Shown: positions 1 through 62,642 of the stretch, in pieces | Numbering within the stretch: position 1 is the stretch's first letter | How the letters are laid out: the number at the start of each line of letters is the position of its first letter | Assembly (NCBI RefSeq): GCF_002289565.1 | Contig: NZ_NTFY01000024.1 | Coordinates: forward strand, 1-62,642 | DNA from: Rhodopirellula sp. SM50 | GTDB taxonomy: Bacteria; Planctomycetota; Planctomycetia; Pirellulales; Pirellulaceae | DNA length: 62,642 bases | Direction of reading: 5' to 3' | Translations under genes and position numbers: made by a program | Notes under the pieces: generated by a model | Told to the model about the DNA's origin: nothing | What the model saw: the letters and a program-made list of their open reading frames with translations, nothing else | The model's database searches: none

Positions 1-24
1 GAAGCGTGGTTTCCTCAGGTCGGG

Positions 25-92
25 GCCCGTAGGCTCGCGCCAAACGGCTGATATTCGTTTGATATCAGCCGGTTCGCGCCAGCGTCCGGGCG
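25..92. repeat. Dispersed palindromic repeat, copy 1
   Basis: A GC-rich stretch beginning GCCCGTAGGCTCGCGCC, with a central 9-bp inverted repeat GGCTGATAT (46-54) and ATATCAGCC (62-70). Two related copies lie at 32742-32808 and 32834-32860. The rest of positions 1-212 shows no gene. It is an intergenic repeat of unknown function. Confidence 0.75.
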
Positions 93-212
93 GCACCTCC
101 GCTAGTCTCAGCTGTCGCGGCGTCGCTGCGACCGGGAATCGCCTAAAGGCTATACACCAACGGTAGCTGAATTCATTTTACTTTTTCCTGCCCGCTTTTC
201 CGCGGCACCCTG

Positions 213-3200
213 ATGCCCATGACTGACCCTCGGCACGTCGTCCTCCTGCTCGTCGCAACCACGCTCTTGTTCACCGCGTGCGACCGCTCGTCGGTCGAAC
301 CGACCGATCAATCGCCACGCGATCAGATCGTCCAACGCGAGACCGAAACGCCAGCCGAGGTTCCGCCGCCGCCCGTTGAAAAACCTTTCGATCGTGATCA
401 AACGATCGATGCCGCTTTGGCGTTGATCCAGGCGGGCAAGTCTGAGGCCGCTGCGGCGGAGTATCGCAAGGTGCTGATGACCGACCCCAACGATGCGGAG
501 GTCTTGTTCCGATTGGCTCGATTGCACGCCGATCGCGGAAATCTTGCCGATGCAGTCGAATACCTGGACTCGATCCCCGTGACTCATCCGGAAGCCGGGT
601 TGCCGTCGCTGGGACAGGCGGCCGATTGGTACATGCAGCTGGAACGGTACGACGAGGCCGAATCGAGGTATCTGAAGGTACTCGAGTTGGCCGGTGATGT
701 CCCCGTCGCCCATCGTCAACTCGCGTACCTGTACAACCGCCAGGGGCGGCGACACGAAGCGGCGGATCATTTGCGTGCGCTCTGTCGCCTGGGCAATATT
801 CAAGAAGACGAATTGCACGCCTTGATGGTGTTGGGCCACGCGATCTTTGACGACCCCAACAAGCCTCCACCACGGCCGCGACCGAATTACCCGATCGGTC
901 CGGCGGCCACCGCGCGGATGCTGTTCACCGCCAGCCGAAACGTCGAAGCGGTCGAGGCACTTGATGAAACGGTGCGGGCGGGCAAAGCGGTTCCTTCGAT
1001 CGTCGCCTTTTACGGGTTGCTTGCGATCGAAGCCCAGGACAACGAACGTTTTCAGTGGTGGCTGACCCAAGCCGACCAACCGGTTCAAGAGTTCGCCGAG
1101 TACTGGGCCGCGATCGGAGCCTATCTGGTTTCGGAACGACGATTTGAGGAAGCGGTCCGGGCGCTCGGCGAAGCGCTGGCACGCGATCCCACCAATGTCG
1201 GTGCGATGCGCCGGATCAATCAGGCGTTGACGGCGCTCGGCCAGACCGAGCAAGCCGAACGATGGGTGAAACGATACGACACCATCAGGGATGTCGTCTC
1301 GGCCAGTAACGCGATCGGAAAATCCCAGACGCCCGAATCGGCGCCGATCGACAGCTACGCCACCATCGCCGACGGTTTGGATCAGCTGCAGCGACCGCTC
1401 GAAGCGATGACGTGGCGGATTTTTGGGGCCTTTCATCGCAAGGCGTCTCGTGAAGAGATCGAGTCGCTGAACGAGCGCCGCGCGGCACTGTTTCGTTCGC
1501 CGGATGCCTTCGCAAGCCGTCAAGAACGCGTCTGCGGGCTCGATCTGGCCGAGTACCCGTTGCCGGAATTGGAGATCCCCGCCGCGACCGATGTTTCACC
1601 CCCACAGACCACTCCATCGACCGATGACTTTCCCGTCCCCGCGTTTGAAAACATCGCCGGGTCGGTGGGGCTCAACCACACGTACTTCGTTGCCAGTGAG
1701 CCACAGCCGTTTCGATTCGCGCTCTACCAATCTCTCGGTGGCGGCATCGCGGTGCTGGACTACGACCTGGACGGTGCCGTCGATCTTTATCTGGCCCAAG
1801 GCGGCGCCGACGTGCCGACGATGGTCGGTGAACGATCAAACCAGTTGTATCGCGGCGTTGACGGCAAACTCGTCGACCAAACGCAGCCGGCCGCGGTGAC
1901 CGACACCCGCTATTCGGTCGGTCTGGGCAGCGGAGATTGGAACCAGGACGGGTTCGCCGATCTGGTCGTCGCCAACATCGGCAACAAGGTGTTGCTGATC
2001 AATAATGGCGACGGCACGTTCCGGCGTCAGGTCTTTGACGAAGACCCCGAGCATCAAGTGTTGACCAGTTCGGTGGCGTTGGGCGACATCACCGGTGATG
2101 CGCTACCGGATCTGTATGCGTTGCACTATGTCGAAGATCCGACGATGGTGAACCGTCCGGAGATGAATGAAAAGGGCGAGATCCTGACCATCTCGCCGGC
2201 GTCATTTCAACCGGGGATCGATTCCATTGCGGTCAACGATGGCCGCGGCGGCATGTTGCATCAACGGGTCAGCGACTCCCAAGGCGACGCCAGCACGGGC
2301 CTGGGCGTCGTGATCGCTGACTGGGACGGCCGACCGGGCAACGACATCTTTGTCGGCAACGATATTCGCGCCAACCAATTGTGGACACGGTCGTCCGACG
2401 AGGACCGATGGATCGATGTCGCGGCGGTCCGCGGTTGCGCGTTGGGCATCGGCGGAGTCGAAACCGCGTCGATGGGAATCGCCGTCGCCGACTTCGATGG
2501 CAACGGGATGCGCGACATTCACATCACCAACTTTTATCTGGAACCGGTCAGTCTGTTCATGAACCAAGGCGGCGTGTTCGAAGACCGATGCGTGCAGTAT
2601 CGGCTGCACCGCGACAGTTCCGACGTACTCGGATTCGGGTGCCAAGCACTCGACTACGACCTCGATGGGCGTCCCGATTTGGCGGTCACCAACGGTAATA
2701 TCGAAAAAGCTCCGGGTGAACCGTTGGAGCAGTCGCCGCAATTCTTCGTCAACCTCGGCCGCCAATTTCGCCTTTCAGCGGTCGACGATGCCTCGGACTA
2801 CTGGACTGGAAAATACCTCGGCCGCGGTCTGGCGCGTTTGGATTTTAATGCCGATGGTCGGCAGGACATGGTGATCTCGCACATCGGATCGCCGTCGGCC
2901 CTCTTGATCAATCGCACCGAAACCTCCAACCATTGGTTGACATTCCAACTGGTGGGTACCGAGTCGGAACGTGATGCCATCGGCGCGCAGGTGGAAGTGC
3001 ATCAGGGGCAGCGGACGTTGACCAATTGGATCGTCGGCGGAGATGGATACCTGTGTCACAACGAATCCACCGTGTCATTCGGGTTAGGAGAATCCGACGA
3101 CGACGTACGCGTGATCGTCAGCTGGCCGAGTGGAGCGCGGCAAGTGTTCGAGGGCATCGGAGTCGACCAACGCCTGTTGCTGGTCGAAGGCCAAAACGAA

Positions 3201-3233
3201 CCGATCGCCCAGCGGGTGCCACCCGGCCGCTAG
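213..3233 (+). CDS. TPR / FG-GAP repeat / ASPIC-UnbV (CRTAC1-like) lipoprotein
   Basis: A 1006-residue secreted protein. The N-terminus has a short hydrophobic segment ending TACDRSS, a lipoprotein-type signal with a likely lipidated Cys near residue 23. Residues about 60-340 are TPR-like (helical repeats such as AEYRKVLMTDPNDAEVLFRL). Residues about 490-880 hold several VCBS/FG-GAP calcium-binding blades with DxDxDGxxD motifs (DYDLDGAVDLYL, DWNQDGFADLVV, DFDGNGMRDIHI, DYDLDGRPDLAV, DFNADGRQDMVI). The last roughly 110 residues match the ASPIC/UnbV domain. Proteins of this build are abundant in planctomycetes and are thought to be extracytoplasmic; the substrate is unknown. ATG at 213 is used; ATG at 219 is equally possible. 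A long open frame on the opposite strand is a shadow. Confidence 0.85.
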   Translation: MPMTDPRHVVLLLVATTLLFTACDRSSVEPTDQSPRDQIVQRETETPAEVPPPPVEKPFDRDQTIDAALALIQAGKSEAAAAEYRKVLMTDPNDAEVLFRLARLHADRGNLADAVEYLDSIPVTHPEAGLPSLGQAADWYMQLERYDEAESRYLKVLELAGDVPVAHRQLAYLYNRQGRRHEAADHLRALCRLGNIQEDELHALMVLGHAIFDDPNKPPPRPRPNYPIGPAATARMLFTASRNVEAVEALDETVRAGKAVPSIVAFYGLLAIEAQDNERFQWWLTQADQPVQEFAEYWAAIGAYLVSERRFEEAVRALGEALARDPTNVGAMRRINQALTALGQTEQAERWVKRYDTIRDVVSASNAIGKSQTPESAPIDSYATIADGLDQLQRPLEAMTWRIFGAFHRKASREEIESLNERRAALFRSPDAFASRQERVCGLDLAEYPLPELEIPAATDVSPPQTTPSTDDFPVPAFENIAGSVGLNHTYFVASEPQPFRFALYQSLGGGIAVLDYDLDGAVDLYLAQGGADVPTMVGERSNQLYRGVDGKLVDQTQPAAVTDTRYSVGLGSGDWNQDGFADLVVANIGNKVLLINNGDGTFRRQVFDEDPEHQVLTSSVALGDITGDALPDLYALHYVEDPTMVNRPEMNEKGEILTISPASFQPGIDSIAVNDGRGGMLHQRVSDSQGDASTGLGVVIADWDGRPGNDIFVGNDIRANQLWTRSSDEDRWIDVAAVRGCALGIGGVETASMGIAVADFDGNGMRDIHITNFYLEPVSLFMNQGGVFEDRCVQYRLHRDSSDVLGFGCQALDYDLDGRPDLAVTNGNIEKAPGEPLEQSPQFFVNLGRQFRLSAVDDASDYWTGKYLGRGLARLDFNADGRQDMVISHIGSPSALLINRTETSNHWLTFQLVGTESERDAIGAQVEVHQGQRTLTNWIVGGDGYLCHNESTVSFGLGESDDDVRVIVSWPSGARQVFEGIGVDQRLLLVEGQNEPIAQRVPPGR

Positions 3234-3604
3234 TGCTTCGTCCAGATTTAATTTTCGGGTTGCGTTTGTCGAGCGGAAAAGGGGGCAGGTACCAAAAACC
3301 AAATGGCCCGCAGGGTGCTTCGCATTTTTGGTACCTGACCCCTTTTCCGCGGCACCCCAAGTTTAAAAGTTGACGAAGCACTAGTGCTCTGGCCACAGTC
3401 AATGTTGGGGTTTTGACCGGGCTAACGATCGAGAATGATACCCACGGATAGCAGCGCGAACCCACGGATGAGAGGGTGTAATCATCCGTGGGTTTGCGCT
3501 GCTATCCGTGGGCTCAGTGGGCATTTCATCGCCCCGCAAGTTACAGCCCGCCCCCCCTTTTCCGCGGCACCCTAAATCTAAAAGTTGACAGAGCACTTGT
3601 GCTT
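3232..3604. repeat. Back-to-back palindromic intergenic elements
   Basis: Two adjacent imperfect palindromes fill most of the gap after the CRTAC1-like gene. The first (3232-3385) has outer arms CTAGTGCTTCGTC and GACGAAGCACTAG, and an inner inverted repeat GCGGAAAAGGGGGCAGGTAC with its complement. The second (about 3383-3604) has outer arms AGTGCTCTG and CAGAGCACT and encloses a third hairpin at about 3438-3512 built on CCCACGGATAGCAGCGCG and its complement. Related hairpins occur at 25948-26020. Nothing coding is convincing in 3234-3989. Confidence 0.75.
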
Positions 3605-3989
3605 CGGTCTCGATACTGCGTACGTAACCCTCCCCGGCAGGGAGGGTATCTACACATCTTTTGCATGTCAGATCTGTTCTGAGTGAATGGCTTCGGCCAA
3701 CGGCCGTTTCCATCCATAGCCTTGGGCATCGCCCTCGTCTTTACCTGTTTTGGGAATCTTCGGCGTTCGCCGTCACGTTTGGATCCCGAATTCGAGAGGC
3801 GAGGGTTACAATGGAGTCGCAACGACTGGAAGCCCCGAGTTCGATGTGATCGGCTGTTTGTCGCGGATCCGGGTGGCCACCAACCCGAAGCATGATGCAG
3901 CAAATCGGTCGCAGTCGCCCACACCGACGTCGGGCTTCCGTGTTGTCCCCGCCTGATTTGCCCCCCGCCTGTATTTACCCAGACCGTCG

Positions 3990-6974
3990 ATGCGTTTGTT
4001 GTTTTTTGCCGCACTGTTGGTGTGTTCTGTTTCCCTGGTCCCAGGTGCTGACGATCTGGATGCAACGTTTGACGATACGGTTCGACCGTTTCTGAAGACC
4101 TATTGTGTGTCCTGTCACAACGCGGACGACGCCGAAGGGGATTTGGACCTGGAGTCGGAGCGTGACCTCACGTCGGTCGTGACCCATTTCCGGAAGTGGA
4201 TGGTCGTGATGGATCGTCTTCAGGCGGGCGACATGCCGCCCGAAGACGCCGAGGCGCATCCCACACCGGAGGCTCGCAAGCGTGTCATCGGGTGGATCGC
4301 GGGGGTGCGACAAAACGAGGCGAAACGCCGGGCGGGCGATCCCGGGATTGTCTTGGCTCGCCGACTGAGCAATGCCGAATACAACTACACGATCCGAGAC
4401 CTGACGGGATTTGACTTGCAACCGGCCAAGGCGTTTCCGATCGATCCGGCCAACCAGGAGGGGTTCGACAACTCGGGCGAATCACTCGCCATGTCACCTT
4501 CGTTGCTGAAAAAGTATCTCGAAGCGGCACGTCACGTTTCGGAGCATCTGGTGCTGACGCCGACCGGCATCGATTTCGCACCTCACCCGGTGATCACCGA
4601 AACGGACCGCGACAAGTATTGTGTCAACCGGATCATTGATTTCTATCGGCGACAACGTTTGCAGTACGTCGATTTCTTCTTCGCCCTCTGGCAATACCAG
4701 CGGCATCACACAGCGGATAATCCGGAACCCCAGTCGCTGCGCGAATTTGCATCGGGCCAGGGGCTGAGTCCTCGGTACCTGGAAACACTTTGGGAGATCT
4801 TGAACGTCGACGCAGCGCCCGATCAAGCCGCGGACGTTGGTCCCTTGGCGGCACTGCGGATCATGTGGCAACGGTTGCCCAGCGGCAACACGCCGGACGA
4901 TGCCGCTCAAGCCAAGCGTCAATGCCAGCGCATGGAGGACTTCGTCACGACGCTACGCGAGCGATTGGTTCCCGAGGTCGAAAACCTGACGACGCCCGAG
5001 GTCCACAAGGGTTCGCAGCCGTTGGTGCTGTGGAAGAATCGCCAATTCGTCACCAACCGCCGCCGCTACGCCGGCGGGATCTCAGACATCGGCGATCTGG
5101 TGTCGTTGTTGGAGTTGAAGCCGGGTTCGGCCGAGGCAAGTGCGGTGGACGTGCCGGACGACGAGAACCGATTGCAAGTGTTCGAGCGGACACTGGAAAC
5201 GTTCTGCTCGGTCTTTCCCGATACCTTCCTCGTTTCCGAGCGGGCGCGTGTTTACTTGGACCCCAAGGAAGAGAAGGGGCGTACGGGACGGTTCTTGAGC
5301 GCCGGATTTCACAGCCAGATGGGATACTTCCGTGACGACGGCCCGTTGTACGAGCTCATTTTGAGCGATGAAGAGCGGAACGAGCTGGATCGGTTGTGGT
5401 TAGAACTCGATTTCGTGACGTCGGCTCCGATGCGTCAGTACGCCGGGTTCATCTGGTTCGATCGCACCGATTCTCGTTTCATGCGTGATTCGCAATTCGA
5501 CCGATTCCGCGCCGAAGACAAAGATTGCACGTCGGAGGCCAAGGTCCGGGCGCTGGCGGAAGCCTATTTAGCCAAAGCGGAACGTGTCGGCGGCAATCCC
5601 AAAGCACTCGAAGCGATCGCGTTCTACTTTGAGGACATGTCGCAAACGTTCCGTCGTTTGGAACGTCTGAAGCGCGAATCGGAATCGGTTCAGGTGGATG
5701 CCGTCGTCCGGTTCGCCGAGCGGGCGTATCGTCGTCCGCTGACCGATACACAGCGGCAGAGCATCCGATCGTTCTATCGGCATCTGCGCGAGTCGGACGG
5801 GTTGGAGCACGAGGACGCGATTCGGGACAGCGTTGTGGCGGTCCTGATGTCGCCCAACTTTTGTTATCGCTTGGATCTGCCGCAGCAGCGTGTCGCCGAT
5901 GCGGCGGATCAAGACGTCGAGCCGTTGGATGATTTTGCGTTGGCCAGTCGGTTGAGCTACTTTCTGTGGGCAAGTATGCCCGACCAACAGCTTCGTGACT
6001 TGGCAGCATCGGGCCAGTTGCATCAACGCGATGTGCTGAGGTCGCAAGTGGTTCGTATGCTTGGCGACGAGCGGGCCCAAGGCTTTGTCAACGAGTTTGT
6101 GGGCAGCTGGCTGGGCTTTCGTCAATTCCAGCAACACAACGGCGTCGATCGCAATCGTTTCCCGCAATTCACCGACGAGCTGCGTCAATCGATGTACGAA
6201 GAACCGATTCGTTTATTCAATGAGATTGTGCGCACGGACGGCTCGATCCTGGATCTGTTGTACGCCGATTACACTTTCGTCGATCGCGCACTCGCCGAGC
6301 ACTACCAGATTCCCGCCGATCAGCTGGACGAACAACACGACGGCTGGGCCAAGGTTGACGGCGTCGATCGGTATGGCCGTGGCGGGTTGATGCCGATGGC
6401 TGTCTTCTTGACCAAGAATTCACCCGGATTGCGAACCAGTCCGGTGCAGCGTGGCAATTGGTTGGTCAAGTACGTGCTGGGCGAACACATCCCGGCCCCG
6501 CCCGCTGCGGTGCCCGAGTTGCCAAGTGACGAGTCGCAGTTGGGCGAGTTAACGTTGCGGGAGGCCCTACAGCGGCACCGGGCCGATCCGAGCTGCGCGG
6601 CCTGCCACGACAAAATTGATTCGTTCGGCCTGGTGTTTGAACAATACGGGCCGATCGGCGAGCGGCGTGAAACCGATTTCGGCGGTCGTGAGGTGGATAG
6701 TCATGTTCGGTTCCCCGACGAGAGTGAGGGGACTGGGATCGAAGGGCTGCGGGATTACATTCGACGTTCCCGGCAATCCGATTTTGTCGAGAATTTTTGC
6801 CGCAAACTTCTCGCCTTTGCACTCGGGCGATCGTTAGAGTTGTCTGATGAGACGGCGATCGATCAGATGACCGCCTCGCTTGCGTCCGACAGGTATCGAT
6901 TGCAACATGCGATTGAGATGATCGTCACCAGCCCGGCGTTCCTGAACAAACGTGTGAAAGCAAAATTGAATTAA
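3990..6974 (+). CDS. Planctomycete cytochrome c / DUF1587-DUF1592-DUF1588-DUF1585 protein
   Basis: A 994-residue exported protein with a signal peptide (about residues 1-19, ending VPGA). A c-type haem motif CVSCH lies near residue 38 in the planctomycete cytochrome domain, followed by the DUF1587 region (RRLSNAEYNYTIRDLTG). DUF1595/DUF1592 follow, then DUF1588 (GLMPMAVFLTKNSPGLRTSP) and DUF1585, which contains a second CxxCH (CAACH). The length fits the family. It is normally paired with a DUF1552 protein, as here immediately downstream. Such pairs are thought to take part in extracytoplasmic polymer breakdown, but no reaction is proven. The ATG at 3990 gives a clean signal peptide. Confidence 0.9.
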   Translation: MRLLFFAALLVCSVSLVPGADDLDATFDDTVRPFLKTYCVSCHNADDAEGDLDLESERDLTSVVTHFRKWMVVMDRLQAGDMPPEDAEAHPTPEARKRVIGWIAGVRQNEAKRRAGDPGIVLARRLSNAEYNYTIRDLTGFDLQPAKAFPIDPANQEGFDNSGESLAMSPSLLKKYLEAARHVSEHLVLTPTGIDFAPHPVITETDRDKYCVNRIIDFYRRQRLQYVDFFFALWQYQRHHTADNPEPQSLREFASGQGLSPRYLETLWEILNVDAAPDQAADVGPLAALRIMWQRLPSGNTPDDAAQAKRQCQRMEDFVTTLRERLVPEVENLTTPEVHKGSQPLVLWKNRQFVTNRRRYAGGISDIGDLVSLLELKPGSAEASAVDVPDDENRLQVFERTLETFCSVFPDTFLVSERARVYLDPKEEKGRTGRFLSAGFHSQMGYFRDDGPLYELILSDEERNELDRLWLELDFVTSAPMRQYAGFIWFDRTDSRFMRDSQFDRFRAEDKDCTSEAKVRALAEAYLAKAERVGGNPKALEAIAFYFEDMSQTFRRLERLKRESESVQVDAVVRFAERAYRRPLTDTQRQSIRSFYRHLRESDGLEHEDAIRDSVVAVLMSPNFCYRLDLPQQRVADAADQDVEPLDDFALASRLSYFLWASMPDQQLRDLAASGQLHQRDVLRSQVVRMLGDERAQGFVNEFVGSWLGFRQFQQHNGVDRNRFPQFTDELRQSMYEEPIRLFNEIVRTDGSILDLLYADYTFVDRALAEHYQIPADQLDEQHDGWAKVDGVDRYGRGGLMPMAVFLTKNSPGLRTSPVQRGNWLVKYVLGEHIPAPPAAVPELPSDESQLGELTLREALQRHRADPSCAACHDKIDSFGLVFEQYGPIGERRETDFGGREVDSHVRFPDESEGTGIEGLRDYIRRSRQSDFVENFCRKLLAFALGRSLELSDETAIDQMTASLASDRYRLQHAIEMIVTSPAFLNKRVKAKLN

Positions 6975-6978
6975 GTGA

Positions 6979-7126
6979 GATAGGCTTCCAGCCCGTCATT
7001 GCGAATGTGGGATAGGCTTCCAGCCTGTCATTCCGAACGTGGGATAGGCTTCCAGCCCGTCATTGCGCATGTGGGATAGGCTTCCAGCCTGTCATTGCGA
7101 ACGAGGGATCGGCTTCCCGGCTCGTC
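6979..7126. repeat. 32-bp tandem repeat (five units)
   Basis: Five head-to-tail units starting at 6979, 7011, 7043, 7075 and 7107, built on GATAGGCTTCCAGCC plus a TGTCATTGCGAA-like tail. The period is exactly 32 bp and the last unit is degenerate. The array sits between the DUF1592 and DUF1552 genes. The same core appears as an inverted pair at 28842-28898. Confidence 0.9.
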
Positions 7127-7204
7127 CTCTCAGCAGTGACGAGCCCGGAACCCTTTTCCCACGGTTATGATCCGACAGCTTCTTCGACAACCACCGTCAC
7201 TTCG

Positions 7205-8575
7205 ATGAAAACACCCATCACCTCCACCGCTCGTTCTGCTGGCCGTTCCGCATCCTCAAACGCCGTGTCGCGCCGCACGGTCTTGCGCGGCGTCGGCGTT
7301 TCGATGGCACTTCCGTGGATGGAATCGATTCCCGTCTGGGGCGCCGAGACTGTCGTCGGCGAGGATCCGGTTGCACCGCCGAAACGATTTGCCGCGTTGT
7401 TCATGGGATGCGGGATCAATCGCAAGCATTGGTGGGCCAAGGGCGGTGGCAAGGAGATGGAGTTGGGCAAGAGTCTGGCGCCGATGGAACCGCTGAAGGA
7501 GAAGATGAACTTCATCACCGGGCTGTTCAACGAGAATGCGACCTCGGTCGGCATTCACCCCGGCCAGACCGGCAACATTCTATCCGGGGCGTCGCTGCAG
7601 AAAGGATCAGAGCTTCGTGGCGACATCAGCATGGACCAAGTGCTGGCCAATCATTTCCAAGAGGAAACGGTCGTCCCCAGTCTGGTGCTCGGTTGCGAGC
7701 AGCCTGTGACGGGGTATCACGAAACCAATTTTTCGATGGCCTACAGTTCGCACATCTCGTGGCAGAACAAGACGTCGCCGGTTCCGATGGAGGTTTACCC
7801 ATCGTTGGCCTTTGACAGTTTGTTCGACAACCGGGGCAGCCGTCGCGACGAAAGCATTTTGGACCGCGTCGGTGAAGAGGCGGCGTCGTTGAGCCGGCGG
7901 GTCAGCAAGAGTGATCAGGTCAAGCTGGATGAATACTTGAGCAGCGTTCGAGAGGTGGAAAAACGAGCCGCATCGATGAGAGCGGCTCGCGAGAAAGCAC
8001 GGCAGCGGGCCAACGATCACGGCAAACCACTGGCCACGATGCAGCGGCCCGACGACGGCTTGCCCGAGGACATTCGCGAGCACATGCGGTTGATGTGCGA
8101 CATCGTCGCGATCGGGTTCCAGAGTGACAAATCACGTGTCGCGTCGTTGCTGCTCAATCGAGATTTGTCGGGACTGTTTTACCCCTTCCTGAATGTCGAG
8201 AGCACCCACCACTCGGCCTCGCACAACGATCTGTCCGACGAGTACGAACGAATTTCACGGTACTACTGTAGCCAATACGCATACTTGGCAGAACGGTTGA
8301 ACGCGATGCCCGAAGCCGACGGCACGGTGCTGGACCATTCGTGTCTGTTGTTCATTTCCAGCATGTGGTCGGGCAATGCCCACGATTCCAGCAAGGTCCC
8401 GGTGCTGTTGACCGGCGGCTTGGGCGGCACCCTTCAAACGGGACGCGTGCTCGACTACGTCGGCCAGGACGATCAAGATCGAAAGCTTTGTAGCATGTAC
8501 TTGTCGATCATGGATCGGATGGGCGTTCAGCTGGACCGTTTCGGCGACGCCGACAAACGACTCGCCCGTCTGTAA
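7205..8575 (+). CDS. DUF1552 domain protein, Tat-exported
   Basis: A 456-residue protein with a twin-arginine signal near its start (SRRTVLRGVGVSMALPW), indicating export in folded form. The body matches DUF1552 along its length (MGCGINRKHWW, HPGQTGNILSG, HHSASHNDL). It is the usual partner of the DUF1592/DUF1585 cytochrome encoded just upstream. Function is unknown; the family is distantly related to the DUF1501/sulfatase-like fold. ATG at 7205 is preferred over an in-frame GTG at 7136 because the upstream frame reads through the tail of the intergenic repeat. The 3' flank (8576-8617) has one copy of the GTGGCGTAAGCTTCCAGC repeat. Confidence 0.88.
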   Translation: MKTPITSTARSAGRSASSNAVSRRTVLRGVGVSMALPWMESIPVWGAETVVGEDPVAPPKRFAALFMGCGINRKHWWAKGGGKEMELGKSLAPMEPLKEKMNFITGLFNENATSVGIHPGQTGNILSGASLQKGSELRGDISMDQVLANHFQEETVVPSLVLGCEQPVTGYHETNFSMAYSSHISWQNKTSPVPMEVYPSLAFDSLFDNRGSRRDESILDRVGEEAASLSRRVSKSDQVKLDEYLSSVREVEKRAASMRAAREKARQRANDHGKPLATMQRPDDGLPEDIREHMRLMCDIVAIGFQSDKSRVASLLLNRDLSGLFYPFLNVESTHHSASHNDLSDEYERISRYYCSQYAYLAERLNAMPEADGTVLDHSCLLFISSMWSGNAHDSSKVPVLLTGGLGGTLQTGRVLDYVGQDDQDRKLCSMYLSIMDRMGVQLDRFGDADKRLARL

Positions 8576-8617
8576 CGCGCGTGGCGTAAGCTTCCAGCTT
8601 GCGTGAGTTGGCGGGAT

Positions 8618-9598
8618 TTACGAGACCACCGAATCCTGTGGCGGTGCGTTCAATCGATCCACGGAGAAAAAGTCTTCGTGGATTTCCTGGCCGATCGTAT
8701 TGAGCTGACGTTGGAACTGGTCGATGTATTCGTGCAGCCCGTCCTGCAGGATGTCATCGATGACGGCGTAATCGAGACTCGAACAGAGGCGTCCGAGCAG
8801 TTGTTCGGAGTGATAGCAGTACGAGTTCAACTCGCTGCCGCTGATCATCCGCATCGAGTCGCGTGCCCGCATGGCCGCGAAATGCATGGCCCTGGGGAAT
8901 TTGCGATCCAGCATCAAGAATTCGGCGACGCGTATCGGGACGATCTTTCCGCGCAGTCGGCGATACGATTCCAGGGCACTGGCCGAACGCAGCAGTGCCG
9001 ACCAGCGGACGACGTCCAGCGAGGATCCGACGCTGCCGCCATCGGGCAACAGGTTGTAATACTGGACATCCAGCAAACGCGAGGTCTTGTCACCGCGTTC
9101 GATCATTCTGCCCAAGCGTGAAAAGTGCCAGGCCTCGTCATGAGACATCGTGGCGTCCATCGCACCGACCAACAGGTGACTGGTCAACCGAACCTGTTCA
9201 CAGAACGCTTGCGGTTGCTCCAGCGTTTTGGGCGAATGCCCGGCGGCTTGGACCAAGTGGTGAAACGTGTTGAGTTGCTCCCAAACCACACTGGAAATCA
9301 CTTCGCGAATCGTCCGTGCGTTTTCGCGCGCCCTGGCAACGCAACTGGTCATCGAATTGCCGTTTTTTTCGTCAAAGGACAGAAACTGCAACACGTTTTC
9401 ACGAGTCGGGCTGTCATACCGTTTGACGAATTCGTCTTGGTCTGCGGTGGTTTCCAGAAGCGGCGTCCACTGTTTGCTCAGCGATTCGGTTTCGCCGAGC
9501 GTCAGGTTGTAATTGACGTCGATGAATCGCGCGATATTTTCGGCCCGCTCGACGTACCGGCTGAGCCAATAAACGGTTTCGGCGACGCGACTTAACAT
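8618..9598 (-). CDS. Alpha-E domain protein
   Basis: A 326-residue helical protein of the alpha-E family (formerly DUF403). It starts with the hallmark [21 protein letters not shown] and keeps helices rich in Glu and Arg. Its function is unproven. Members are nearly always encoded next to a circularly permuted ATP-grasp ligase, often also with a transglutaminase, and are proposed to belong to a peptide-modifying system. Here the start codon overlaps the end of the ATP-grasp gene (ATG at 9598-9596, upstream stop at 9592), so the two genes are translationally coupled. No transglutaminase is seen nearby. Confidence 0.92.
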
Positions 9599-11079
9599 GA
9601 TGACGACTCCAGCGTCGTGACGACGGAGTTTGAGTTCGCCGTCGTGCCGTTGCGCAACACCCAGGTGTCTTTGCTACCGCCACCCTGGGACGAATTGACG
9701 ATCATCGAACCTTTCTTCAATGCGACACGCGTCAGCCCCCCGGGCATCACGTAGACGTCTTTGCCGCACAACACGAACGGTCGAAGGTCGACATGACGGG
9801 GTTTCAGTTCGTCGCCGACCAGTGTGGGGACGGTCGACAGATTCAACATCGGTTGTGCGATCCAGTCACGCGGGTTTTTCTGGATCGCTTCGGCACACTC
9901 TGCCCGTTCGTTGGCGGAGGCGTGTGGTCCCATCAAGATGCCGTAGCCGCCCGATTCGTTTGTCGGTTTGACGACCAACTGATCCAGATGGGATAGAACG
10001 TGTTGGCGTTGTTTGGCATCGTCGCACAGGAACGTCGGCACGTTCGGCAAGATCGGGTCCTGGTCAAAGTAATACCGGATGATGTCCGGCACATAGGCAT
10101 ACACCGCTTTGTCGTCGGCAACCCCGGTGCCCGGCGCATTGGCCAAGGACACCCGTCCGGCGCGATAAACGTCCATCAGGTTTTTGACCCCCAGGCACGA
10201 ATCGGCGCGGAAATGCGCGGGGTCCAAGAAGTCATCGTCGATGCGGCGGTAGATCACATCGACTCGCTGCAGCCCGCGCGTCGTGATCATGTGCACGAAG
10301 CCGTCTTTGACAATCAAATCAGAACCGTGGACGAGTTCGATGCCCATTTGCTGGGCCAGAAACGAATGTTCGAAGTAGGCCGAATTATGGACACCCGGTG
10401 TCAGCAAAACCGCGACTGGATCCGACACGCCCGCGGGGGCACAATCCAGCAGCGTTTTCAGCAATTGCTCCGGATACTCCTCGATCGGTTCAACCGACAT
10501 CCCCTCGAAGACGTGGGCGAAGGTTCGCTTCATGAGTTCACGATTTTCGAGCACGTAGGAAACGCCCGAAGGACAACGCATGTTGTCTTCCAACACGTAC
10601 AGTTGACCGTCGGCGTCACGAATCAAATCCACCCCGGTGATGTGACACCACACGCGTTGTGCCGGCCGAAGACCGACGCACTGCTTTCGAAGTGTCTTGG
10701 AGGATGCGATCAATGATTCCGGGACCGCTTTGTCCTTGATGATCTTGCGATCGTTGTAGACGTCGTCGACAAACAGATTGAGCGCCCGAATCCGTTGTTC
10801 AAGCCCCTTCGCGATCATCGACCATTCTTCGGCGTCGATGATTCGCGGCAACAGGTCAAACGGCCAGATCTTTTCGGTGCCGGCTTGATGGCTATACACG
10901 TTGAACGTGATGCCCATGTTTTGCAGGTTTAATTCCGCCGATTTCTGTCGCTCTCGCAGGTTGCCATCGGCCAGCGCTTCGAGTCGCCGGACGAAACGTT
11001 CGCCGCTGGCCCTGGGCCTGCCGTCGGGAGCGAACATCTCATCGAATCCACCGTCCATCTCATAGGGTAATAGCAGCAT
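9592..11079 (-). CDS. Circularly permuted ATP-grasp protein
   Basis: A 495-residue protein of the circularly permuted ATP-grasp type 2 family. Recognisable stretches are [40 protein letters not shown], a glycine-rich ATP-binding segment [14 protein letters not shown], and [19 protein letters not shown] near the C-terminus. The fold suggests ATP-dependent carboxylate-amine ligation, but the substrate is unknown. It is the first gene of a two-gene unit with the alpha-E protein. The start at 11079 ([11 protein letters not shown]) is preferred over an in-frame ATG 30 nt upstream because similarity begins here. Confidence 0.9.
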
Positions 11080-11540
11080 CGCCCGTTCTCTGAAGTGATT
11101 GAAACACACCGACTGTCAATTCAAGAACGCTGGATCCGCCCATCACAGCGACGACGCAGCGGCGGACATCGAGTGATGTCAGCTGCGTCGTGCCGATTTC
11201 CACCGGCCAAGGGTTTCCGGTCGGCACATGGCGCGCCGCCGAGGCACATGGTTCGCCACCGAGGACTAACGCTCCACTAAAGCGTGCTTAACGGCGGCGT
11301 CTTGAGTCGCATCGTCGTCGTCGCCGGTCCACGCAACAGTTCAGAAGTCCAGAAAAGACGGCAGAAAAGGCCAGCTGCGACTTCCGCTGCGCTGTCGCGG
11401 AGCGCGGCGTGGGGAACGCGCATCGGTCCCTTCCAACACGAGTGCGAATTCGCACGGCATGGTCCCGTTCTGATCCAGGGTAGGGTCGTGTCCCCAGAAT
11501 CCCTTGAGACGGTTGACGCCTTTTCCGCGGCCCATCTCAC

Positions 11541-11878
11541 CGCAACCGGACGGCTCGCGCCGTTCCGCTAAAAGGGTGGCGGGCGATTGTTAGCGGTCGG
11601 GCGCGAGCCCTCCGGTCTTTCACGGTGTTTCGGAAGCGGGACCGGACGGCTCGCGCCGTTCCGCTAAAAGTGTGGCGGGCCATTGTTCGCGGTCGGGCGC
11701 GAGCCCTCCTGTCTTTCACGGTGTTTTTGAATCGCGACCGGACGGCTCGCGCCGTTCCGCTAAAAGGATGGCGGACCATTGTTAGCGGTGGGGCGCGAGC
11801 CCTCCGGTCTCTCACGGTGTTTCGGAAGCGGGACCGGACGGCTCGCGCCGTTCCGCTAACACGGTGGGAGTTCATTGC
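11541..11878. repeat. 96-bp tandem repeat (four units)
   Basis: Four copies of a unit of about 96 bp carry CCGGACGGCTCGCGCC near 11546, 11642, 11738 and 11833, each followed by GTTCCGCTAAAA and a GGGCGCGAGCCCTCC segment. The unit is an inverted pair of the GGCGCGAGCC core found in several other intergenic repeats here. The gap 11080-12013 holds this array and no supported gene. The Arg-rich reverse frame over it is a repeat artefact. Confidence 0.88.
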
Positions 11879-12013
11879 TCGCGGCCTGCCGCTAAAACAT
11901 GATTGCCAGCGTTGCCAAACGCGTTTTTTTGACAAATCGGCACAGGTCGCACGGTAATTATTGGGGATGATGGAATATCAACGTTGAACCACCTTCCGTG
12001 AAACAAACGCTCC

Positions 12014-12589
12014 ATGGATCCCCACGCGAAACCTGATTTTGAGACCCCCGCAGGCCGCGAAGCTCGTTACGGCGAGTTCGTCAGTCTGCTGGCTCGGCAT
12101 GACCAGTCGATTCGTCGATTTGTGCGTTCGTTGTTGCCGTCCAACCAAGGCGTTGACGACGTGATGCAGGAGACGGCGCTGGAGTGTTGGAAGAAATACG
12201 AATCCTTCACGCCCGACAACGCCGAGGACGCGGTCGACGAATTCATTCGCTGGGCCTGCGTGATCGCCCGCTACAAAGTGCTCAGCTGGCAGCGAGACAG
12301 TTCCCGGGACCGCCTGGTGTTTCGCGAGAGTGTGATTGAGCGATTGGCGCAGGACGCGATGCAGAATTTAGAACAGCGCGAGCGGGAGCGTAAAGCGATC
12401 GAGACGTGTCTGGGACAATTGGACGCCGACCAACGCCGGCTGGTGTTGAGCGTTCACTCGCCGGGCGAGTCGATTGCCAAAATCGCAGAAGAGACCGGCG
12501 TCAAAACGCGTCGGCTGTACAGCAAAGTCAACGCGCTTCGCAAACGGCTTTTGGACTGTGTTCAGGGCCGACTCGTGGAGGAGCTCTAA
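12014..12589 (+). CDS. ECF-type sigma factor (Rhodopirellula/Verrucomicrobium family)
   Basis: A 191-residue sigma-70 family protein. Region 2 spans about residues 25-95 (DQSIRRFVRSLLPSNQGVDDVMQE in two parts: polymerase binding then the -10 helix). Region 4 spans about 130-185, with a helix-turn-helix around SIAKIAEETGVKTRRLYSKV. It would direct RNA polymerase to a dedicated promoter set. The next gene starts one base after its stop and has the membrane-anchored FecR layout of an antagonist or sensor, so the two form a regulatory pair. The downstream sulfatases are possible targets, by position only. Confidence 0.92.
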   Translation: MDPHAKPDFETPAGREARYGEFVSLLARHDQSIRRFVRSLLPSNQGVDDVMQETALECWKKYESFTPDNAEDAVDEFIRWACVIARYKVLSWQRDSSRDRLVFRESVIERLAQDAMQNLEQRERERKAIETCLGQLDADQRRLVLSVHSPGESIAKIAEETGVKTRRLYSKVNALRKRLLDCVQGRLVEEL

Positions 12590-12590
12590 G

Positions 12591-14264
12591 ATGGACGACA
12601 CGATTCGAAACCTGATTTTCCAAGCCATCGACCAAACCATTTCGGCGGACGATTTCGAAGTGCTGCAGGACGCGATCGAGCGGCGTGAAGACGTTCGCGC
12701 GGAGTATCTGCGGGCGATCAATCTGTGTGAATCAATCGGCGAAATCGCGACCGAGTCCGCCGGCGACCTGCACGGCGACCTGCACGGGGGACCACCCCAA
12801 CGAAACGCCGCGCCCGCCAGTGTGCTCGACGACGCGACGCAGTGGACGTGGCAACGGTTGGCAATCGCGGCAGCCGTTCTTGCACTGGTCGGCGGCGTCG
12901 CCTACTGGTTCGGACAAAGCAACGATGCGGATGCTCCCCAATGGGTCGACGTCAATCAAGACCTGTTGGAAGAACCCGAGGAGGCGTTGATTGCCGGGCA
13001 TGCGACGTTGCGGAGTGCCGTGGATTTGCGCTGGTCAAACGACTCGCTTGCGTTCCGCGAAGGCGATGTGTTGCCCAACGGTGTCTTGCAGTTCGACGAG
13101 GGCATCGCGGAAATTGACTTCTTTTGCGGTGCGACGTTGATCGTGGAAGGACCCGCGACGCTCGACGTCGAATCGGATTGGTCGGTTCGGGTGGTCAAGG
13201 GGCGGTTGCGGGCCAGTGTTCCACCGGCGGCGCGTGGTTTTATCGTCAAGGCGGCCGACTCGGAGATCATCGACTTGGGGACCGAATTCGCGGTGGAAGT
13301 CGGCGATGACGAAGCGCGTGTCGAGGTGATCGACGGCGAAGTGAAACTGCGCGGTGGCCGGCACGATGGCGATCATCTGGTCACCGGAGAGCGAGAATGG
13401 TTGAAGGGTTCGCAGTCGCGCCCGGACGCTTTCAAGGGACTCAGTACGCTCAGCGATGTGCAACGTCGACGTGAAGACGCCCAAATACAACAGTTCGAAG
13501 GGTGGAAAACGTACTCGCAGCAGTTGAGGACCGACGACCGATTGATCGCGTATTACCCGATCGCGGAATCGGACGCCGAACGCGTCATTCCGAACCGCGC
13601 TTCGTCGGGACCGGAACTCGACGGCATCTTGGTCGGCCCCGTGACGCGAGCCGACGGTCGATTCGGTGCCGCATCAACCGCGTTGGAATTTGACCGACCG
13701 GGATCGCGGGTGCGGACTCGGATCGATGGAGCATTCGACGCGTTTACGTTCGCCTGCTGGGTCAGGATTGACAGTTTAGAGCATCGCTACAATTCGTTGT
13801 TCATGGGCGACGGTTATGAGAACGGCGAACCGCATTGGCAACTTCACGAAGACGGTCGGCTGATGTTTTCGGTGATGGTCGACGACACGCCCGGAGCGGG
13901 ACTTGGCCCCGCGGAAGATTCCCGGTTGCACCGGATCTATTTCACCGAGCCGATTTGGGATGTGTCCAAGAGCGGCAAGTGGCTGCACCTCGCCGCGGTC
14001 TATGACCCGGTCGCTCGACAAGTCAACCAATTCGTCAACGGTGAACCGATCAGCAGTGAACCGATCACCGATCAGTTCCACGTCAAGACGCTTCGGATCG
14101 GGACGGCCGAAATCGGAAACTGGGGGCAGCCGCTGCGAAATTCACCTTGGTTCGCCGTCCGTAATTTGAATGGTGCGATCGATGAACTGGCGATCTTTAA
14201 CGCCGCACTCAGCCGCGAAGAAATTCAGACGCTGTACGAACAAGGAAAACCGCTCGGGTATTAG
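12591..14264 (+). CDS. FecR-domain / LamG-domain membrane protein (candidate sigma regulator)
   Basis: A 557-residue protein. A short cytoplasmic N-terminus (residues 1-83) resembles the anti-sigma tail of this family. One membrane segment lies at about 85-104 (LAIAAAVLALVGGVAYWFG). The FecR domain covers about 130-260 (FCGATLIVEGPATLDV, DLGTEFAVEV, RVEVIDGEVKLRGG). A concanavalin-like LamG domain forms the C-terminal 200 residues (FTFACWVRIDSLEHRYNSLF, GKWLHLAAVYD, GAIDELAIFN). This fits an outside-facing sugar-binding sensor controlling the sigma factor upstream. The frame is open 117 nt further upstream, but ATG at 12591 directly follows the sigma stop and begins the conserved sequence. 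Confidence 0.85.
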   Translation: MDDTIRNLIFQAIDQTISADDFEVLQDAIERREDVRAEYLRAINLCESIGEIATESAGDLHGDLHGGPPQRNAAPASVLDDATQWTWQRLAIAAAVLALVGGVAYWFGQSNDADAPQWVDVNQDLLEEPEEALIAGHATLRSAVDLRWSNDSLAFREGDVLPNGVLQFDEGIAEIDFFCGATLIVEGPATLDVESDWSVRVVKGRLRASVPPAARGFIVKAADSEIIDLGTEFAVEVGDDEARVEVIDGEVKLRGGRHDGDHLVTGEREWLKGSQSRPDAFKGLSTLSDVQRRREDAQIQQFEGWKTYSQQLRTDDRLIAYYPIAESDAERVIPNRASSGPELDGILVGPVTRADGRFGAASTALEFDRPGSRVRTRIDGAFDAFTFACWVRIDSLEHRYNSLFMGDGYENGEPHWQLHEDGRLMFSVMVDDTPGAGLGPAEDSRLHRIYFTEPIWDVSKSGKWLHLAAVYDPVARQVNQFVNGEPISSEPITDQFHVKTLRIGTAEIGNWGQPLRNSPWFAVRNLNGAIDELAIFNAALSREEIQTLYEQGKPLGY

Positions 14265-14336
14265 TCGCCGTCGGTCTCAACACGACGGTCTCAACACGAC
14301 AGTCGACTTCTATCGTTTTCAGATCGAACAGAATTG

Positions 14337-15794
14337 ATGCAACACACCTTTTATCGAATCGCGTTTTCCGTTGGGATGCTCGCCACGTTCACGGCACTGG
14401 GCCATGCCGGGGAACAAGACCGTCCGAACATCGTTGTGATCCTGTGCGACGACCTGGGCTACGCCGACGTGGGCTTCAACGGCGCCAAAGACATCACGAC
14501 GCCCCAGTTGGATCGGCTGGCCGCGGCCGGTACGATTTTTACATCGGCTTATGTCACGCACCCCTTCTGCGGTCCCAGTCGGATGGGGTTGATGTCCGGC
14601 CGCTATCCGCATTCGTTCGGGGCGCCGTACAACCTGCCCAACAGCGGGCTGGGGATTCAGGCCTACAACCGCGAAGGGATCGATGTCAATGAAACGCTGA
14701 TCAGCACGGTGTTGCAGGACGCGGGGTACCACACCGGCGCGATCGGTAAATGGCACATGGGTTACGAGCACCCGTTCCATCCCAACCAACGCGGGTTCGA
14801 TGAGTTTTACGGGTTTCTCGGCGGCGGCCATCAGTACTTTCCGGATCGATATCGGCCGATTTACGAGCGTCAGATTCGGGCCGGCAAGACGACAATCAAT
14901 GACTACATCGCCCCGCTGGAACACAACGGAAAAACGGTCAATGAAACGGAGTACATCACCGATGGGCTGTCGCGCGAGGCGGTGCGTTTTGTCCAATCAG
15001 CGGGCGACAAAGACCAACCGTTTTTTCTGTACCTGGCCTACAACGCGCCGCACAGTCCACTCGAAGCAAAGGTCGAGGATTTAGCGCGTTTCGCCGGCAT
15101 CAAGGACAAGAAGCGGCAAACCTACGCCGCGATGGTTTACGCCGTCGACCGCGGTGTCGGTCAATTGGTCCAAACCCTCAAGGATTCCGGTCAGTTCGAT
15201 GACACGTTGATCGTCTTCCTGAGCGACAACGGCGGAAAACTCGGCCTGGGCGCTGACAATGGACCACTTCGCGAAGGCAAGGGCAGTACGCACGAGGGCG
15301 GTTATCGCGTTCCAATGTTCTTCCATTGGCCCGGAAAAGTCCCTGCCGGGGATCGTTATCACCACCCCGTTTCCGCACTCGATTTCTACCCGACGTTCGC
15401 ACGCTTGGCCAAGGCGGAGATCCCGGCGACCAAGACGTTGAACGGCAAAGACATCTGGGACGATTTGCTGGCCGGTCGTAGCGCACGCCAAGGTGAGATG
15501 ATTTTCGCACTCCGCCATCGTAGCGGTTACAGTGACGTGGGGGCCCGACGCGACGCCTGGAAGATTTGTCGAACGGCCCAAACGCCCTGGAAACTGTTCA
15601 ATTTGGAGGAAGATCTCGGAGAAACGCACGATCTGAGCGCCGCCTATCCCGAGAAGGTTGCTGCGATGGTGGAGGAAGCCGAACGCTGGAGTCGCGACCA
15701 CACCACGCCTCGGTGGTTCGATGATGAGGAGGCGGAGCAGCAATGGTACGAAACGGGAATGCCGAATTACAAAGCCACCTTTGAACTGAAATGA
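14337..15794 (+). CDS. Secreted type I sulfatase
   Basis: A 485-residue exported sulfatase. After a signal peptide (about 1-24), it has the alkaline-phosphatase-like metal site VVILCDDLGYADVG. The formylglycine motif is Cys78-Gly-Pro-Ser-Arg, which needs a formylglycine-generating enzyme not encoded here. Also visible are GKWHMGY, and FLSDNGG for the second metal half-site. The C-terminal region is typical of planctomycete aryl/polysaccharide sulfatases. The substrate is presumably a sulfated polysaccharide but cannot be named. A TTG sits three bases upstream; ATG at 14337 is used. It follows the sigma/FecR pair by 72 bp. Confidence 0.92.
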   Translation: MQHTFYRIAFSVGMLATFTALGHAGEQDRPNIVVILCDDLGYADVGFNGAKDITTPQLDRLAAAGTIFTSAYVTHPFCGPSRMGLMSGRYPHSFGAPYNLPNSGLGIQAYNREGIDVNETLISTVLQDAGYHTGAIGKWHMGYEHPFHPNQRGFDEFYGFLGGGHQYFPDRYRPIYERQIRAGKTTINDYIAPLEHNGKTVNETEYITDGLSREAVRFVQSAGDKDQPFFLYLAYNAPHSPLEAKVEDLARFAGIKDKKRQTYAAMVYAVDRGVGQLVQTLKDSGQFDDTLIVFLSDNGGKLGLGADNGPLREGKGSTHEGGYRVPMFFHWPGKVPAGDRYHHPVSALDFYPTFARLAKAEIPATKTLNGKDIWDDLLAGRSARQGEMIFALRHRSGYSDVGARRDAWKICRTAQTPWKLFNLEEDLGETHDLSAAYPEKVAAMVEEAERWSRDHTTPRWFDDEEAEQQWYETGMPNYKATFELK

Positions 15795-15843
15795 TGCTTG
15801 ATTGACCACGCATCCGCATCGACGACGTCGAATCCCAGTTAGC

Positions 15844-17478
15844 ATGAAGACAACCGCTGAAGACGAAATGAAACGAATGATCAAACCACTTCTTACCCTG
15901 GCCTGCGTTGTGGGGCTGGCTTGCACGTGCCACGCGGCGGACAAACCGAACGTCCTGTTCATCGCCATCGATGATCTCCGACCGGAACTGGGATGTTACG
16001 GGTCCGAGATCGCGGTGTCGCCGAATCTGGATGCGCTGGCCGAAGACGGTTTGCTGTTCAATCGGGCCTATTGCCAACAGGCGATCTGTCGGCCTTCGCG
16101 GGCCAGCCTCATGACCGGTGCTCGACCGGAGACGACCGGGTTGTTTCACAACTATGTTTCGTTGCGTGAGCTGCAGCCCGACATCGTCACGTTGCCCCAG
16201 CACTTCATCGCACACGGCTATGAAACCGCCTACTGTGGAAAAATCTTTCATCAGGGCGATACCGACGAAGAAAACTCTTGGAGTCGAAGTCCGGTCAAAT
16301 GGATCAAGGGGATCGAAAAGCCGGTCGGTGGCTACGCGTTGGCGGAAAACATCAAGATCAAAAGTGACAACATGAAGGAGATGTTGGCCAAGTACGGCGA
16401 GGCCGCACGCCGTGGTTTGGGCAGCGGACCGGCGTACGAGAACGCCGACGTCCCCGATACCGCCTACGGTGACGGGTACAACACCCGGCTGGCGATCGAG
16501 ACGATGAAGCAGATGGCCAAGGCGGACAAGCCGTTCTTCCTGGGGCTCGGGTTCAAAAAACCCCACCTGAACTGGACCGCGCCCAAACGATACTGGGACC
16601 TGTACGATCCCGACAAAATCCCAATGGCAACCCACAGTGATGCGCCCGAGGGCGGTGCCGCGATGGGGCTTCACGCGTCATTCGAATTGCGAACCCGTGC
16701 GGGGATCCCCAAGATCGGTCCATTGGGTCCCGAGCTGTCGCGAACACTCAAGCACGCGTATTTGGCATGCGTCAGTTACGTCGACGCCCAAGTCGGATTG
16801 ATGGTCCGTGCCCTGGAAGATGCCGGGGTTCGCGACAACACCATCATCATCGTGTGGGGCGACCACGGTTGGCATCTCGGCGACATGGGCGTCTGGGGCA
16901 AAGCGACCAACTACGAAATTGCGACCCGCGTGCCGTTGATGATTTGGACGCCGGGCATGAAGTCGCGAGGCAAACCGACCGATGCGTTGGTCGAGTTAGT
17001 TGACATGTACCCGACCCTTTGCGAATTGGCCGGGTTGCCGATCCCCGATCATGTCGAAGGCCACAGTTTTGTCCCGTTGTTGGATGATCCCGACCGGGCC
17101 TGGAAAATAGCTGCGTTCAGTCAGTATCCCAACCCGGCGCTCCGCGAGTGGGCCGCCAACCCGCTGTCGCAAGGGATGCGTGAGACGTGGTTCGGGCCGT
17201 TGATCCGAGAAGTCGAAGGCCGGATCATCGAGCAGATGGGTGACACGTGGAACCGCGAGCTGTTCGAACAACATTTGATGGGGTACACGATGCGGACCGA
17301 CCGCTATCGGTTGGTCGTTTGGCGCGATCATCGCAATCCCCAAGCCGATCCCGTCTTCGTCGAGTTGTTCGATCACCAGAGCGACCCCGGCGAAACCAAG
17401 AATATTGCCAGCGAAAACCCAAACGTCGTCGCCAGACTGACCCAACAACTCGACGCCGGTTGGAAAGCCGCGCTGTAG
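15844..17478 (+). CDS. Secreted sulfatase, iduronate-2-sulfatase-like
   Basis: A 544-residue sulfatase of the iduronate-2-sulfatase-like subgroup (LFIAIDDLRPELGCYGS). The modified-Cys motif is Cys82-Arg-Pro-Ser-Arg followed by ASLMTGARPETTGL. Further motifs are YCGKIFHQG, KPFFLGLGFKKPHLNW and WGDHGWHLGDMG, which carries metal and sulfate ligands. The signal peptide is best read from an internal ATG at 15868 (MKRMIKPLLTLACVVGLAC); 15844 is the upstream ATG, and either is possible. It lies 49 bp after the previous sulfatase on the same strand and is probably co-transcribed with it. Substrate inferred only as a sulfated sugar. Confidence 0.9.
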   Translation: MKTTAEDEMKRMIKPLLTLACVVGLACTCHAADKPNVLFIAIDDLRPELGCYGSEIAVSPNLDALAEDGLLFNRAYCQQAICRPSRASLMTGARPETTGLFHNYVSLRELQPDIVTLPQHFIAHGYETAYCGKIFHQGDTDEENSWSRSPVKWIKGIEKPVGGYALAENIKIKSDNMKEMLAKYGEAARRGLGSGPAYENADVPDTAYGDGYNTRLAIETMKQMAKADKPFFLGLGFKKPHLNWTAPKRYWDLYDPDKIPMATHSDAPEGGAAMGLHASFELRTRAGIPKIGPLGPELSRTLKHAYLACVSYVDAQVGLMVRALEDAGVRDNTIIIVWGDHGWHLGDMGVWGKATNYEIATRVPLMIWTPGMKSRGKPTDALVELVDMYPTLCELAGLPIPDHVEGHSFVPLLDDPDRAWKIAAFSQYPNPALREWAANPLSQGMRETWFGPLIREVEGRIIEQMGDTWNRELFEQHLMGYTMRTDRYRLVVWRDHRNPQADPVFVELFDHQSDPGETKNIASENPNVVARLTQQLDAGWKAAL

Positions 17479-17552
17479 TTGAGCGACCCAGACCAAGATT
17501 GGATATGATCCAGGAACCCTCCATGCCAATATCAGATTGGAAGCCATCCATC

Positions 17553-20387
17553 ATGATTCGATGTTTTCTGCTCCTGTTTTGCCTGTTGGCACCGCAAACG
17601 TTGCCTGCCGAAGAGATCGATTTCGAGGAACAGATCCTGCCGATTCTCGAAGAACGTTGCTTGTATTGCCACGGTGAAGACGAGCAAGAATCGGGGCTGC
17701 GGCTGGATTTGCGTGCCCGCATGCTTCGCGGTGGCGATTCAGGCTTGTCGGCTGTCGTGCCCGGCAAACCCGAAAAGAGCTACCTGATCGAAGTCATCAA
17801 TCATGTCGATGAAGACATGGCGATGCCGCCAGACGATGACAAGCTGCCCGATGAAGAGATTGATTTGTTGACCCGTTGGATCAAAGCGGGCGCCGTCGTA
17901 CCGGGACAAATGGATGATGTGGTCAACGAAGAAATCGATCACTGGGCATTCAAACGCGTCGTCCGACCCGAGATTCCCCAAAGTGGCGTAAGCTTCCAGC
18001 TTGCGAATCCAGAACGTGGCGTAAGCTTCCAGCTTGCGAATCCGCCACAACGTGGCGGCAGCCAGCTTGCGACTCCGCCCACGCCCATCGACGCCTTCCT
18101 ACTGAAACAACTCGCCGAACAGGGACTTTCGTATTCACCACCGGCCGATCCCCGTTCGCTGATCCGACGCGTCTCGATCGTGTTGACGGGGATCGCCCCG
18201 ACGCCGGAGCAGACGAACGAATTCATCGAAGCGTCTGCAATCGATGCTGAGCGGGCGTATTCAACGTTGGTCGATCGGCTGCTGCAATCGCCGCATTTCG
18301 GTGAGCGTTGGGCCCAGCATTGGTTGGACGTGATTCGATGGGCGGAAACAAATGGATCCGAAGCCAATTTGTATCGGAAGAACGCATGGATCTATCGCGA
18401 TTACGTGGTCCGTTCGTTCAATGAAGACAAGCCTTACAACGTGTTCGTGCAGGAGCAAATCGCCGGCGATTCGATGGGTGCCGGCGAGGCGACCGGTTTT
18501 CTGGTCGCCGGTCCGCACGTGCCCGCGGCGACGGTGGGTCGCGAACCGACGGCGATTCGCCAAGCCCGCGCCGATCGGATGGACGAAATCATGCAAACCG
18601 TCGGTGCTTCGGTGATGGGCGTCACGATCGGATGCGCGCGGTGCCACAACCACAAGTTCGATCCGATCACGATCAAAGATTACTACTCGATGACGGGTGT
18701 GTTTCAAGACGTCGAATTCGGCAGTCGTCACCCCGAATTTGCCCCCGATCACCCCCGCCGCAAACGCGGCGAAGAGATCTGGAAAGAGATCGCCAAGCAA
18801 CGCGCGGTGTTGCGGCCGATCGGCGGTTGGGAAGAGGATTGGGGGGCGTTTCGTGAAATGCACTTCAAACCCGTCACGACCAAAGCAATCCGTGTCCGAT
18901 TCAAGATGGGAAACGTCGGCTTGGACGAATTGGAAGTGTTCGGCCCCGACAACTATGGCGAAAACCTCGCCCACAAACGCCGCGGCACCAAGGTTTCCGG
19001 ATTCCCCGAAGACGGAACCGAAGGTCGTAATCCGATTCGCCGCGTCAACGACGGCGAATACGGCACGATGGCTTGGCGGGCAAAGAAGGAGAAGGATTCC
19101 AATGAGCAGCCCTACGTGCAATTCGATTTTGAACAGCCCGAAAAAATCAGTCGGCTTCGACTGAGCAGCAATCGCGAGTATTTCTACGACACCGATTATC
19201 TGGACAAGAAACCGTACCTGCCGCGATACGAATACGACGTCGATGTGCTCCAGAGTGACGGGACTTGGCAGCCTTGGGTTGGGACCTGGTTCGTCAACAC
19301 TCAATTGGACAAGGAACATCCCGAACGCAAAGCGGCGCTGCGGGAGATCCAAAATCAAATCGAAACCTTGGCCGAAGAGGGGCCGCGTCCAAGCTTTGTC
19401 GGCCGATTCGTCCGCCCCGACGTGACCCGCGTGCTACTTCGTGGCAGCCCCGAGAACCCGCGCGACGAAGTCGACCCGGCGGGGCCGGCCATCTTTGATG
19501 GCGACTTGGGGCTGACACAGCAAGCACCCGGCCCCAAACGCCGAGCCGAGTTCGCCAAATGGATCAGCAGCGAAGAAAACCCGTTGACCGCACGGGTGAT
19601 GGTCAACCGTCTCTGGCACCACGTGTTCGGCAGCGGCATTGTTCCCACGACCAGCGATTTCGGAAAAGCGGGCGCCGCGCCGACGCATCCGGAGCTGCTG
19701 GATTGGTTGGCCGCGGAGTTCGTTCAGCCGACGGTCTCGGGCAACGAAGCGTGGTCCGTCAAATCGATGATCCGCCAAATGGTGATGTCGGCTGCCTTTC
19801 GTCAATCGAGTGCGCCGCGGCCAGAGGGCATCGCCAAGGACGCCGGTTCGGCGCTGTTGTGGCGGTTTCCGCCCAAACGCGTGGAGGCGGAGGTGATTCG
19901 CGATTCGATCCTGCAGGCGTCGGGATCATTGGATCGAACCGTCGGCGGCCGCAGCTACCGAATTCACAACGAAAAGAAAACCTACGCCCAGTGGGAAGTC
20001 GTCAAAAACTACGGTCCGGAAACGTGGCGCCGCATGCTGTACCAAGAACGCATGCGTCGTGTCGACGACCAGATGTTCACGGCATTTGACTTTCCCGATT
20101 GCGGTCAGGTGCGTGCCAAACGTCCCGTCTCGACGACTCCCTTGCAAGCGTTGAATTTGATGAACAGCGACTTTGTGATCCAGCAATCCGAGTTGATTGC
20201 TGAGCGTGCGAAGCAAGAATCGGGTGGGGAGTTGAAAGCGGCGATCATCCGCTGCTTTGAATTGTTATTGTCGCGCCAGCCCGAGACCGACGAACTGGAT
20301 TCCTGTTTGGAACTTGCCCGGCGAACGAGTTTGTCGCTCGTCTGCCGAACATTATTGAACACCAACGAATTTGCGTTTTTGCCATGA
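17553..20387 (+). CDS. Planctomycete cytochrome c / DUF1549 / DUF1553 protein
   Basis: A 944-residue exported protein. Signal peptide at about 1-18 (MIRCFLLLFCLLAPQTLPA); cytochrome-like domain with haem motif CLYCH near residue 34. DUF1549 covers about 180-390 (HFGERWAQHWLDVIRWAETNG). A middle region resembles a discoidin/F5-8C-like insert (VRFKMGNVGLDELEVFG). DUF1553 lies near the C-terminus (NPLTARVMVNRLWHHVFGSG; RPVSTTPLQALNLMN). It is paired with DUF1501, whose ATG overlaps this stop. Residues about 144-175 are translated intergenic repeat (see separate feature). The frame is open upstream into the sulfatase, but ATG at 17553 gives the signal peptide. Confidence 0.9.
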   Translation: MIRCFLLLFCLLAPQTLPAEEIDFEEQILPILEERCLYCHGEDEQESGLRLDLRARMLRGGDSGLSAVVPGKPEKSYLIEVINHVDEDMAMPPDDDKLPDEEIDLLTRWIKAGAVVPGQMDDVVNEEIDHWAFKRVVRPEIPQSGVSFQLANPERGVSFQLANPPQRGGSQLATPPTPIDAFLLKQLAEQGLSYSPPADPRSLIRRVSIVLTGIAPTPEQTNEFIEASAIDAERAYSTLVDRLLQSPHFGERWAQHWLDVIRWAETNGSEANLYRKNAWIYRDYVVRSFNEDKPYNVFVQEQIAGDSMGAGEATGFLVAGPHVPAATVGREPTAIRQARADRMDEIMQTVGASVMGVTIGCARCHNHKFDPITIKDYYSMTGVFQDVEFGSRHPEFAPDHPRRKRGEEIWKEIAKQRAVLRPIGGWEEDWGAFREMHFKPVTTKAIRVRFKMGNVGLDELEVFGPDNYGENLAHKRRGTKVSGFPEDGTEGRNPIRRVNDGEYGTMAWRAKKEKDSNEQPYVQFDFEQPEKISRLRLSSNREYFYDTDYLDKKPYLPRYEYDVDVLQSDGTWQPWVGTWFVNTQLDKEHPERKAALREIQNQIETLAEEGPRPSFVGRFVRPDVTRVLLRGSPENPRDEVDPAGPAIFDGDLGLTQQAPGPKRRAEFAKWISSEENPLTARVMVNRLWHHVFGSGIVPTTSDFGKAGAAPTHPELLDWLAAEFVQPTVSGNEAWSVKSMIRQMVMSAAFRQSSAPRPEGIAKDAGSALLWRFPPKRVEAEVIRDSILQASGSLDRTVGGRSYRIHNEKKTYAQWEVVKNYGPETWRRMLYQERMRRVDDQMFTAFDFPDCGQVRAKRPVSTTPLQALNLMNSDFVIQQSELIAERAKQESGGELKAAIIRCFELLLSRQPETDELDSCLELARRTSLSLVCRTLLNTNEFAFLP
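17983..18076 (+). repeat. Intergenic repeat units lying in frame inside the DUF1549 gene
   Basis: Three copies of the repeat GTGGCGTAAGCTTCCAGC, starting at 17983, 18016 and 18052 (the third degenerate), lie within the coding sequence between the cytochrome domain and DUF1549. They translate as GVSFQLANP twice and then GGSQLATPP. The same repeat is found outside genes at about 8580 and 21917. The reading frame is kept, so the protein gains a linker of roughly 30 residues. Confidence 0.88.
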
Positions 20388-21886
20388 CGAACCCTGAAAA
20401 GCTTTCCCCTTTGGGCCGGCGTCTGCTCGATCGCCGAGGTTTCTTGCATACGGCCGGACTGTCGACGAGTGCTCTGGCGCTGGCCAGTTTGCTCGACGCC
20501 GACGGATTATTGGCCGCCGATGTCAAAACGGTCAGCGGAAAGACGCCGATTCGGCCGGCCATCGATCCGAGTCAGCCGTACGCCCCGCGTCCGGGACACT
20601 TTGATATGCCTGCCAAACAGGTGTTGGTGATCTATTGCCCCGGCGCGGTCAGCCATGTCGACACGTTTGACTACAAACCGGCGCTCTGGGACTTGCACGG
20701 GCAGAAGCCACCGGGGATCCCCGAAGTGACCTTTGAAGGCCCGACCGGGAACATCGCCAAGCCGTTTTGGGAGTTCAAACCGCGCGGCGAAACGGGCAAG
20801 ATGGTTTCCGATCTGCTGCCGCATCTCGCCCAGCACGTCGATGATTTCGCGTTCATCCACTCGCTGACGACCGACACGAGCGCGCACCCTCAGGGCGAAA
20901 ACTTCATGAACACCGGTTTCACGATGGAAGGGTTTCCGTCGTTCGGTGCCTGGGTCACCTATGCACTGGGGACGGAGAATCAAGAGCTGCCGGCTTTCGT
21001 CGCCATCAATGATCCACGGGGGTTGGCGCGAAGTGGCAAGAACAACTTTGGCAACGGCTTTTTGCCCGCCGCGTTCCAAGGCACCGATTTCAGCGCCGCG
21101 GCGCCGCCGAACAATCTGCGCCGCCCCGACGTGCTTTCGGCTCAAGAAGATCGTCTGAGCGTCGACCTGTTGGCCCGGCTCAACGCGAAACACTTGGAAC
21201 AATACCCCGGCGACGCCGATCTGGCCGGGCGGATCGCCAGCTATGAACTGGCCGGGAAAATGCAGACCACCGTCCCGGATGTGATGGACATCTCGGGCGA
21301 AACCGCCGAGACCTTGAACGCGTACGGCGTCGAAGGCGGCAGCGAGTTGCGTGGCCAGTATGCACGCAACTGCATTCTCGCTCGACGGTTGCTCGAAAAG
21401 GGCGTCCGTGTCGTGCAATTGTTCAACGGCAGCGACCCGGCCGGCGGAAACGGCATCACCAACTGGGATTCGCACGCCAATATCCTGGAAACGCACGCGA
21501 TGCAGGCGGAGATCATGGATCAGCCGACCGCGGCGTTGTTCGCGGATTTGAAGCAGCGTGGGATGTTGGAAAACACACTGGTCGTTTGGGCGACCGAGTT
21601 CGGCCGGATGCCGTTTTTGCAGGGCAACGGAACCGGCCGCGATCACAACCCCGACGCGTTCACCTGTTTCCTGGCCGGTGCCGGTGTCAAGAAAGGGATC
21701 AGCTATGGTGAAAGCGATGAGTTCGGGTTCAAGGCGGCCGCCAACACGACCACCGTCTACGACTTCAACGCAACGCTGCTGCATCTGATGGGGCTCGACC
21801 ACGAACGATTGACGTTCTACCACAACGGGCTGGAAAGGCGTTTGACCAACGTTCACGGACACGTGGTCAAGGACGTGCTGGCGTAA
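20384..21886 (+). CDS. DUF1501 domain protein
   Basis: A 500-residue protein with a Tat-like start (LDRRGFLHTAGLSTSALALA), so probably exported folded. DUF1501 features include VLVIYCPGAVSHVDTFDYKP, FIHSLTTDTSAH, VQLFNGSDP and the metal-site-like VVWATEFGRMPF plus GTGRDHNPDAF. The family shares the alkaline-phosphatase/sulfatase superfold but has no assigned reaction. The start codon overlaps the upstream TGA (ATGA), so it is translationally coupled with the DUF1549/DUF1553 protein. Confidence 0.92.
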   Translation: MTNPEKLSPLGRRLLDRRGFLHTAGLSTSALALASLLDADGLLAADVKTVSGKTPIRPAIDPSQPYAPRPGHFDMPAKQVLVIYCPGAVSHVDTFDYKPALWDLHGQKPPGIPEVTFEGPTGNIAKPFWEFKPRGETGKMVSDLLPHLAQHVDDFAFIHSLTTDTSAHPQGENFMNTGFTMEGFPSFGAWVTYALGTENQELPAFVAINDPRGLARSGKNNFGNGFLPAAFQGTDFSAAAPPNNLRRPDVLSAQEDRLSVDLLARLNAKHLEQYPGDADLAGRIASYELAGKMQTTVPDVMDISGETAETLNAYGVEGGSELRGQYARNCILARRLLEKGVRVVQLFNGSDPAGGNGITNWDSHANILETHAMQAEIMDQPTAALFADLKQRGMLENTLVVWATEFGRMPFLQGNGTGRDHNPDAFTCFLAGAGVKKGISYGESDEFGFKAAANTTTVYDFNATLLHLMGLDHERLTFYHNGLERRLTNVHGHVVKDVLA

Positions 21887-21916
21887 CGCGGAGGTCGTTG
21901 CCGCCTCGGTGTAAAA

Positions 21917-21982
21917 GTGGGGTAAGCTTCCAGCTTGCCGTCTCGTTTCACTCGTCAAACGCAAGCTGGAAGCTTACGCCAC
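21917..21982. repeat. Inverted pair of the AAGCTTCCAGC repeat (hairpin)
   Basis: Left arm 21917-21938 and right arm 21961-21982 are near-perfect complements (GTGGGGTAAGCTTCCAGCTTGC against GCAAGCTGGAAGCTTACGCCAC, each 22 nt with one mismatch, shown here only in part as AAGCTTCCAGC and GCTGGAAGCTT). It lies between two convergent genes, so it could act as a bidirectional terminator, although no T-run follows. Confidence 0.7.
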
Positions 21983-21999
21983 TCCCTGGCATCCGACAC

Positions 22000-22929
22000 T
22001 CAGCTTCCACCCGGTGGCGCGTCGGGCTGATGCAGTGGTTCGACGAAGCGATGGTGCATGACCTGTCCTTGGTTCGTGGCGACGATGAACAGCCCTGTAC
22101 CGGCATTTTCGGCAACCTGATCGCGTAGGTGTGTCAAACCATAGCATTCAAAGGAATTGCAGAGATCAGCTCGCATCGGGCGGGGCAGAGAGCAACCGTT
22201 GGCGGAGTGATAGATGCAGGATGCGATGTAGGTCTCCTCGCGGACCCGCTGCAGGTAGTCGTCCACAATCGCGTCAGGACTTCGGTCCGGGTGGCGGGCG
22301 ATGTACTGACGCATGGTGTCGACGGTGAAATAGGCGTGGTCGCCTCCGTCGGTGCAGCAATGGCCGCCGCAGCAGGTACAGGCGACGGTTAAGAACTCGG
22401 CAAGCGTTTCTGATGCGGCGTCGTGGTCGCTGGAATCTACTCCGCCAGCCTGATCCGGCGTCTCCGAATGGGCATCCGGGGCGGCGTCCGCTTCACGAGT
22501 GCAGTCTTCGAGGAGGGCGAGCAGAAACGCTCGGAGCGCTTCACGCCGGTCCGCCGTCATGGGGACCAATTCAGCGTTGTAGCTTGGGACACAAACTGGC
22601 AAAAACCTTTCCGGATGTTCAACTCCGCATGCACCGGCCAGCTGGTTGCGTGTCGAACAAAGTCCGTTTCGAAATTGAGTCAGCGCCTGTTCGTATCTCG
22701 CCTCGGCTTGCTTTGCTTGGTCACGCAATCGGCCACGGTATTCGCAGCGGCACTTCCATGACGTGCAGGTCTGAAACGATCTGGCCTGCTGACGAGTGAT
22801 TTCTGTGCCGCAAATGCAGCAGCGAAACGCGTTGCGCGTGAACGCTTCGTGGGTTCCAAGCATGGTGCGTGCCACGTCAAACAGTGGACTGAAGAATGAA
22901 CGCACTTCCAGCGGTCGATTGTATCCCAT
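22000..22929 (-). CDS. Cys-rich protein, possible Zn/Fe-chelating (YkgJ-like) C-terminal region
   Basis: A 309-residue protein without a signal peptide. The N-terminal part has a zinc-ribbon-like set of cysteines (CCICGTEI, CTSWKCRC). The C-terminal half has a second cluster (CTCCGGHCC, SCIYHSANGCSLP, LCNSFECYGL), recalling the zinc/iron-chelating YkgJ-type domain. Between them is a charged helical stretch. No function is assigned; metal binding is inferred from the cysteines only. The start at 22929 gives MGYNRPLEV; a later Met (MLGTHEAF, residue 23) is possible. Confidence 0.65.
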   Translation of the reverse strand: MGYNRPLEVRSFFSPLFDVARTMLGTHEAFTRNAFRCCICGTEITRQQARSFQTCTSWKCRCEYRGRLRDQAKQAEARYEQALTQFRNGLCSTRNQLAGACGVEHPERFLPVCVPSYNAELVPMTADRREALRAFLLALLEDCTREADAAPDAHSETPDQAGGVDSSDHDAASETLAEFLTVACTCCGGHCCTDGGDHAYFTVDTMRQYIARHPDRSPDAIVDDYLQRVREETYIASCIYHSANGCSLPRPMRADLCNSFECYGLTHLRDQVAENAGTGLFIVATNQGQVMHHRFVEPLHQPDAPPGGS

Positions 22930-23103
22930 CGGGGCCTCGCTCGGGCAGCATTTTTCGGCCTCTGTCGGAGATTGAATGGGCTTGCCCCTTCAACACGCTC
23001 GGTACGATTATTGCAGCGCGTTATCGCCGCGGCCGGTCGGGTGCCAACTTGGCTGCTGCGCTTCGCAGTTCTCCTGGCACACACGTGTCGTGGGACATTC
23101 GAA

Positions 23104-23595
23104 ATGAACGTTTTACGGTGGAGTGTGATCGGATTTTCCCTACTCGTCATGTCTTCGGTGGCGGTGGCGGCCGACGTTGTTGTGATTGGCCCCGAAAACG
23201 GTGAGCAAACGGCCGAGGATCGGTCGGCAACCACGCTCGGCACGCTGGACGGCGGCGGGTTTGTCGAACCGAAACCCGGCCAGGGATCGGGGAATCCTGT
23301 TTCCGGCGGGTGGTATTTAGGCGTCTATGGCAGCTACAGTGCGAACGGGTTGTTGCTGACACAAGTCTACCCGGCAACGGCGGCGGCCAGGGTGGGATTG
23401 GAAGTGGGCGATCGGATTCTCGCCGTCAATGAGCATCCGATTGGGATGGGAACCCATCGGACTCTGCGGATCGACACGGCACTGCAGCGCTACGCCAGTC
23501 GTTTTGGATGGGTGCGATTGCTGGTCAAAGACAAACGCAGCGGGCGGTTGATCAACGTCGATGTCAAACTCAGCCGGGGAACGGTTCACTTTTGA
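23104..23595 (+). CDS. Exported PDZ-domain protein
   Basis: A 163-residue protein with a signal peptide (MNVLRWSVIGFSLLVMSSVA, cleavage near AVAA). A single PDZ-like domain spans about residues 60-155 (GWYLGVYGSYSANGLLLTQV, AARVGLEVGDRILAVN). No protease domain is present, so it is probably a periplasmic peptide-binding or scaffold protein. The frame is open 132 nt upstream, but ATG at 23104 starts the signal peptide. Confidence 0.75.
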   Translation: MNVLRWSVIGFSLLVMSSVAVAADVVVIGPENGEQTAEDRSATTLGTLDGGGFVEPKPGQGSGNPVSGGWYLGVYGSYSANGLLLTQVYPATAAARVGLEVGDRILAVNEHPIGMGTHRTLRIDTALQRYASRFGWVRLLVKDKRSGRLINVDVKLSRGTVHF

Positions 23596-23602
23596 TCGGT
23601 AC

Positions 23603-23746
23603 ATGAATCAATCCGGGATGGTCACGCTGGACAAGGAGGATTCGGAGCGCCAAGAGACTCAGCAATACGCACAGGCGGCACTGGAGTTCTTGGTTCAGGA
23701 CGGGCAAGTGGTTCCGCCACCCGGTTTTACCGATTCGGAAAGCTGA
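23603..23746 (+). CDS. Small hypothetical protein (47 aa)
   Basis: A 47-residue acidic, soluble frame (MNQSGMVTLDKEDSERQETQ onwards, ending PPPGFTDSES), eight bases after the PDZ gene stop and on the same strand, so probably co-transcribed if real. There is no recognisable domain. Supported only by position and by a protein-like composition. Confidence 0.4.
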   Translation: MNQSGMVTLDKEDSERQETQQYAQAALEFLVQDGQVVPPPGFTDSES

Positions 23747-23933
23747 CTCGGAAAGCGCTTTTCACTTCGGCGGCCCTCTTGAGCGGCCAATGCGTCGGTG
23801 GCATGGGATACAATGGGGCTTCGGTAAATCCGTCCACACAAACACCTTGATCGGTTGTGATCCCCCTGGACCGGACGTGTCCACGGCTGCCAGTGATCGG
23901 GCATGCCTTGAGGCGGTCGGTCGACGTAAACGC

Positions 23934-25751
23934 ATGAAAGAGTCGGCACGCTACATTCTGCAGATTCTGGTTTTTGTCGCGTTGATCCTGTCAATCGGGA
24001 CCGGCGGGTATCTGATCATCGAAGACGGGATCACGGTCGGCGATGCGTTCTACATGACCGTCACGGCCATCACGCCGACCCAATTTGATGAGATCCATGA
24101 GTTGTCGGTTCCCGGACGGTACTTCACGGTCGTCCTGGTGTTTTGCGGATTCGGCGCTGTCGTCGCCTTCGCCACACAGTTCGCTCGCTGGGTGATTCAA
24201 AGCGAATTGGAAGGGGTCGGGGTCATTACGCGGAAACAGATGCGCAGAAGGATCAGTCGAATGAGAGAACATTACATCGTGTGCGGCTACGGAAAGATCG
24301 GGGGGGCGATTTGCAAGGAGCTGAAGGACCACCAGTTGCCGTTCGTCGTGATCACCGACGACGAAGCCTCGATCGCGGCCGTGGAACGTGAAGGGTTTGC
24401 GTTGGTCCGCGGCAACCCGACCGCGGATACGACGTTGAAGGAAGCGGCGATCGAGCGGGCTCAGGGGGTGATCGCGGTGCTGACCGACGACTCGAACAAC
24501 CTGTTCATTTCATTAGCGGCGCGGGAATTGAACCCCAAGATCTTCATCATCGCGCGGGGCGAAGACTCGGGCGTGGAGGACCGGATTCTGAGGGCCGGGG
24601 CGGACATCGTCGTCTCTCCGATGAAACTCGGCGGTCGCCAAATCGCCGAGCTAATCAAGCAACAAGCTGATAGTTCATCCGTCGTGACGGGCGTCTCCGA
24701 CCACTCCAGCGTGTTGGGCGTGTCTTTGAAACCCCATCGTCACGATGCCGACCAGGTCACGACGGTTGACGAGGTTCTCAACGAATCGACGGCCGTCGGG
24801 GTCGCGGGCATCCAACGCTGTGATGGAACCTTTGACCCCACGCCGCCACCCCAGACCGCGGTCCATCAAGGCGACACCGTGATCTTGGTCACTCGCACCA
24901 GCCAGGCCGGCGACTCATTCAACAAACCGCCATCGGGCAAGACGATTCTGCTGGCCGATGACCATCGGGCGCTCAGGCTGCTGTTCACACGCAAGCTCGC
25001 CGCGGCCGGGCATGATGTTATCCAAGCGGCCAACGGTGACGACGCGTTGGCGATGGCGCGAGCGACCACGCCGGATTTGATCGTGCTAGACGTCAACATG
25101 CCCGCGCGCGATGGGTATCAGGTTTGTCACGAACTGCGTCAGTCCAAGCAGTTTGCCACCACGCCCATCATTCTGTATTCGGGCAACGATACCGCCGAAT
25201 TCGCCCAACGCGGCCGCGCCGCGGGAGCGAACACCTGTGTCCGCAAGACAAGCAAGAGTTCCGAATTGTTGGCAAGCATCGAAGCGATCTTCTCTCTGCG
25301 GCATCAGGATCGCGACGCCGAGGGCCAATCCGAACGACCACGTGAGGGATCTAGACCCACCGATTCTGCCGCCGTGAGCGATGGCCCGCCGCCACACAGC
25401 CGGCCCTTCGATTTCGAGACGGCGATGGAAAATGCCGGAGGTGACGAACAGCTGTTGAGCGAATTGATCACGGCGATGGAGGAAGAGACGCCGCGGATGA
25501 TGAATGAAATCCAAGCCGCGGTCGCCGCGATGGATTACAAGTCGTTGGAACGCGCCGCACACTCGCTGAAAGGATCGCTGGTGGTGTTCGGCGCCGACGA
25601 GGCCAGCGAGGCGGCGACGCAGTTGGAGATCGCCGCGAGACAACAAGACGCATCGAGCATCGCACGCTTGAACGACAAGCTACACAAGCAGATTGCCGAA
25701 GTGACACATGCCTTGCAGCAGCACGCCCGGACGCTGGCTCGAACCGGCTGA
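23934..25751 (+). CDS. Ion channel-RCK protein fused to a response-regulator receiver and an Hpt domain
   Basis: A 605-residue inner-membrane protein. Two membrane segments (about 8-29 and 62-88) flank a pore loop (about 35-56). The filter position reads TAITPTQFDE rather than TVGYG. A TrkA-N/RCK domain follows (about 112-235, GYGKIGG at 118-124), then an RCK-C-like region (about 250-322). A CheY-like receiver (about 336-454) has phospho-acceptor Asp386 in LDVNMP and acidic pair DD at 342-343. A C-terminal Hpt domain (about 490-600) has the phospho-His in AAHSLKGS (His543). No histidine kinase domain is present. ATG at 23934 is chosen because upstream sequence is not protein-like. Confidence 0.88.
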   Translation: MKESARYILQILVFVALILSIGTGGYLIIEDGITVGDAFYMTVTAITPTQFDEIHELSVPGRYFTVVLVFCGFGAVVAFATQFARWVIQSELEGVGVITRKQMRRRISRMREHYIVCGYGKIGGAICKELKDHQLPFVVITDDEASIAAVEREGFALVRGNPTADTTLKEAAIERAQGVIAVLTDDSNNLFISLAARELNPKIFIIARGEDSGVEDRILRAGADIVVSPMKLGGRQIAELIKQQADSSSVVTGVSDHSSVLGVSLKPHRHDADQVTTVDEVLNESTAVGVAGIQRCDGTFDPTPPPQTAVHQGDTVILVTRTSQAGDSFNKPPSGKTILLADDHRALRLLFTRKLAAAGHDVIQAANGDDALAMARATTPDLIVLDVNMPARDGYQVCHELRQSKQFATTPIILYSGNDTAEFAQRGRAAGANTCVRKTSKSSELLASIEAIFSLRHQDRDAEGQSERPREGSRPTDSAAVSDGPPPHSRPFDFETAMENAGGDEQLLSELITAMEEETPRMMNEIQAAVAAMDYKSLERAAHSLKGSLVVFGADEASEAATQLEIAARQQDASSIARLNDKLHKQIAEVTHALQQHARTLARTG

Positions 25752-25804
25752 CGCTGGCGTCCAGTCTTGAGACGCTCCGCAACGCCTTCACGCGGGGCTC
25801 AGGC

Positions 25805-26020
25805 TGTTTTGTTTAGCGGTAGGGCGCGAGCCCTCCGGTTCTTCACTGTTTTGTTTGGCGGTAGGGCGCGAGCCCTCCGGTCTTTCACTTTAAGGATCGC
25901 GCCGTTCCGCTAACACTGTGCTGTGCCCCGTGCCCGATTGGAATCAACCCACGGATGGCAGCGCGTACCCACGGATGAAAAGCTGCCGGGGATCCGTGGG
26001 TACGCGCTGCCATCCGTGGG
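25805..26020. repeat. Intergenic repeat cluster with hairpin
   Basis: Two direct copies of a unit around AGCGGTAGGGCGCGAGCC (from about 25806 and 25849) are followed by a remnant GCGCCGTTCCGCTAA. An imperfect palindrome at 25948-26020 comes next, with arms beginning CCCACGGATGGCAGCGCG. The latter belongs to the same family as the hairpin at 3438-3512. No gene is seen in 25752-26172. Confidence 0.75.
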
Positions 26021-26112
26021 TGGTCTCCGTTGCTGTGATACCGGAGATCGTTTGTTCGATTAGATCGATCGGGCGCAGCCGATAGCCAGACCGTCCCTGG
26101 CTCCTGCTAGTC

Positions 26113-26150
26113 AAAAAAATCCGCAGCACACACCGTGGCGTGCTGCGGAT
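26113..26150 (-). terminator. Rho-independent terminator of the hsp20 remnant
   Basis: A perfect 11-bp inverted repeat (ATCCGCAGCAC at 26119-26129, GTGCTGCGGAT at 26140-26150, 10-nt loop) is followed on the minus strand by a run of seven T (26119-26113). It lies 23 bp downstream of the stop codon of the Hsp20 fragment and fits an intrinsic terminator for it. Confidence 0.85.
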
Positions 26151-26172
26151 CTGCTGCGACAGAGGTCGCGAA

Positions 26173-26298
26173 CTACTTCGCGTTGATCGTGATCTTCTTG
26201 GGCATGACTTCCGGGCGTTTTTTCAGCAGCAGGTGCAACACGCCGTTTTCATAATTGGCTTCGATCGGTTCGGGATCGACCGAATCGGGGATCAAAAT
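26173..26298 (-). pseudogene. C-terminal remnant of a small heat-shock protein (Hsp20)
   Basis: The minus strand reads IPDSVDPEPIEANYENGVLH, then LLLKKRPEVMPKKITINAK and a stop. This is the typical end of an alpha-crystallin domain (the Glu-Asn-Gly-Val-Leu segment before the final beta strand, then KKI-I). Upstream of this the frame loses all similarity, so about the first 100 residues of the family are missing. Its terminator is still in place. It appears to be a 5'-deleted gene. Confidence 0.8.
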
Positions 26299-26400
26299 CA
26301 GCCGCCGTGCTAAAAAAAGCAGGCCGCGGCGTTAACCGCGGCCTTCGAGGGAAAATGACAACGCGGGCCATCCGCGCTGCCGTCAACCAAGATCGGAGTC

Positions 26401-26523
26401 GCTGTGAAGCATTTTTTAGCGGCAGGGCGCGAGCCCTCCGGTGTTGTGGCAGAGATGAAGAACCGGAGGGCTCGCGCCCTGCCGCTAAAACCTCAAGAAT
26501 CACGTGGGGAAAATGCTTCACCG
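26401..26523. repeat. Long palindromic repeat element, copy A
   Basis: A 123-bp element. Inner arms are 26416-26441 and 26463-26488 (core GCGGCAGGGCGCGAGCC and complement), perfect over about 26 bp. Outer arms are GTGAAGCATTTT (26404) and AAAATGCTTCAC (26511-26522). The right outer arm contains the stop codon of the DUF4340-FKBP gene. Copy B is at 61075-61210. Confidence 0.85.
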
Positions 26524-28731
26524 CGTTGCAAGATCGGGTTCAATCGAAACCAATTCCACTTCAAAAATCAACAACGTGTTGGGGCCGATCTTGTCGCCCG
26601 AGCCACGCTCGCCATAGGCCAGTTTCGGTGGAATGTACAATTTCCATTTCGCTCCCGTTTTCATTTGCTGGAGCGCTTCGGTCCAACCCGGAATCACCTG
26701 ATTGACACCGAACTCCACCGCGGCGTCACCGGATTGGTCAAACACGGTGCCGTCGATCAACGTGCCCTTGTAGCGAACCTTGACCCGACTTTCTTCACCC
26801 GGCGACTCGCCTTCGCCCTCAGTCAACACTTCGTATTGCAATCCGCTATCGGTGGTGATGACGCCGTCCTTGGATTGATTCTCTGCGAGGAATTCATCCG
26901 CGGCGGCTTGATTGGATGCCGCCGTTTCCTCGGTCGACGATTGCGGTTCAGACTCCGCCTCGGGCTCGGAATCCGACGTTGCGCCCGGCTCGGGTTCTTT
27001 TACTTCCGCTTTGGCTTCGACCAGGTCGCTTCGAGAGAGCGCAAGTTTGTCGTAGTCCTCGCCCGCGATGACATAGTACCACTGTGCAAAACGCCGGTTC
27101 AACGACTCGGCTTTCTCCTTGCCCTGCTCGATCTTGTCTTGATACGACTGCCATGTTTCCAAATCGGCGTTGTAGGCTTCCAGCTCTGCATCGTACGACT
27201 CACGCAGTTCCTTCAGGCGGTCGGCTTCGGCTTGTTCGTCGGATGCTTCGTTTTCGTTGGATGCTTCGCTGTCCTTAGGCGATTCGGACTCGCTCGATGT
27301 GGCTTCACCGGTTTCCGCGTCGACCGCGCTCAGCTCCTCCGGCATTTTCGGCTTGGTCGGTTTCTCGGGGGCTTCACCGAGGAATTGCTGGTCGAAGTTG
27401 ACCGTGACGAACACATATCGGCCGGGTTTTGCAGAGTTGCCGGATTCGTTTTCATCACTGCTTTCGTTTTCATCATCGGCTGAATCTGAATCACCCGCAC
27501 CCTCTGATGCTTGGTCGGGATTGTTTGCGAATCCCAATTCGAGTTCTTCCTGGCTGCCGGTGAACACGCGGCCAAAGTACAGATTGTACACCAGCCCATC
27601 GTTGGTCGCCGTCGCCAGTTCTCCTTCGCGCGAAATCAGCTTCAGCGTGTCAGGATTGTCTTGAGCCGGTTGCAGCAAGAAGCCTCGCGAGAGCAGATCA
27701 GATTGCAAGCGGTCGACATCACGTTGAGAACCGAGGGCGTCGCGGTCGAGTTGCAGATCGGGCGTCAAACCGGTTTGCTTGGGCCGGACACCGACGATGT
27801 CAAGATTGGCGATGGCGTTGACGGTGTCTCCAATTGCATCCTTTTTGACCTGCTCGGTTGCATCGTCAATGCCGTCCATCTTCCAGTCGTCGAGTGACGT
27901 CTCCCGATGAAGCGTCGTGACTTCACGTTGCGTCACGGTTCCTTTTAGCTCATCAAATTGATAATCGTTCAGTGAAACGTTGACGACATCGGTTTGGTTG
28001 ATGTCAAACAGATCGGTGTTGATCCAATCGCTGAATCGAGTCGACAGGTCAATGCTGAGTGTCGCCACGTACACTTCGTCTTCGTCGGGGTGCCGGACGT
28101 AGTACTGGTCGAATTCATCTTCGACCTGTTTGCCGATGATGTAGTCGGCCAGCACCGAATCGTCTTCGCCGCGCAGAGTGAGCCGTTTTCCGACTCCTTC
28201 AACTTGGGCGACCTCCAAGGTGTCCGTCTTTGGATCGACGACTCCATAGCGGGCGTGGTCGGCTTGCCATCGGGTCACCATCGCCCCTCGCTTGATCCCG
28301 ATCACGCTGCTGGCGGTTCGCGCCAATTGGTCTTCCGCATCCGCGGGATAATTGTGGTGCGATGGGATCACCCACTGACCGTCTGCGGTTCGCTGCACAC
28401 TGATTTGTTTGGCTTCGACTTGGTCGGGATCGATGACCGCCACGTTCAGCGCCGAGGCCAGGGTGGGGTCACGGAATTCGGGAAAGAACTCTTTGCCGAC
28501 CTTGCCATATTCGGCGATCACCGCCGGCCGAGTCGCCAATTCGATCACGCCGGTGATCAGCAGACAGAGGATCGCGGCGGCGGCGTAGAGAACCGTCCGA
28601 CGAGTCTCTTCAGCCAACCCGAGCCAGCGATTTTTGACGGCCGCGGTGGTGGCTTCGATGGTTTCCTTGGTTTGACCGGCGGGCCGACTGTCGGCGTTGG
28701 GTTGCGTCTGGTCTTGGGTAACTGTGGACAT
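26518..28731 (-). CDS. DUF4340 membrane protein with C-terminal FKBP-type prolyl isomerase
   Basis: A 737-residue protein and third gene of a Gld-like ABC operon. A cytoplasmic tail leads to one membrane segment (about 46-64, VLYAAAAILCLLITGVI). DUF4340-like sequence follows (about 80-470), then a very acidic Ser/Glu-rich linker. Residues about 618-737 are a clear FKBP peptidyl-prolyl isomerase domain (VRYKGTLIDGTVFDQ, VIPGWTEALQQMKTGAKW, PPKLAYGERG, LIFEVELVSIE). The isomerase would lie outside the inner membrane. DUF4340 proteins usually follow GldG-type genes, but an FKBP fusion is unusual. ATG at 28731 replaces an upstream frame start lying in repeat sequence. Confidence 0.85.
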   Translation of the reverse strand: MSTVTQDQTQPNADSRPAGQTKETIEATTAAVKNRWLGLAEETRRTVLYAAAAILCLLITGVIELATRPAVIAEYGKVGKEFFPEFRDPTLASALNVAVIDPDQVEAKQISVQRTADGQWVIPSHHNYPADAEDQLARTASSVIGIKRGAMVTRWQADHARYGVVDPKTDTLEVAQVEGVGKRLTLRGEDDSVLADYIIGKQVEDEFDQYYVRHPDEDEVYVATLSIDLSTRFSDWINTDLFDINQTDVVNVSLNDYQFDELKGTVTQREVTTLHRETSLDDWKMDGIDDATEQVKKDAIGDTVNAIANLDIVGVRPKQTGLTPDLQLDRDALGSQRDVDRLQSDLLSRGFLLQPAQDNPDTLKLISREGELATATNDGLVYNLYFGRVFTGSQEELELGFANNPDQASEGAGDSDSADDENESSDENESGNSAKPGRYVFVTVNFDQQFLGEAPEKPTKPKMPEELSAVDAETGEATSSESESPKDSEASNENEASDEQAEADRLKELRESYDAELEAYNADLETWQSYQDKIEQGKEKAESLNRRFAQWYYVIAGEDYDKLALSRSDLVEAKAEVKEPEPGATSDSEPEAESEPQSSTEETAASNQAAADEFLAENQSKDGVITTDSGLQYEVLTEGEGESPGEESRVKVRYKGTLIDGTVFDQSGDAAVEFGVNQVIPGWTEALQQMKTGAKWKLYIPPKLAYGERGSGDKIGPNTLLIFEVELVSIEPDLATR

Positions 28732-28816
28732 GGGAATTCGTCGGTGCTGTTTTCCGGTGGTTGAGGTGGATGGGGTGTCGGTGGGGAGAACCCAAGCTGG
28801 AAGCTTTGGATCGAAC

Positions 28817-28909
28817 GGAAAATAAGTGTCGGATCCTGCGCGTGGGGTAGGCTTCCAGCCTGTCATTCCAGCGTCGACAGGCTGGAAGCCTATCCCACTT
28901 ATTTTCCGT
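28817..28909. repeat. Nested inverted repeat between operon genes
   Basis: Arms GTGGGGTAGGCTTCCAGCC (28842) and GGCTGGAAGCCTATCCCAC (28880-28898) form a long hairpin. Outside it are CGGAAAATAAG (28817-28827) and CTTATTTTCCG (28899-28909), a second perfect inverted pair. It occupies the 185-bp gap between the GldFG-like and DUF4340 genes and may lower read-through. Confidence 0.75.
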
Positions 28910-28916
28910 GCGTTGC

Positions 28917-31574
28917 TTACGCCACGGGTTTGCGACGGCGTGAGTCGATGACCGTCGACTTTTCATCGCGGACTCGTTGTGCAAAGACGAACGCGCCGAG
29001 GGCAAACGCCGGGATCGCGGGCAGGCAAACGGACCAGAATCGGATTTTCGATTCCAGTGATTTGATCTGACGATTGGTGGTGGCGCGAATCTTGCGGATT
29101 TCGTCGTTCTTCTTCTGTTCGATTTGAGCTTCGGTCAGCGACAACCGTTTTTGTTCAGCCTCTTGAGCTTGCTTGAGCATTTGCGCTTTGGCGATCGGGT
29201 CCAGATCACTATTCTGTTGGATTTCCTGGACGCGTTTGCCGAGTTGCTCGCGGCGTTGCTTCAATTCCTCATCGGCCTGCTGATCCGCTTCCCGTTCGGC
29301 TTGGTTTGCCGCTTCAAGGAAGTGGCGTTTCTGTTGCTCGACGCGAACCAGCGTTCGATGGGCGGGGCGTCGGCTGCGGAGTTCGATGAAGGAGTCGTCG
29401 CCGACCAGCGAATCAACGGCGTTGAGCACAAAGGTGACGTTGTCAAAGCTGGTGCTCAGATTTCCAAGGTTGCGCTCCTCGAAAAAGAAATCGGAGATCA
29501 TGTCGACGTCGGCGACAAAGATGGCGTTGACCTTGTGATCGTCTGACTCGCCGGTCACGCGAGCGGCCAGTGTATGGGCGGCACTGTCGATCACGCGGAA
29601 CGGATTACGTCGCGGATTGGCCGTTCCCTGCATCGAAAAGAAGTTGAACCCCCCTTCATCGACAAATTCTTCCCACTCGAGGACACCCGATTGCCGACTG
29701 CTGGTGAGCAGCGGTCGGAAGTCAAACTCACCGCCGCGTTTTTCCACTTCGCCGGGATACAACGCAATCAGTTCTTGCAGCCCCTTGGTGGTCTCATCCT
29801 TCAAATTGAACGACTCGACGTCGTTCCCGCTGTTGGTCACGAAGACGTATTCGGGGGGAAGCATCGCGAACTCGGGGTGCGGATTGTTGAAATCAAACAC
29901 ACAGGCGTCGTACTGCCAATCGATCCCCAAGGCTTGTAGCAATCGCGTTGCCCGGCCGCCATCGGCCTTTTGTTCTGGCGGTGGATTCCCTTGCCCCATG
30001 AATCCCGAATGGCCGGAGCGTTTGGGTTGACGCGGGGCACCGGTCACGCCAAACCCGTTGCTGCCTAAGGACAGCGGGAAGGGATCGTCGAACACCAGCA
30101 GCGGATGACCGGTTTTGGCGTAGGTCACCAGATGATCCATTTCTTCGCCGGTCAGTGATGACGGCATGACGGCCAACAGCACATCGAAGGCTTCGGCATC
30201 AATTTCGGTGGATGGAGACACCGACTGGACGTTGTATTGCTTTTTCAGTTCACGCACGATTTGCCAGTCGCGCGTGCCTTCCATCAGTCTGGCGTCGGTC
30301 CGCAGAACGCCGACGGTGTGGCGGTTCTCGTTGGCGACGGTCTGGATCGATCGAGTCAGCTCGTATTCGATCGGCAGGCCTTTGCCGAAAAACGGCACGA
30401 CGACTTTGTCAAAGCTGCTGATCACGACCGCACCCAGGTACACGTCGGCCTCGCTGCGTCGACCGTCGACTTCGGTCATCACCTGGACCGGCTCGATCCC
30501 AAAATGTTCGGCTTCGTCGGCCTGTTGGCTAAACGGTTGGACATCGACATAGCGGACTTCCAAACTTTTTCCGCCGAGTTCATCGAACTGACGAAGCAAT
30601 CCGATCAATCGTTTTCGCGTTTCGACGTATTCCCGCGGCACGTCAGGGCTAAGGAAGGCTTGGATTTCGATCGGTCGTTCCGAATCGAGTTGGTCGAGGA
30701 GGTCGCGCGTTGCGTCGGAAAGGCTGAAGAGGCGTTCGCCGGTGGCGTCCACACGTAACACGCTGTATCCCGCCCAAGTCGTCACGCAGGACAAAACGAC
30801 GGCGACACTGATCGCCCGCACCGTATATTGAAAACCGATCGCCGGTTCGCGACGTGTCTGCCAGTGACGTCGTGTCATCAGGGTGTGATTCAGGTACAGC
30901 ATCACCACGGTGAAAACGCCAAAGTAGAGTAATGCCGTCAGTGGGATCACACCCATGCCGAAATCGCGGAACTGTTCTTGCAAGCTGAATCGTTCCAGCC
31001 AATCACCCATTCCCAGCATCCCGCCGATCTGTCCGACGAACACCGGGATCGCACAGATGACGATTCCCAACACGAAGGCGACGGTCATGTTCGCCGTCAA
31101 CATCGACGCCAACATGCCCGCACTCAGCATCGCCGCACCGGCCAACCAATAGCCGAAGTAGGTGGTCGCGAGCAGACCCCAGTCGGGATTGCCCAGAAAC
31201 GTCAAAACGAAAACATGCGCCATCGAGAACACGAGTGCGACGCTGTAGACCGCGACGACCGAAAGGTATTTGCCGAGCAGGATTTCGATTTCGGTCGCCG
31301 GCAGCGTGAACAATAGCTCGTCCGTCCCGGATTTGCGTTCATCCGCCCAGACGCTCATCGTGACCGCCGGCACAAAGAACAGCAGCAACAACGGGTACCA
31401 CGCGGTCAGTTGGTCGAGGTTGGGTTCGTTGCCGGTGAAGAACCGCGCGTTGAACGCCAGGGCGCCGCCGAGCACCACAAACACCACGATGAACAGGTAT
31501 CCCAGTACGCCCGAAAAGTAGCTCGCAAAATTGCGTTGAAAGACGGCCCGGATCACTTGTGGACGGATTTGCAT
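28917..31574 (-). CDS. GldF-GldG-type ABC transporter permease/auxiliary fusion
   Basis: An 885-residue protein. The first roughly 270 residues are an ABC-2 permease with about six membrane segments and the conserved cytoplasmic VWADERKSGTDELLFTLPAT. The following region (about 290-720) is the GldG/ABC_transp_aux-type extracytoplasmic domain (VVPFFGKGLPIEYELTRSIQ). A long charged coiled coil (about 775-850) and one final membrane segment (FWSVCLPAIPAFALGAFVFA) end the protein. In Bacteroidetes the two halves are separate GldF and GldG proteins of gliding/type IX secretion. Planctomycete homologues have no proven role. ATG at 31574 (MQIRPQV) is preferred over one 21 nt upstream. Confidence 0.88.
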   Translation of the reverse strand: MQIRPQVIRAVFQRNFASYFSGVLGYLFIVVFVVLGGALAFNARFFTGNEPNLDQLTAWYPLLLLFFVPAVTMSVWADERKSGTDELLFTLPATEIEILLGKYLSVVAVYSVALVFSMAHVFVLTFLGNPDWGLLATTYFGYWLAGAAMLSAGMLASMLTANMTVAFVLGIVICAIPVFVGQIGGMLGMGDWLERFSLQEQFRDFGMGVIPLTALLYFGVFTVVMLYLNHTLMTRRHWQTRREPAIGFQYTVRAISVAVVLSCVTTWAGYSVLRVDATGERLFSLSDATRDLLDQLDSERPIEIQAFLSPDVPREYVETRKRLIGLLRQFDELGGKSLEVRYVDVQPFSQQADEAEHFGIEPVQVMTEVDGRRSEADVYLGAVVISSFDKVVVPFFGKGLPIEYELTRSIQTVANENRHTVGVLRTDARLMEGTRDWQIVRELKKQYNVQSVSPSTEIDAEAFDVLLAVMPSSLTGEEMDHLVTYAKTGHPLLVFDDPFPLSLGSNGFGVTGAPRQPKRSGHSGFMGQGNPPPEQKADGGRATRLLQALGIDWQYDACVFDFNNPHPEFAMLPPEYVFVTNSGNDVESFNLKDETTKGLQELIALYPGEVEKRGGEFDFRPLLTSSRQSGVLEWEEFVDEGGFNFFSMQGTANPRRNPFRVIDSAAHTLAARVTGESDDHKVNAIFVADVDMISDFFFEERNLGNLSTSFDNVTFVLNAVDSLVGDDSFIELRSRRPAHRTLVRVEQQKRHFLEAANQAEREADQQADEELKQRREQLGKRVQEIQQNSDLDPIAKAQMLKQAQEAEQKRLSLTEAQIEQKKNDEIRKIRATTNRQIKSLESKIRFWSVCLPAIPAFALGAFVFAQRVRDEKSTVIDSRRRKPVA

Positions 31575-31639
31575 GGTGGGGTCTCTAAATGTCAAAATTG
31601 GATGGGTGTTGGTTCGTCACTGCTGGAAGCGACGACTTG

Positions 31640-32380
31640 CTACGCGGCGACGGTGAGTTCTCGGAATTTCTGTTCCATCGCATCACTCTGCTGGCCGAGT
31701 TCGTCGGTCGGTCCATCGAACACCAACCGCCCCTCGTTGATCATCACGACGCGACTGCACACCGCGTGGACTTCTTGCAAGATGTGCGTGGACAGCAACA
31801 CGGTTTTGGTTTCACCCAACGTGGTGATCAACTCACGGACGCCATGCACCTGGTTGGGATCCAGTCCGCTGGTCGGTTCATCCAGAATCAGCACGTCGGG
31901 GTCGTGCAGCAATGCTTGAGCCATGCCGACCCGTTGGCGATACCCGCGAGAGAGTTTTCCGATCGCTTTGCCCCAGACATCGCCGAGCGAACATTGCTCG
32001 CGGACCCACTCCAGTCGTGCCTGCAGTCGGTCCCCGGACAGCATGCGGGCTTGGCCGACGTAGTTCAGGAACGCGTGGGGTGTCATTTCGGAATAGAGCG
32101 GGCCATTTTCGGGAAGGTATCCCAGCCGCTGGGCCGCGTTGATCCGATCACGGTGCACATCGTGTCCGGCGATCTTGGCGGTGCCGGCGTTGGGCGACAG
32201 ATAGCCCGTCAGCATTTTCATCGTGGTCGATTTTCCAGCCCCATTGGGTCCCAGAAAGGCACACACTTGTCCGAGCGGTACGTTCAACGAGATCGCTTCG
32301 GCCGCGGCAAAGTCGCCATAGTATTTGCACAAACCGTCGGCTTGGATCATCCACTCGGTGTCAGTCGGGGCTTGGGCCAT
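31640..32380 (-). CDS. ABC transporter ATP-binding protein (GldA-like)
   Basis: A 246-residue ATPase with Walker A GPNGAGKST, signature LSRGYRQRVGMAQALLHDP, Walker B VLILDEPTSGLDP and H-loop STHILQEV. It would power the permease encoded next. The three minus-strand genes (ATPase, GldFG-like, DUF4340-FKBP) have gaps of 65 and 185 bp and form one operon. The start at 32380 (MAQAPTDTEWM) has an AGGAAA ribosome-binding sequence about 7 bases upstream. A longer open frame upstream is not protein-like and overlaps repeats. Confidence 0.93.
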   Translation of the reverse strand: MAQAPTDTEWMIQADGLCKYYGDFAAAEAISLNVPLGQVCAFLGPNGAGKSTTMKMLTGYLSPNAGTAKIAGHDVHRDRINAAQRLGYLPENGPLYSEMTPHAFLNYVGQARMLSGDRLQARLEWVREQCSLGDVWGKAIGKLSRGYRQRVGMAQALLHDPDVLILDEPTSGLDPNQVHGVRELITTLGETKTVLLSTHILQEVHAVCSRVVMINEGRLVFDGPTDELGQQSDAMEQKFRELTVAA

Positions 32381-32741
32381 AAAGTCGTTTCCTTGTTGCG
32401 ATGGTGGCGGTGAGGAGGAGTCATGCGGTGTGGATCGCATGGCAACCCGCGTGCCAATCGTGCAATTCGGACAACGCCCGTGAAATCGACGTTCGACCGC
32501 AGCGGAGCGTCGCGCCGGTGGATGACAAACTGTCGTGGTCCAGGACAACTTGACGTGCCGGTGGAGCCCAATCGAATCCAATCGCCGTCGCGGGACACGC
32601 AAGCGTTTCGTTACTCCCTGACCCCTTCCGTTTTCGAAAGTCACCTTCCCGTGTGCGGGCTGTTGAGTAAATCCGGTCGCACGTGGGATCAGCCGTTTCG
32701 CGCGAGCGTACGGGCCTGTCGCTTGAAGAAAACGCACGAGC

Positions 32742-32860
32742 GCCCGTAGGCTCGCGCCAAACGGCTGATGATCGTTTGACATCAGCCGGTTCGCGCCAGC
32801 GCCCGGGCCTGGCCGCCACGAAACCACAGCGGTGCCCGTAGGCTCGCGCCAAACGGCTGA
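32742..32860. repeat. Dispersed palindromic repeat, copies 2 and 3
   Basis: Copy 2 (32742-32808) matches the repeat at 25-92 almost base for base, with the central GGCTGAT and ATCAGCC arms. Copy 3 (32834-32860) is a left-half fragment. They lie in the 619-bp gap 32381-32999 between divergent genes, which otherwise shows no gene. Confidence 0.8.
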
Positions 32861-32999
32861 TCAAATCGACAGCCCGCTCCCTCCGGTCCGCCAACTGCAT
32901 GTGTCCCGACGTCGATGGCACGCCTATTGCACGTTCGACACCACCGCTGTCATTCGACTCTCACCCATCCGCATTTTGTCAGTTGGAGGAGAATCAATC

Positions 33000-33248
33000 G
33001 TGAATGGTTTGCCTGGAATCTTGGAATTGGTGGGCATCGATCCGTCGCGTTATGACGAATTGGACGTGGCCCGCTGTGTGGCTCAGCTCGGTGGATCCAT
33101 GATCGGACGACAGATTGTGTTTAGCGATACGTCGCGGCGAGACGCGGCGATCGAAGCTTTGTTTCAAAAATTCGGCGCCGATGCGTTTGCCTGGGGTGAC
33201 GCGTTGCGCCGCGAGTCGGAACACCCTATGGAGCTTTCCCATGCCTGA
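33000..33248 (+). CDS. Small hypothetical protein (82 aa)
   Basis: Starts with GTG at 33000, preceded by a good ribosome-binding sequence GGAGGA at about 32985. The product is soluble (MNGLPGILELVGIDPSRYDE onwards) with an alpha/beta-like pattern. No domain recognised. The end overlaps the start of the next small membrane gene by 8 bases, suggesting coupling. Confidence 0.6.
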   Translation: MNGLPGILELVGIDPSRYDELDVARCVAQLGGSMIGRQIVFSDTSRRDAAIEALFQKFGADAFAWGDALRRESEHPMELSHA

Positions 33249-33354
33249 AATGCCTGAGAATCTTCTTTCCTTGGCGCTGCTGTCCGCCGGCGCGTTCGCT
33301 TCGCTTGGTCTGGTCGCTCTGGTGACCTACATGGCGTTCTTTCAGAAGCATTAA
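33241..33354 (+). CDS. 37-residue single-span membrane protein
   Basis: ATG at 33241, overlapping the previous gene. Sequence [20 protein letters not shown] leads through one hydrophobic segment (to about residue 32, [13 protein letters not shown]) to the end QKH. The stop codon overlaps the stop of the convergent NtrC-type gene. Supported by coupling and by a coherent membrane helix. Confidence 0.55.
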
Positions 33355-34706
33355 CGCTCCAAGTCGAATTCCTTCAATTTGCGTTGCAGCGTGCGGACGC
33401 TAATGCCCAACAGTTCTGCAGCTCTTGTCCGGTGGCCGCCGGTGTGCTGGAGCGTCCGGCGGATCGCTTCGCGTTCGATCTCGGCGAGCGTCATTCCGGG
33501 TTGGATGATCGCTTGGGCAGATTCGGCGCCGGTGATGTGCGGCGGAAGATGTTGTTCATCGATGATTTCGTCCAGCGTCAACACAATGATGCCTTCGAGT
33601 GTGTTTCTCAGTTCGCGGACATTCCCGGGCCATTTGTAAGCCTTCATCGCCTCCAACGCCGCGCTGGAAATGTCTTTGACCGGTCGCTCGTTCTCGGTGG
33701 AGATTTGGTCGATGAAATGGCGGATCAGCAGCGGGATGTCATCTTTGCGTTCCCGCAGCGGCGGTAGCGCCAGTTCGACGACTTTGAGCCGGAAGTAGAG
33801 GTCCTCGCGGAATTCCTTGTTCTGGACCTGCTGCAGCAATTCGCGATTGGTCGCGGCGACCAGGCGGACATCGACGTCGATCTCTTTGGATCCGCCGATC
33901 GGCATGACCGTCCGGTTCTCCAGCGCCCGCAATAATTTCGCTTGCAGCGACAGGTCGAGTTCACCGATCTCGTCCACGAAAAGCGTCCCGCCGTCGGCCG
34001 TTTCGAACAGGCCCTTGCGATCGGCGGTGGCGCCGGTGAACGCCCCCTTCTTGTGACCGAACAGTTCGCTCTCGACGAGCGATTCGGGGAGCGCGGCACA
34101 GTTGACGGCGATCAGTGGTTTGGCGGCGCGGCGGCTGAGTCGGTGGATCGAGCGGGCGACCAGTTCCTTGCCGGTGCCGCTTTCTCCCGTGATCAACACC
34201 GTGCTTTTGGTGTCCGCGACGAGTCGGATTTTCTCGAACAGGGCGCGGATCGAGGCGCTCGTGCCGATCATGTTGTCCAGGCCACGTTGCCGGGTCAGCT
34301 GGGACTGGAGTTCCGCGATCTGTTCGGCCATCGCGCGGCGCCGCAGCGACGATTCGATCCGCTCGGTCAATTCATTCAGGTTCACGGGTTTGGGCAGGAA
34401 GTCGTCGGCGCCCGCTTTGAGTGCCGCGACGGCCGCGTCGACGCTTTCGACCCGGGAGACGACGATCACAATCGCGTGGGGGGCTTTTTTCTTGGCGACG
34501 TCCAACAGTGCCAGTCCGTCGGTCTTGGGCATTTTCAGATCGGTGACGATCACTGCCACACCCTCTTCGATCATTTCGATCGCCGACTCGCCGTCGGCGA
34601 CCGTCACCGGGTTGTAGCCGCGCCGTTGGAGCCACTGCGCCGTCGACGCGCGGCTGTCCGCGTCGTCATCGACAATCAGGATTTTCCAGGCTGGTTGTTC
34701 GGTCAT
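33351..34706 (-). CDS. NtrC-family sigma-54-dependent response regulator
   Basis: A 451-residue activator. The receiver domain (about 8-120) has Asp56 in VTDLKMP as phospho-acceptor. The AAA+ domain has Walker A GESGTGKE, the sigma-54 contact loop GAFTGA (in [15 protein letters not shown]), [20 protein letters not shown], and R-finger region [10 protein letters not shown] Fis-type helix-turn-helix ([20 protein letters not shown]) ends the protein. It would activate sigma-54 promoters when phosphorylated. No histidine kinase lies beside it. The start is set at 34706 ([15 protein letters not shown]), the beginning of the receiver; the frame is open further upstream. Confidence 0.93.
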
Positions 34707-34979
34707 GTTGGGCTGGGGCTTCGGGTAGGTCACAGACGCTGTCCGGTGAGCCGTAATACGTGGTCGCGCGGTCTCAAGTTCGCCGGACATTTTGTCATGT
34801 CGGCGGTTGCAGATGAAGCCAACTTGGCGTGATTTGCTGGCGTCTGTCGGACAACCTCGGAGCCGGACGCGAATCGGCATTCGGCACAGGAATTGCTCGA
34901 CAAAATCGCCGAAATCAAGTGGACGCTTCGCCCACTTGTCCTGACAGTCACTTCGTCACCCGCCAAACTGAACAGTTCC

Positions 34980-35483
34980 ATGTCCAAGTCAAATGGGACC
35001 CAACGACCGATCCGTCATCGTCTGCCGGAGTTGCAGGAAGCGTCGCTGGAGGAAGGACGCAGCGAACGCGTCCGCATTTTGATGGCCAGCCATCGGGCCG
35101 AGGCGTGTCTGACCGCCCCGGCGCCGGGGCGCGAGCACGTTTGGAAGGACGCGGTTCAACAGGCCCTCAGCTTGTTGCGTGCATCGCTCGGCGAAGCGAG
35201 CCAGCGGGGAGAATCCGCCGGCGGCTTGATCGCGGAACTGAAAACCGCGGGCGGAAAGTACTATCACCGCGTCGACCGACTGCAACAGGAGTTTGACGAA
35301 ATGGTTCGACGATGCGATGCCACGATCGAGCATCTGCGTTCGCAGGGCGAAGGCGAGTCGATCGACTACGCCGACATCCGCCAGCGCGTCACCTGGCTGC
35401 TCACCTCCCTCAAGCACCACCAAGCCAGAGAGGCCGATCTGGTTTACGAGGCCCACGGATTGGACATCGGCATCGGCGACTAG
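34980..35483 (+). CDS. Helical hypothetical protein (167 aa)
   Basis: Mostly helical and charged (LRASLGEASQRGESAGGLIA, DRLQQEFDEMVRRCDATIEH). The end, SLKHHQAREADLVYEAHGLD, recalls the last helix of hemerythrin-like four-helix bundles, but the usual iron-ligand pattern is not evident. No firm function. ATG at 34980 is preferred; an upstream ATG at 34893 is in frame. Confidence 0.55.
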   Translation: MSKSNGTQRPIRHRLPELQEASLEEGRSERVRILMASHRAEACLTAPAPGREHVWKDAVQQALSLLRASLGEASQRGESAGGLIAELKTAGGKYYHRVDRLQQEFDEMVRRCDATIEHLRSQGEGESIDYADIRQRVTWLLTSLKHHQAREADLVYEAHGLDIGIGD

Positions 35484-36398
35484 CACCTCGGGCAATTCGT
35501 CGTGGATCCCTAGGGAACGTTGAATCCATGACTGCAGAATTTGGCAACCCAATCGTTTCTCTCCCTCCGGGAGAGACGGCGTTTGCGCAGCAAGCAAGCG
35601 GCAGAGAGGGCCGGCGTTGCAAAAGTCGTGGCGCGTTCCGCTACGATTAACTCCGTCACTTCTACAACCGAGATCCCGAGGGACCTCAATTGATTTACTG
35701 AGCGTTTGCGTTTCTAGCGAAACGCCACACCGCAGAGCGGTGCCACAACACAGCCCGGGGTCGCGGAGCGCACCCCGGGTTGTGTCGAAATCGAAACTGG
35801 AACCCCAGCGGGGTTCAACAAACGACGCGTTGCGATCCGAGGGGCAAACTGCGCGAACCCGGCAAGACGTATTGTTCAACCCCGCTGGGGTTGGCGGCCG
35901 AATGGAGGCCGGAACTTGGGGTGCGCTATCGCGACCCCAAGCTTTGATGTGGCACGCCGCTGGCGTGAAACCACGGCCGCGGTAGAACGAGAAGTGCGTC
36001 AGAAATACAATCGACGTCACAAGGGATCCCAGCGATTAGCCGGAGGTCAGCGCAGCGTCACCTCCGGGCGACGCCCCAAATCCTCTCCTCGACCCCGGAC
36101 GGGGTCGCAGCGCGTTGCAGCGTCCTCGGCCCAGAGCCATCTCGGTTGGCTTGAACGGAGTAATCGGAGCACTGCGAGCCGTCCGGCGCCCGCTTGTCTC
36201 TCCCGCGCCGATCCTCGAGCGCCAAACGTTCCGCCCATTGACGAGCACATCGACATCGCGTGCGATCGCACGACCGATGGCAGTGTTGGCGCCTAATAAA
36301 CCGAGGGCACGGTAGATCCACGACTGCGCGGCGACCGATTTCAAAAAAAGTGGTGCGCCGTGACCAAACGTGTCACGAAGGTTGTTATTCTTTTCGGG
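35484..36398. other. Gene-poor stretch with palindromic repeats before cas3
   Basis: No convincing gene. Two imperfect palindromes are visible: CACAGCCCGGGGT and ACCCCGGGTTGTG (about 35745-35783), and AACCCCAGCGGGGTTCAAC and GTTCAACCCCGCTGGGGTT (about 35803-35896). Several Arg-rich open frames on the minus strand (36036-36461) look like repeat-derived or decayed sequence. Confidence 0.6.
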
Positions 36399-38717
36399 AT
36401 GACTACGCCGGACCCCGCCGCTGGATCCTCCCCTGATCCGCCAAGAATTTTCTACGCCCACAGCCTCCCGGGCCGCCCACCAGAAGAGTGGGAGACGCTA
36501 GAGCAGCACATGCAGAATGTAGCTATCGGCGATGAGGTCACGCCGGGAGCAGGTGACAACGCGTCTTACTTTTCCGCACGAGAGATGGGCGAAATGGCAG
36601 GTTGGTTGCATGACCTCGGTAAAGCGTCTACTGCTTTTCAGGACCACATCAAACGTACCAAAGCGGAACCCGTCGATAGTGCACTAGCGGAACAGTTTCC
36701 CGATGACAACGCAGGTGGGCAAACTGTCGATCATTCGACGGCAGGAGCCAGGGTTGCGGATTCGATGGGCGGTTTGGGGCGTTTGCTTTCCTACGCGATC
36801 GCGGGGCACCATGCAGGATTACCAGATTGGACGACGAAGGGACGCGGAAATCTTCGGCATCGATTAACAGAAAAATATATCGACCCAACCGATGCAAGAG
36901 TTTTGGCATGCGTCACTCAGTTCGGGCGCCTACGGTCACCGAGAATCAAACCCAGCGACGGGAGTGGAGCCTTTTCGGCATCGATGCTCTCACGAATGGT
37001 TTTTTCCTCCCTAGTGGATGCGGATTATCTGTGGACCGAGCGTTTTTACTCGGATGGGGCTGGTGGTCGCATTTCGAAGCAGTTCGATCCAGCTGCGTTT
37101 ACTGATAAGTTAGACAAGCACTTGCGGCAGTTACGAACAGATGGCGCAGTGAATTCCATTCGCCGAGAAGTGTTGAAGGCCTGCAGAAACGCCGCAGAAG
37201 ACCGAAAAGGATTTTTCAGCCTTCATGTTCCGACTGGTGGTGGAAAGACGTTAGCATCGATGGCGTTTGCTCTTCGTCATGCAGCGGTACATGGCTTACG
37301 TCGCGTTGTCTACGCGATTCCATTGACAACAATCATTGAACAGACATCAAACGAATTTCGGAAGATATTTGGCAATTCAGAAGTTCTGGAACATCACAGT
37401 GCAATTGATCCTGAAGACCAATTGAAATCGACTCCGGCCCAGCGGTTGGCGTCGGAAAATTATTCAGCACCGCTGATTGTGACCACGAACGTTCAATTAC
37501 TCGAATCACTATTCGCTGCGAGGCCATCGCGTTGTCGAAAGCTGCATCACCTTGCCGGGTCGGTGATTGTTTTCGATGAAGTGCAGATGTTGCCGGTGGG
37601 GTTACTTCATCCGACATTAGCCGTATTGACCGAACTGGTTCAAAACTATGGCTGCTCCATCGTCCTGTGTAGTGCGACGCAGCCAGCGATTCAATTCCGT
37701 GAAAGCTTTCCGATCGGACTAAAGGCAGTTCGTCCCATTATCAGTGACCCTGCAACGTTGCATCAGCAACTAAAACGCAATCGTGTGAGGATGGCGGGAC
37801 GCTTGGAAAATGAGGAACTGGTCCAGCGGCTTGCGTCGCATCATCAAGTCTTGTGCATCGTTAACACGCGACGACATGCGGCTGACTTAGCAGCCGATCT
37901 CCCCCAAACGATTCATCTTTCAGCAAATCTCTGCGCTGCCCATCGTGAACAGATCGTGGCCGAGATACGTCGACGCCTGAGTCAGGGAGAACAATGTCGC
38001 GTGGTTAGCACGACGGTGATGGAAGCAGGAGTGGATGTCGACTTTCCCGTGGTGTACCGGGCCGAAGCCGGCCTCGACTCGATCGCCCAGGCAGCTGGCC
38101 GTTGCAATCGAGAGGGGAAGCGTTCCAGCGGTGATGTATGGGTGTTTGAGTACGATCGCAATACTTATCGAGCAATCGACATGGTAAGTGACGGTATCGC
38201 CATGTTTCGTCAAATTGCCGATCGCTATCAGGAGGACTTGCTTTCACCGCAAGCGATCGACCACTACTTTCGCTTGCTGTTCTGGGACCGTGGAGGCGAA
38301 GACGGAAAAGGATGGGACCACGGTCTCGGCGGGATGTCGGTGATGGAATGTTTGGACGGCGATGACCGAAGGCGCCAACTCGCCTTCCAATTTGCTACAG
38401 CGGCACAGCGGTACCGCCTTATTCAATCCACCCAAACGCCAATCGTCGTTCCCTTTGAACGGGGCGAGAAATTAATCAAATCGCTTTTGAGGATGCCGCC
38501 AGAGAAGCTGAGTGCGAGTTGGATCCGCGACTGGGATCGAAAATCGCAACGGTTTAGCGTGGGCATTTACGAATTCGACCATCGCAAACTCCTCGACAAC
38601 ACGACCGTGATGGAATGCCACGGGCGATGGGTGCTTTGTAACCCACGTGCCTACGACCTCACGCTCGGGTTGCGTCGGGATGCAATCGGTATGTCCCCTG
38701 AGTTGTTGATTCCATGA
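36399..38717 (+). CDS. cas3: CRISPR-associated helicase/nuclease Cas3 (type I-C)
   Basis: A 772-residue Cas3. The HD nuclease comes first (YAHSLPG near residue 20, GWLHDLGKASTAFQDH near 68-84, AGHHAGLPD), followed by the superfamily 2 helicase. Walker A is PTGGGKTLASMAFALRHA, motif II VFDEVQ, and C-terminal motifs include STTVMEAGVDVDFPVVYRAE and AAGRCNREGK. It unwinds and degrades target DNA after recruitment by Cascade. A GTG start at 36360 is in frame; ATG at 36399 lies closer to conserved sequence. It is separated from cas5c by 603 bp of regulatory DNA, so it is likely transcribed separately. A sampled 60-nt stretch (37201-37260) is 28/60 G+C, low for this window. Confidence 0.95.
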   Translation: MTTPDPAAGSSPDPPRIFYAHSLPGRPPEEWETLEQHMQNVAIGDEVTPGAGDNASYFSAREMGEMAGWLHDLGKASTAFQDHIKRTKAEPVDSALAEQFPDDNAGGQTVDHSTAGARVADSMGGLGRLLSYAIAGHHAGLPDWTTKGRGNLRHRLTEKYIDPTDARVLACVTQFGRLRSPRIKPSDGSGAFSASMLSRMVFSSLVDADYLWTERFYSDGAGGRISKQFDPAAFTDKLDKHLRQLRTDGAVNSIRREVLKACRNAAEDRKGFFSLHVPTGGGKTLASMAFALRHAAVHGLRRVVYAIPLTTIIEQTSNEFRKIFGNSEVLEHHSAIDPEDQLKSTPAQRLASENYSAPLIVTTNVQLLESLFAARPSRCRKLHHLAGSVIVFDEVQMLPVGLLHPTLAVLTELVQNYGCSIVLCSATQPAIQFRESFPIGLKAVRPIISDPATLHQQLKRNRVRMAGRLENEELVQRLASHHQVLCIVNTRRHAADLAADLPQTIHLSANLCAAHREQIVAEIRRRLSQGEQCRVVSTTVMEAGVDVDFPVVYRAEAGLDSIAQAAGRCNREGKRSSGDVWVFEYDRNTYRAIDMVSDGIAMFRQIADRYQEDLLSPQAIDHYFRLLFWDRGGEDGKGWDHGLGGMSVMECLDGDDRRRQLAFQFATAAQRYRLIQSTQTPIVVPFERGEKLIKSLLRMPPEKLSASWIRDWDRKSQRFSVGIYEFDHRKLLDNTTVMECHGRWVLCNPRAYDLTLGLRRDAIGMSPELLIP

Positions 38718-38731
38718 GTCTTACCGCGATC

Positions 38732-38765
38732 AGAAAAGCTCAGGGCGACGGACAAGCCGCCGCCC
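38732..38765 (-). terminator. Terminator-like hairpin ending the guide RNA
   Basis: On the minus strand a 9-bp stem (GGGCGGCGG, 38765-38757, with CCGTCGCCC, 38751-38743, one G-U pair) and a 5-nt loop are followed by TGAGCTTTTCT, a moderately T-rich tail. It abuts the 35-nt spacer-like segment exactly. Confidence 0.6.
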
Positions 38766-38832
38766 CGAGGCACCAAATCGAATGTTTATTCGATCAGCCG
38801 GTTTCAATCCACGCGAACGCGAAGTCCGCGAC
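38732..38832 (-). ncRNA. CRISPR-repeat-like guide RNA gene (CreA/CreR-like candidate)
   Basis: A compact minus-strand unit. Positions 38832-38801 form a degenerate repeat and 38800-38766 a 35-nt spacer-like segment beginning CGGCTGATCGAATAAA. Positions 38765-38732 hold a terminator-like hairpin. The degenerate repeat matches the array repeat at 25 of 32 positions, including the last 15 (CGTGGATTGAAAC and two before). It differs at positions 7, 8, 10, 11, 12, 16 and 17. The 7-bp stem (positions 3-9 with 15-21) survives because changes at 7/17 and 8/16 compensate (C-G to G-U, C-G to A-U), so Cas5c could still process it. The 35-nt length equals that of ordinary spacers. No clear promoter was found on its 5' side. 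Known parallels are CreA of CreTA modules and CreR guides. Confidence 0.75.
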
Positions 38833-38890
38833 ATTGTGGGTGAGTGTCAGCCAAGCGGATTAGAATAGCCAGCCCAATTGCCTATACGGG

Positions 38891-38928
38891 TTCCGGCTAA
38901 TCGAATAAAATTAAAAACGTTTTCAAAA
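38891..38928 (+). promoter_or_regulatory. Predicted Cascade target site (TTC PAM plus protospacer) of the guide RNA
   Basis: TTC at 38891-38893 is the type I-C PAM. The adjoining protospacer (38894 onward, CGGCTAATCGAATAAA) matches the spacer-like segment at 15 of the first 16 positions. The mismatch is at position 6, a base flipped out and not read in type I guides. Pairing stops after position 16, which favours binding without cleavage. The site ends about 5 bp before the -35 element of the candidate tRNA/cas promoter. Confidence 0.75.
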
Positions 38929-38933
38929 GTATA

Positions 38934-38962
38934 TTGACCAAGAATTTCCGTAACGGTAAAAA
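38934..38962 (+). promoter_or_regulatory. Candidate promoter for the tRNA-like gene and possibly cas5c-cas8c-cas7
   Basis: TTGACC (38934-38939), a 17-bp spacer and TAAAAA (38957-38962) give a plausible sigma-70 promoter with transcription starting near 38969. Upstream is A/T-rich and overlaps the predicted Cascade target. A second weak -10 (TATATT, 38930-38935) overlaps the target more directly. Confidence 0.5.
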
Positions 38963-38966
38963 ATAA

Positions 38967-38997
38967 GAGTGCCAACAGTGGTAGCTGATTGGCACTC
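38967..38997 (+). other. 9-bp inverted repeat directly before the tRNA-like gene
   Basis: GAGTGCCAA (38967-38975) and TTGGCACTC (38989-38997) are perfect complements with a 13-nt loop. The hairpin starts where transcription is predicted to begin and ends two bases before the tRNA 5' end. It could be a 5'-leader hairpin or an operator. Confidence 0.6.
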
Positions 38998-38998
38998 G

Positions 38999-39083
38999 GC
39001 CCAGGTGGCGAAATTGGCAAACGCAGTGGTTTCCAAAACTACCGTTTCGCACGGACTTACGGGTTCGAATCCCGTTCTGGGCA
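38999..39083 (+). tRNA. Class II leucine-type tRNA with CCA anticodon
   Basis: An 85-nt cloverleaf. The acceptor pairs GCCCAGG with TCTGGGC, discriminator A39083. The D arm is GCG/CGC with GG in the loop. The anticodon stem is GTGGT (39026-39030) with ACTAC (39038-39042), loop TTCCAAA, anticodon CCA at 39033-39035. A 16-nt variable region has a 3-bp stem CGT/ACG, and the T arm is ACGGG-TTCGAAT-CCCGT. CCA is not encoded at the 3' end. The start GCCCAGGTGGCGAAATTGGC, A73 and the long variable arm are leucine-tRNA features, whereas a CCA anticodon reads UGG (tryptophan). A normal tRNA-Trp is class I with a short variable loop. It lies inside the cas operon, downstream of a predicted Cascade target. 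Confidence 0.85.
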
Positions 39084-39320
39084 CGCTTATTATCGCACCG
39101 AAAAAAATCGCGTCAACAGCCAACGTAGGGCACTACTGGCTATTGCAGCTTTGGGTTTGTACGTGGCGTTTGAACGGTACGCCTATCAAATACAAAAGCT
39201 GTTTCGTGATGTCTTCGATCCCTCAAACGGTTCGAAGTGGATTCGAATTGAAAACTTCCCCAGCGCGGCCGGCATGTCGCCCGCGTGTCATGTTTCTTCG
39301 AACCCCAATGAGGTGATTCT

Positions 39321-39986
39321 GTGTTCGGATTTAAGATTCTGGCCAAAGGTCCGCTGGCACTCTTCAGCCGACCAGAGACCCGTGTCGAGCGTGACAGCTA
39401 CGATTGCATCACTCCGTCTGCCGCGCGTGCACTCTGCGAGGGGTGCTACTGGAAGCCAGAAATTCGATGGAAGATTCGGCGTATCCATGTACTCAACCCG
39501 ATTCGACGGTTAAGTCTTCGTCGAAACGAACTGTCTTCCAAGATTGCGGAGCGAACAGCCAACTCCGCGAGAGTTAACGGCGGTCCGCTTGCAACGTTCA
39601 TCGAATCGGACCGACAGCAACGAGCAGCGTTGTATTTGCGTGACGTCTGCTACGGTATCGAGGCTGAATTTGAGGTGATCGGTGGATCCGACGGTCCCGG
39701 TAAGCACGCCGCAATGTTTGAGCGACGCCTGAAGAAGGGGCAATGCTTTCACCGGTACTATCTTGGAACTCGAGAATGCGAAGCTGACCTTCAATGGGTC
39801 GATGAAATCCCTGAAGGTGCTTATGCGACGATTCCTGAGCATGACTTTGGGATGATGTTGCATGACATCGACTATGAAAACTCGATGACACCTCATTTTT
39901 TCCACGCCGTGATGCGGCATGGAATCATCGAAGTGCCGGAGTTTTCACCGATTCGCCAGCAAAAATCGAATCACACGGGGGCCTGA
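39321..39986 (+). CDS. cas5c: Cas5c (Cas5d), crRNA-processing Cascade subunit
   Basis: A 221-residue type I-C Cas5. The N-terminal RAMP-like sheet (FGFKILAKGPLALFSRPETR) is followed by a typical SAARALCEGCYWKPEIRW. In I-C systems this protein replaces Cas6 and cuts the repeat. Tyr43 and Lys128-His129 (GPGKHAAMF) correspond to the catalytic Tyr, Lys and His described for Bacillus Cas5d. The GTG start at 39321 is preceded by GAGGTGA and begins the conserved sequence. One base separates its stop from the cas8c start. The 237 bp between the tRNA and this gene contain no other supported feature. Confidence 0.93.
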   Translation: MFGFKILAKGPLALFSRPETRVERDSYDCITPSAARALCEGCYWKPEIRWKIRRIHVLNPIRRLSLRRNELSSKIAERTANSARVNGGPLATFIESDRQQRAALYLRDVCYGIEAEFEVIGGSDGPGKHAAMFERRLKKGQCFHRYYLGTRECEADLQWVDEIPEGAYATIPEHDFGMMLHDIDYENSMTPHFFHAVMRHGIIEVPEFSPIRQQKSNHTGA

Positions 39987-39987
39987 A

Positions 39988-41844
39988 ATGAGCATGGCTA
40001 ATGCCCCCCTGCCGCCGCGACATGGGATTGTTCCTTCGCTGATAGGACTGTATCAGCGATTGGCAGAAGATGATAATCATTCAATTGCACGTCCCGGATT
40101 TGCTAGTCAGAAGATTCATTTCGCGATCGTTCTTCGACGCGATGGATCACTTTCGGCTTTTCGGTCGGTACAACAGCAAAACGCGCGAGGCAAGCTCGTT
40201 CCCAGGCAAATGCTGCTCTTCGACTCGGGTGGCCGCAGTGGAACCGCGATACAACCCAATTTCTTGTGGGACAACACCGGTTACGTTCTAGGAGCTGATG
40301 ACAAGGGGAAGGCCAAGCGTGCTGGCATGTTGTTTGATGCGTTCAAGGCTTTCCATCGCGAAGTTGCTGAAACTACCGATGACGAAGGCTTGGCAGCGGT
40401 CGTTCGCTTCTTGGACTGCTGGCAACCCGAAGCCGCGGTTAAAATCGAAAACTGGGACTCGATCGTTGGGAAAAACCTTGTCTTTCAAATCGAAGGCGAA
40501 ACTGCATATGTCCATCAATCTCCAATACTGATTGAGTATTGGAGTCAACGGTCACAGGATACGAGTGAGCATTCAGTCACGGCGCCTTCTCTGGTCGACG
40601 GACGAGTCAAGCCAATCGCGAGACTCCATCCGCCGATCAAGGGCGTTGCTGGCGCCGGGACAACCGGTGCAGCGATTGTGAGCTTCAACCAGGTGTCTTT
40701 CGAGAGCTACGGAAAGAAGCAGAGTTTCAACTCACCGCTGAGTGAAACGGAAGCGTTCCAATACACGACCGCGCTGAACTATCTGCTGGCAGACTCCTCA
40801 CGTCGTGTGCAGGTTGGCGATGCAACCATGTTGTTTTGGAGTGACTCTCCGAGCACCGAAGCAGAAGATTTAGCATTCGAGCTATTTGCAGAATCTCCGA
40901 CACCGAAAGAACCAACATCAGATGATCTTGTTTTGATCGACCGGATCAAACACTTTCTTCAAGCGGCCCGTGATGGGACGTTGGCTGATCAGATCAGCGA
41001 TGCCAATGCGGGCTTTTATGTCCTCGGGCTTTCACCGAACAAGAGTCGCCTGAGCGTGAGATTTTGGTGGAACGATTCTGTTGAGGTCTGGGCCAATCGG
41101 CTAGCCATTCACGTGGACGATCTCAGGATTGCTGGATTATCTGACAACAGATTTCCCGTCGTTCGCTCGCTGGCTTCACAAACCGTACGAGATCCAAAAG
41201 AGACGCCCCCGGAACTTGCCGGCGCGATCACACGATCGATTCTGCATGGTACGAAGTATCCTGATGAATTGTGGCGGAGTGTCGTCCGCCGCTGCCGCGT
41301 CGATCGAAACGTTACACCCATTCGTGCAGCAATACTGAAGGCGTGTCTCAATCGAAGCGTTCGCCTGCGACAACCTGAACAATCGAGGGACACATCTGAG
41401 ATTGGTGTAGCGAGGGCAGGTCAGCCGTTCGTTGATTACTCGCTCAATCAAGAAATGCCGTCGAATGCCTATCAGATTGGACGACTGTTGGGGGCGTTGG
41501 ATCTCGTGCATCTTGCATCAACAGACAATCGCATCAAGGAGTCTGCTGCGGCACGAATGTTATCCGTAGCTGTCGCGACTCCTGCATCAGTCATTCCGCG
41601 TCTGGTGAAACTTTACCAGTTGCATAAGACGAATTTACCGGAGGACCCAGCCGAGGCGCGACAACGAAAAGTACGTACGCGGCGGACTTTCGAGCGAATC
41701 GTAGCGGACATCTTTTTGCAAATTCAAAGATTTCCTTCGAATTTGTCCGATCGCGAGCAAGCACTCGCTCTGCTCGGTTTCTACCAACAACGTCAGCACT
41801 TTTTTCGTTTGCAAGAACCGGATCCTGAGGCCGGTTCAGCTTGA
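39988..41844 (+). CDS. cas8c: Cas8c (Csd1), large subunit of the type I-C Cascade
   Basis: A 618-residue Csd1-family protein starting [20 protein letters not shown]. Family features include [29 protein letters not shown] and [19 protein letters not shown]. The C-terminal helical part ([20 protein letters not shown] to [15 protein letters not shown]) is the region usually also made separately as Cas11c from an internal start. It is clearly repeated in the gene two positions downstream. Cas8c recognises the PAM in I-C systems. ATG at 39988 directly follows the cas5c stop. Confidence 0.93.
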
Positions 41845-41896
41845 TGAAATCAATAGACAATCTTCCCCCCTATACAATCCCATTGGAGAACAGGCT

Positions 41897-42832
41897 ATGA
41901 ACAAACCATCCACACCGATCACCAATCGCTACGACATTGTTTTCTTCTTTGACATTACGGATGGGAATCCCAACGGAGACCCCGACGCGGGAAACATGCC
42001 GCGTGTTGATCCGGAGACAGGGCAGGGGCTGGTTACGGATGTATGTCTAAAACGCAAGATCCGCAACTTTGTTGGACTGCTGAAGGAGTGCCAGCCGCCC
42101 TATGAAATCTACGTGAAGGAACGTGCTGTTCTGAACAATCAACATGCACTTGCGTGGGAGGCCGTTGCGCCGAAGGTCGCGAAGAAAGACCGGAACCGGT
42201 TGTCGTCTGCCAAGGAAAAGCAACAAGAATTGACAGAGTGGATGTGCCACAATTTTTTCGACATTCGCACTTTCGGAGCCGTGATGACCACGGACATCAA
42301 TTGCGGCCAAGTCCGTGGGCCAGTTCAACTGGGGATTGCCCGTAGTATTCATCCGGTGGTTCCCCAGGAATTTGCAGTGACGCGATGTGCGGTGACCACT
42401 GAAAAAGAAGCTGAAAAGCAAAAGGGCGGAAACCGCACGATGGGCCGGAAATTTACAGTCCCCTACGGGTTGTATCGTGTGCACATGTATGTCAGTCCGC
42501 ATCTCGCAGACAGAACCGGATTCAGCGAGGAGGATTTGGAACTGCTGAAGCAATCGCTTTCACAAATGTTTGAGATCGACCGTAGCGCAGCACGTGCAAA
42601 CATGCGTCCGGTTCGGTGTATCGCGTTCAGACATGATTCAAAGCTAGGTTCGGCCCGCGCCGACGAGTTGTTTCGACGAGTCGAAGTTTCAGTCGGCGAA
42701 GGGATTCAACCAATCGGAGGTTGGGCAGAGTCAATCGAAGGCAGTCGACCGCCTCGAAACGCAAGTGACTATCAAATTGTCGTCGATGACATCGATTTGC
42801 CGTCTGGCGTCAACGTGGAGGAGTGGGTATGA
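41897..42832 (+). CDS. cas7: Cas7 (Csd2), Cascade backbone subunit
   Basis: A 311-residue Csd2/Csh2-family RAMP protein with the hallmark [19 protein letters not shown] near the N-terminus, [15 protein letters not shown], and the central [19 protein letters not shown]. Multiple copies coat the crRNA. GGAGAA lies about 9 bases before ATG 41897. Its stop overlaps the start of the next gene (ATGA). Confidence 0.95.
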
Positions 42833-43656
42833 ACACCAAGCATGTCGGACTGAATGAATTTCATAGTTCCTCGGCCTATCACGCTGGAAGGCTGATGGCT
42901 CTTTTTCAACAGATCCAAGATCTGGATTCACCAGATTTGAATTCGACGTTTTCATCACGTTATTTTTCAGCCGCTACGGATTGTCCCGCTCGGGTGCTCC
43001 CGACTGTTTGTGACATTGCGATGAAGCGTTTGAGGCGTTTGCCCGTTCGTAAGCATCGATATGATTTGCGTGCTGCATTGATTCGCACGTACGGACAGAT
43101 TGATCGCTTGCCGTCAGTGCTGACATTGAAGGGGAAGGCTGAGTTCCAGCTTGGATATTTTCACCAGTGCGGCGTGGTTGTCGGTCGTTACAAAAACGGG
43201 CGCTACAAGAGCAGCGATGGAACAATCGTGAAGAGCCTGGGCGAACGGACGATTGCTGATCTACTTTTCCAAAACGGTGTCAAATATTGCTACGAAGAAC
43301 CGTTGAATGTCCCAATAAAACTGTCCGATCCCAATGGTGAAAAAAAACAAGTCGAGCCAGATTTCACCATCGAACGATTCGGTTTCCGCCTGCTGATAGA
43401 GTACACAGGACTGCTGGACGACGTTCGCTATCACAAGAATTGGCGCTGGAAGTTGAAGCGATTGACACGCGGTCTAGGTGGCAAGGAATTTCGTGACTTG
43501 GTTGCGGAAACAGGGGATACGTATCCTGTCAGCCTTACCAAATTCACCTTGCTCGATGTGACACCCGACGAATTGCAATCACAAGTTCAGGTGGACCAGC
43601 TACTGGAGAAAATTCAGACTTGGATCTCCTGGATAGATTCTAAGAATCCCCAGTAG
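42829..43656 (+). CDS. Cas11c-like domain fused to a PD-(D/E)XK nuclease-like domain
   Basis: A 275-residue protein whose ATG overlaps the cas7 stop. Residues 1-118 align with the C-terminus of the neighbouring Cas8c: [17 protein letters not shown] versus [30 protein letters not shown] versus [13 protein letters not shown], and [11 protein letters not shown] versus [10 protein letters not shown]. That part of Cas8c is the Cas11c small subunit. Residues about 130-240 look like a restriction-endonuclease fold with the series Glu139 ([11 protein letters not shown]), Asp178 (VEPDFTI), Glu191 (LLIEYTG) and Lys208 (WRWKLKRL). It is therefore a possible Cascade-associated nuclease. No standard type I-C gene has this build. 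Activity is inferred. Confidence 0.75.
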
Positions 43657-43657
43657 A

Positions 43658-43897
43658 TTACTCAGACGATGCCGATTCGAATTCAAATCGCCGGCTTTCC
43701 GCGGACGGCGGGGCTGTGACCCGAATCTCAAGTCGAGTTGCCTTTCCATCGATGAACATTTCAATTTCGCCGGTCCCTTCGCCTACCGATTGTTGCTCGG
43801 CAAGTAACGCAAATCCAGGTCCCAAATGTCCCAATTCATACCGGATTCCATTCATCTTCAGGTACAGCTCGACGTCAGCCGAAAAAGTCTTAGGCAT
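43658..43897 (-). CDS. Small hypothetical protein facing the kinase-like gene
   Basis: A 79-residue beta-rich frame (MPKTFSADVELYLKMNGIRY onwards) containing FALLAEQQSVGEGTGEIEMF. It runs against the operon, ending one base after the preceding gene, and its start region abuts the start of the forward kinase-like gene. An alternative ATG at 43906 would overlap that start. No family recognised. Confidence 0.5.
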   Translation of the reverse strand: MPKTFSADVELYLKMNGIRYELGHLGPGFALLAEQQSVGEGTGEIEMFIDGKATRLEIRVTAPPSAESRRFEFESASSE

Positions 43898-43904
43898 CGA
43901 GATC

Positions 43905-44408
43905 ATGGATCTTCCTGAGTCAATCGAATCGCGTTTGAAGACGTACACGGAACTTCGAAAATCGGTCGTGGTGTCCGGCCTTGGCCAGGGCACGCAGGGT
44001 AGCGTAGTCGTCTGCTCTAATCTATCCCAGCAACACGTCGCTGTAAAATTTCACGAACGCTCGAATGCCTATTTTCGTGAACGCGATGTCTATCTGCGAT
44101 TGTCAGATCTAGAAATCACCCATGTACAGGGCCTCCGTATTCCTATTCTCGTTCATTTCGACGACGATTTACTCGCCATCGAGATGACCATCGTCAGCCC
44201 TCCATTTTGTTTGGACTTTGGCGGGGCGTACTTGGACCGGCCGCCGGATTATACCCCCGAAGTCTGGCGGGATTGGCGGGAACAGAAGAGCGAGGACTTT
44301 GAAGAAGACTGGCCGGTTGTCCAAGAGATCTTGGCCGAATTTGAGTCCTTCGGGATCTATATCGCCGACGTCAATCCCGGAAATATCCGTTTCCGGAACA
44401 ACACCTGA
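43905..44408 (+). CDS. Minimal protein-kinase-like protein
   Basis: A 167-residue protein with kinase-like elements in the right order. A glycine-rich loop (VVSGLGQGTQGSVVV, about residues 22-36) is followed by VAVKFHE with the conserved Lys and, near the C-terminus, YIADVNPGNIRF, resembling the catalytic-loop Asp and Asn. The large C-lobe of ordinary kinases is missing and no DFG is evident, so activity is doubtful. It lies between the effector and adaptation cas genes, 21 bp before cas4. Base composition changes within it, from A/T-rich in the first half to G/C-rich after about 44160. Confidence 0.6.
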   Translation: MDLPESIESRLKTYTELRKSVVVSGLGQGTQGSVVVCSNLSQQHVAVKFHERSNAYFRERDVYLRLSDLEITHVQGLRIPILVHFDDDLLAIEMTIVSPPFCLDFGGAYLDRPPDYTPEVWRDWREQKSEDFEEDWPVVQEILAEFESFGIYIADVNPGNIRFRNNT

Positions 44409-44429
44409 CCCCGCGGAGGCGCGACGCAT

Positions 44430-45107
44430 GTGAGCTACCACGAAGACGACTTGTTGCCGATCTCGGCTCTCCAGCACCTGCTGTTCTGCCCACGCCAATG
44501 CGCGCTGATTCATGTCGAACGATTGTGGGCCGAAAACCAGTTGACGGTCGAAGGATCGCACCTGCATGAAAAGGCCGATACGCCGCAGCACGCGCTCGAC
44601 AACACCGGCGCAGGCTCCGTTCGGATCGAGCGGGCCTTGCCGATCCGATCGCTCGAGCTGGGGCTGATCGGCCAAGCCGACGTCGTTGAGTTCCATCTCG
44701 ATGACGCCAGACAAATTCAGCGGATCGTGCCCGTCGAATACAAGCGGGGACGACCGAAGAAAGACGACTCCGATCGCGTCCAGCTTTGTGCCCAAGCCCT
44801 CTGTTTGGAGGAAATGCGTGGCACCGAGGTTACCGAAGGTGCGCTCTTTTACGGGACCAAACGACGGCGTCAGAACGTCCGGATCGATACAGAGTTGCGG
44901 GACACGACGATGACGACGATTGATCGGTTGCGCACCATGATTCGCGAGCACGAGACGCCGGCGGCCGTCTTCACCAAAGCTTGCAAAAAATGTTCGCTGA
45001 TCGAACTCTGCCTGCCAACGGCAACGTCCGGCCAGCGTGACGTCAGCCGCTTTGTCAGCCGCCAACTGGAAGCCCACCTCCGCGCCACCGAACCCCTTTC
45101 GGATTGA
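44430..45107 (+). CDS. cas4: Cas4 nuclease (adaptation)
   Basis: A 225-residue Cas4 with an N-terminal Cys in LLFCPRQCALIHVE and the RecB-like nuclease motifs GLIGQADVVEF and VPVEYKRG followed by CAQALCLE. The iron-sulfur cysteines at the end are CKKCSLIELC. It trims prespacers and selects the PAM with Cas1-Cas2. The GTG start at 44430 overlaps an ATG one frame away (44428). Followed by cas1 after 9 bp. Confidence 0.93.
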   Translation: MSYHEDDLLPISALQHLLFCPRQCALIHVERLWAENQLTVEGSHLHEKADTPQHALDNTGAGSVRIERALPIRSLELGLIGQADVVEFHLDDARQIQRIVPVEYKRGRPKKDDSDRVQLCAQALCLEEMRGTEVTEGALFYGTKRRRQNVRIDTELRDTTMTTIDRLRTMIREHETPAAVFTKACKKCSLIELCLPTATSGQRDVSRFVSRQLEAHLRATEPLSD

Positions 45108-45116
45108 GTTTCGCCG

Positions 45117-46142
45117 ATGAAACGCCATCTCAATACGCTGTTTGTGACCACCGAAGGGAGCTACCTGGCCAAAGACGGTCAGGCGGTCGCGGTCCGAATC
45201 GAGAACGAAACGAGGCTGCGGATTCCGCTGCACAACCTCGACGGCATCGTCTGCTTCGGACGCGTCGGATTCAGCTCGGCGCTCGCCGGTGCCTGTGCCG
45301 ATTCAGGCGTCACCTTGTCGTTGCTCACGCCCAACGGAAAGTTTCTTGCCTCGGTCGTCGGGTATTCACCCGGGAACGTCTTGCTGCGTCGGCAGCAGTA
45401 CCGTGCCGCCGACGAGGCGGCGGCAACCGCAGAGATCGCTAAGAACGTTGTGTTGGGAAAGATCGCCAATGCCAGAAGTGTGTTGTTGCGCGGTGCCCGA
45501 GACCAAAAGTCCGCGGAGGCGGCCGAACGTTTGAGAGCCGTGGCAAAGGGGATGGCCGGGACGTTAAATTTGATCCGCCAGTCGGACGATGTGGACACCG
45601 TTCGAGGCTATGAAGGCGAATCGGCATCGCGATATTTTTCGGCGTTCAGCGAGTTGGTCTCGGTGCCGGAATTTGCGTTCACCAAGCGTTCGCGCCGGCC
45701 ACCGTTGGATGCGATGAATGCCTTGATGAGTTTTATTTACGCGTTGTTGATGCATGATGCGCGGAGTGCGTGCGAGGCGACGGGGTTGGACGCTGCGGTC
45801 GGATTTTTGCATCGCGATCGGCCGGGGCGTCCCGGTTTGGCGTTAGATTTGATGGAGGAGTTTCGTCCGTTCTTGGCGGATCGTCTGGCACTTTCGCTGG
45901 TCAATCGCAAGCAGGTCAACGGACGCGGCTTCGAAACGACCGAATCGGGTGCGGTACGAATGGACGATCAAACGCGCAAGACGGTGCTGACGGCGTACCA
46001 AACTCGTAAGCAGGATGAAATCGAGCATCCGTTCTTGGGCGAAAAGGTTTCGATCGGCATGTTGGTTCACTTGCAGGCTCGGTTGCTGGCCCGGCATTTG
46101 CGTGGCGATTTGGATCAGTATCCCCCGTTCATATGGAAGTAG
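45117..46142 (+). CDS. cas1: Cas1 integrase (type I-C)
   Basis: A 341-residue Cas1c. The beta-rich N-domain ([20 protein letters not shown]) and catalytic helical domain contain the conserved Glu in [13 protein letters not shown], a His in [32 protein letters not shown] and the distal acidic residues. It forms the Cas1-Cas2 complex that inserts spacers beside the leader. The G+C here is high (45781-45840: 41/60), unlike cas3-cas8. Confidence 0.96.
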
Positions 46143-46148
46143 TGTGTC

Positions 46149-46439
46149 ATGCATGTGTTGGTGACTTATGACGTTGCGACGGTGAATTCGGCGGGCAAGC
46201 GTCGATTGCGTCGAGTGGCAAAGATATGTCTGGATTTCGGTCAGCGGGTGCAGAATTCGGTGTTTGAGCTGCATGTCAATCCGGCGCAATGGGCGGAATG
46301 CCGCAAGCGATTGATCGAGGCCTGTGAACCGTTGGAAGACAGTTTGCGGTTCTATCAGTTGGGAAATGACTACGGCGCAAAGGTGGAGCACGTCGGTGCC
46401 AAGCCATCGTTGGACACCGAAGGTCCACTGATCATTTGA
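46149..46439 (+). CDS. cas2: Cas2 (type I-C)
   Basis: A 96-residue Cas2 beginning MHVLVTYDVATVNSAGKRRL, with the usual Asp at the end of strand 1, QNSVFELHVNPAQW, and RFYQLGNDYGAKVEHVG. It is the structural partner of Cas1. It starts 6 bp after cas1 and ends 194 bp before the first repeat. Confidence 0.96.
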   Translation: MHVLVTYDVATVNSAGKRRLRRVAKICLDFGQRVQNSVFELHVNPAQWAECRKRLIEACEPLEDSLRFYQLGNDYGAKVEHVGAKPSLDTEGPLII

Positions 46440-46633
46440 ACGCTGCCGGTCATCATCCGCGAACCCCAAGTGGTGACGCGATTCCGGGGCGGTTCGCGAA
46501 TGCGTTTCGGCCGGCTAAATGCGGGGGCAGATTGCGCGTCAAGCTAAACGCAGAGGGAAATACGCGACAAGCCGTCCCGGTTCGCGGAACATTGAACCTA
46601 AACCCCGCCTCCGCAATCGTTTATACTCCCGGA
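46440..46633 (+). promoter_or_regulatory. CRISPR leader
   Basis: A 194-bp non-coding stretch between cas2 and the first repeat. TATACT at 46622-46627 would place a transcription start at about the first repeat. The nearest -35-like hexamer (TTGAAC, 46592-46597) is 24 bp away, so the promoter is not canonical. Repeat decay at the far end of the array agrees with this being the leader side. Confidence 0.75.
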
Positions 46634-49600
46634 GTCGCGCCCCATGCGGGCGCGTGGATTGAAACATCGTGTCCATCAAATCTTCAGACGCGACTTTCGG
46701 TCGCGCCCCATGCGGGCGCGTGGATTGAAACTAACGATAGGTAACTTCTTATGACGACGAAAAACGTCGCGCCCCATGCGGGCGCGTGGATTGAAACACC
46801 AAGACTTCACGGCGAGCGCAAAGGAAGTTCCAGTCGCGCCCCATGCGGGCGCGTGGATTGAAACCCGACAACGAAGCGGCGGCGTGGTGCGTCGCCGTCG
46901 CGCCCCATGCGGGCGCGTGGATTGAAACATTGACGGGCTGATCGAGCGAGCACCCGCGATCATGTCGCGCCCCATGCGGGCGCGTGGATTGAAACGTCGG
47001 CGCGTTGATCGGGCTGGCGCTGGTGGAGGTCGCGCCCCATGCGGGCGCGTGGATTGAAACAAAACACTCGCCTACGAATACACCCCGTGGGACGTCGCGC
47101 CCCATGCGGGCGCGTGGATTGAAACACAAAATCGGGATCACTCTTGGCGGCGTCTTGGGGTCGCGCCCCATGCGGGCGCGTGGATTGAAACTCATTCGCG
47201 GTGCCGGAGTGGCCGATCGAAACGCCGGTCGCGCCCCATGCGGGCGCGTGGATTGAAACAACGAAGCCAGCGGCGAGGCGGGGCCGCAACTGAGAGTCGC
47301 GCCCCATGCGGGCGCGTGGATTGAAACACCGATACGTCTCCTCCTCCGCCGCCGGTTTTATCGTCGCGCCCCATGCGGGCGCGTGGATTGAAACTATGGC
47401 CAGCCGTGGGCGATCATGCCGCACACGCTGTCGCGCCCCATGCGGGCGCGTGGATTGAAACGACCCCGCAAAAACGGATTCTTCGGCTTCCGGATGGTCG
47501 CGCCCCATGCGGGCGCGTGGATTGAAACCGTGCCAGGATGTATCAGTAGCGGGCAAACGAAGTCGCGCCCCATGCGGGCGCGTGGATTGAAACTGGAATC
47601 TTTTTGGCTGGCGACGCGCAGACGGTGTCGCGCCCCATGCGGGCGCGTGGATTGAAACTACTACGTCTATGGACATGCCACTCAACGCAGGTGTCGCGCC
47701 CCATGCGGGCGCGTGGATTGAAACACGATGGCGGCAGGTGACTCGATCGACATCATGGCGTCGCGCCCCATGCGGGCGCGTGGATTGAAACAAGCATTCA
47801 TCCAGCTTTGCATTTTCGTTGTCCCGTCGCGCCCCATGCGGGCGCGTGGATTGAAACACTCCGTGAAGAAGTCGAAGGCCAAGAACCAAGGTCGCGCCCC
47901 ATGCGGGCGCGTGGATTGAAACATCGCAAACCAAACCCGACGACACGCGCCAAACCTGTCGCGCCCCATGCGGGCGCGTGGATTGAAACTGGAATGGGTG
48001 TGAGACAGTCAGGAGCCAGGATCAGGTCGCGCCCCATGCGGGCGCGTGGATTGAAACTTTCTCGGGTGCTTCTCAGGGATGAGCAGGCAGCCGGGTCGCG
48101 CCCCATGCGGGCGCGTGGATTGAAACCGTTTGGGACATCCTCGACCAACTGATCTCCGCGTGTCGCGCCCCATGCGGGCGCGTGGATTGAAACCAACGGG
48201 GACGAAAAACTGGTCCGCGCCCGAGGGAGTCGCGCCCCATGCGGGCGCGTGGATTGAAACCGCGCCGACGGGAAGTTCGGCAACGCCGGCGTCGAGTCGC
48301 GCCCCATGCGGGCGCGTGGATTGAAACTCCCAAGCGCTGCCGTAGATGGTTGCAACAGTGAGTCGCGCCCCATGCGGGCGCGTGGATTGAAACACTGGAT
48401 CGGCCATGCGCTGTCCTGAATCCGCCCTGTCGCGCCCCATGCGGGCGCGTGGATTGAAACATCATTGAGCGTGAACGGTGCGCCCTGTTCTGGGTCGCGC
48501 CCCATGCGGGCGCGTGGATTGAAACCATCTGCCGACTGCCAACGGGATCATTGATGGCGTGTCGCGCCCCATGCGGGCGCGTGGATTGAAACGACATCGA
48601 CAGCATCATTCGCGCCGAGTTTCGCGTGTCGCGCCCCATGCGGGCGCGTGGATTGAAACAAGTGCGCCTCGAGGGACCGATCGGCGTCAACAAAGTCGCG
48701 CCCCATGCGGGCGCGTGGATTGAAACGGTCACGAGATCATCGACGGGAGCGACATCAGATTGTCGCGCCCCATGCGGGCGCGTGGATTGAAACGTGATCG
48801 TGATGTCATGCGAGAGCGGTGTCACTGGTCGCGCCCCATGCGGGCGCGTGGATTGAAACTTTGCCGACAACACCGGGCAATTGCATCACGATCCGTCGCG
48901 CCCCATGCGGGCGCGTGGATTGAAACGCACAACCCTTGCGCGAATGATTGACAATCGCAAGTCGCGCCCCATGCGGGCGCGTGGATTGAAACGGCAAGGT
49001 TTGCCGACGGTCGATGACTTGCGGCGGTCGCGCCCCATGCGGGCGCGTGGATTGAAACTTCGCCGTTTTTGTGGTTGCAATATTGCAACCCGTCGTCGCG
49101 CCCCATGCGGGCGCGTGGATTGAAACTCGTTTTTTTGTGCGCTGATGCACGGGCGGGGGGCGTCGCGCCCCATGCGGGCGCGTGGATTGAAACTCGCTCG
49201 ACAAAGAAACTGACACCAACCGCCAGGGTCGCGCCCCATGCGGGCGCGTGGATTGAAACACCAGCACTGCGAATGGTCCACATCGCGGCCAAGTCGCGCC
49301 CCATGCGGGCGCGTGGATTGAAACGTTATCAGTGCCGCGAAAGCGTATCAACGCGGGCGGTCGCGCCCCATGCGGGCGCGTGGATTGAAACTGCTCGATC
49401 GAGTTGTAGGACACGGAATCGTCATGTCGCGCCCCATGCGGGCGCGTGGATTGAAACGCCCGTCTTGGGGTCCGTCTCGTAAAGCCCCGTTTCGTCGCGC
49501 CCCATGCGGGCGCGTGGATTGAAACTTTCTCGGGTGCTGCTCGGGGATGAGCGTGCAACCGTCGCGCCCCATGCGGGCGCGTGGATTGAAACTCGGGGCT

Positions 49601-52600
49601 TGATCCCTTGTCGGGCATCACCTGCACGTCGCGCCCCATGCGGGCGCGTGGATTGAAACTTCTCGATGAGTGCATCCGATGCCGCGGCTTCCCTGTCGCG
49701 CCCCATGCGGGCGCGTGGATTGAAACGCTTTTTTTATTGGTGGGTGGTCGCTGGCCGGTCAGTCGCGCCCCATGCGGGCGCGTGGATTGAAACTCGGCGA
49801 CACGACGGCGAAGCAGCTGGCACGCAGTCGCGCCCCATGCGGGCGCGTGGATTGAAACGCGGGCAAGATCCGCGGCGAGTCGGTAAAGCCGGTGTCGCGC
49901 CCCATGCGGGCGCGTGGATTGAAACATGGTGCGGTAGTCCCAATCGCCGAAATGGTCTGTCGCGCCCCATGCGGGCGCGTGGATTGAAACATCGAACGGG
50001 TCGTCTTCTGGAATCTCCCCGGTGCCGTCGCGCCCCATGCGGGCGCGTGGATTGAAACGTCCCCAAAGTCGCCGGCACGCGCGAAACGCGGGTCGCGCCC
50101 CATGCGGGCGCGTGGATTGAAACAGCCCCATCGCCGAGCAGACAAACGTTCCGTCGCGTCGCGCCCCATGCGGGCGCGTGGATTGAAACTCCGTTGTGAT
50201 CTCCAACTCTCCGATCGCGTCGACGGTCGCGCCCCATGCGGGCGCGTGGATTGAAACACTCGCTTTTGCACCACTCGCGCGGCCGGCCGCAGTCGCGCCC
50301 CATGCGGGCGCGTGGATTGAAACTTGCTGCTCTACCGGGACCATCGGCCAACCCTTTTGTCGCGCCCCATGCGGGCGCGTGGATTGAAACAGGTGGTGGT
50401 GACACACGCATCATCAGCCCCGAGTCGCGCCCCATGCGGGCGCGTGGATTGAAACACGTTTTCGCATTAACAACATAGTGATCTACACCGAGTCGCGCCC
50501 CATGCGGGCGCGTGGATTGAAACGCCTTGGGCCAGTTGATCTCATCAAACGGGTCATCGTCGCGCCCCATGCGGGCGCGTGGATTGAAACGCCTGATCCT
50601 CTTTCGTGGCCGCACAATAGACCTGCGTCGCGCCCCATGCGGGCGCGTGGATTGAAACATCCGCAGGCGTTCCCGTGCCTCGTTCGGTGACAGTCGCGCC
50701 CCATGCGGGCGCGTGGATTGAAACATCGTCAATCGGTCATGGCTCGCGATGACAGAGTCGCGCCCCATGCGGGCGCGTGGATTGAAACTTGGTGAAAAAC
50801 TCAGTTGTGTCGGCAAGCCTTGGTCGCGCCCCATGCGGGCGCGTGGATTGAAACATCATGTGGTGCGAACCGATGATCGCCGAGTCGCCAGGTCGCGCCC
50901 CATGCGGGCGCGTGGATTGAAACGCCAGTACGCCGCCCTCTCTGCCATGCTTTTGAGGGTCGCGACCCATGCGGGCGCGTGGATTGAAACATCAAAATCT
51001 GCCAGTGCGGCGAACCGATCGTGCAGGTCGCGCCCCATGCGGGCGCGTGGATTGAAACACTAAGGTGGACGAGTGGCACGGGATGATCGGGCGTCGCGCC
51101 CCATGCGGGCGCGTGGATTGAAACTTTATAGCGTGATGCTTGTGCTGATCAAGCCAAGTCGCGCCCCATGCGGGCGCGTGGATTGAAACTCGCCTCGTGC
51201 TCGATACGCATGCCCGATTTTGCGTCGCGCCCCATGCGGGCGCGTGGATTGAAACGTCTGCCCATCCCGCCACCGTCACAGTCGGGTGATTGTCGCGCCC
51301 CATGCGGGCGCGTGGATTGAAACCGTTCAGATCCAGCCCACCCCAGCCACCAACCGGCGTCGCGCCCCATGCGGGCGCGTGGATTGAAACACATGCACGA
51401 TCGAATTGACGAACGTGTGCTTAAGGTCGCGCCCCATGCGGGCGCGTGGATTGAAACGCCTTTGACGTTGAACGCAAAATTGCACAGATCGTCGCGCCCC
51501 ATGCGGGCGCGTGGATTGAAACAGCTTACTCCTCCCGGCAACGGGCCTCAGCTTGAGTCGCGCCCCATGCGGGCGCGTGGATTGAAACTGCCGTAATCCG
51601 GCCCCAAGGATCTCATGCACGTGTCGCGCCCCATGCGGGCGCGTGGATTGAAACTACAGGTCGAGTCTGATTGGGAGCCAGGATGGATGGTCGCGCCCCA
51701 TGCGGGCGCGTGGATTGAAACACTTTGCCGTACTTTTTGATCAACGTTGCCGTGTTGTCGCGCCCCATGCGGGCGCGTGGATTGAAACGTTGGCTTCGAG
51801 TTGCTTTTGCATCAGCTCGTTGTGTCGCGCCCCATGCGGGCGCGTGGATTGAAACATGGTCCGGTAGTCCCAATCGCCGAAATGGTCTTGGTCGCGCCCC
51901 ATGCGGGCGCGTGGATTGAAACACATAGAAACCGCGTTGTCGACCGCGTTGACGATCCCGTCGCGCCCCATGCGGGCGCGTGGATTGAAACACCGGTCGG
52001 CCTGGTCGTCGCCGCGATCGTCGGAGTCGCGCCCCATGCGGGCGCGTGGATTGAAACACACTGGCGACCGTCGCCGCGGCCGAAATCGCCGCGTCGCGCC
52101 CCATGCGGGCGCGTGGATTGAAACTACAGGCGCAATACGACGCGTTGATCGGTACGGAAGGTCGCGCCCCATGCGGGCGCGTGGATTGAAACGCTTTTTT
52201 GTCGGACGCCGCGACGTACAACACGAAGTCGCGCCCCATGCGGGCGCGTGGATTGAAACATCGATGCAAAACGACACTTTCGCACCCGTCGGAGTCGCGC
52301 CCCATGCGGGCGCGTGGATTGAAACGCCGCTTCGATGATGCGGTCCATGTCTGTGCCCGTCGCGCCCCATGCGGGCGCGTGGATTGAAACAGCTGCTCAT
52401 AGGCCTTGCCCCACTGCTTCTCCCAGTCGCGCCCCATGCGGGCGCGTGGATTGAAACGGCGATTCGCGTTTGGAACGTGGCCGGTTGCTCCGACTGTCGC
52501 GCCCCATGCGGGCGCGTGGATTGAAACGTCATCGATGGCCTTATCCAGCGACGAAACCAAGAGTCGCGCCCCATGCGGGCGCGTGGATTGAAACATTAGG

Positions 52601-53858
52601 GTGCTGCACCGACGAATCTAGCTCGATGTCGCGCCCCATGCGGGCGCGTGGATTGAAACAGCGTAAGCCTGGGGAGCGATTTACAGCCGCCGGCATGTCG
52701 CGCCCCATGCGGGCGCGTGGATTGAAACTCGACGCGCCAGTTTCGATGCCCGTGATTGTCGGGTCGCGCCCCATGCGGGCGCGTGGATTGAAACTACGTG
52801 AACGGGGAGCTCATAGGGACAGCCACACCGTCGCGCCCCATGCGGGCGCGTGGATTGAAACGTTGATCTCGAACGGCGACACCCGCAAGATGTGAGTCGC
52901 GCCCCACGCGGGCGCGTGGATTGAAACCGCAGACGCTGATGCCGGCTCCGTTAAGTTGCGTCGCGCCCCATGCGGGCGCGTGGATTGAAACTGAGCCGTC
53001 GCCGGATCATCGATCGCCTGGGACGTCGCGCCCCATGCGGGCGCGTGGATTGAAACGTCTTGGGCGATGCGGTAGTTGGCCGTGAACGCCGCGTCGCGCC
53101 CCATGCGGGCGCGTGGATTGAAACGAAATCGTGAAACTGTTATCAATTGAAATCGTATGTCGCGCCCCATGCGGGCGCGTGGATTGAAACATTTTCGAAT
53201 CGATCCGCAAAAGCCCGTTTGGTTGTCGCGCCCCATGCGGGCGCGTGGATTGAAACACGAACCCGACAGCAATCACGGTGAGCGCATGACGGTTGCGCCC
53301 CATGCGGGCGCGTGGATTGAAACAAGACAAGCAGACAACGATGCTTCGTAGATACCGTCGCGCCCCATGCGGGCGCGTGGATTGAAACATGTGAACGACT
53401 TACGGAGTGACAGGTGAGCGACAGTCGCGCCCCATGCGGGCGCGTGGATTGAAACGCGGGAGACAACGGAGTCAGCTACACGTACCGGTTGTCGCGCCCC
53501 ATGCGGGCGCGTGGATTGAAACGTCAACGGTTCGAAAGTCGGGGTTAATACTCATTGGTCGCGCCCCATGCGGGCGCGTGGATTGAAACAACTCCTTGAA
53601 TTGCCGTGGCGTGGCTCTGCCGGCGTCGCGCCCCATGCGGGCGCGTGGATTGAAACACCAAAGCGAAACCTCGCTTGGATGTCTAAATGCGTGTCGCGCC
53701 CCATGCGGGCGCGTGGATTGAAACTCATTCAACGACGACATTGTCTTAGAGCTTTTGGGTCGCGCCCCATGCGGGCGCGTGGATTGAAACGCATCGACAG
53801 ATTCTTTTGCGAGAAGTGTTTGGAAGGTCGCGCCCCATGCAGGGGCGTGGATTGAAAC
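46634..53858 (+). CRISPR. Type I-C CRISPR array, 109 repeats and 108 spacers
   Basis: The 32-nt repeat begins GTCGCGCCCCATGCGG and ends GCGTGGATTGAAAC, with a 7-bp stem around CATGC. Counting the GATTGAAAC ends gives 109 repeats; spacers are mostly 33-37 nt. Nearly all repeats are identical. Single changes occur in repeat 66 (near 50959), 95 (near 52896) and 101 (near 53292), and two in repeat 109 (53827-53858). The order of decay agrees with a leader at 46440-46633. Two pairs of closely related spacers are present (see findings). Long open frames through the array in several phases are artefacts of a period near 66-67 bp. Confidence 0.99.
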
Positions 53859-53892
53859 TATCGATTACCTACGACAGATCGATTTACTCGAC

Positions 53893-53924
53893 GTCGCGTC
53901 CCGTGCGGGCGTGTGGATGCAATG
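53893..53924 (+). repeat. Degenerate terminal CRISPR repeat
   Basis: A 32-nt sequence GTCGCGTCCCGTGCGGG... with several changes, including loss of the GATTGAAAC end. It lies 34 nt after repeat 109 and is the decayed 110th repeat that closes the array. The 53925-54041 stretch beyond it shows no gene. Confidence 0.85.
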
Positions 53925-54041
53925 CTGGGCGATGGTTTGCGGCATGGGGTTGGCTTTGAGCGTGTGTCACTCACTTGATTGCCTGGCAGTGACTCGCATG
54001 GTCCGTGACGGCAACTTGGCCTGCTTGGGGCGCGTTGGAAT

Positions 54042-54134
54042 TTAACGGAATACAAACGCCAAGAGCGCAGTCCCGATCAGTGACACGACGATCGAACCGA
54101 GGCAACCGAGTCGGCTTGAAAAGAATGCAAACAT
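54042..54134 (-). CDS. 30-residue single-span membrane microprotein
   Basis: ATG at 54134 preceded by AGGAG about 10 bases upstream. The product begins MFAFFSSRLGCLGSIVVSLI and continues to GTALLAFVFR, one hydrophobic helix with a basic end. It is too short to match a family by eye. The ribosome-binding site and clean membrane helix support it. Confidence 0.5.
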   Translation of the reverse strand: MFAFFSSRLGCLGSIVVSLIGTALLAFVFR

Positions 54135-54220
54135 GTTGGAGGACTCCTGTCAAAAAATTGAAATGGCCTCTCTGCAGTAAGCCGCGAAGAAACGAATCCC
54201 AGTGACGCCGGTCACGCCGC

Positions 54221-54370
54221 CTAAAACGCGTGCCTTTGGGGACCGGGCGGCACTGGCGGGGATGGTAATGGACGGGGCGGTACTGGAGCGGGTGGAGGAC
54301 CAGGCTTGGGGGTCGGGCTCGGTCGCGGATTGGGCAAAGGTTGCGGTGGTTTCACCTGTGTGATGGACAT
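54221..54370 (-). CDS. Short proline-rich protein (49 aa)
   Basis: A minus-strand frame from MSITQVKPPQPLPNPRPSPT through repeated Pro-rich segments to GPQRHAF. It is downstream of the MscS-like gene and may be co-transcribed. Low complexity makes it uncertain; upstream in-frame Mets exist. Confidence 0.35.
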   Translation of the reverse strand: MSITQVKPPQPLPNPRPSPTPKPGPPPAPVPPRPLPSPPVPPGPQRHAF

Positions 54371-54407
54371 GGCATGTTTCGTTGTTGAAGTCTGGTAGTC
54401 AAACGGT

Positions 54408-55871
54408 TCAGCCGATGAGGTTTTCCGAGTCATCGAAAATGTCCTCTTTCGCGTGCAGTTGAATTTTGTCATCTGAGTTTTTCAAATTACCTTCCCCTTT
54501 GCTGACACTTTCTAAATCACGCGCCACGTTTTTGGCTGGCACCGGTTTTTCGCCCGGGTGCTCCGACGTGCTTTCGTGATCGGCAGTACTCCCTGGCTGC
54601 CGATTGATCATGGCGACGGGGACACCATTTGGAAAAACCACCTCGCGAGCTTCGTCTGGCATGCTGATTTGCGCATCGGTCAACGCTGCTTTGGCTTGTC
54701 GCATCAAGGCACTGCTCACCGCACCGGCACTAAAACGCTCGGCGTCGAGCCAGAAATAGGCCTTCAAATTCACCGTCGCCGAACCCAATGAGTCCACGAG
54801 AACCAGCGGCTCGGGGTCATCGAGAACCGAAGGATGACTCACGAGAGTCTTGTGAATGATCTCCTGCGCCGCGCTCACTGAATCTTCGAATCCGATACCG
54901 ACAACAAAATCTTTCCGGATCCTCGGCGAAGAGGAATAGTTTGTGACGACCGACTTGTAAATCGTGCTATTGGGAATCTGAATGTGGTTGCCTTCGGGAG
55001 TCAGTAAGAGCGTGCCACGAGTTGTCACCCGGCGAACAAAACCTTTGTAACGATCCAGTTCGATCAGGTCTCCCACATTGAAGGGGCGATTCAAACTGAT
55101 CAGAACGCTGGCGAGGTAGTTCTCAGCAATGTCTCGAAAGGCAAACCCGAGCGCGATGCCGATCAAGCCTGTGCCGCCGAGAACGGTGACCGCCAACCGG
55201 CTGAGGCCAGAAACTTTCAACGCGATGTACAGGCCGATCAACATGACCAAGACCGCGACCACACTTGAGATGACTTGTTGGAGAAGCTGGCTATCGATTC
55301 GCTTTCCGGCAACCCGTCGCGCCGTCGACGCGGAGGCTCGTGCCAGCGCGTAAGCTAAGAGCGAGACGAAGGCGCCGACCATCAGGAGTGGCAATAACTG
55401 AATGAAGTCACGCCCCAATTGCTGTAGTTGAGCGACTGCTGGACTGACATCCCAGATAGGTCGGCTCCGCACTTCGATTCGATTGACGACGGCCACAACG
55501 TCCGACGTCCGCTGCGCGACCCGTTCGGCCCATTCTCGCTGCTTTTCGCTGTCGGCCACTCCTTCCATAAAGACGACACCCTCATCGGTGACGACTTCCA
55601 TTGATTCGAACCAGCCGGTGGCCAAGAAGATCCGCTCAAGCCGATCGGAAATGTCTTCGTCTTCGGCAAGCGGGTCCACCTCCACCCTGTCCGGCGCTTC
55701 AATCTTTCTCTCCTCCTCCGAAACATCCTCCGCCACGACGTCCGAATTCGTCTGTTGTGCTGTCGCCGAGCTTGGAAACACAGTTGCTATTAGCAAGCTT
55801 AGAAACGCAACAGACGACAACAGCCAACGCGACTTGCGAAACGCTGATGGGCATGCGTGGCTGAGCGACAT
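54408..55871 (-). CDS. BON-domain MscS-type mechanosensitive channel
   Basis: A 487-residue membrane protein with a signal peptide (about 1-39, ending ATAQ) and a BON domain at about 72-135 (FLATGWFESMEVVTDEGVVF). Three membrane segments at about 158-250 lead to the MscS pore helix (GGTGLIGIALGFAFRDIAEN). The MscS beta and C-terminal domains follow (NRPFNVGDLIELDRYKGFVR, TPEGNHIQIPNS). It probably releases solutes under hypo-osmotic stress. The added extracytoplasmic BON domain is seen in some MscS subfamilies. The C-terminal tail (about 430-487) is charged and disordered. Confidence 0.9.
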   Translation of the reverse strand: MSLSHACPSAFRKSRWLLSSVAFLSLLIATVFPSSATAQQTNSDVVAEDVSEEERKIEAPDRVEVDPLAEDEDISDRLERIFLATGWFESMEVVTDEGVVFMEGVADSEKQREWAERVAQRTSDVVAVVNRIEVRSRPIWDVSPAVAQLQQLGRDFIQLLPLLMVGAFVSLLAYALARASASTARRVAGKRIDSQLLQQVISSVVAVLVMLIGLYIALKVSGLSRLAVTVLGGTGLIGIALGFAFRDIAENYLASVLISLNRPFNVGDLIELDRYKGFVRRVTTRGTLLLTPEGNHIQIPNSTIYKSVVTNYSSSPRIRKDFVVGIGFEDSVSAAQEIIHKTLVSHPSVLDDPEPLVLVDSLGSATVNLKAYFWLDAERFSAGAVSSALMRQAKAALTDAQISMPDEAREVVFPNGVPVAMINRQPGSTADHESTSEHPGEKPVPAKNVARDLESVSKGEGNLKNSDDKIQLHAKEDIFDDSENLIG

Positions 55872-56344
55872 CGCCGGTGATGAGAGAAAAAAGATAATGA
55901 GTCACCTATCAAAAGGAACGATGCACCAAGACTTCGAATTCTCGTCGCGAATGCTCAGAGACGAAGTGTCAGGACCGTTCGACCTACCGAAGCAACTCAT
56001 ATGCCAGTTTCATTGATCGTCGCATCGCGGGAGCCGATTGCCGTCGACTTTAAATGCGTCGAGAAGGATTGCATGTGGCAGAAAGGTGGAAGCCATCGCC
56101 AGTTTGCATGCGCAGCAACCACTCTGGTCGCTTAACAGCCGACAGGGTCACGCCAGTGCTCTGAACGTCGGGCTCCCTGTTGCTGGCCCAAAACAGAAAG
56201 CAGGGAACTGTCGTTCGCCCCCTGTCCGATCGCTGAGGGTCGCTATGCGGTCTCGGGAGACGAAAAGAGGTTTTCGGCACGGCGCGGACGATTCAACGAT
56301 TGGGTGTCGGCGGGGAATGCAGGTAGGAAAATATGGGAGATTGG
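55872..56344. other. Non-coding stretch before the minisatellite
   Basis: No convincing gene or structured element seen. It includes the upstream region of the MscS-like gene on the minus strand. Confidence 0.5.
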
Positions 56345-56680
56345 TTGGTCAAAAGATTGGTTGGTCAAAAGATTGGTTGGTCAAAAGATTGATTGGTCAA
56401 AAGATTGATTGGTCAAAAGATTGATTGGTCAAAAGATTGATTGGTCAAAAGATTGGTTGGTCAAAAGATTGGTTGGTCAAAAGATTGGTTGGTCAAAAGA
56501 TTGATTGGTCAGAAAATTGATTGGTCAGAAGATTGATTGGTCAGAAGATTGATTGGTCAGAAGATTGATTGGTCAGAAGATTGATTGGTCAGAAGATTGA
56601 TTGGTCAGAAGATTGATTGGTCAGAAGATTGATTGGTCAGAAGATTGATTGGTCAGAAGATTGATTGGTCAGAAGATTGG
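56345..56680. repeat. 16-bp minisatellite, 21 units
   Basis: Exactly 21 head-to-tail copies of a 16-bp unit TTGGTCAAAAGATTGG or its variant TTGGTCAGAAGATTGA. Variants are grouped: AAAAG units occupy the first part and AGAAG units the last dozen or so. Two degenerate copies on the opposite strand (56715-56746) form the 3' end of the DUF3750 gene. Confidence 0.95.
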
Positions 56681-56713
56681 GGCCGGCTAGGGGACACTGG
56701 TTCCGGGGTCTCC

Positions 56714-57217
56714 TCATTTTTTGACCAACCCATTTTTTGACCCACCTTTCCGCATCCGTCGCGCGTACCCCGCTCCGACGCTTCGCCAGGAAAGTCGATA
56801 GCGGTCTTCCAGGCACCACTGGACGAAGGTGTTGCTGTTGGGGCCGGGGACGTAGCGGTAGGTCCCGCACCACGGATAGGAATCGGGTGCCGCTTCGGTT
56901 CGATGCGCAATCCGAGCAGCTTCGTGCTCGCACCACCGATGCAGAAAATACGCGGGGTGGTTGCGAATGCCGGCGGTCGGTGCCATCAGATTTCGATGCA
57001 CGTGCCCCCAGCTCTCTCCTCCGACGTCGGCGGCTTGCCAGACCTCCCAGCGGTCGCATTGGTCGCCGCGACGGATCAGCAGCCAGCAATGCTCGGCAAA
57101 TCGGAAGGGGCCCGGCAGACGGGCCGCCCAGAGTTCCACGGCGACGGACTGCGGTTCTACTTTAGGAGCCGATTTCACCCCGGTCACCCGTTTGCCCGGC
57201 GGCGATGTCGGCGGCAT
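56714..57217 (-). CDS. DUF3750 family protein
   Basis: A 167-residue protein resembling DUF3750: FRFAEHCWLLIRRGDQCDRW, then RNHPAYFLHRWCEHEAARIA, and the diagnostic GPNSNTFVQWCLE. Function unknown. Its last residues (GGSKNGLVKK) are encoded by two degenerate units of the neighbouring minisatellite, so its natural end may have been replaced. As called it overlaps the end of holB by 56 bp. A GTG at 57139 would avoid the overlap and still include the conserved part. Confidence 0.7.
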   Translation of the reverse strand: MPPTSPPGKRVTGVKSAPKVEPQSVAVELWAARLPGPFRFAEHCWLLIRRGDQCDRWEVWQAADVGGESWGHVHRNLMAPTAGIRNHPAYFLHRWCEHEAARIAHRTEAAPDSYPWCGTYRYVPGPNSNTFVQWCLEDRYRLSWRSVGAGYARRMRKGGSKNGLVKK

Positions 57218-58187
57218 AGCAATCGATCAGGGTAGACACGTTGGCCATCCGTTCGAGTTCTCGGAGCGCGCGAACGCTGCGATCGAGCCGCGCCAGCGTG
57301 ATCGGTCGAGGGGCTGCGGCGAAGGCTTCTTCGCGCATCGTTTTGCGGTAGTGTCCGATGGCCATGGAAAAAACGTCGCGCAGCACGGCGCGTTTTTTGG
57401 GAGCTTCTTTGCCGGCTTCATCCACTCGCGTCGTGACGATCCGTCGGATCGCGATCGGATCAGGGAACGGGCTGGCCAGGGCGCCGATCAACGCATCGCG
57501 AAAGCGTCTCGATTCGTCACTGAGCAGACGCAGTGCAGCCGGAACGTCTCCGCCGGCGATCTCGACCGCCTGAGAGATTTCGGCCGGTTCGGCTGGGATC
57601 TGGTGGACGTCGCGGATCAGCCGTGTCGCTTCGTCGGCGTTCAAGGGCGCAAAGCGAATCACCTGGCAGCGGGAACGGATGGTGGGCAATTGTTTTTGTT
57701 CGCTGGTGCCGACCAGCATGATCACGGCATCCGAGGGCGGTTCTTCGAGCGTCTTGAGCAGGCAGTTGGCCCCTTCTTCGTTCAGGAAATCGGCGTCTTC
57801 CAGGATCGCGACCTTGCGGCGCCCACAGTACGGGCTCAGCCGGACGTCGCGACAGAACCCCTCCTGCATCCGCACTTCCGGGCGACCGATCAGCAGGTCG
57901 ACGGGGATCACCGTTTTGTCTTTCGGTTTACGAATGCGAATCAGATCGGGGTGGGTTTCGGCGTCGACTTGGACGCACGCTTCACAGGTTCCGCAGGGTT
58001 GCATCGACTCGGGCGGATTGCGGTTGCACAGCATGGTCCGGGCCAGCAGCGTCGCGACGCTGCGTTTGCCGACACCGGGCGGGCCGACCAGCAAGAAGCT
58101 GCCGCCGAATCGTTGTTGTCGGATCGAGTTGCCGAACCACTGTTCCAGGTGGCGGTTTCCGATCAAATCGTTCCAGTTGGCGATCAT
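57162..58187 (-). CDS. holB: DNA polymerase III subunit delta prime
   Basis: A 341-residue clamp-loader subunit. It has an AAA+ P-loop GPPGVGKRS, a four-Cys zinc site (MLCNRNPPESMQPCGTCEAC), and motifs EDADFLNEEGANCLLKTLEE and TSEQKQLPTIRSRCQVIRF (the SRC motif). It loads the sliding clamp at the replication fork. Its start overlaps the rpiB stop (ATGA), so it is coupled to rpiB. Confidence 0.92.
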   Translation of the reverse strand: MIANWNDLIGNRHLEQWFGNSIRQQRFGGSFLLVGPPGVGKRSVATLLARTMLCNRNPPESMQPCGTCEACVQVDAETHPDLIRIRKPKDKTVIPVDLLIGRPEVRMQEGFCRDVRLSPYCGRRKVAILEDADFLNEEGANCLLKTLEEPPSDAVIMLVGTSEQKQLPTIRSRCQVIRFAPLNADEATRLIRDVHQIPAEPAEISQAVEIAGGDVPAALRLLSDESRRFRDALIGALASPFPDPIAIRRIVTTRVDEAGKEAPKKRAVLRDVFSMAIGHYRKTMREEAFAAAPRPITLARLDRSVRALRELERMANVSTLIDCYAADIAAGQTGDRGEIGS

Positions 58188-58699
58188 GAGGCCTGGGAAT
58201 CCGCTGCGGCCGTGTGGCCGGTCACGCGGTTGTCGCTATGGCAATTGGGCCCTTGCACGTTTTCCTTTTCGATCTTTTCGATCTTGGCGATCCGTTCGGC
58301 GTGACGGCCGCCGTCGAATTCGGTTTGCAGCCAGCGGAGGACGAGGTCATCGATGGAACGTTCGCCGATCAGATCGCCGGGCAGGCACAGCACATTGACG
58401 TCATTGTGTCGACGGCTCATTTCGACCATGACTTCGTCGTAACACGGGGCGGCGCGGACGCCGGCAAACTTGTTGGCGGTGATGGCCATCCCGATGCCGG
58501 TGCCGCAGATCAGGATGCCGCGATCGGCCTGACCGTCGCTGACACGTTTGGCGACCACTTCGGCAAAGTCGGGGTAGTCGACCGAGGAGTCGTTGAAGGT
58601 GCCTTCGTCGAGGATCTCGTACGAGTTGGCGGTCAGGGATTGGATCAGACGCGCTTTGATCTGCACGCCGCGATGATCGCTACCGAGTGAAATTCGCAT
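58184..58699 (-). CDS. rpiB: Ribose-5-phosphate isomerase B (RpiB/LacAB family)
   Basis: A 171-residue isomerase with MRISLGSDHRGVQIKARLIQ, YPDFAEVVAKRV, catalytic Cys65 in ILICGTGIGMAITANKFAG, and RRHNDVNVLCLPGD. It interconverts ribose 5-phosphate and ribulose 5-phosphate. There is a C-terminal extension of about 20-25 residues beyond the usual 145-150. Its start overlaps the upstream stop by one base (TAATG). The set Sua5-like, phosphatase, rpiB mirrors ywlC-ywlE-ywlF of Bacillus. Confidence 0.9.
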   Translation of the reverse strand: MRISLGSDHRGVQIKARLIQSLTANSYEILDEGTFNDSSVDYPDFAEVVAKRVSDGQADRGILICGTGIGMAITANKFAGVRAAPCYDEVMVEMSRRHNDVNVLCLPGDLIGERSIDDLVLRWLQTEFDGGRHAERIAKIEKIEKENVQGPNCHSDNRVTGHTAAADSQAS

Positions 58700-59841
58700 T
58701 ACGCAGACTCCTGATCTCCGTCGGAGACCTCGGGAAAAAAGTCGTCGTCCAGCCGTTCGAACCATTTTTCCAGCTCGCCTTCCATCTGGTCGGCACACTG
58801 TCGGTACGCATCGACCGGCATTCCGATCGGATCGGAAATGTCGCCGCCGTCGTGACGCAAGGTGAACACCCGATCGTGCATCTCGGGCCAGGCGGCCAAG
58901 ATCGCCGCTCGGTGCGAACGGGTCATGGTCAAGACGAGATCGGCGACGTTCATGATGTCATCACCAAGCGGTTGGCTGGCGTGTCCGGTTAAGTCCAGTT
59001 TACGCTCTCCCATCACTTCGATCGATTGTGGGCTGGCGCTCCCGCCGGCCGAGGCGGCCACACCGGCCGAAAGCACCCGAACGGCGTCTTCTCGGCCCAT
59101 CTTCTTTCGCAGGAGTTCACGCATCAGGGTTTCCGCCATCGGGCTGCGACAGGTGTTGCCGGTGCATACCATTACAATAACGGGTTTGACGAATTGATTC
59201 ATGGCGGCTCGTTCAATCACTCCTTCTCGCAACAGTTCCCAACGTTTTCCGATCACCCGGACCACCGTCGATGCCCCACCATAACGAGTCGGGCCGTCGT
59301 CGAGCAGCAGTGGTAGGGTCTCGGAGAGTTGCTCAAGCACACCTGCGGCGGTGGTTTGCGTCGGTTTTCCGGTTAAATTGGCACTGGTCAGCACCAGCGG
59401 GGCGGCCATAAATCGGTGAATCGATTGCAGAATTCGGTGGTCGACGACGCGGAATCCGACCCCCCCACTCGGTCCGGTGATCCGCTGGCGGACCGATGGT
59501 GGCAATTGGTGCACCGCGGAGTGGTCGTTTTCACAGGGGGTGACCAAGGTCAACGGCCCCGGCCAACAGCGGTGGCTCAGCCGACGTGCGACCGGAGACG
59601 CTTCGCAGAAAAAATCTTCGGCCGCCTGACGACTCCGCACCGAAATCGCCATCGGTGTCTCGCCCCGCCCCTTGATCTCGATCAATTTCTCGACCGCCTG
59701 GGCATCCAACGCGTGTGCGGCCAGCCCGTACACCGTGTCGGTCGGAAACGCCACCACCTGGCCTTCGGTCAACGCTTGGACGGTGCGGTGGATGATGTCG
59801 CTGGGGTCGTCGGTTTCGCGAAGATCAAGGACTTTGGTCAT
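58699..59841 (-). CDS. Sua5/YrdC threonylcarbamoyl-AMP synthase fused to a low-molecular-weight phosphatase
   Basis: A 380-residue two-domain protein. Residues about 10-210 are Sua5/YrdC (VVAFPTDTVYGLAAHA, IKGRGETPM, WPGPLTLV, LTSANLTGKP), which makes threonylcarbamoyl-AMP for the t6A modification of tRNAs. Residues about 220-375 are a low-molecular-weight protein phosphatase with P-loop Cys226-TGNTC-Arg232 and the general-acid loop DISDPIGMP. The two activities are separate neighbouring genes in Bacillus. First gene of the rpiB-holB-DUF3750 unit. Confidence 0.9.
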   Translation of the reverse strand: MTKVLDLRETDDPSDIIHRTVQALTEGQVVAFPTDTVYGLAAHALDAQAVEKLIEIKGRGETPMAISVRSRQAAEDFFCEASPVARRLSHRCWPGPLTLVTPCENDHSAVHQLPPSVRQRITGPSGGVGFRVVDHRILQSIHRFMAAPLVLTSANLTGKPTQTTAAGVLEQLSETLPLLLDDGPTRYGGASTVVRVIGKRWELLREGVIERAAMNQFVKPVIVMVCTGNTCRSPMAETLMRELLRKKMGREDAVRVLSAGVAASAGGSASPQSIEVMGERKLDLTGHASQPLGDDIMNVADLVLTMTRSHRAAILAAWPEMHDRVFTLRHDGGDISDPIGMPVDAYRQCADQMEGELEKWFERLDDDFFPEVSDGDQESA

Positions 59842-60006
59842 GAATGCCGACGAATGAGTCTGTCAAAGACGAGCAGGGCCCGCGCCCCAGATCGAGTGCC
59901 GCCATTGTAAGAGCGGCAAAATTAAGTCCACAACCGGACGAACCGGAAAAGCCCTGTAGAATGAGAACGTCCCCTGCAAAAAACGACGACGCGTCAATCC
60001 GATCCG

Positions 60007-61014
60007 ATGAGACACCTGCGACAACCGGTCATGCAATCATCAAACCCACGAGCGCGCCGCGCGATGCTGAAACGGGCCGGGCTTGGCGCTGCAGCCTTGC
60101 TGACCGCCGCCGCGGCGGGATGTGTGCCGGCCAGCGGGCACGGCCAGACCGAATTGGTCTGGGGCCGCAGGGGGCAGAGCTCGGGCCGTTTCCTCAAGCC
60201 GCGCGCCATCACCATCGATCGCAACGATCAGCTTTACATCGTCGATACGACCGGTCGCATCCAAGTCTTCGATCGCGACGGGAATTGGTTGCGTCAATGG
60301 AAAACGCCGGAGACGAAAAACGGCCGACCGACGGGGCTGGCGATCCAGCACGGGCGACGCCCCGAAGACGATTTGTTGCTGGTCGCCGATACCCACTATT
60401 ACCGCATGTTGGTCTATCACCTTGACGGCCGGCGGATCGAGTCCAAGGAGATCGGCGGCCAGCCCGGGCACGACCCCGGTCAATTCGCCTTCGTCACCGA
60501 TGCGGTCTCAGACGACGACGGTTGTTTTTATATCGGCGAATATGGCGATTCCGACCGCATCCAGAAGTTCGATCCCGATGGCAACTTCATGACCCAGTGG
60601 GGCGGGACGGGGCGCGAGAAGCAAAAATTCGTCCGTCCCCAAAGCCTAGTGATTGCCGGCGACGTGTTGTGGATCGCCGATGCGTGTAACCATCGGATTC
60701 AACGCTACGACATCAGCGGCCCGAAACCGCGCTGGATCGACGCCTGGGGACAGCAAGGCCAACAGCCGGGCCAGTTTCATTATCCCTATGACTTGGCGCT
60801 GTTGGCTGATGGAGGCGTGCTGGTGTGCGAATATGGCAACCAGCGGATTCAACGTCTGGCCGCCGACGGCACGCCACAGGCGATCTGGGGCGCGCCGGGA
60901 TTCGAAGTCGGTCAGCTCTACCAGCCCTGGGGACTGGTCGTCGATTCAAGCAACAGGATGCACGTGCTGGACAGCAACAACCATCGCATCCAACGCACCC
61001 GTTTGCCAGTCTGA
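60007..61014 (+). CDS. NHL-repeat beta-propeller lipoprotein
   Basis: A 335-residue protein with a signal combining a basic start (RARRAMLKRAGLGAAA) and a lipobox-like LTAAAAGC, so probably membrane-anchored outside the cytoplasm. The rest is a six-bladed NHL propeller (RPTGLAIQ, GRFLKPRAITIDRNDQLYIV, CNHRIQRYD, GNQRIQRLAADG, NNHRIQRTRLP). A binding role is likely; the ligand is unknown. An internal Met (MQSSNPRA or MLKRAG) could be the true start. Confidence 0.85.
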   Translation: MRHLRQPVMQSSNPRARRAMLKRAGLGAAALLTAAAAGCVPASGHGQTELVWGRRGQSSGRFLKPRAITIDRNDQLYIVDTTGRIQVFDRDGNWLRQWKTPETKNGRPTGLAIQHGRRPEDDLLLVADTHYYRMLVYHLDGRRIESKEIGGQPGHDPGQFAFVTDAVSDDDGCFYIGEYGDSDRIQKFDPDGNFMTQWGGTGREKQKFVRPQSLVIAGDVLWIADACNHRIQRYDISGPKPRWIDAWGQQGQQPGQFHYPYDLALLADGGVLVCEYGNQRIQRLAADGTPQAIWGAPGFEVGQLYQPWGLVVDSSNRMHVLDSNNHRIQRTRLPV

Positions 61015-61074
61015 CGAACCCTCCACACCCGCAGCGTTTCGGATGATCGCCGGTGTACTTGGTCCCAGGCTCTG

Positions 61075-61210
61075 CCCTACGCCGTGAACGACTTTTTAGC
61101 GGTAGGGCGCGAGCCCTCCGGTGTGTTGGCAAAGAAGCGGAACCGGAGGGCTTGCGCCCTGCCGCTAAAACCTCGTCAAACACAGGAAATAAATCGTTCA
61201 CGGCGTAGGG
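61075..61210. repeat. Long palindromic repeat element, copy B
   Basis: Inner arms match copy A at 26401 (core GCGGTAGGGCGCGAGCC and complement). The outer arms are different in sequence yet perfectly paired over 17 bp: CCCTACGCCGTGAACGA (61075-61091) and TCGTTCACGGCGTAGGG (61194-61210). Lies between the convergent NHL and mdh genes. Confidence 0.85.
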
Positions 61211-61320
61211 TTCTGCCTGGGAACACACTGATTTGGAGGCTCCGCCTCCGGTTCGTCCGCAACGCGTGGCGGAGCCACACGGGCATTGCGTTCCAAGGCA
61301 GAGCCTTGGAACGAGGGTCA
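61205..61320. repeat. GC-rich intergenic repeat with hairpins
   Basis: Contains GGAGGCTCCGCCTCC (hairpin) and GTTCCAAGGCAGAGCCTTGGAAC split as GTTCCAAGGC and GCCTTGGAAC arms (61289-61311). A GTTCTGCCTGGGAAC-type segment at about 61209 has a partner just left of copy B (CCCAGGCTCTGCCC, about 61064). No gene in 61015-61359. Confidence 0.65.
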
Positions 61321-61359
61321 CGAGGATCACATCCAACGCACGCGTTTGCCGGCGCAATG

Positions 61360-62642
<1,283 letters not shown>

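Follow-up and report, generated by a model that had tools for sequence, protein, structure and literature searches.

A tRNA gene as candidate cargo of a CreTA-like guide unit in the type I-C cas locus of Rhodopirellula sp. SM50

The gap between cas3 and cas5c in a type I-C locus of Rhodopirellula sp. SM50 carries a solitary guide gene whose spacer partly matches a PAM-flanked site upstream of a tRNA gene with a leucine-type body and the tryptophan anticodon CCA. The locus lies in a stretch of 62,642 nucleotides, the whole of which is called the window here. It is close to certain that the unit encodes a selected Cascade guide directed at the site at 38894-38909, and the tRNA is probably the gene that it regulates, either alone or together with the cas operon. 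For the arrangement as a whole, the reading moderately favoured is that of an addiction module which resembles CreTA, belongs to type I-C and has the tRNA as its toxin. That its toxicity would arise from the insertion of leucine at UGG codons is favoured by a slightly narrower measure.

In the window, cas3 (36360-38717, plus strand; PF18019, PF22590 and PF00270) forms the upstream flank of the guide unit. The first cas gene downstream is cas5c (39321-39986; PF09704, 1.8e-37), encoding the crRNA-processing subunit of type I-C, and it is followed on the same strand by the open frame of cas8c (Csd1; 39919-41844; PF09709, 1.2e-140), cas7 (41897-42832; PF05107, 6.7e-99) and the genes cas4 (44430-45107), cas1 (45117-46142) and cas2 (46149-46439), which were recognised as a set by PF01930, PF01867 and PF09827. 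A CRISPR array with 109 repeats of GTCGCGCCCCATGCGGGCGCGTGGATTGAAAC lies downstream of cas2 (46634-53858, plus strand). Since Cas5c and Csd1 were among the Cas proteins recognised by Pfam, the locus was assigned to type I-C. The gap between cas7 and cas4 also contains a 277-aa gene (42823-43656) that matches the C-terminal part of Csd1/Cas8c only (PF09709, 2.4e-18), and its product is possibly a stand-alone, extended small subunit of the Cas11c-like kind; another ORF (43716-44408) follows it.

An earlier note on this DNA had described a solitary degenerate I-C repeat on the minus strand between cas3 and cas5c, and such a repeat (psi-R, GTCGCGGACTTCGCGTTCGCGTGGATTGAAAC) was indeed located at 38832-38801, where it is identical to the array repeat at 25/32 positions and differs at seven. 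The handle of a type I-C crRNA comprises 11 nt. The last 11 nt of psi-R at its 3' end (TGGATTGAAAC) are unchanged both in the window and in a second genome of the genus (G889, described below), which agrees with the claim of an intact handle. The psi-R stem has seven base pairs (3-21 to 9-15), all of which are standard in the array, the window and G889. It had also been claimed that all changes in this stem compensate each other at pairs 7/17 and 8/16. Pairing is kept at both, with C-G replaced by A-U at 8/16, but the change at 7/17 leads from C-G to a G-U wobble. When both bases of a C-G pair change at random, a standard pair results in 4/9 cases, so the psi-R stem by itself is weak evidence. 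Stronger evidence comes from the PAM-flanked target and its covariation with the guide; the earlier note had identified neither the target nor the tRNA.

The 35-nt spacer-like segment which had been placed behind the repeat was recovered at 38800-38766 on the minus strand (psi-S, CGGCTGATCGAATAAACATTCGATTTGGTGCCTCG), and its positions 1-16 pair with the target except at position 6. An intrinsic terminator stem-loop (38769-38739, minus strand; 13 pairs, 10 of them G-C, then CTTTTCT) replaces a second repeat. The description of a terminator hairpin directly behind the spacer therefore holds for the hairpin and its T run, but the two elements are not fully separate, as the last psi-S bases double as the foot of the terminator stem (spacer to 38766, stem-loop from 38769). 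Another hairpin is predicted within the guide itself (38776-38795, minus strand), with an 8-bp stem and the loop AAAC (GATCGAAT-AAAC-ATTCGATT), and it could mask part of the seed. This hairpin is nearly preserved in G889 despite the changed seed, and three of the four seed changes (positions 2, 7 and 9) stay paired in the predicted fold, which is suggestive only.

The guide matches the plus strand at 15/17 positions behind the PAM TTC at 38891-38893. Positions 1-16 correspond to 38894-38909, 94 bp from the guide, with position 6 as the sole mismatch; in type I crRNAs the sixth positions are flipped out. The remainder of the full-length protospacer (38910-38928, plus strand) is A/T-rich and mostly unpaired with the guide, and its composition may give it a UP-element-like character. 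Between the -35-like element described below and the target upstream of it lie 24 bp if only the paired part is considered, and 5 bp in the case of the full-length protospacer. The distance from the end of the paired part to the cas5c start is 411 bp and includes the tRNA. TTC is a working I-C PAM (PMC10865793), and it outperformed six other trinucleotides when I-C guides were compared with controls (see below). None of 20,000 shuffled guides reached 15/17 in the 730 bases around the target, the best value being 14, obtained once. In the 9.8-Mb window genome (G000), the PAM together with guide positions 1-11 (position 6 free) has one exact match, at the 38891 site. However, 39 one-mismatch relatives of this seed pattern were found in the same genome, compared with 4 for a reversed-pattern control, and their abundance was counted against the CreTA-like reading.

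The region was then searched for among 241 family genomes, nine of which gave matches. It is present in two of them, the window genome and G889, which belongs to the same genus and comprises 11 Mb in one contig; the other seven share short tRNA or repeat stretches only. The earlier note had named the absence of the unit from relatives with the same cas operon as evidence against its reading, and G889 keeps the unit. Identity between G889 and the window was 96.2% in the cas3 tail, 90.6% in the repeat, 100% in the terminator (0 changes in 31 bases), 98.8% in the tRNA (1 change in 85), 99.2% in the gap between the tRNA and cas5c, and 99.1% in cas5c, and by simple alignment it was 75% at guide positions 1-16 and 42% over the PAM and target. 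The psi-R of G889 agrees with the array repeat at 24/32 positions, with the stem and the 11-nt handle intact.

The guide of G889 matches its own target behind TTC at 15/17 positions, the two exceptions being positions 12 and 17. At four positions (2, 6, 7 and 9) the guides of the two species differ, and so do the targets. Three of these (2, 7 and 9) are paired in either species, and position 6 is paired only in G889. When each guide was paired with the target of the other species, 11 and 12 of 17 positions matched, compared with 15/17 for each own pair. This covariation of guide and target in a second species speaks against array decay. A covariance test of the repeat stem had been proposed as a check. 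Covariation was found at the guide-target level (positions 2, 6, 7 and 9), whereas the repeat stem of G889 adds only a one-sided change from C-G to U-G. The PAM and positions 1-11 of the G889 guide (6 free) also have a single exact match in that genome, at the homologous site, and the 42 one-mismatch relatives found there, with 22 for the control, were again counted against the CreTA-like reading. Since the DNA from the tRNA to cas5c is about 99% alike between these two genomes of one genus, conservation of the tRNA there is not independent proof of selection.

A putative promoter, TTGACC-17 nt-TAAAAA, lies upstream of the tRNA at 38934-38962 (plus strand). It was assigned by conservation, as G889, which is 87.1% identical to the window over the surrounding stretch, has the same two hexamers at the same spacing. 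The element agrees with the consensus at 9/12 positions, and a stricter consensus scan of 38680-39340 listed no plus-strand promoter; planctomycete promoters may not fit the consensus. A leader hairpin is predicted directly before the tRNA (38967-38997, plus strand), and its outer 9-bp stem is unchanged in G889, where the inner part is one base short. The consensus scan found no strong terminator between the tRNA and cas5c; its one terminator-like hit on the plus strand, at 39271-39289, is weak, and 0.9 such sites would be expected in shuffled sequence. The same promoter may therefore serve the cas genes as well, in a CreR-like manner.

Two long open frames cross the DNA of the tRNA, at 38969-39316 (115 codons) and 38989-39513 (174 codons), the second of which enters cas5c. 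The 115-aa frame had no homologue, and its Pfam matches all lay far below the cut-off. Similarly, no homologue was found for a 79-aa piece of the second frame, which had a second match in its own genome at E 0.49, and no Pfam family passed the cut-off for that frame. The base missing from the leader hairpin in G889 alters the N-terminus of a frame that crosses it, and open frames remain there. A protein cargo at the tRNA site is unlikely, but the open frames were counted against the CreTA-like reading.

The candidate toxin is the tRNA gene at 38999-39083 (plus strand), which scored 51.1 bits with the tRNA model (cut-off 29) and was called tRNA-Trp(CCA) by ARAGORN. Its isotype was judged against the host's own tRNAs, using 86 other distinct tRNA predictions from sampled stretches of the window genome. 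The nearest of these were Leu(CAA) with 75.3% and Leu(UAA) with 72.1% identity, and the normal tRNA-Trp (L021) reached 64.7%. The cargo tRNA has the long variable arm, A73 and leucine-type D arm of a tRNA-Leu and departs from it in the anticodon, CCA being one base apart from that of Leu(CAA). The short variable region and G73 of a tRNA-Trp are absent: the host's own tRNA-Trp has G73, A1-U72 and a short variable region, whereas the cargo tRNA has A73, G1-C72 and a variable region of 16 nt. Because of its leucine body, long variable arm and A73, the cargo tRNA should be charged by leucyl-tRNA synthetase. It should not be required for the decoding of UGG, since an ordinary tRNA-Trp(CCA) is present elsewhere in the host.

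All stems of its cloverleaf can form. However, when the bare tRNA is folded without constraints, the structure of lowest energy (-30.4 kcal/mol) differs from the cloverleaf (-23.0 kcal/mol), and the variable arm pairs weakly; both points were counted against the CreTA-like reading. A leucine-type D arm together with a CCA anticodon was seen in 1/396 genomes of the order (the window genome; G889 was outside this set) and in 2/14 genomes of the genus, and the restriction of the tRNA cargo to two genomes of one genus was also counted against that reading. In a set of 134 I-C loci, each with 300 nt or more of DNA before cas5c, the window locus was alone in having a tRNA in the 1 kb that precedes this gene (L046 and L166 in this set are the window itself, and the G889 locus was outside it). 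A plasmid or phage origin of the tRNA was considered and rejected, as plasmid and phage collections gave no match at the sensitivity used. As a separate observation, the window genome has two dense clusters of tRNAs, many of them low-scoring (C74:28394-31792 and C122:43525-48666; L031 and L032), which include short leucine-labelled tRNAs and second Trp(CCA) tRNAs. Two similar clusters exist in G889, and they look like the tRNA arrays of mobile elements.

The earlier note knew of no such guide in a planctomycete I-C locus. This statement needs qualifying, as similar guides were found in I-C loci of several phyla. Cas5c was detected in 26/296 genomes of the order, and 5/27 order loci (window included) have a solitary repeat with an exact handle, which in every case precedes cas5c and has the opposite orientation; a TTC-flanked seed match was present in 5/5 of them. 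The survey was then extended by 80 loci, the best among 586 that had been confirmed in named genomes, and L072, L102 and L137 were left out of the combined set as second or duplicate loci. These 104 loci contain 880 exact handles, and 47 of the handles, in 35 loci, are solitary, that is, with no similar repeat 50-90 nt away. A TTC-flanked target with at least 13/17 matches was found for 13/47 solitary units. Nine controls, in which TTC was exchanged for one of six other trinucleotides or the guide frame was shifted in one of three ways, each yielded no such unit or a single one among the 47. In the 13 units, position 6 was mismatched in 11/13 and position 12 in 9/13, although the score did not favour either position. 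The 13 units include L078 (13/17, mismatch at position 5), which like L161 looks like a chance match, and they count L099 twice, for two repeats with a common target in DNA with N runs. In this gammaproteobacterial I-C locus the handles at 2772 and 2938 are 166 nt apart and have identical guide sequence and target; one of the repeats contains N, and the duplicate is possibly an assembly artefact. A search of the phylum was positive in 40/392 genomes, and another 30 loci (the window and three loci already sampled among them) added L173 and L176.

In three of the planctomycete loci (L047, L062 and L173), cas5c itself lies behind the target with no evident cargo, which was counted against the CreTA-like reading; in L047 the target extends over what appears to be the start of cas5c, and in L173 it lies just before the gene. 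Three further planctomycete I-C loci have members of one ORF family behind the target, encoding proteins of 72-78 aa with an LPYTxxFD motif: L059 (1238-1474, plus strand), L083 (6560-6787, plus strand) and L050 (1142-1360, minus strand; coordinates of the cas5c-oriented stretch, with the ORF on the other strand). The ORF of L059 overlaps the cas5c start by 4 nt. A profile search with the LPYT family found 12 proteins, none of which had a Pfam domain, and these proteins are candidates for protein cargo under Cascade control. L176 has a 63-aa ORF behind the target that is unrelated to the LPYT family. In three proteobacterial loci, L119 (9724-9909), L122 (9709-9918) and L144 (9724-9888), from Halomonas, Azotobacter and Sinimarinibacterium, the order is target, ORF, guide and cas5c. 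The ORF there comprises 54-69 aa with a hydrophobic end and resembles small membrane toxins; as the handles of these loci match at 8/9 positions, they fall outside the 13 units.

As far as the sequence tells, the guide is of the known CreA/CreR kind, and the cargo is what is new. As in CreTA, a degenerate repeat of the co-resident array lies inside the cas locus with its stem and handle kept, and the spacer partly pairs with a PAM-flanked site at the putative cargo promoter. The unit would not be a CreR in the strict sense, which has no cargo between the target and the cas genes, as the tRNA at 38999-39083 lies there, nor does it show a recognisable protein cargo as in CrePA. The Acinetobacter I-F CreTA (PMC10097628) shares with the window the gap behind cas3, the sequence of guide, target and cargo with the guide divergent from the cargo, and a PAM-flanked partial match. 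Its mismatches are reported at positions 6, 11 and 18, and complementary mutations of guide and target kept its antitoxin function (PMC10097628). Among the first 16 guide positions, the mismatch here is at 6 in the window and at 12 in G889, and the guide-target changes between the two genomes offer a natural counterpart to those mutations. The Acinetobacter system has two repeats, whereas the window unit is of type I-C with TTC and has one repeat and a terminator (PMC10097628). Its cargo is a small toxic RNA with a 33-bp ORF, not a tRNA gene, and its target lies downstream of the cargo promoter (PMC10097628). Since the target in the window is upstream of the promoter, the strength of repression is uncertain.

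Other known systems share single traits with the window. The I-B creA of Haloarcula hispanica also consists of one repeat ended by a terminator (PMC8501985), and the PAM of haloarchaeal creTA is likewise TTC (PMC9458426). The toxicity of the H. hispanica CreTA acts via tRNA decoding, as is proposed for the window, but its toxin RNA sequesters a rare tRNA (PMC8501985), whereas in the window a tRNA whose decoding has changed is the cargo. CreR is a crRNA-like RNA with a partial match upstream of cas genes, as would be the guide of the window, and L047, L062 and L173 are plain CreR-like cases; it is generally described without a toxin gene, whereas an unusual tRNA lies directly behind the target in the window (PMC12737573). 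In CrePA, a guide-controlled toxic cargo is freed when Cascade is blocked, which is the likeness proposed for the window, but that cargo is a protein, whereas the recognisable gene under the window promoter is the tRNA and the open frames have no homologue (PMC12737573). The literature searched did not mention a tRNA gene among the cargoes repressed by CRISPR systems; in it, the original CreTA work of 2021 and the CreR and CrePA work were covered through later papers.

In the proposed CreTA-like module, the minus-strand unit would be transcribed and ended by its own terminator, and Cas5c would cut at the foot of the repeat stem to give a crRNA-like RNA, which would be loaded into the I-C Cascade and bind behind TTC at 38894-38909. 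Judging from known CreA, a match limited to the first 16 positions would be too little for the recruitment of Cas3 and cutting. The bound complex would adjoin the tRNA promoter and hinder RNA polymerase, so that the tRNA is kept off; such repression is well supported by the sequence but, like the transcription, processing, leucine charging and toxicity of the module parts, it is inferred. With Cascade gone, altered by mutation or inhibited by an anti-CRISPR, the tRNA would be made and charged by leucyl-tRNA synthetase, and leucine would be inserted at tryptophan codons (UGG), leading to arrest or death of the cell.

Part of the same evidence also fits an autorepression of the CreR type, in which the guide would repress the promoter of cas5c-cas8c-cas7 and Cascade would limit itself, the tRNA in the leader being a harmless passenger or a processing signal. 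We regard this as the main rival, a possible but rather unlikely explanation. The target and promoter do lie upstream of cas5c with no strong terminator separating the tRNA from it, and the positions of the targets in L047 and L173 point the same way, as does the overlap in L059, where cargo and cas5c are probably on one transcript. However, a leucine-type tRNA with a tryptophan anticodon behind the promoter, seen so rarely in the order and genus, would be left unexplained, and other I-C guides face small ORFs too. Autorepression and the CreTA-like reading can also hold jointly.

It is considerably less probable that the tRNA is useful to the cell, that is, that once derepressed and charged with tryptophan or leucine it restores translation after a phage nuclease has destroyed host tRNAs, as an emergency response to the inhibition of Cascade. 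Phage-borne tRNAs have been reported to evade tRNA-targeting defences (PMC10264068, PMC11555353), and the anticodon belongs to an essential single-codon tRNA. However, the tRNA differs from the host's own tRNA-Trp at position 73 and at pair 1-72, its leucine body argues for leucine charging, and a harmless tRNA would have no obvious need for constant repression. That the unit is a decayed array fragment, a chance repeat or the remnant of an RNA anti-CRISPR (Racr) with no regulatory role is scarcely credible, even though seven of the 32 repeat positions differ, the repeat is single, and Racrs are described as solitary repeat units in viral genomes (PMC10651486). This unit sits in the cas locus itself, and array decay was rejected because guide and target covary. 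The central claim of the earlier note, a selected CreA/CreR-like guide instead of a decayed array, was supported by the target, its PAM and uniqueness, the second species with its compensatory guide-target changes, and the parallel I-C units.

In the literature covered here, the toxins repressed by CRISPR systems are either proteins or RNAs, the latter acting by sequestration of a tRNA or by disturbance of translation initiation, and a tRNA cargo under the CreTA-like reading would add a new toxin class that acts via mistranslation. If this is true, an altered anticodon is enough to make an addiction module out of a household RNA. The comparison of the two species amounts to a natural compensatory-mutation experiment on which guide positions matter, in which 6 and 12 are free and the others are paired. 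The parallel units suggest that the cas3-cas5c gap of I-C loci is a site where small cargo genes fall under the control of Cascade, which can serve as a search rule. More broadly, and with the balance standing even, CRISPR-Cas would be kept in these bacteria by the threat of genetic-code corruption through a Cascade-silenced tRNA that reads UGG as leucine, and guide and target would coevolve so quickly that sister species may carry alleles that do not neutralise each other.
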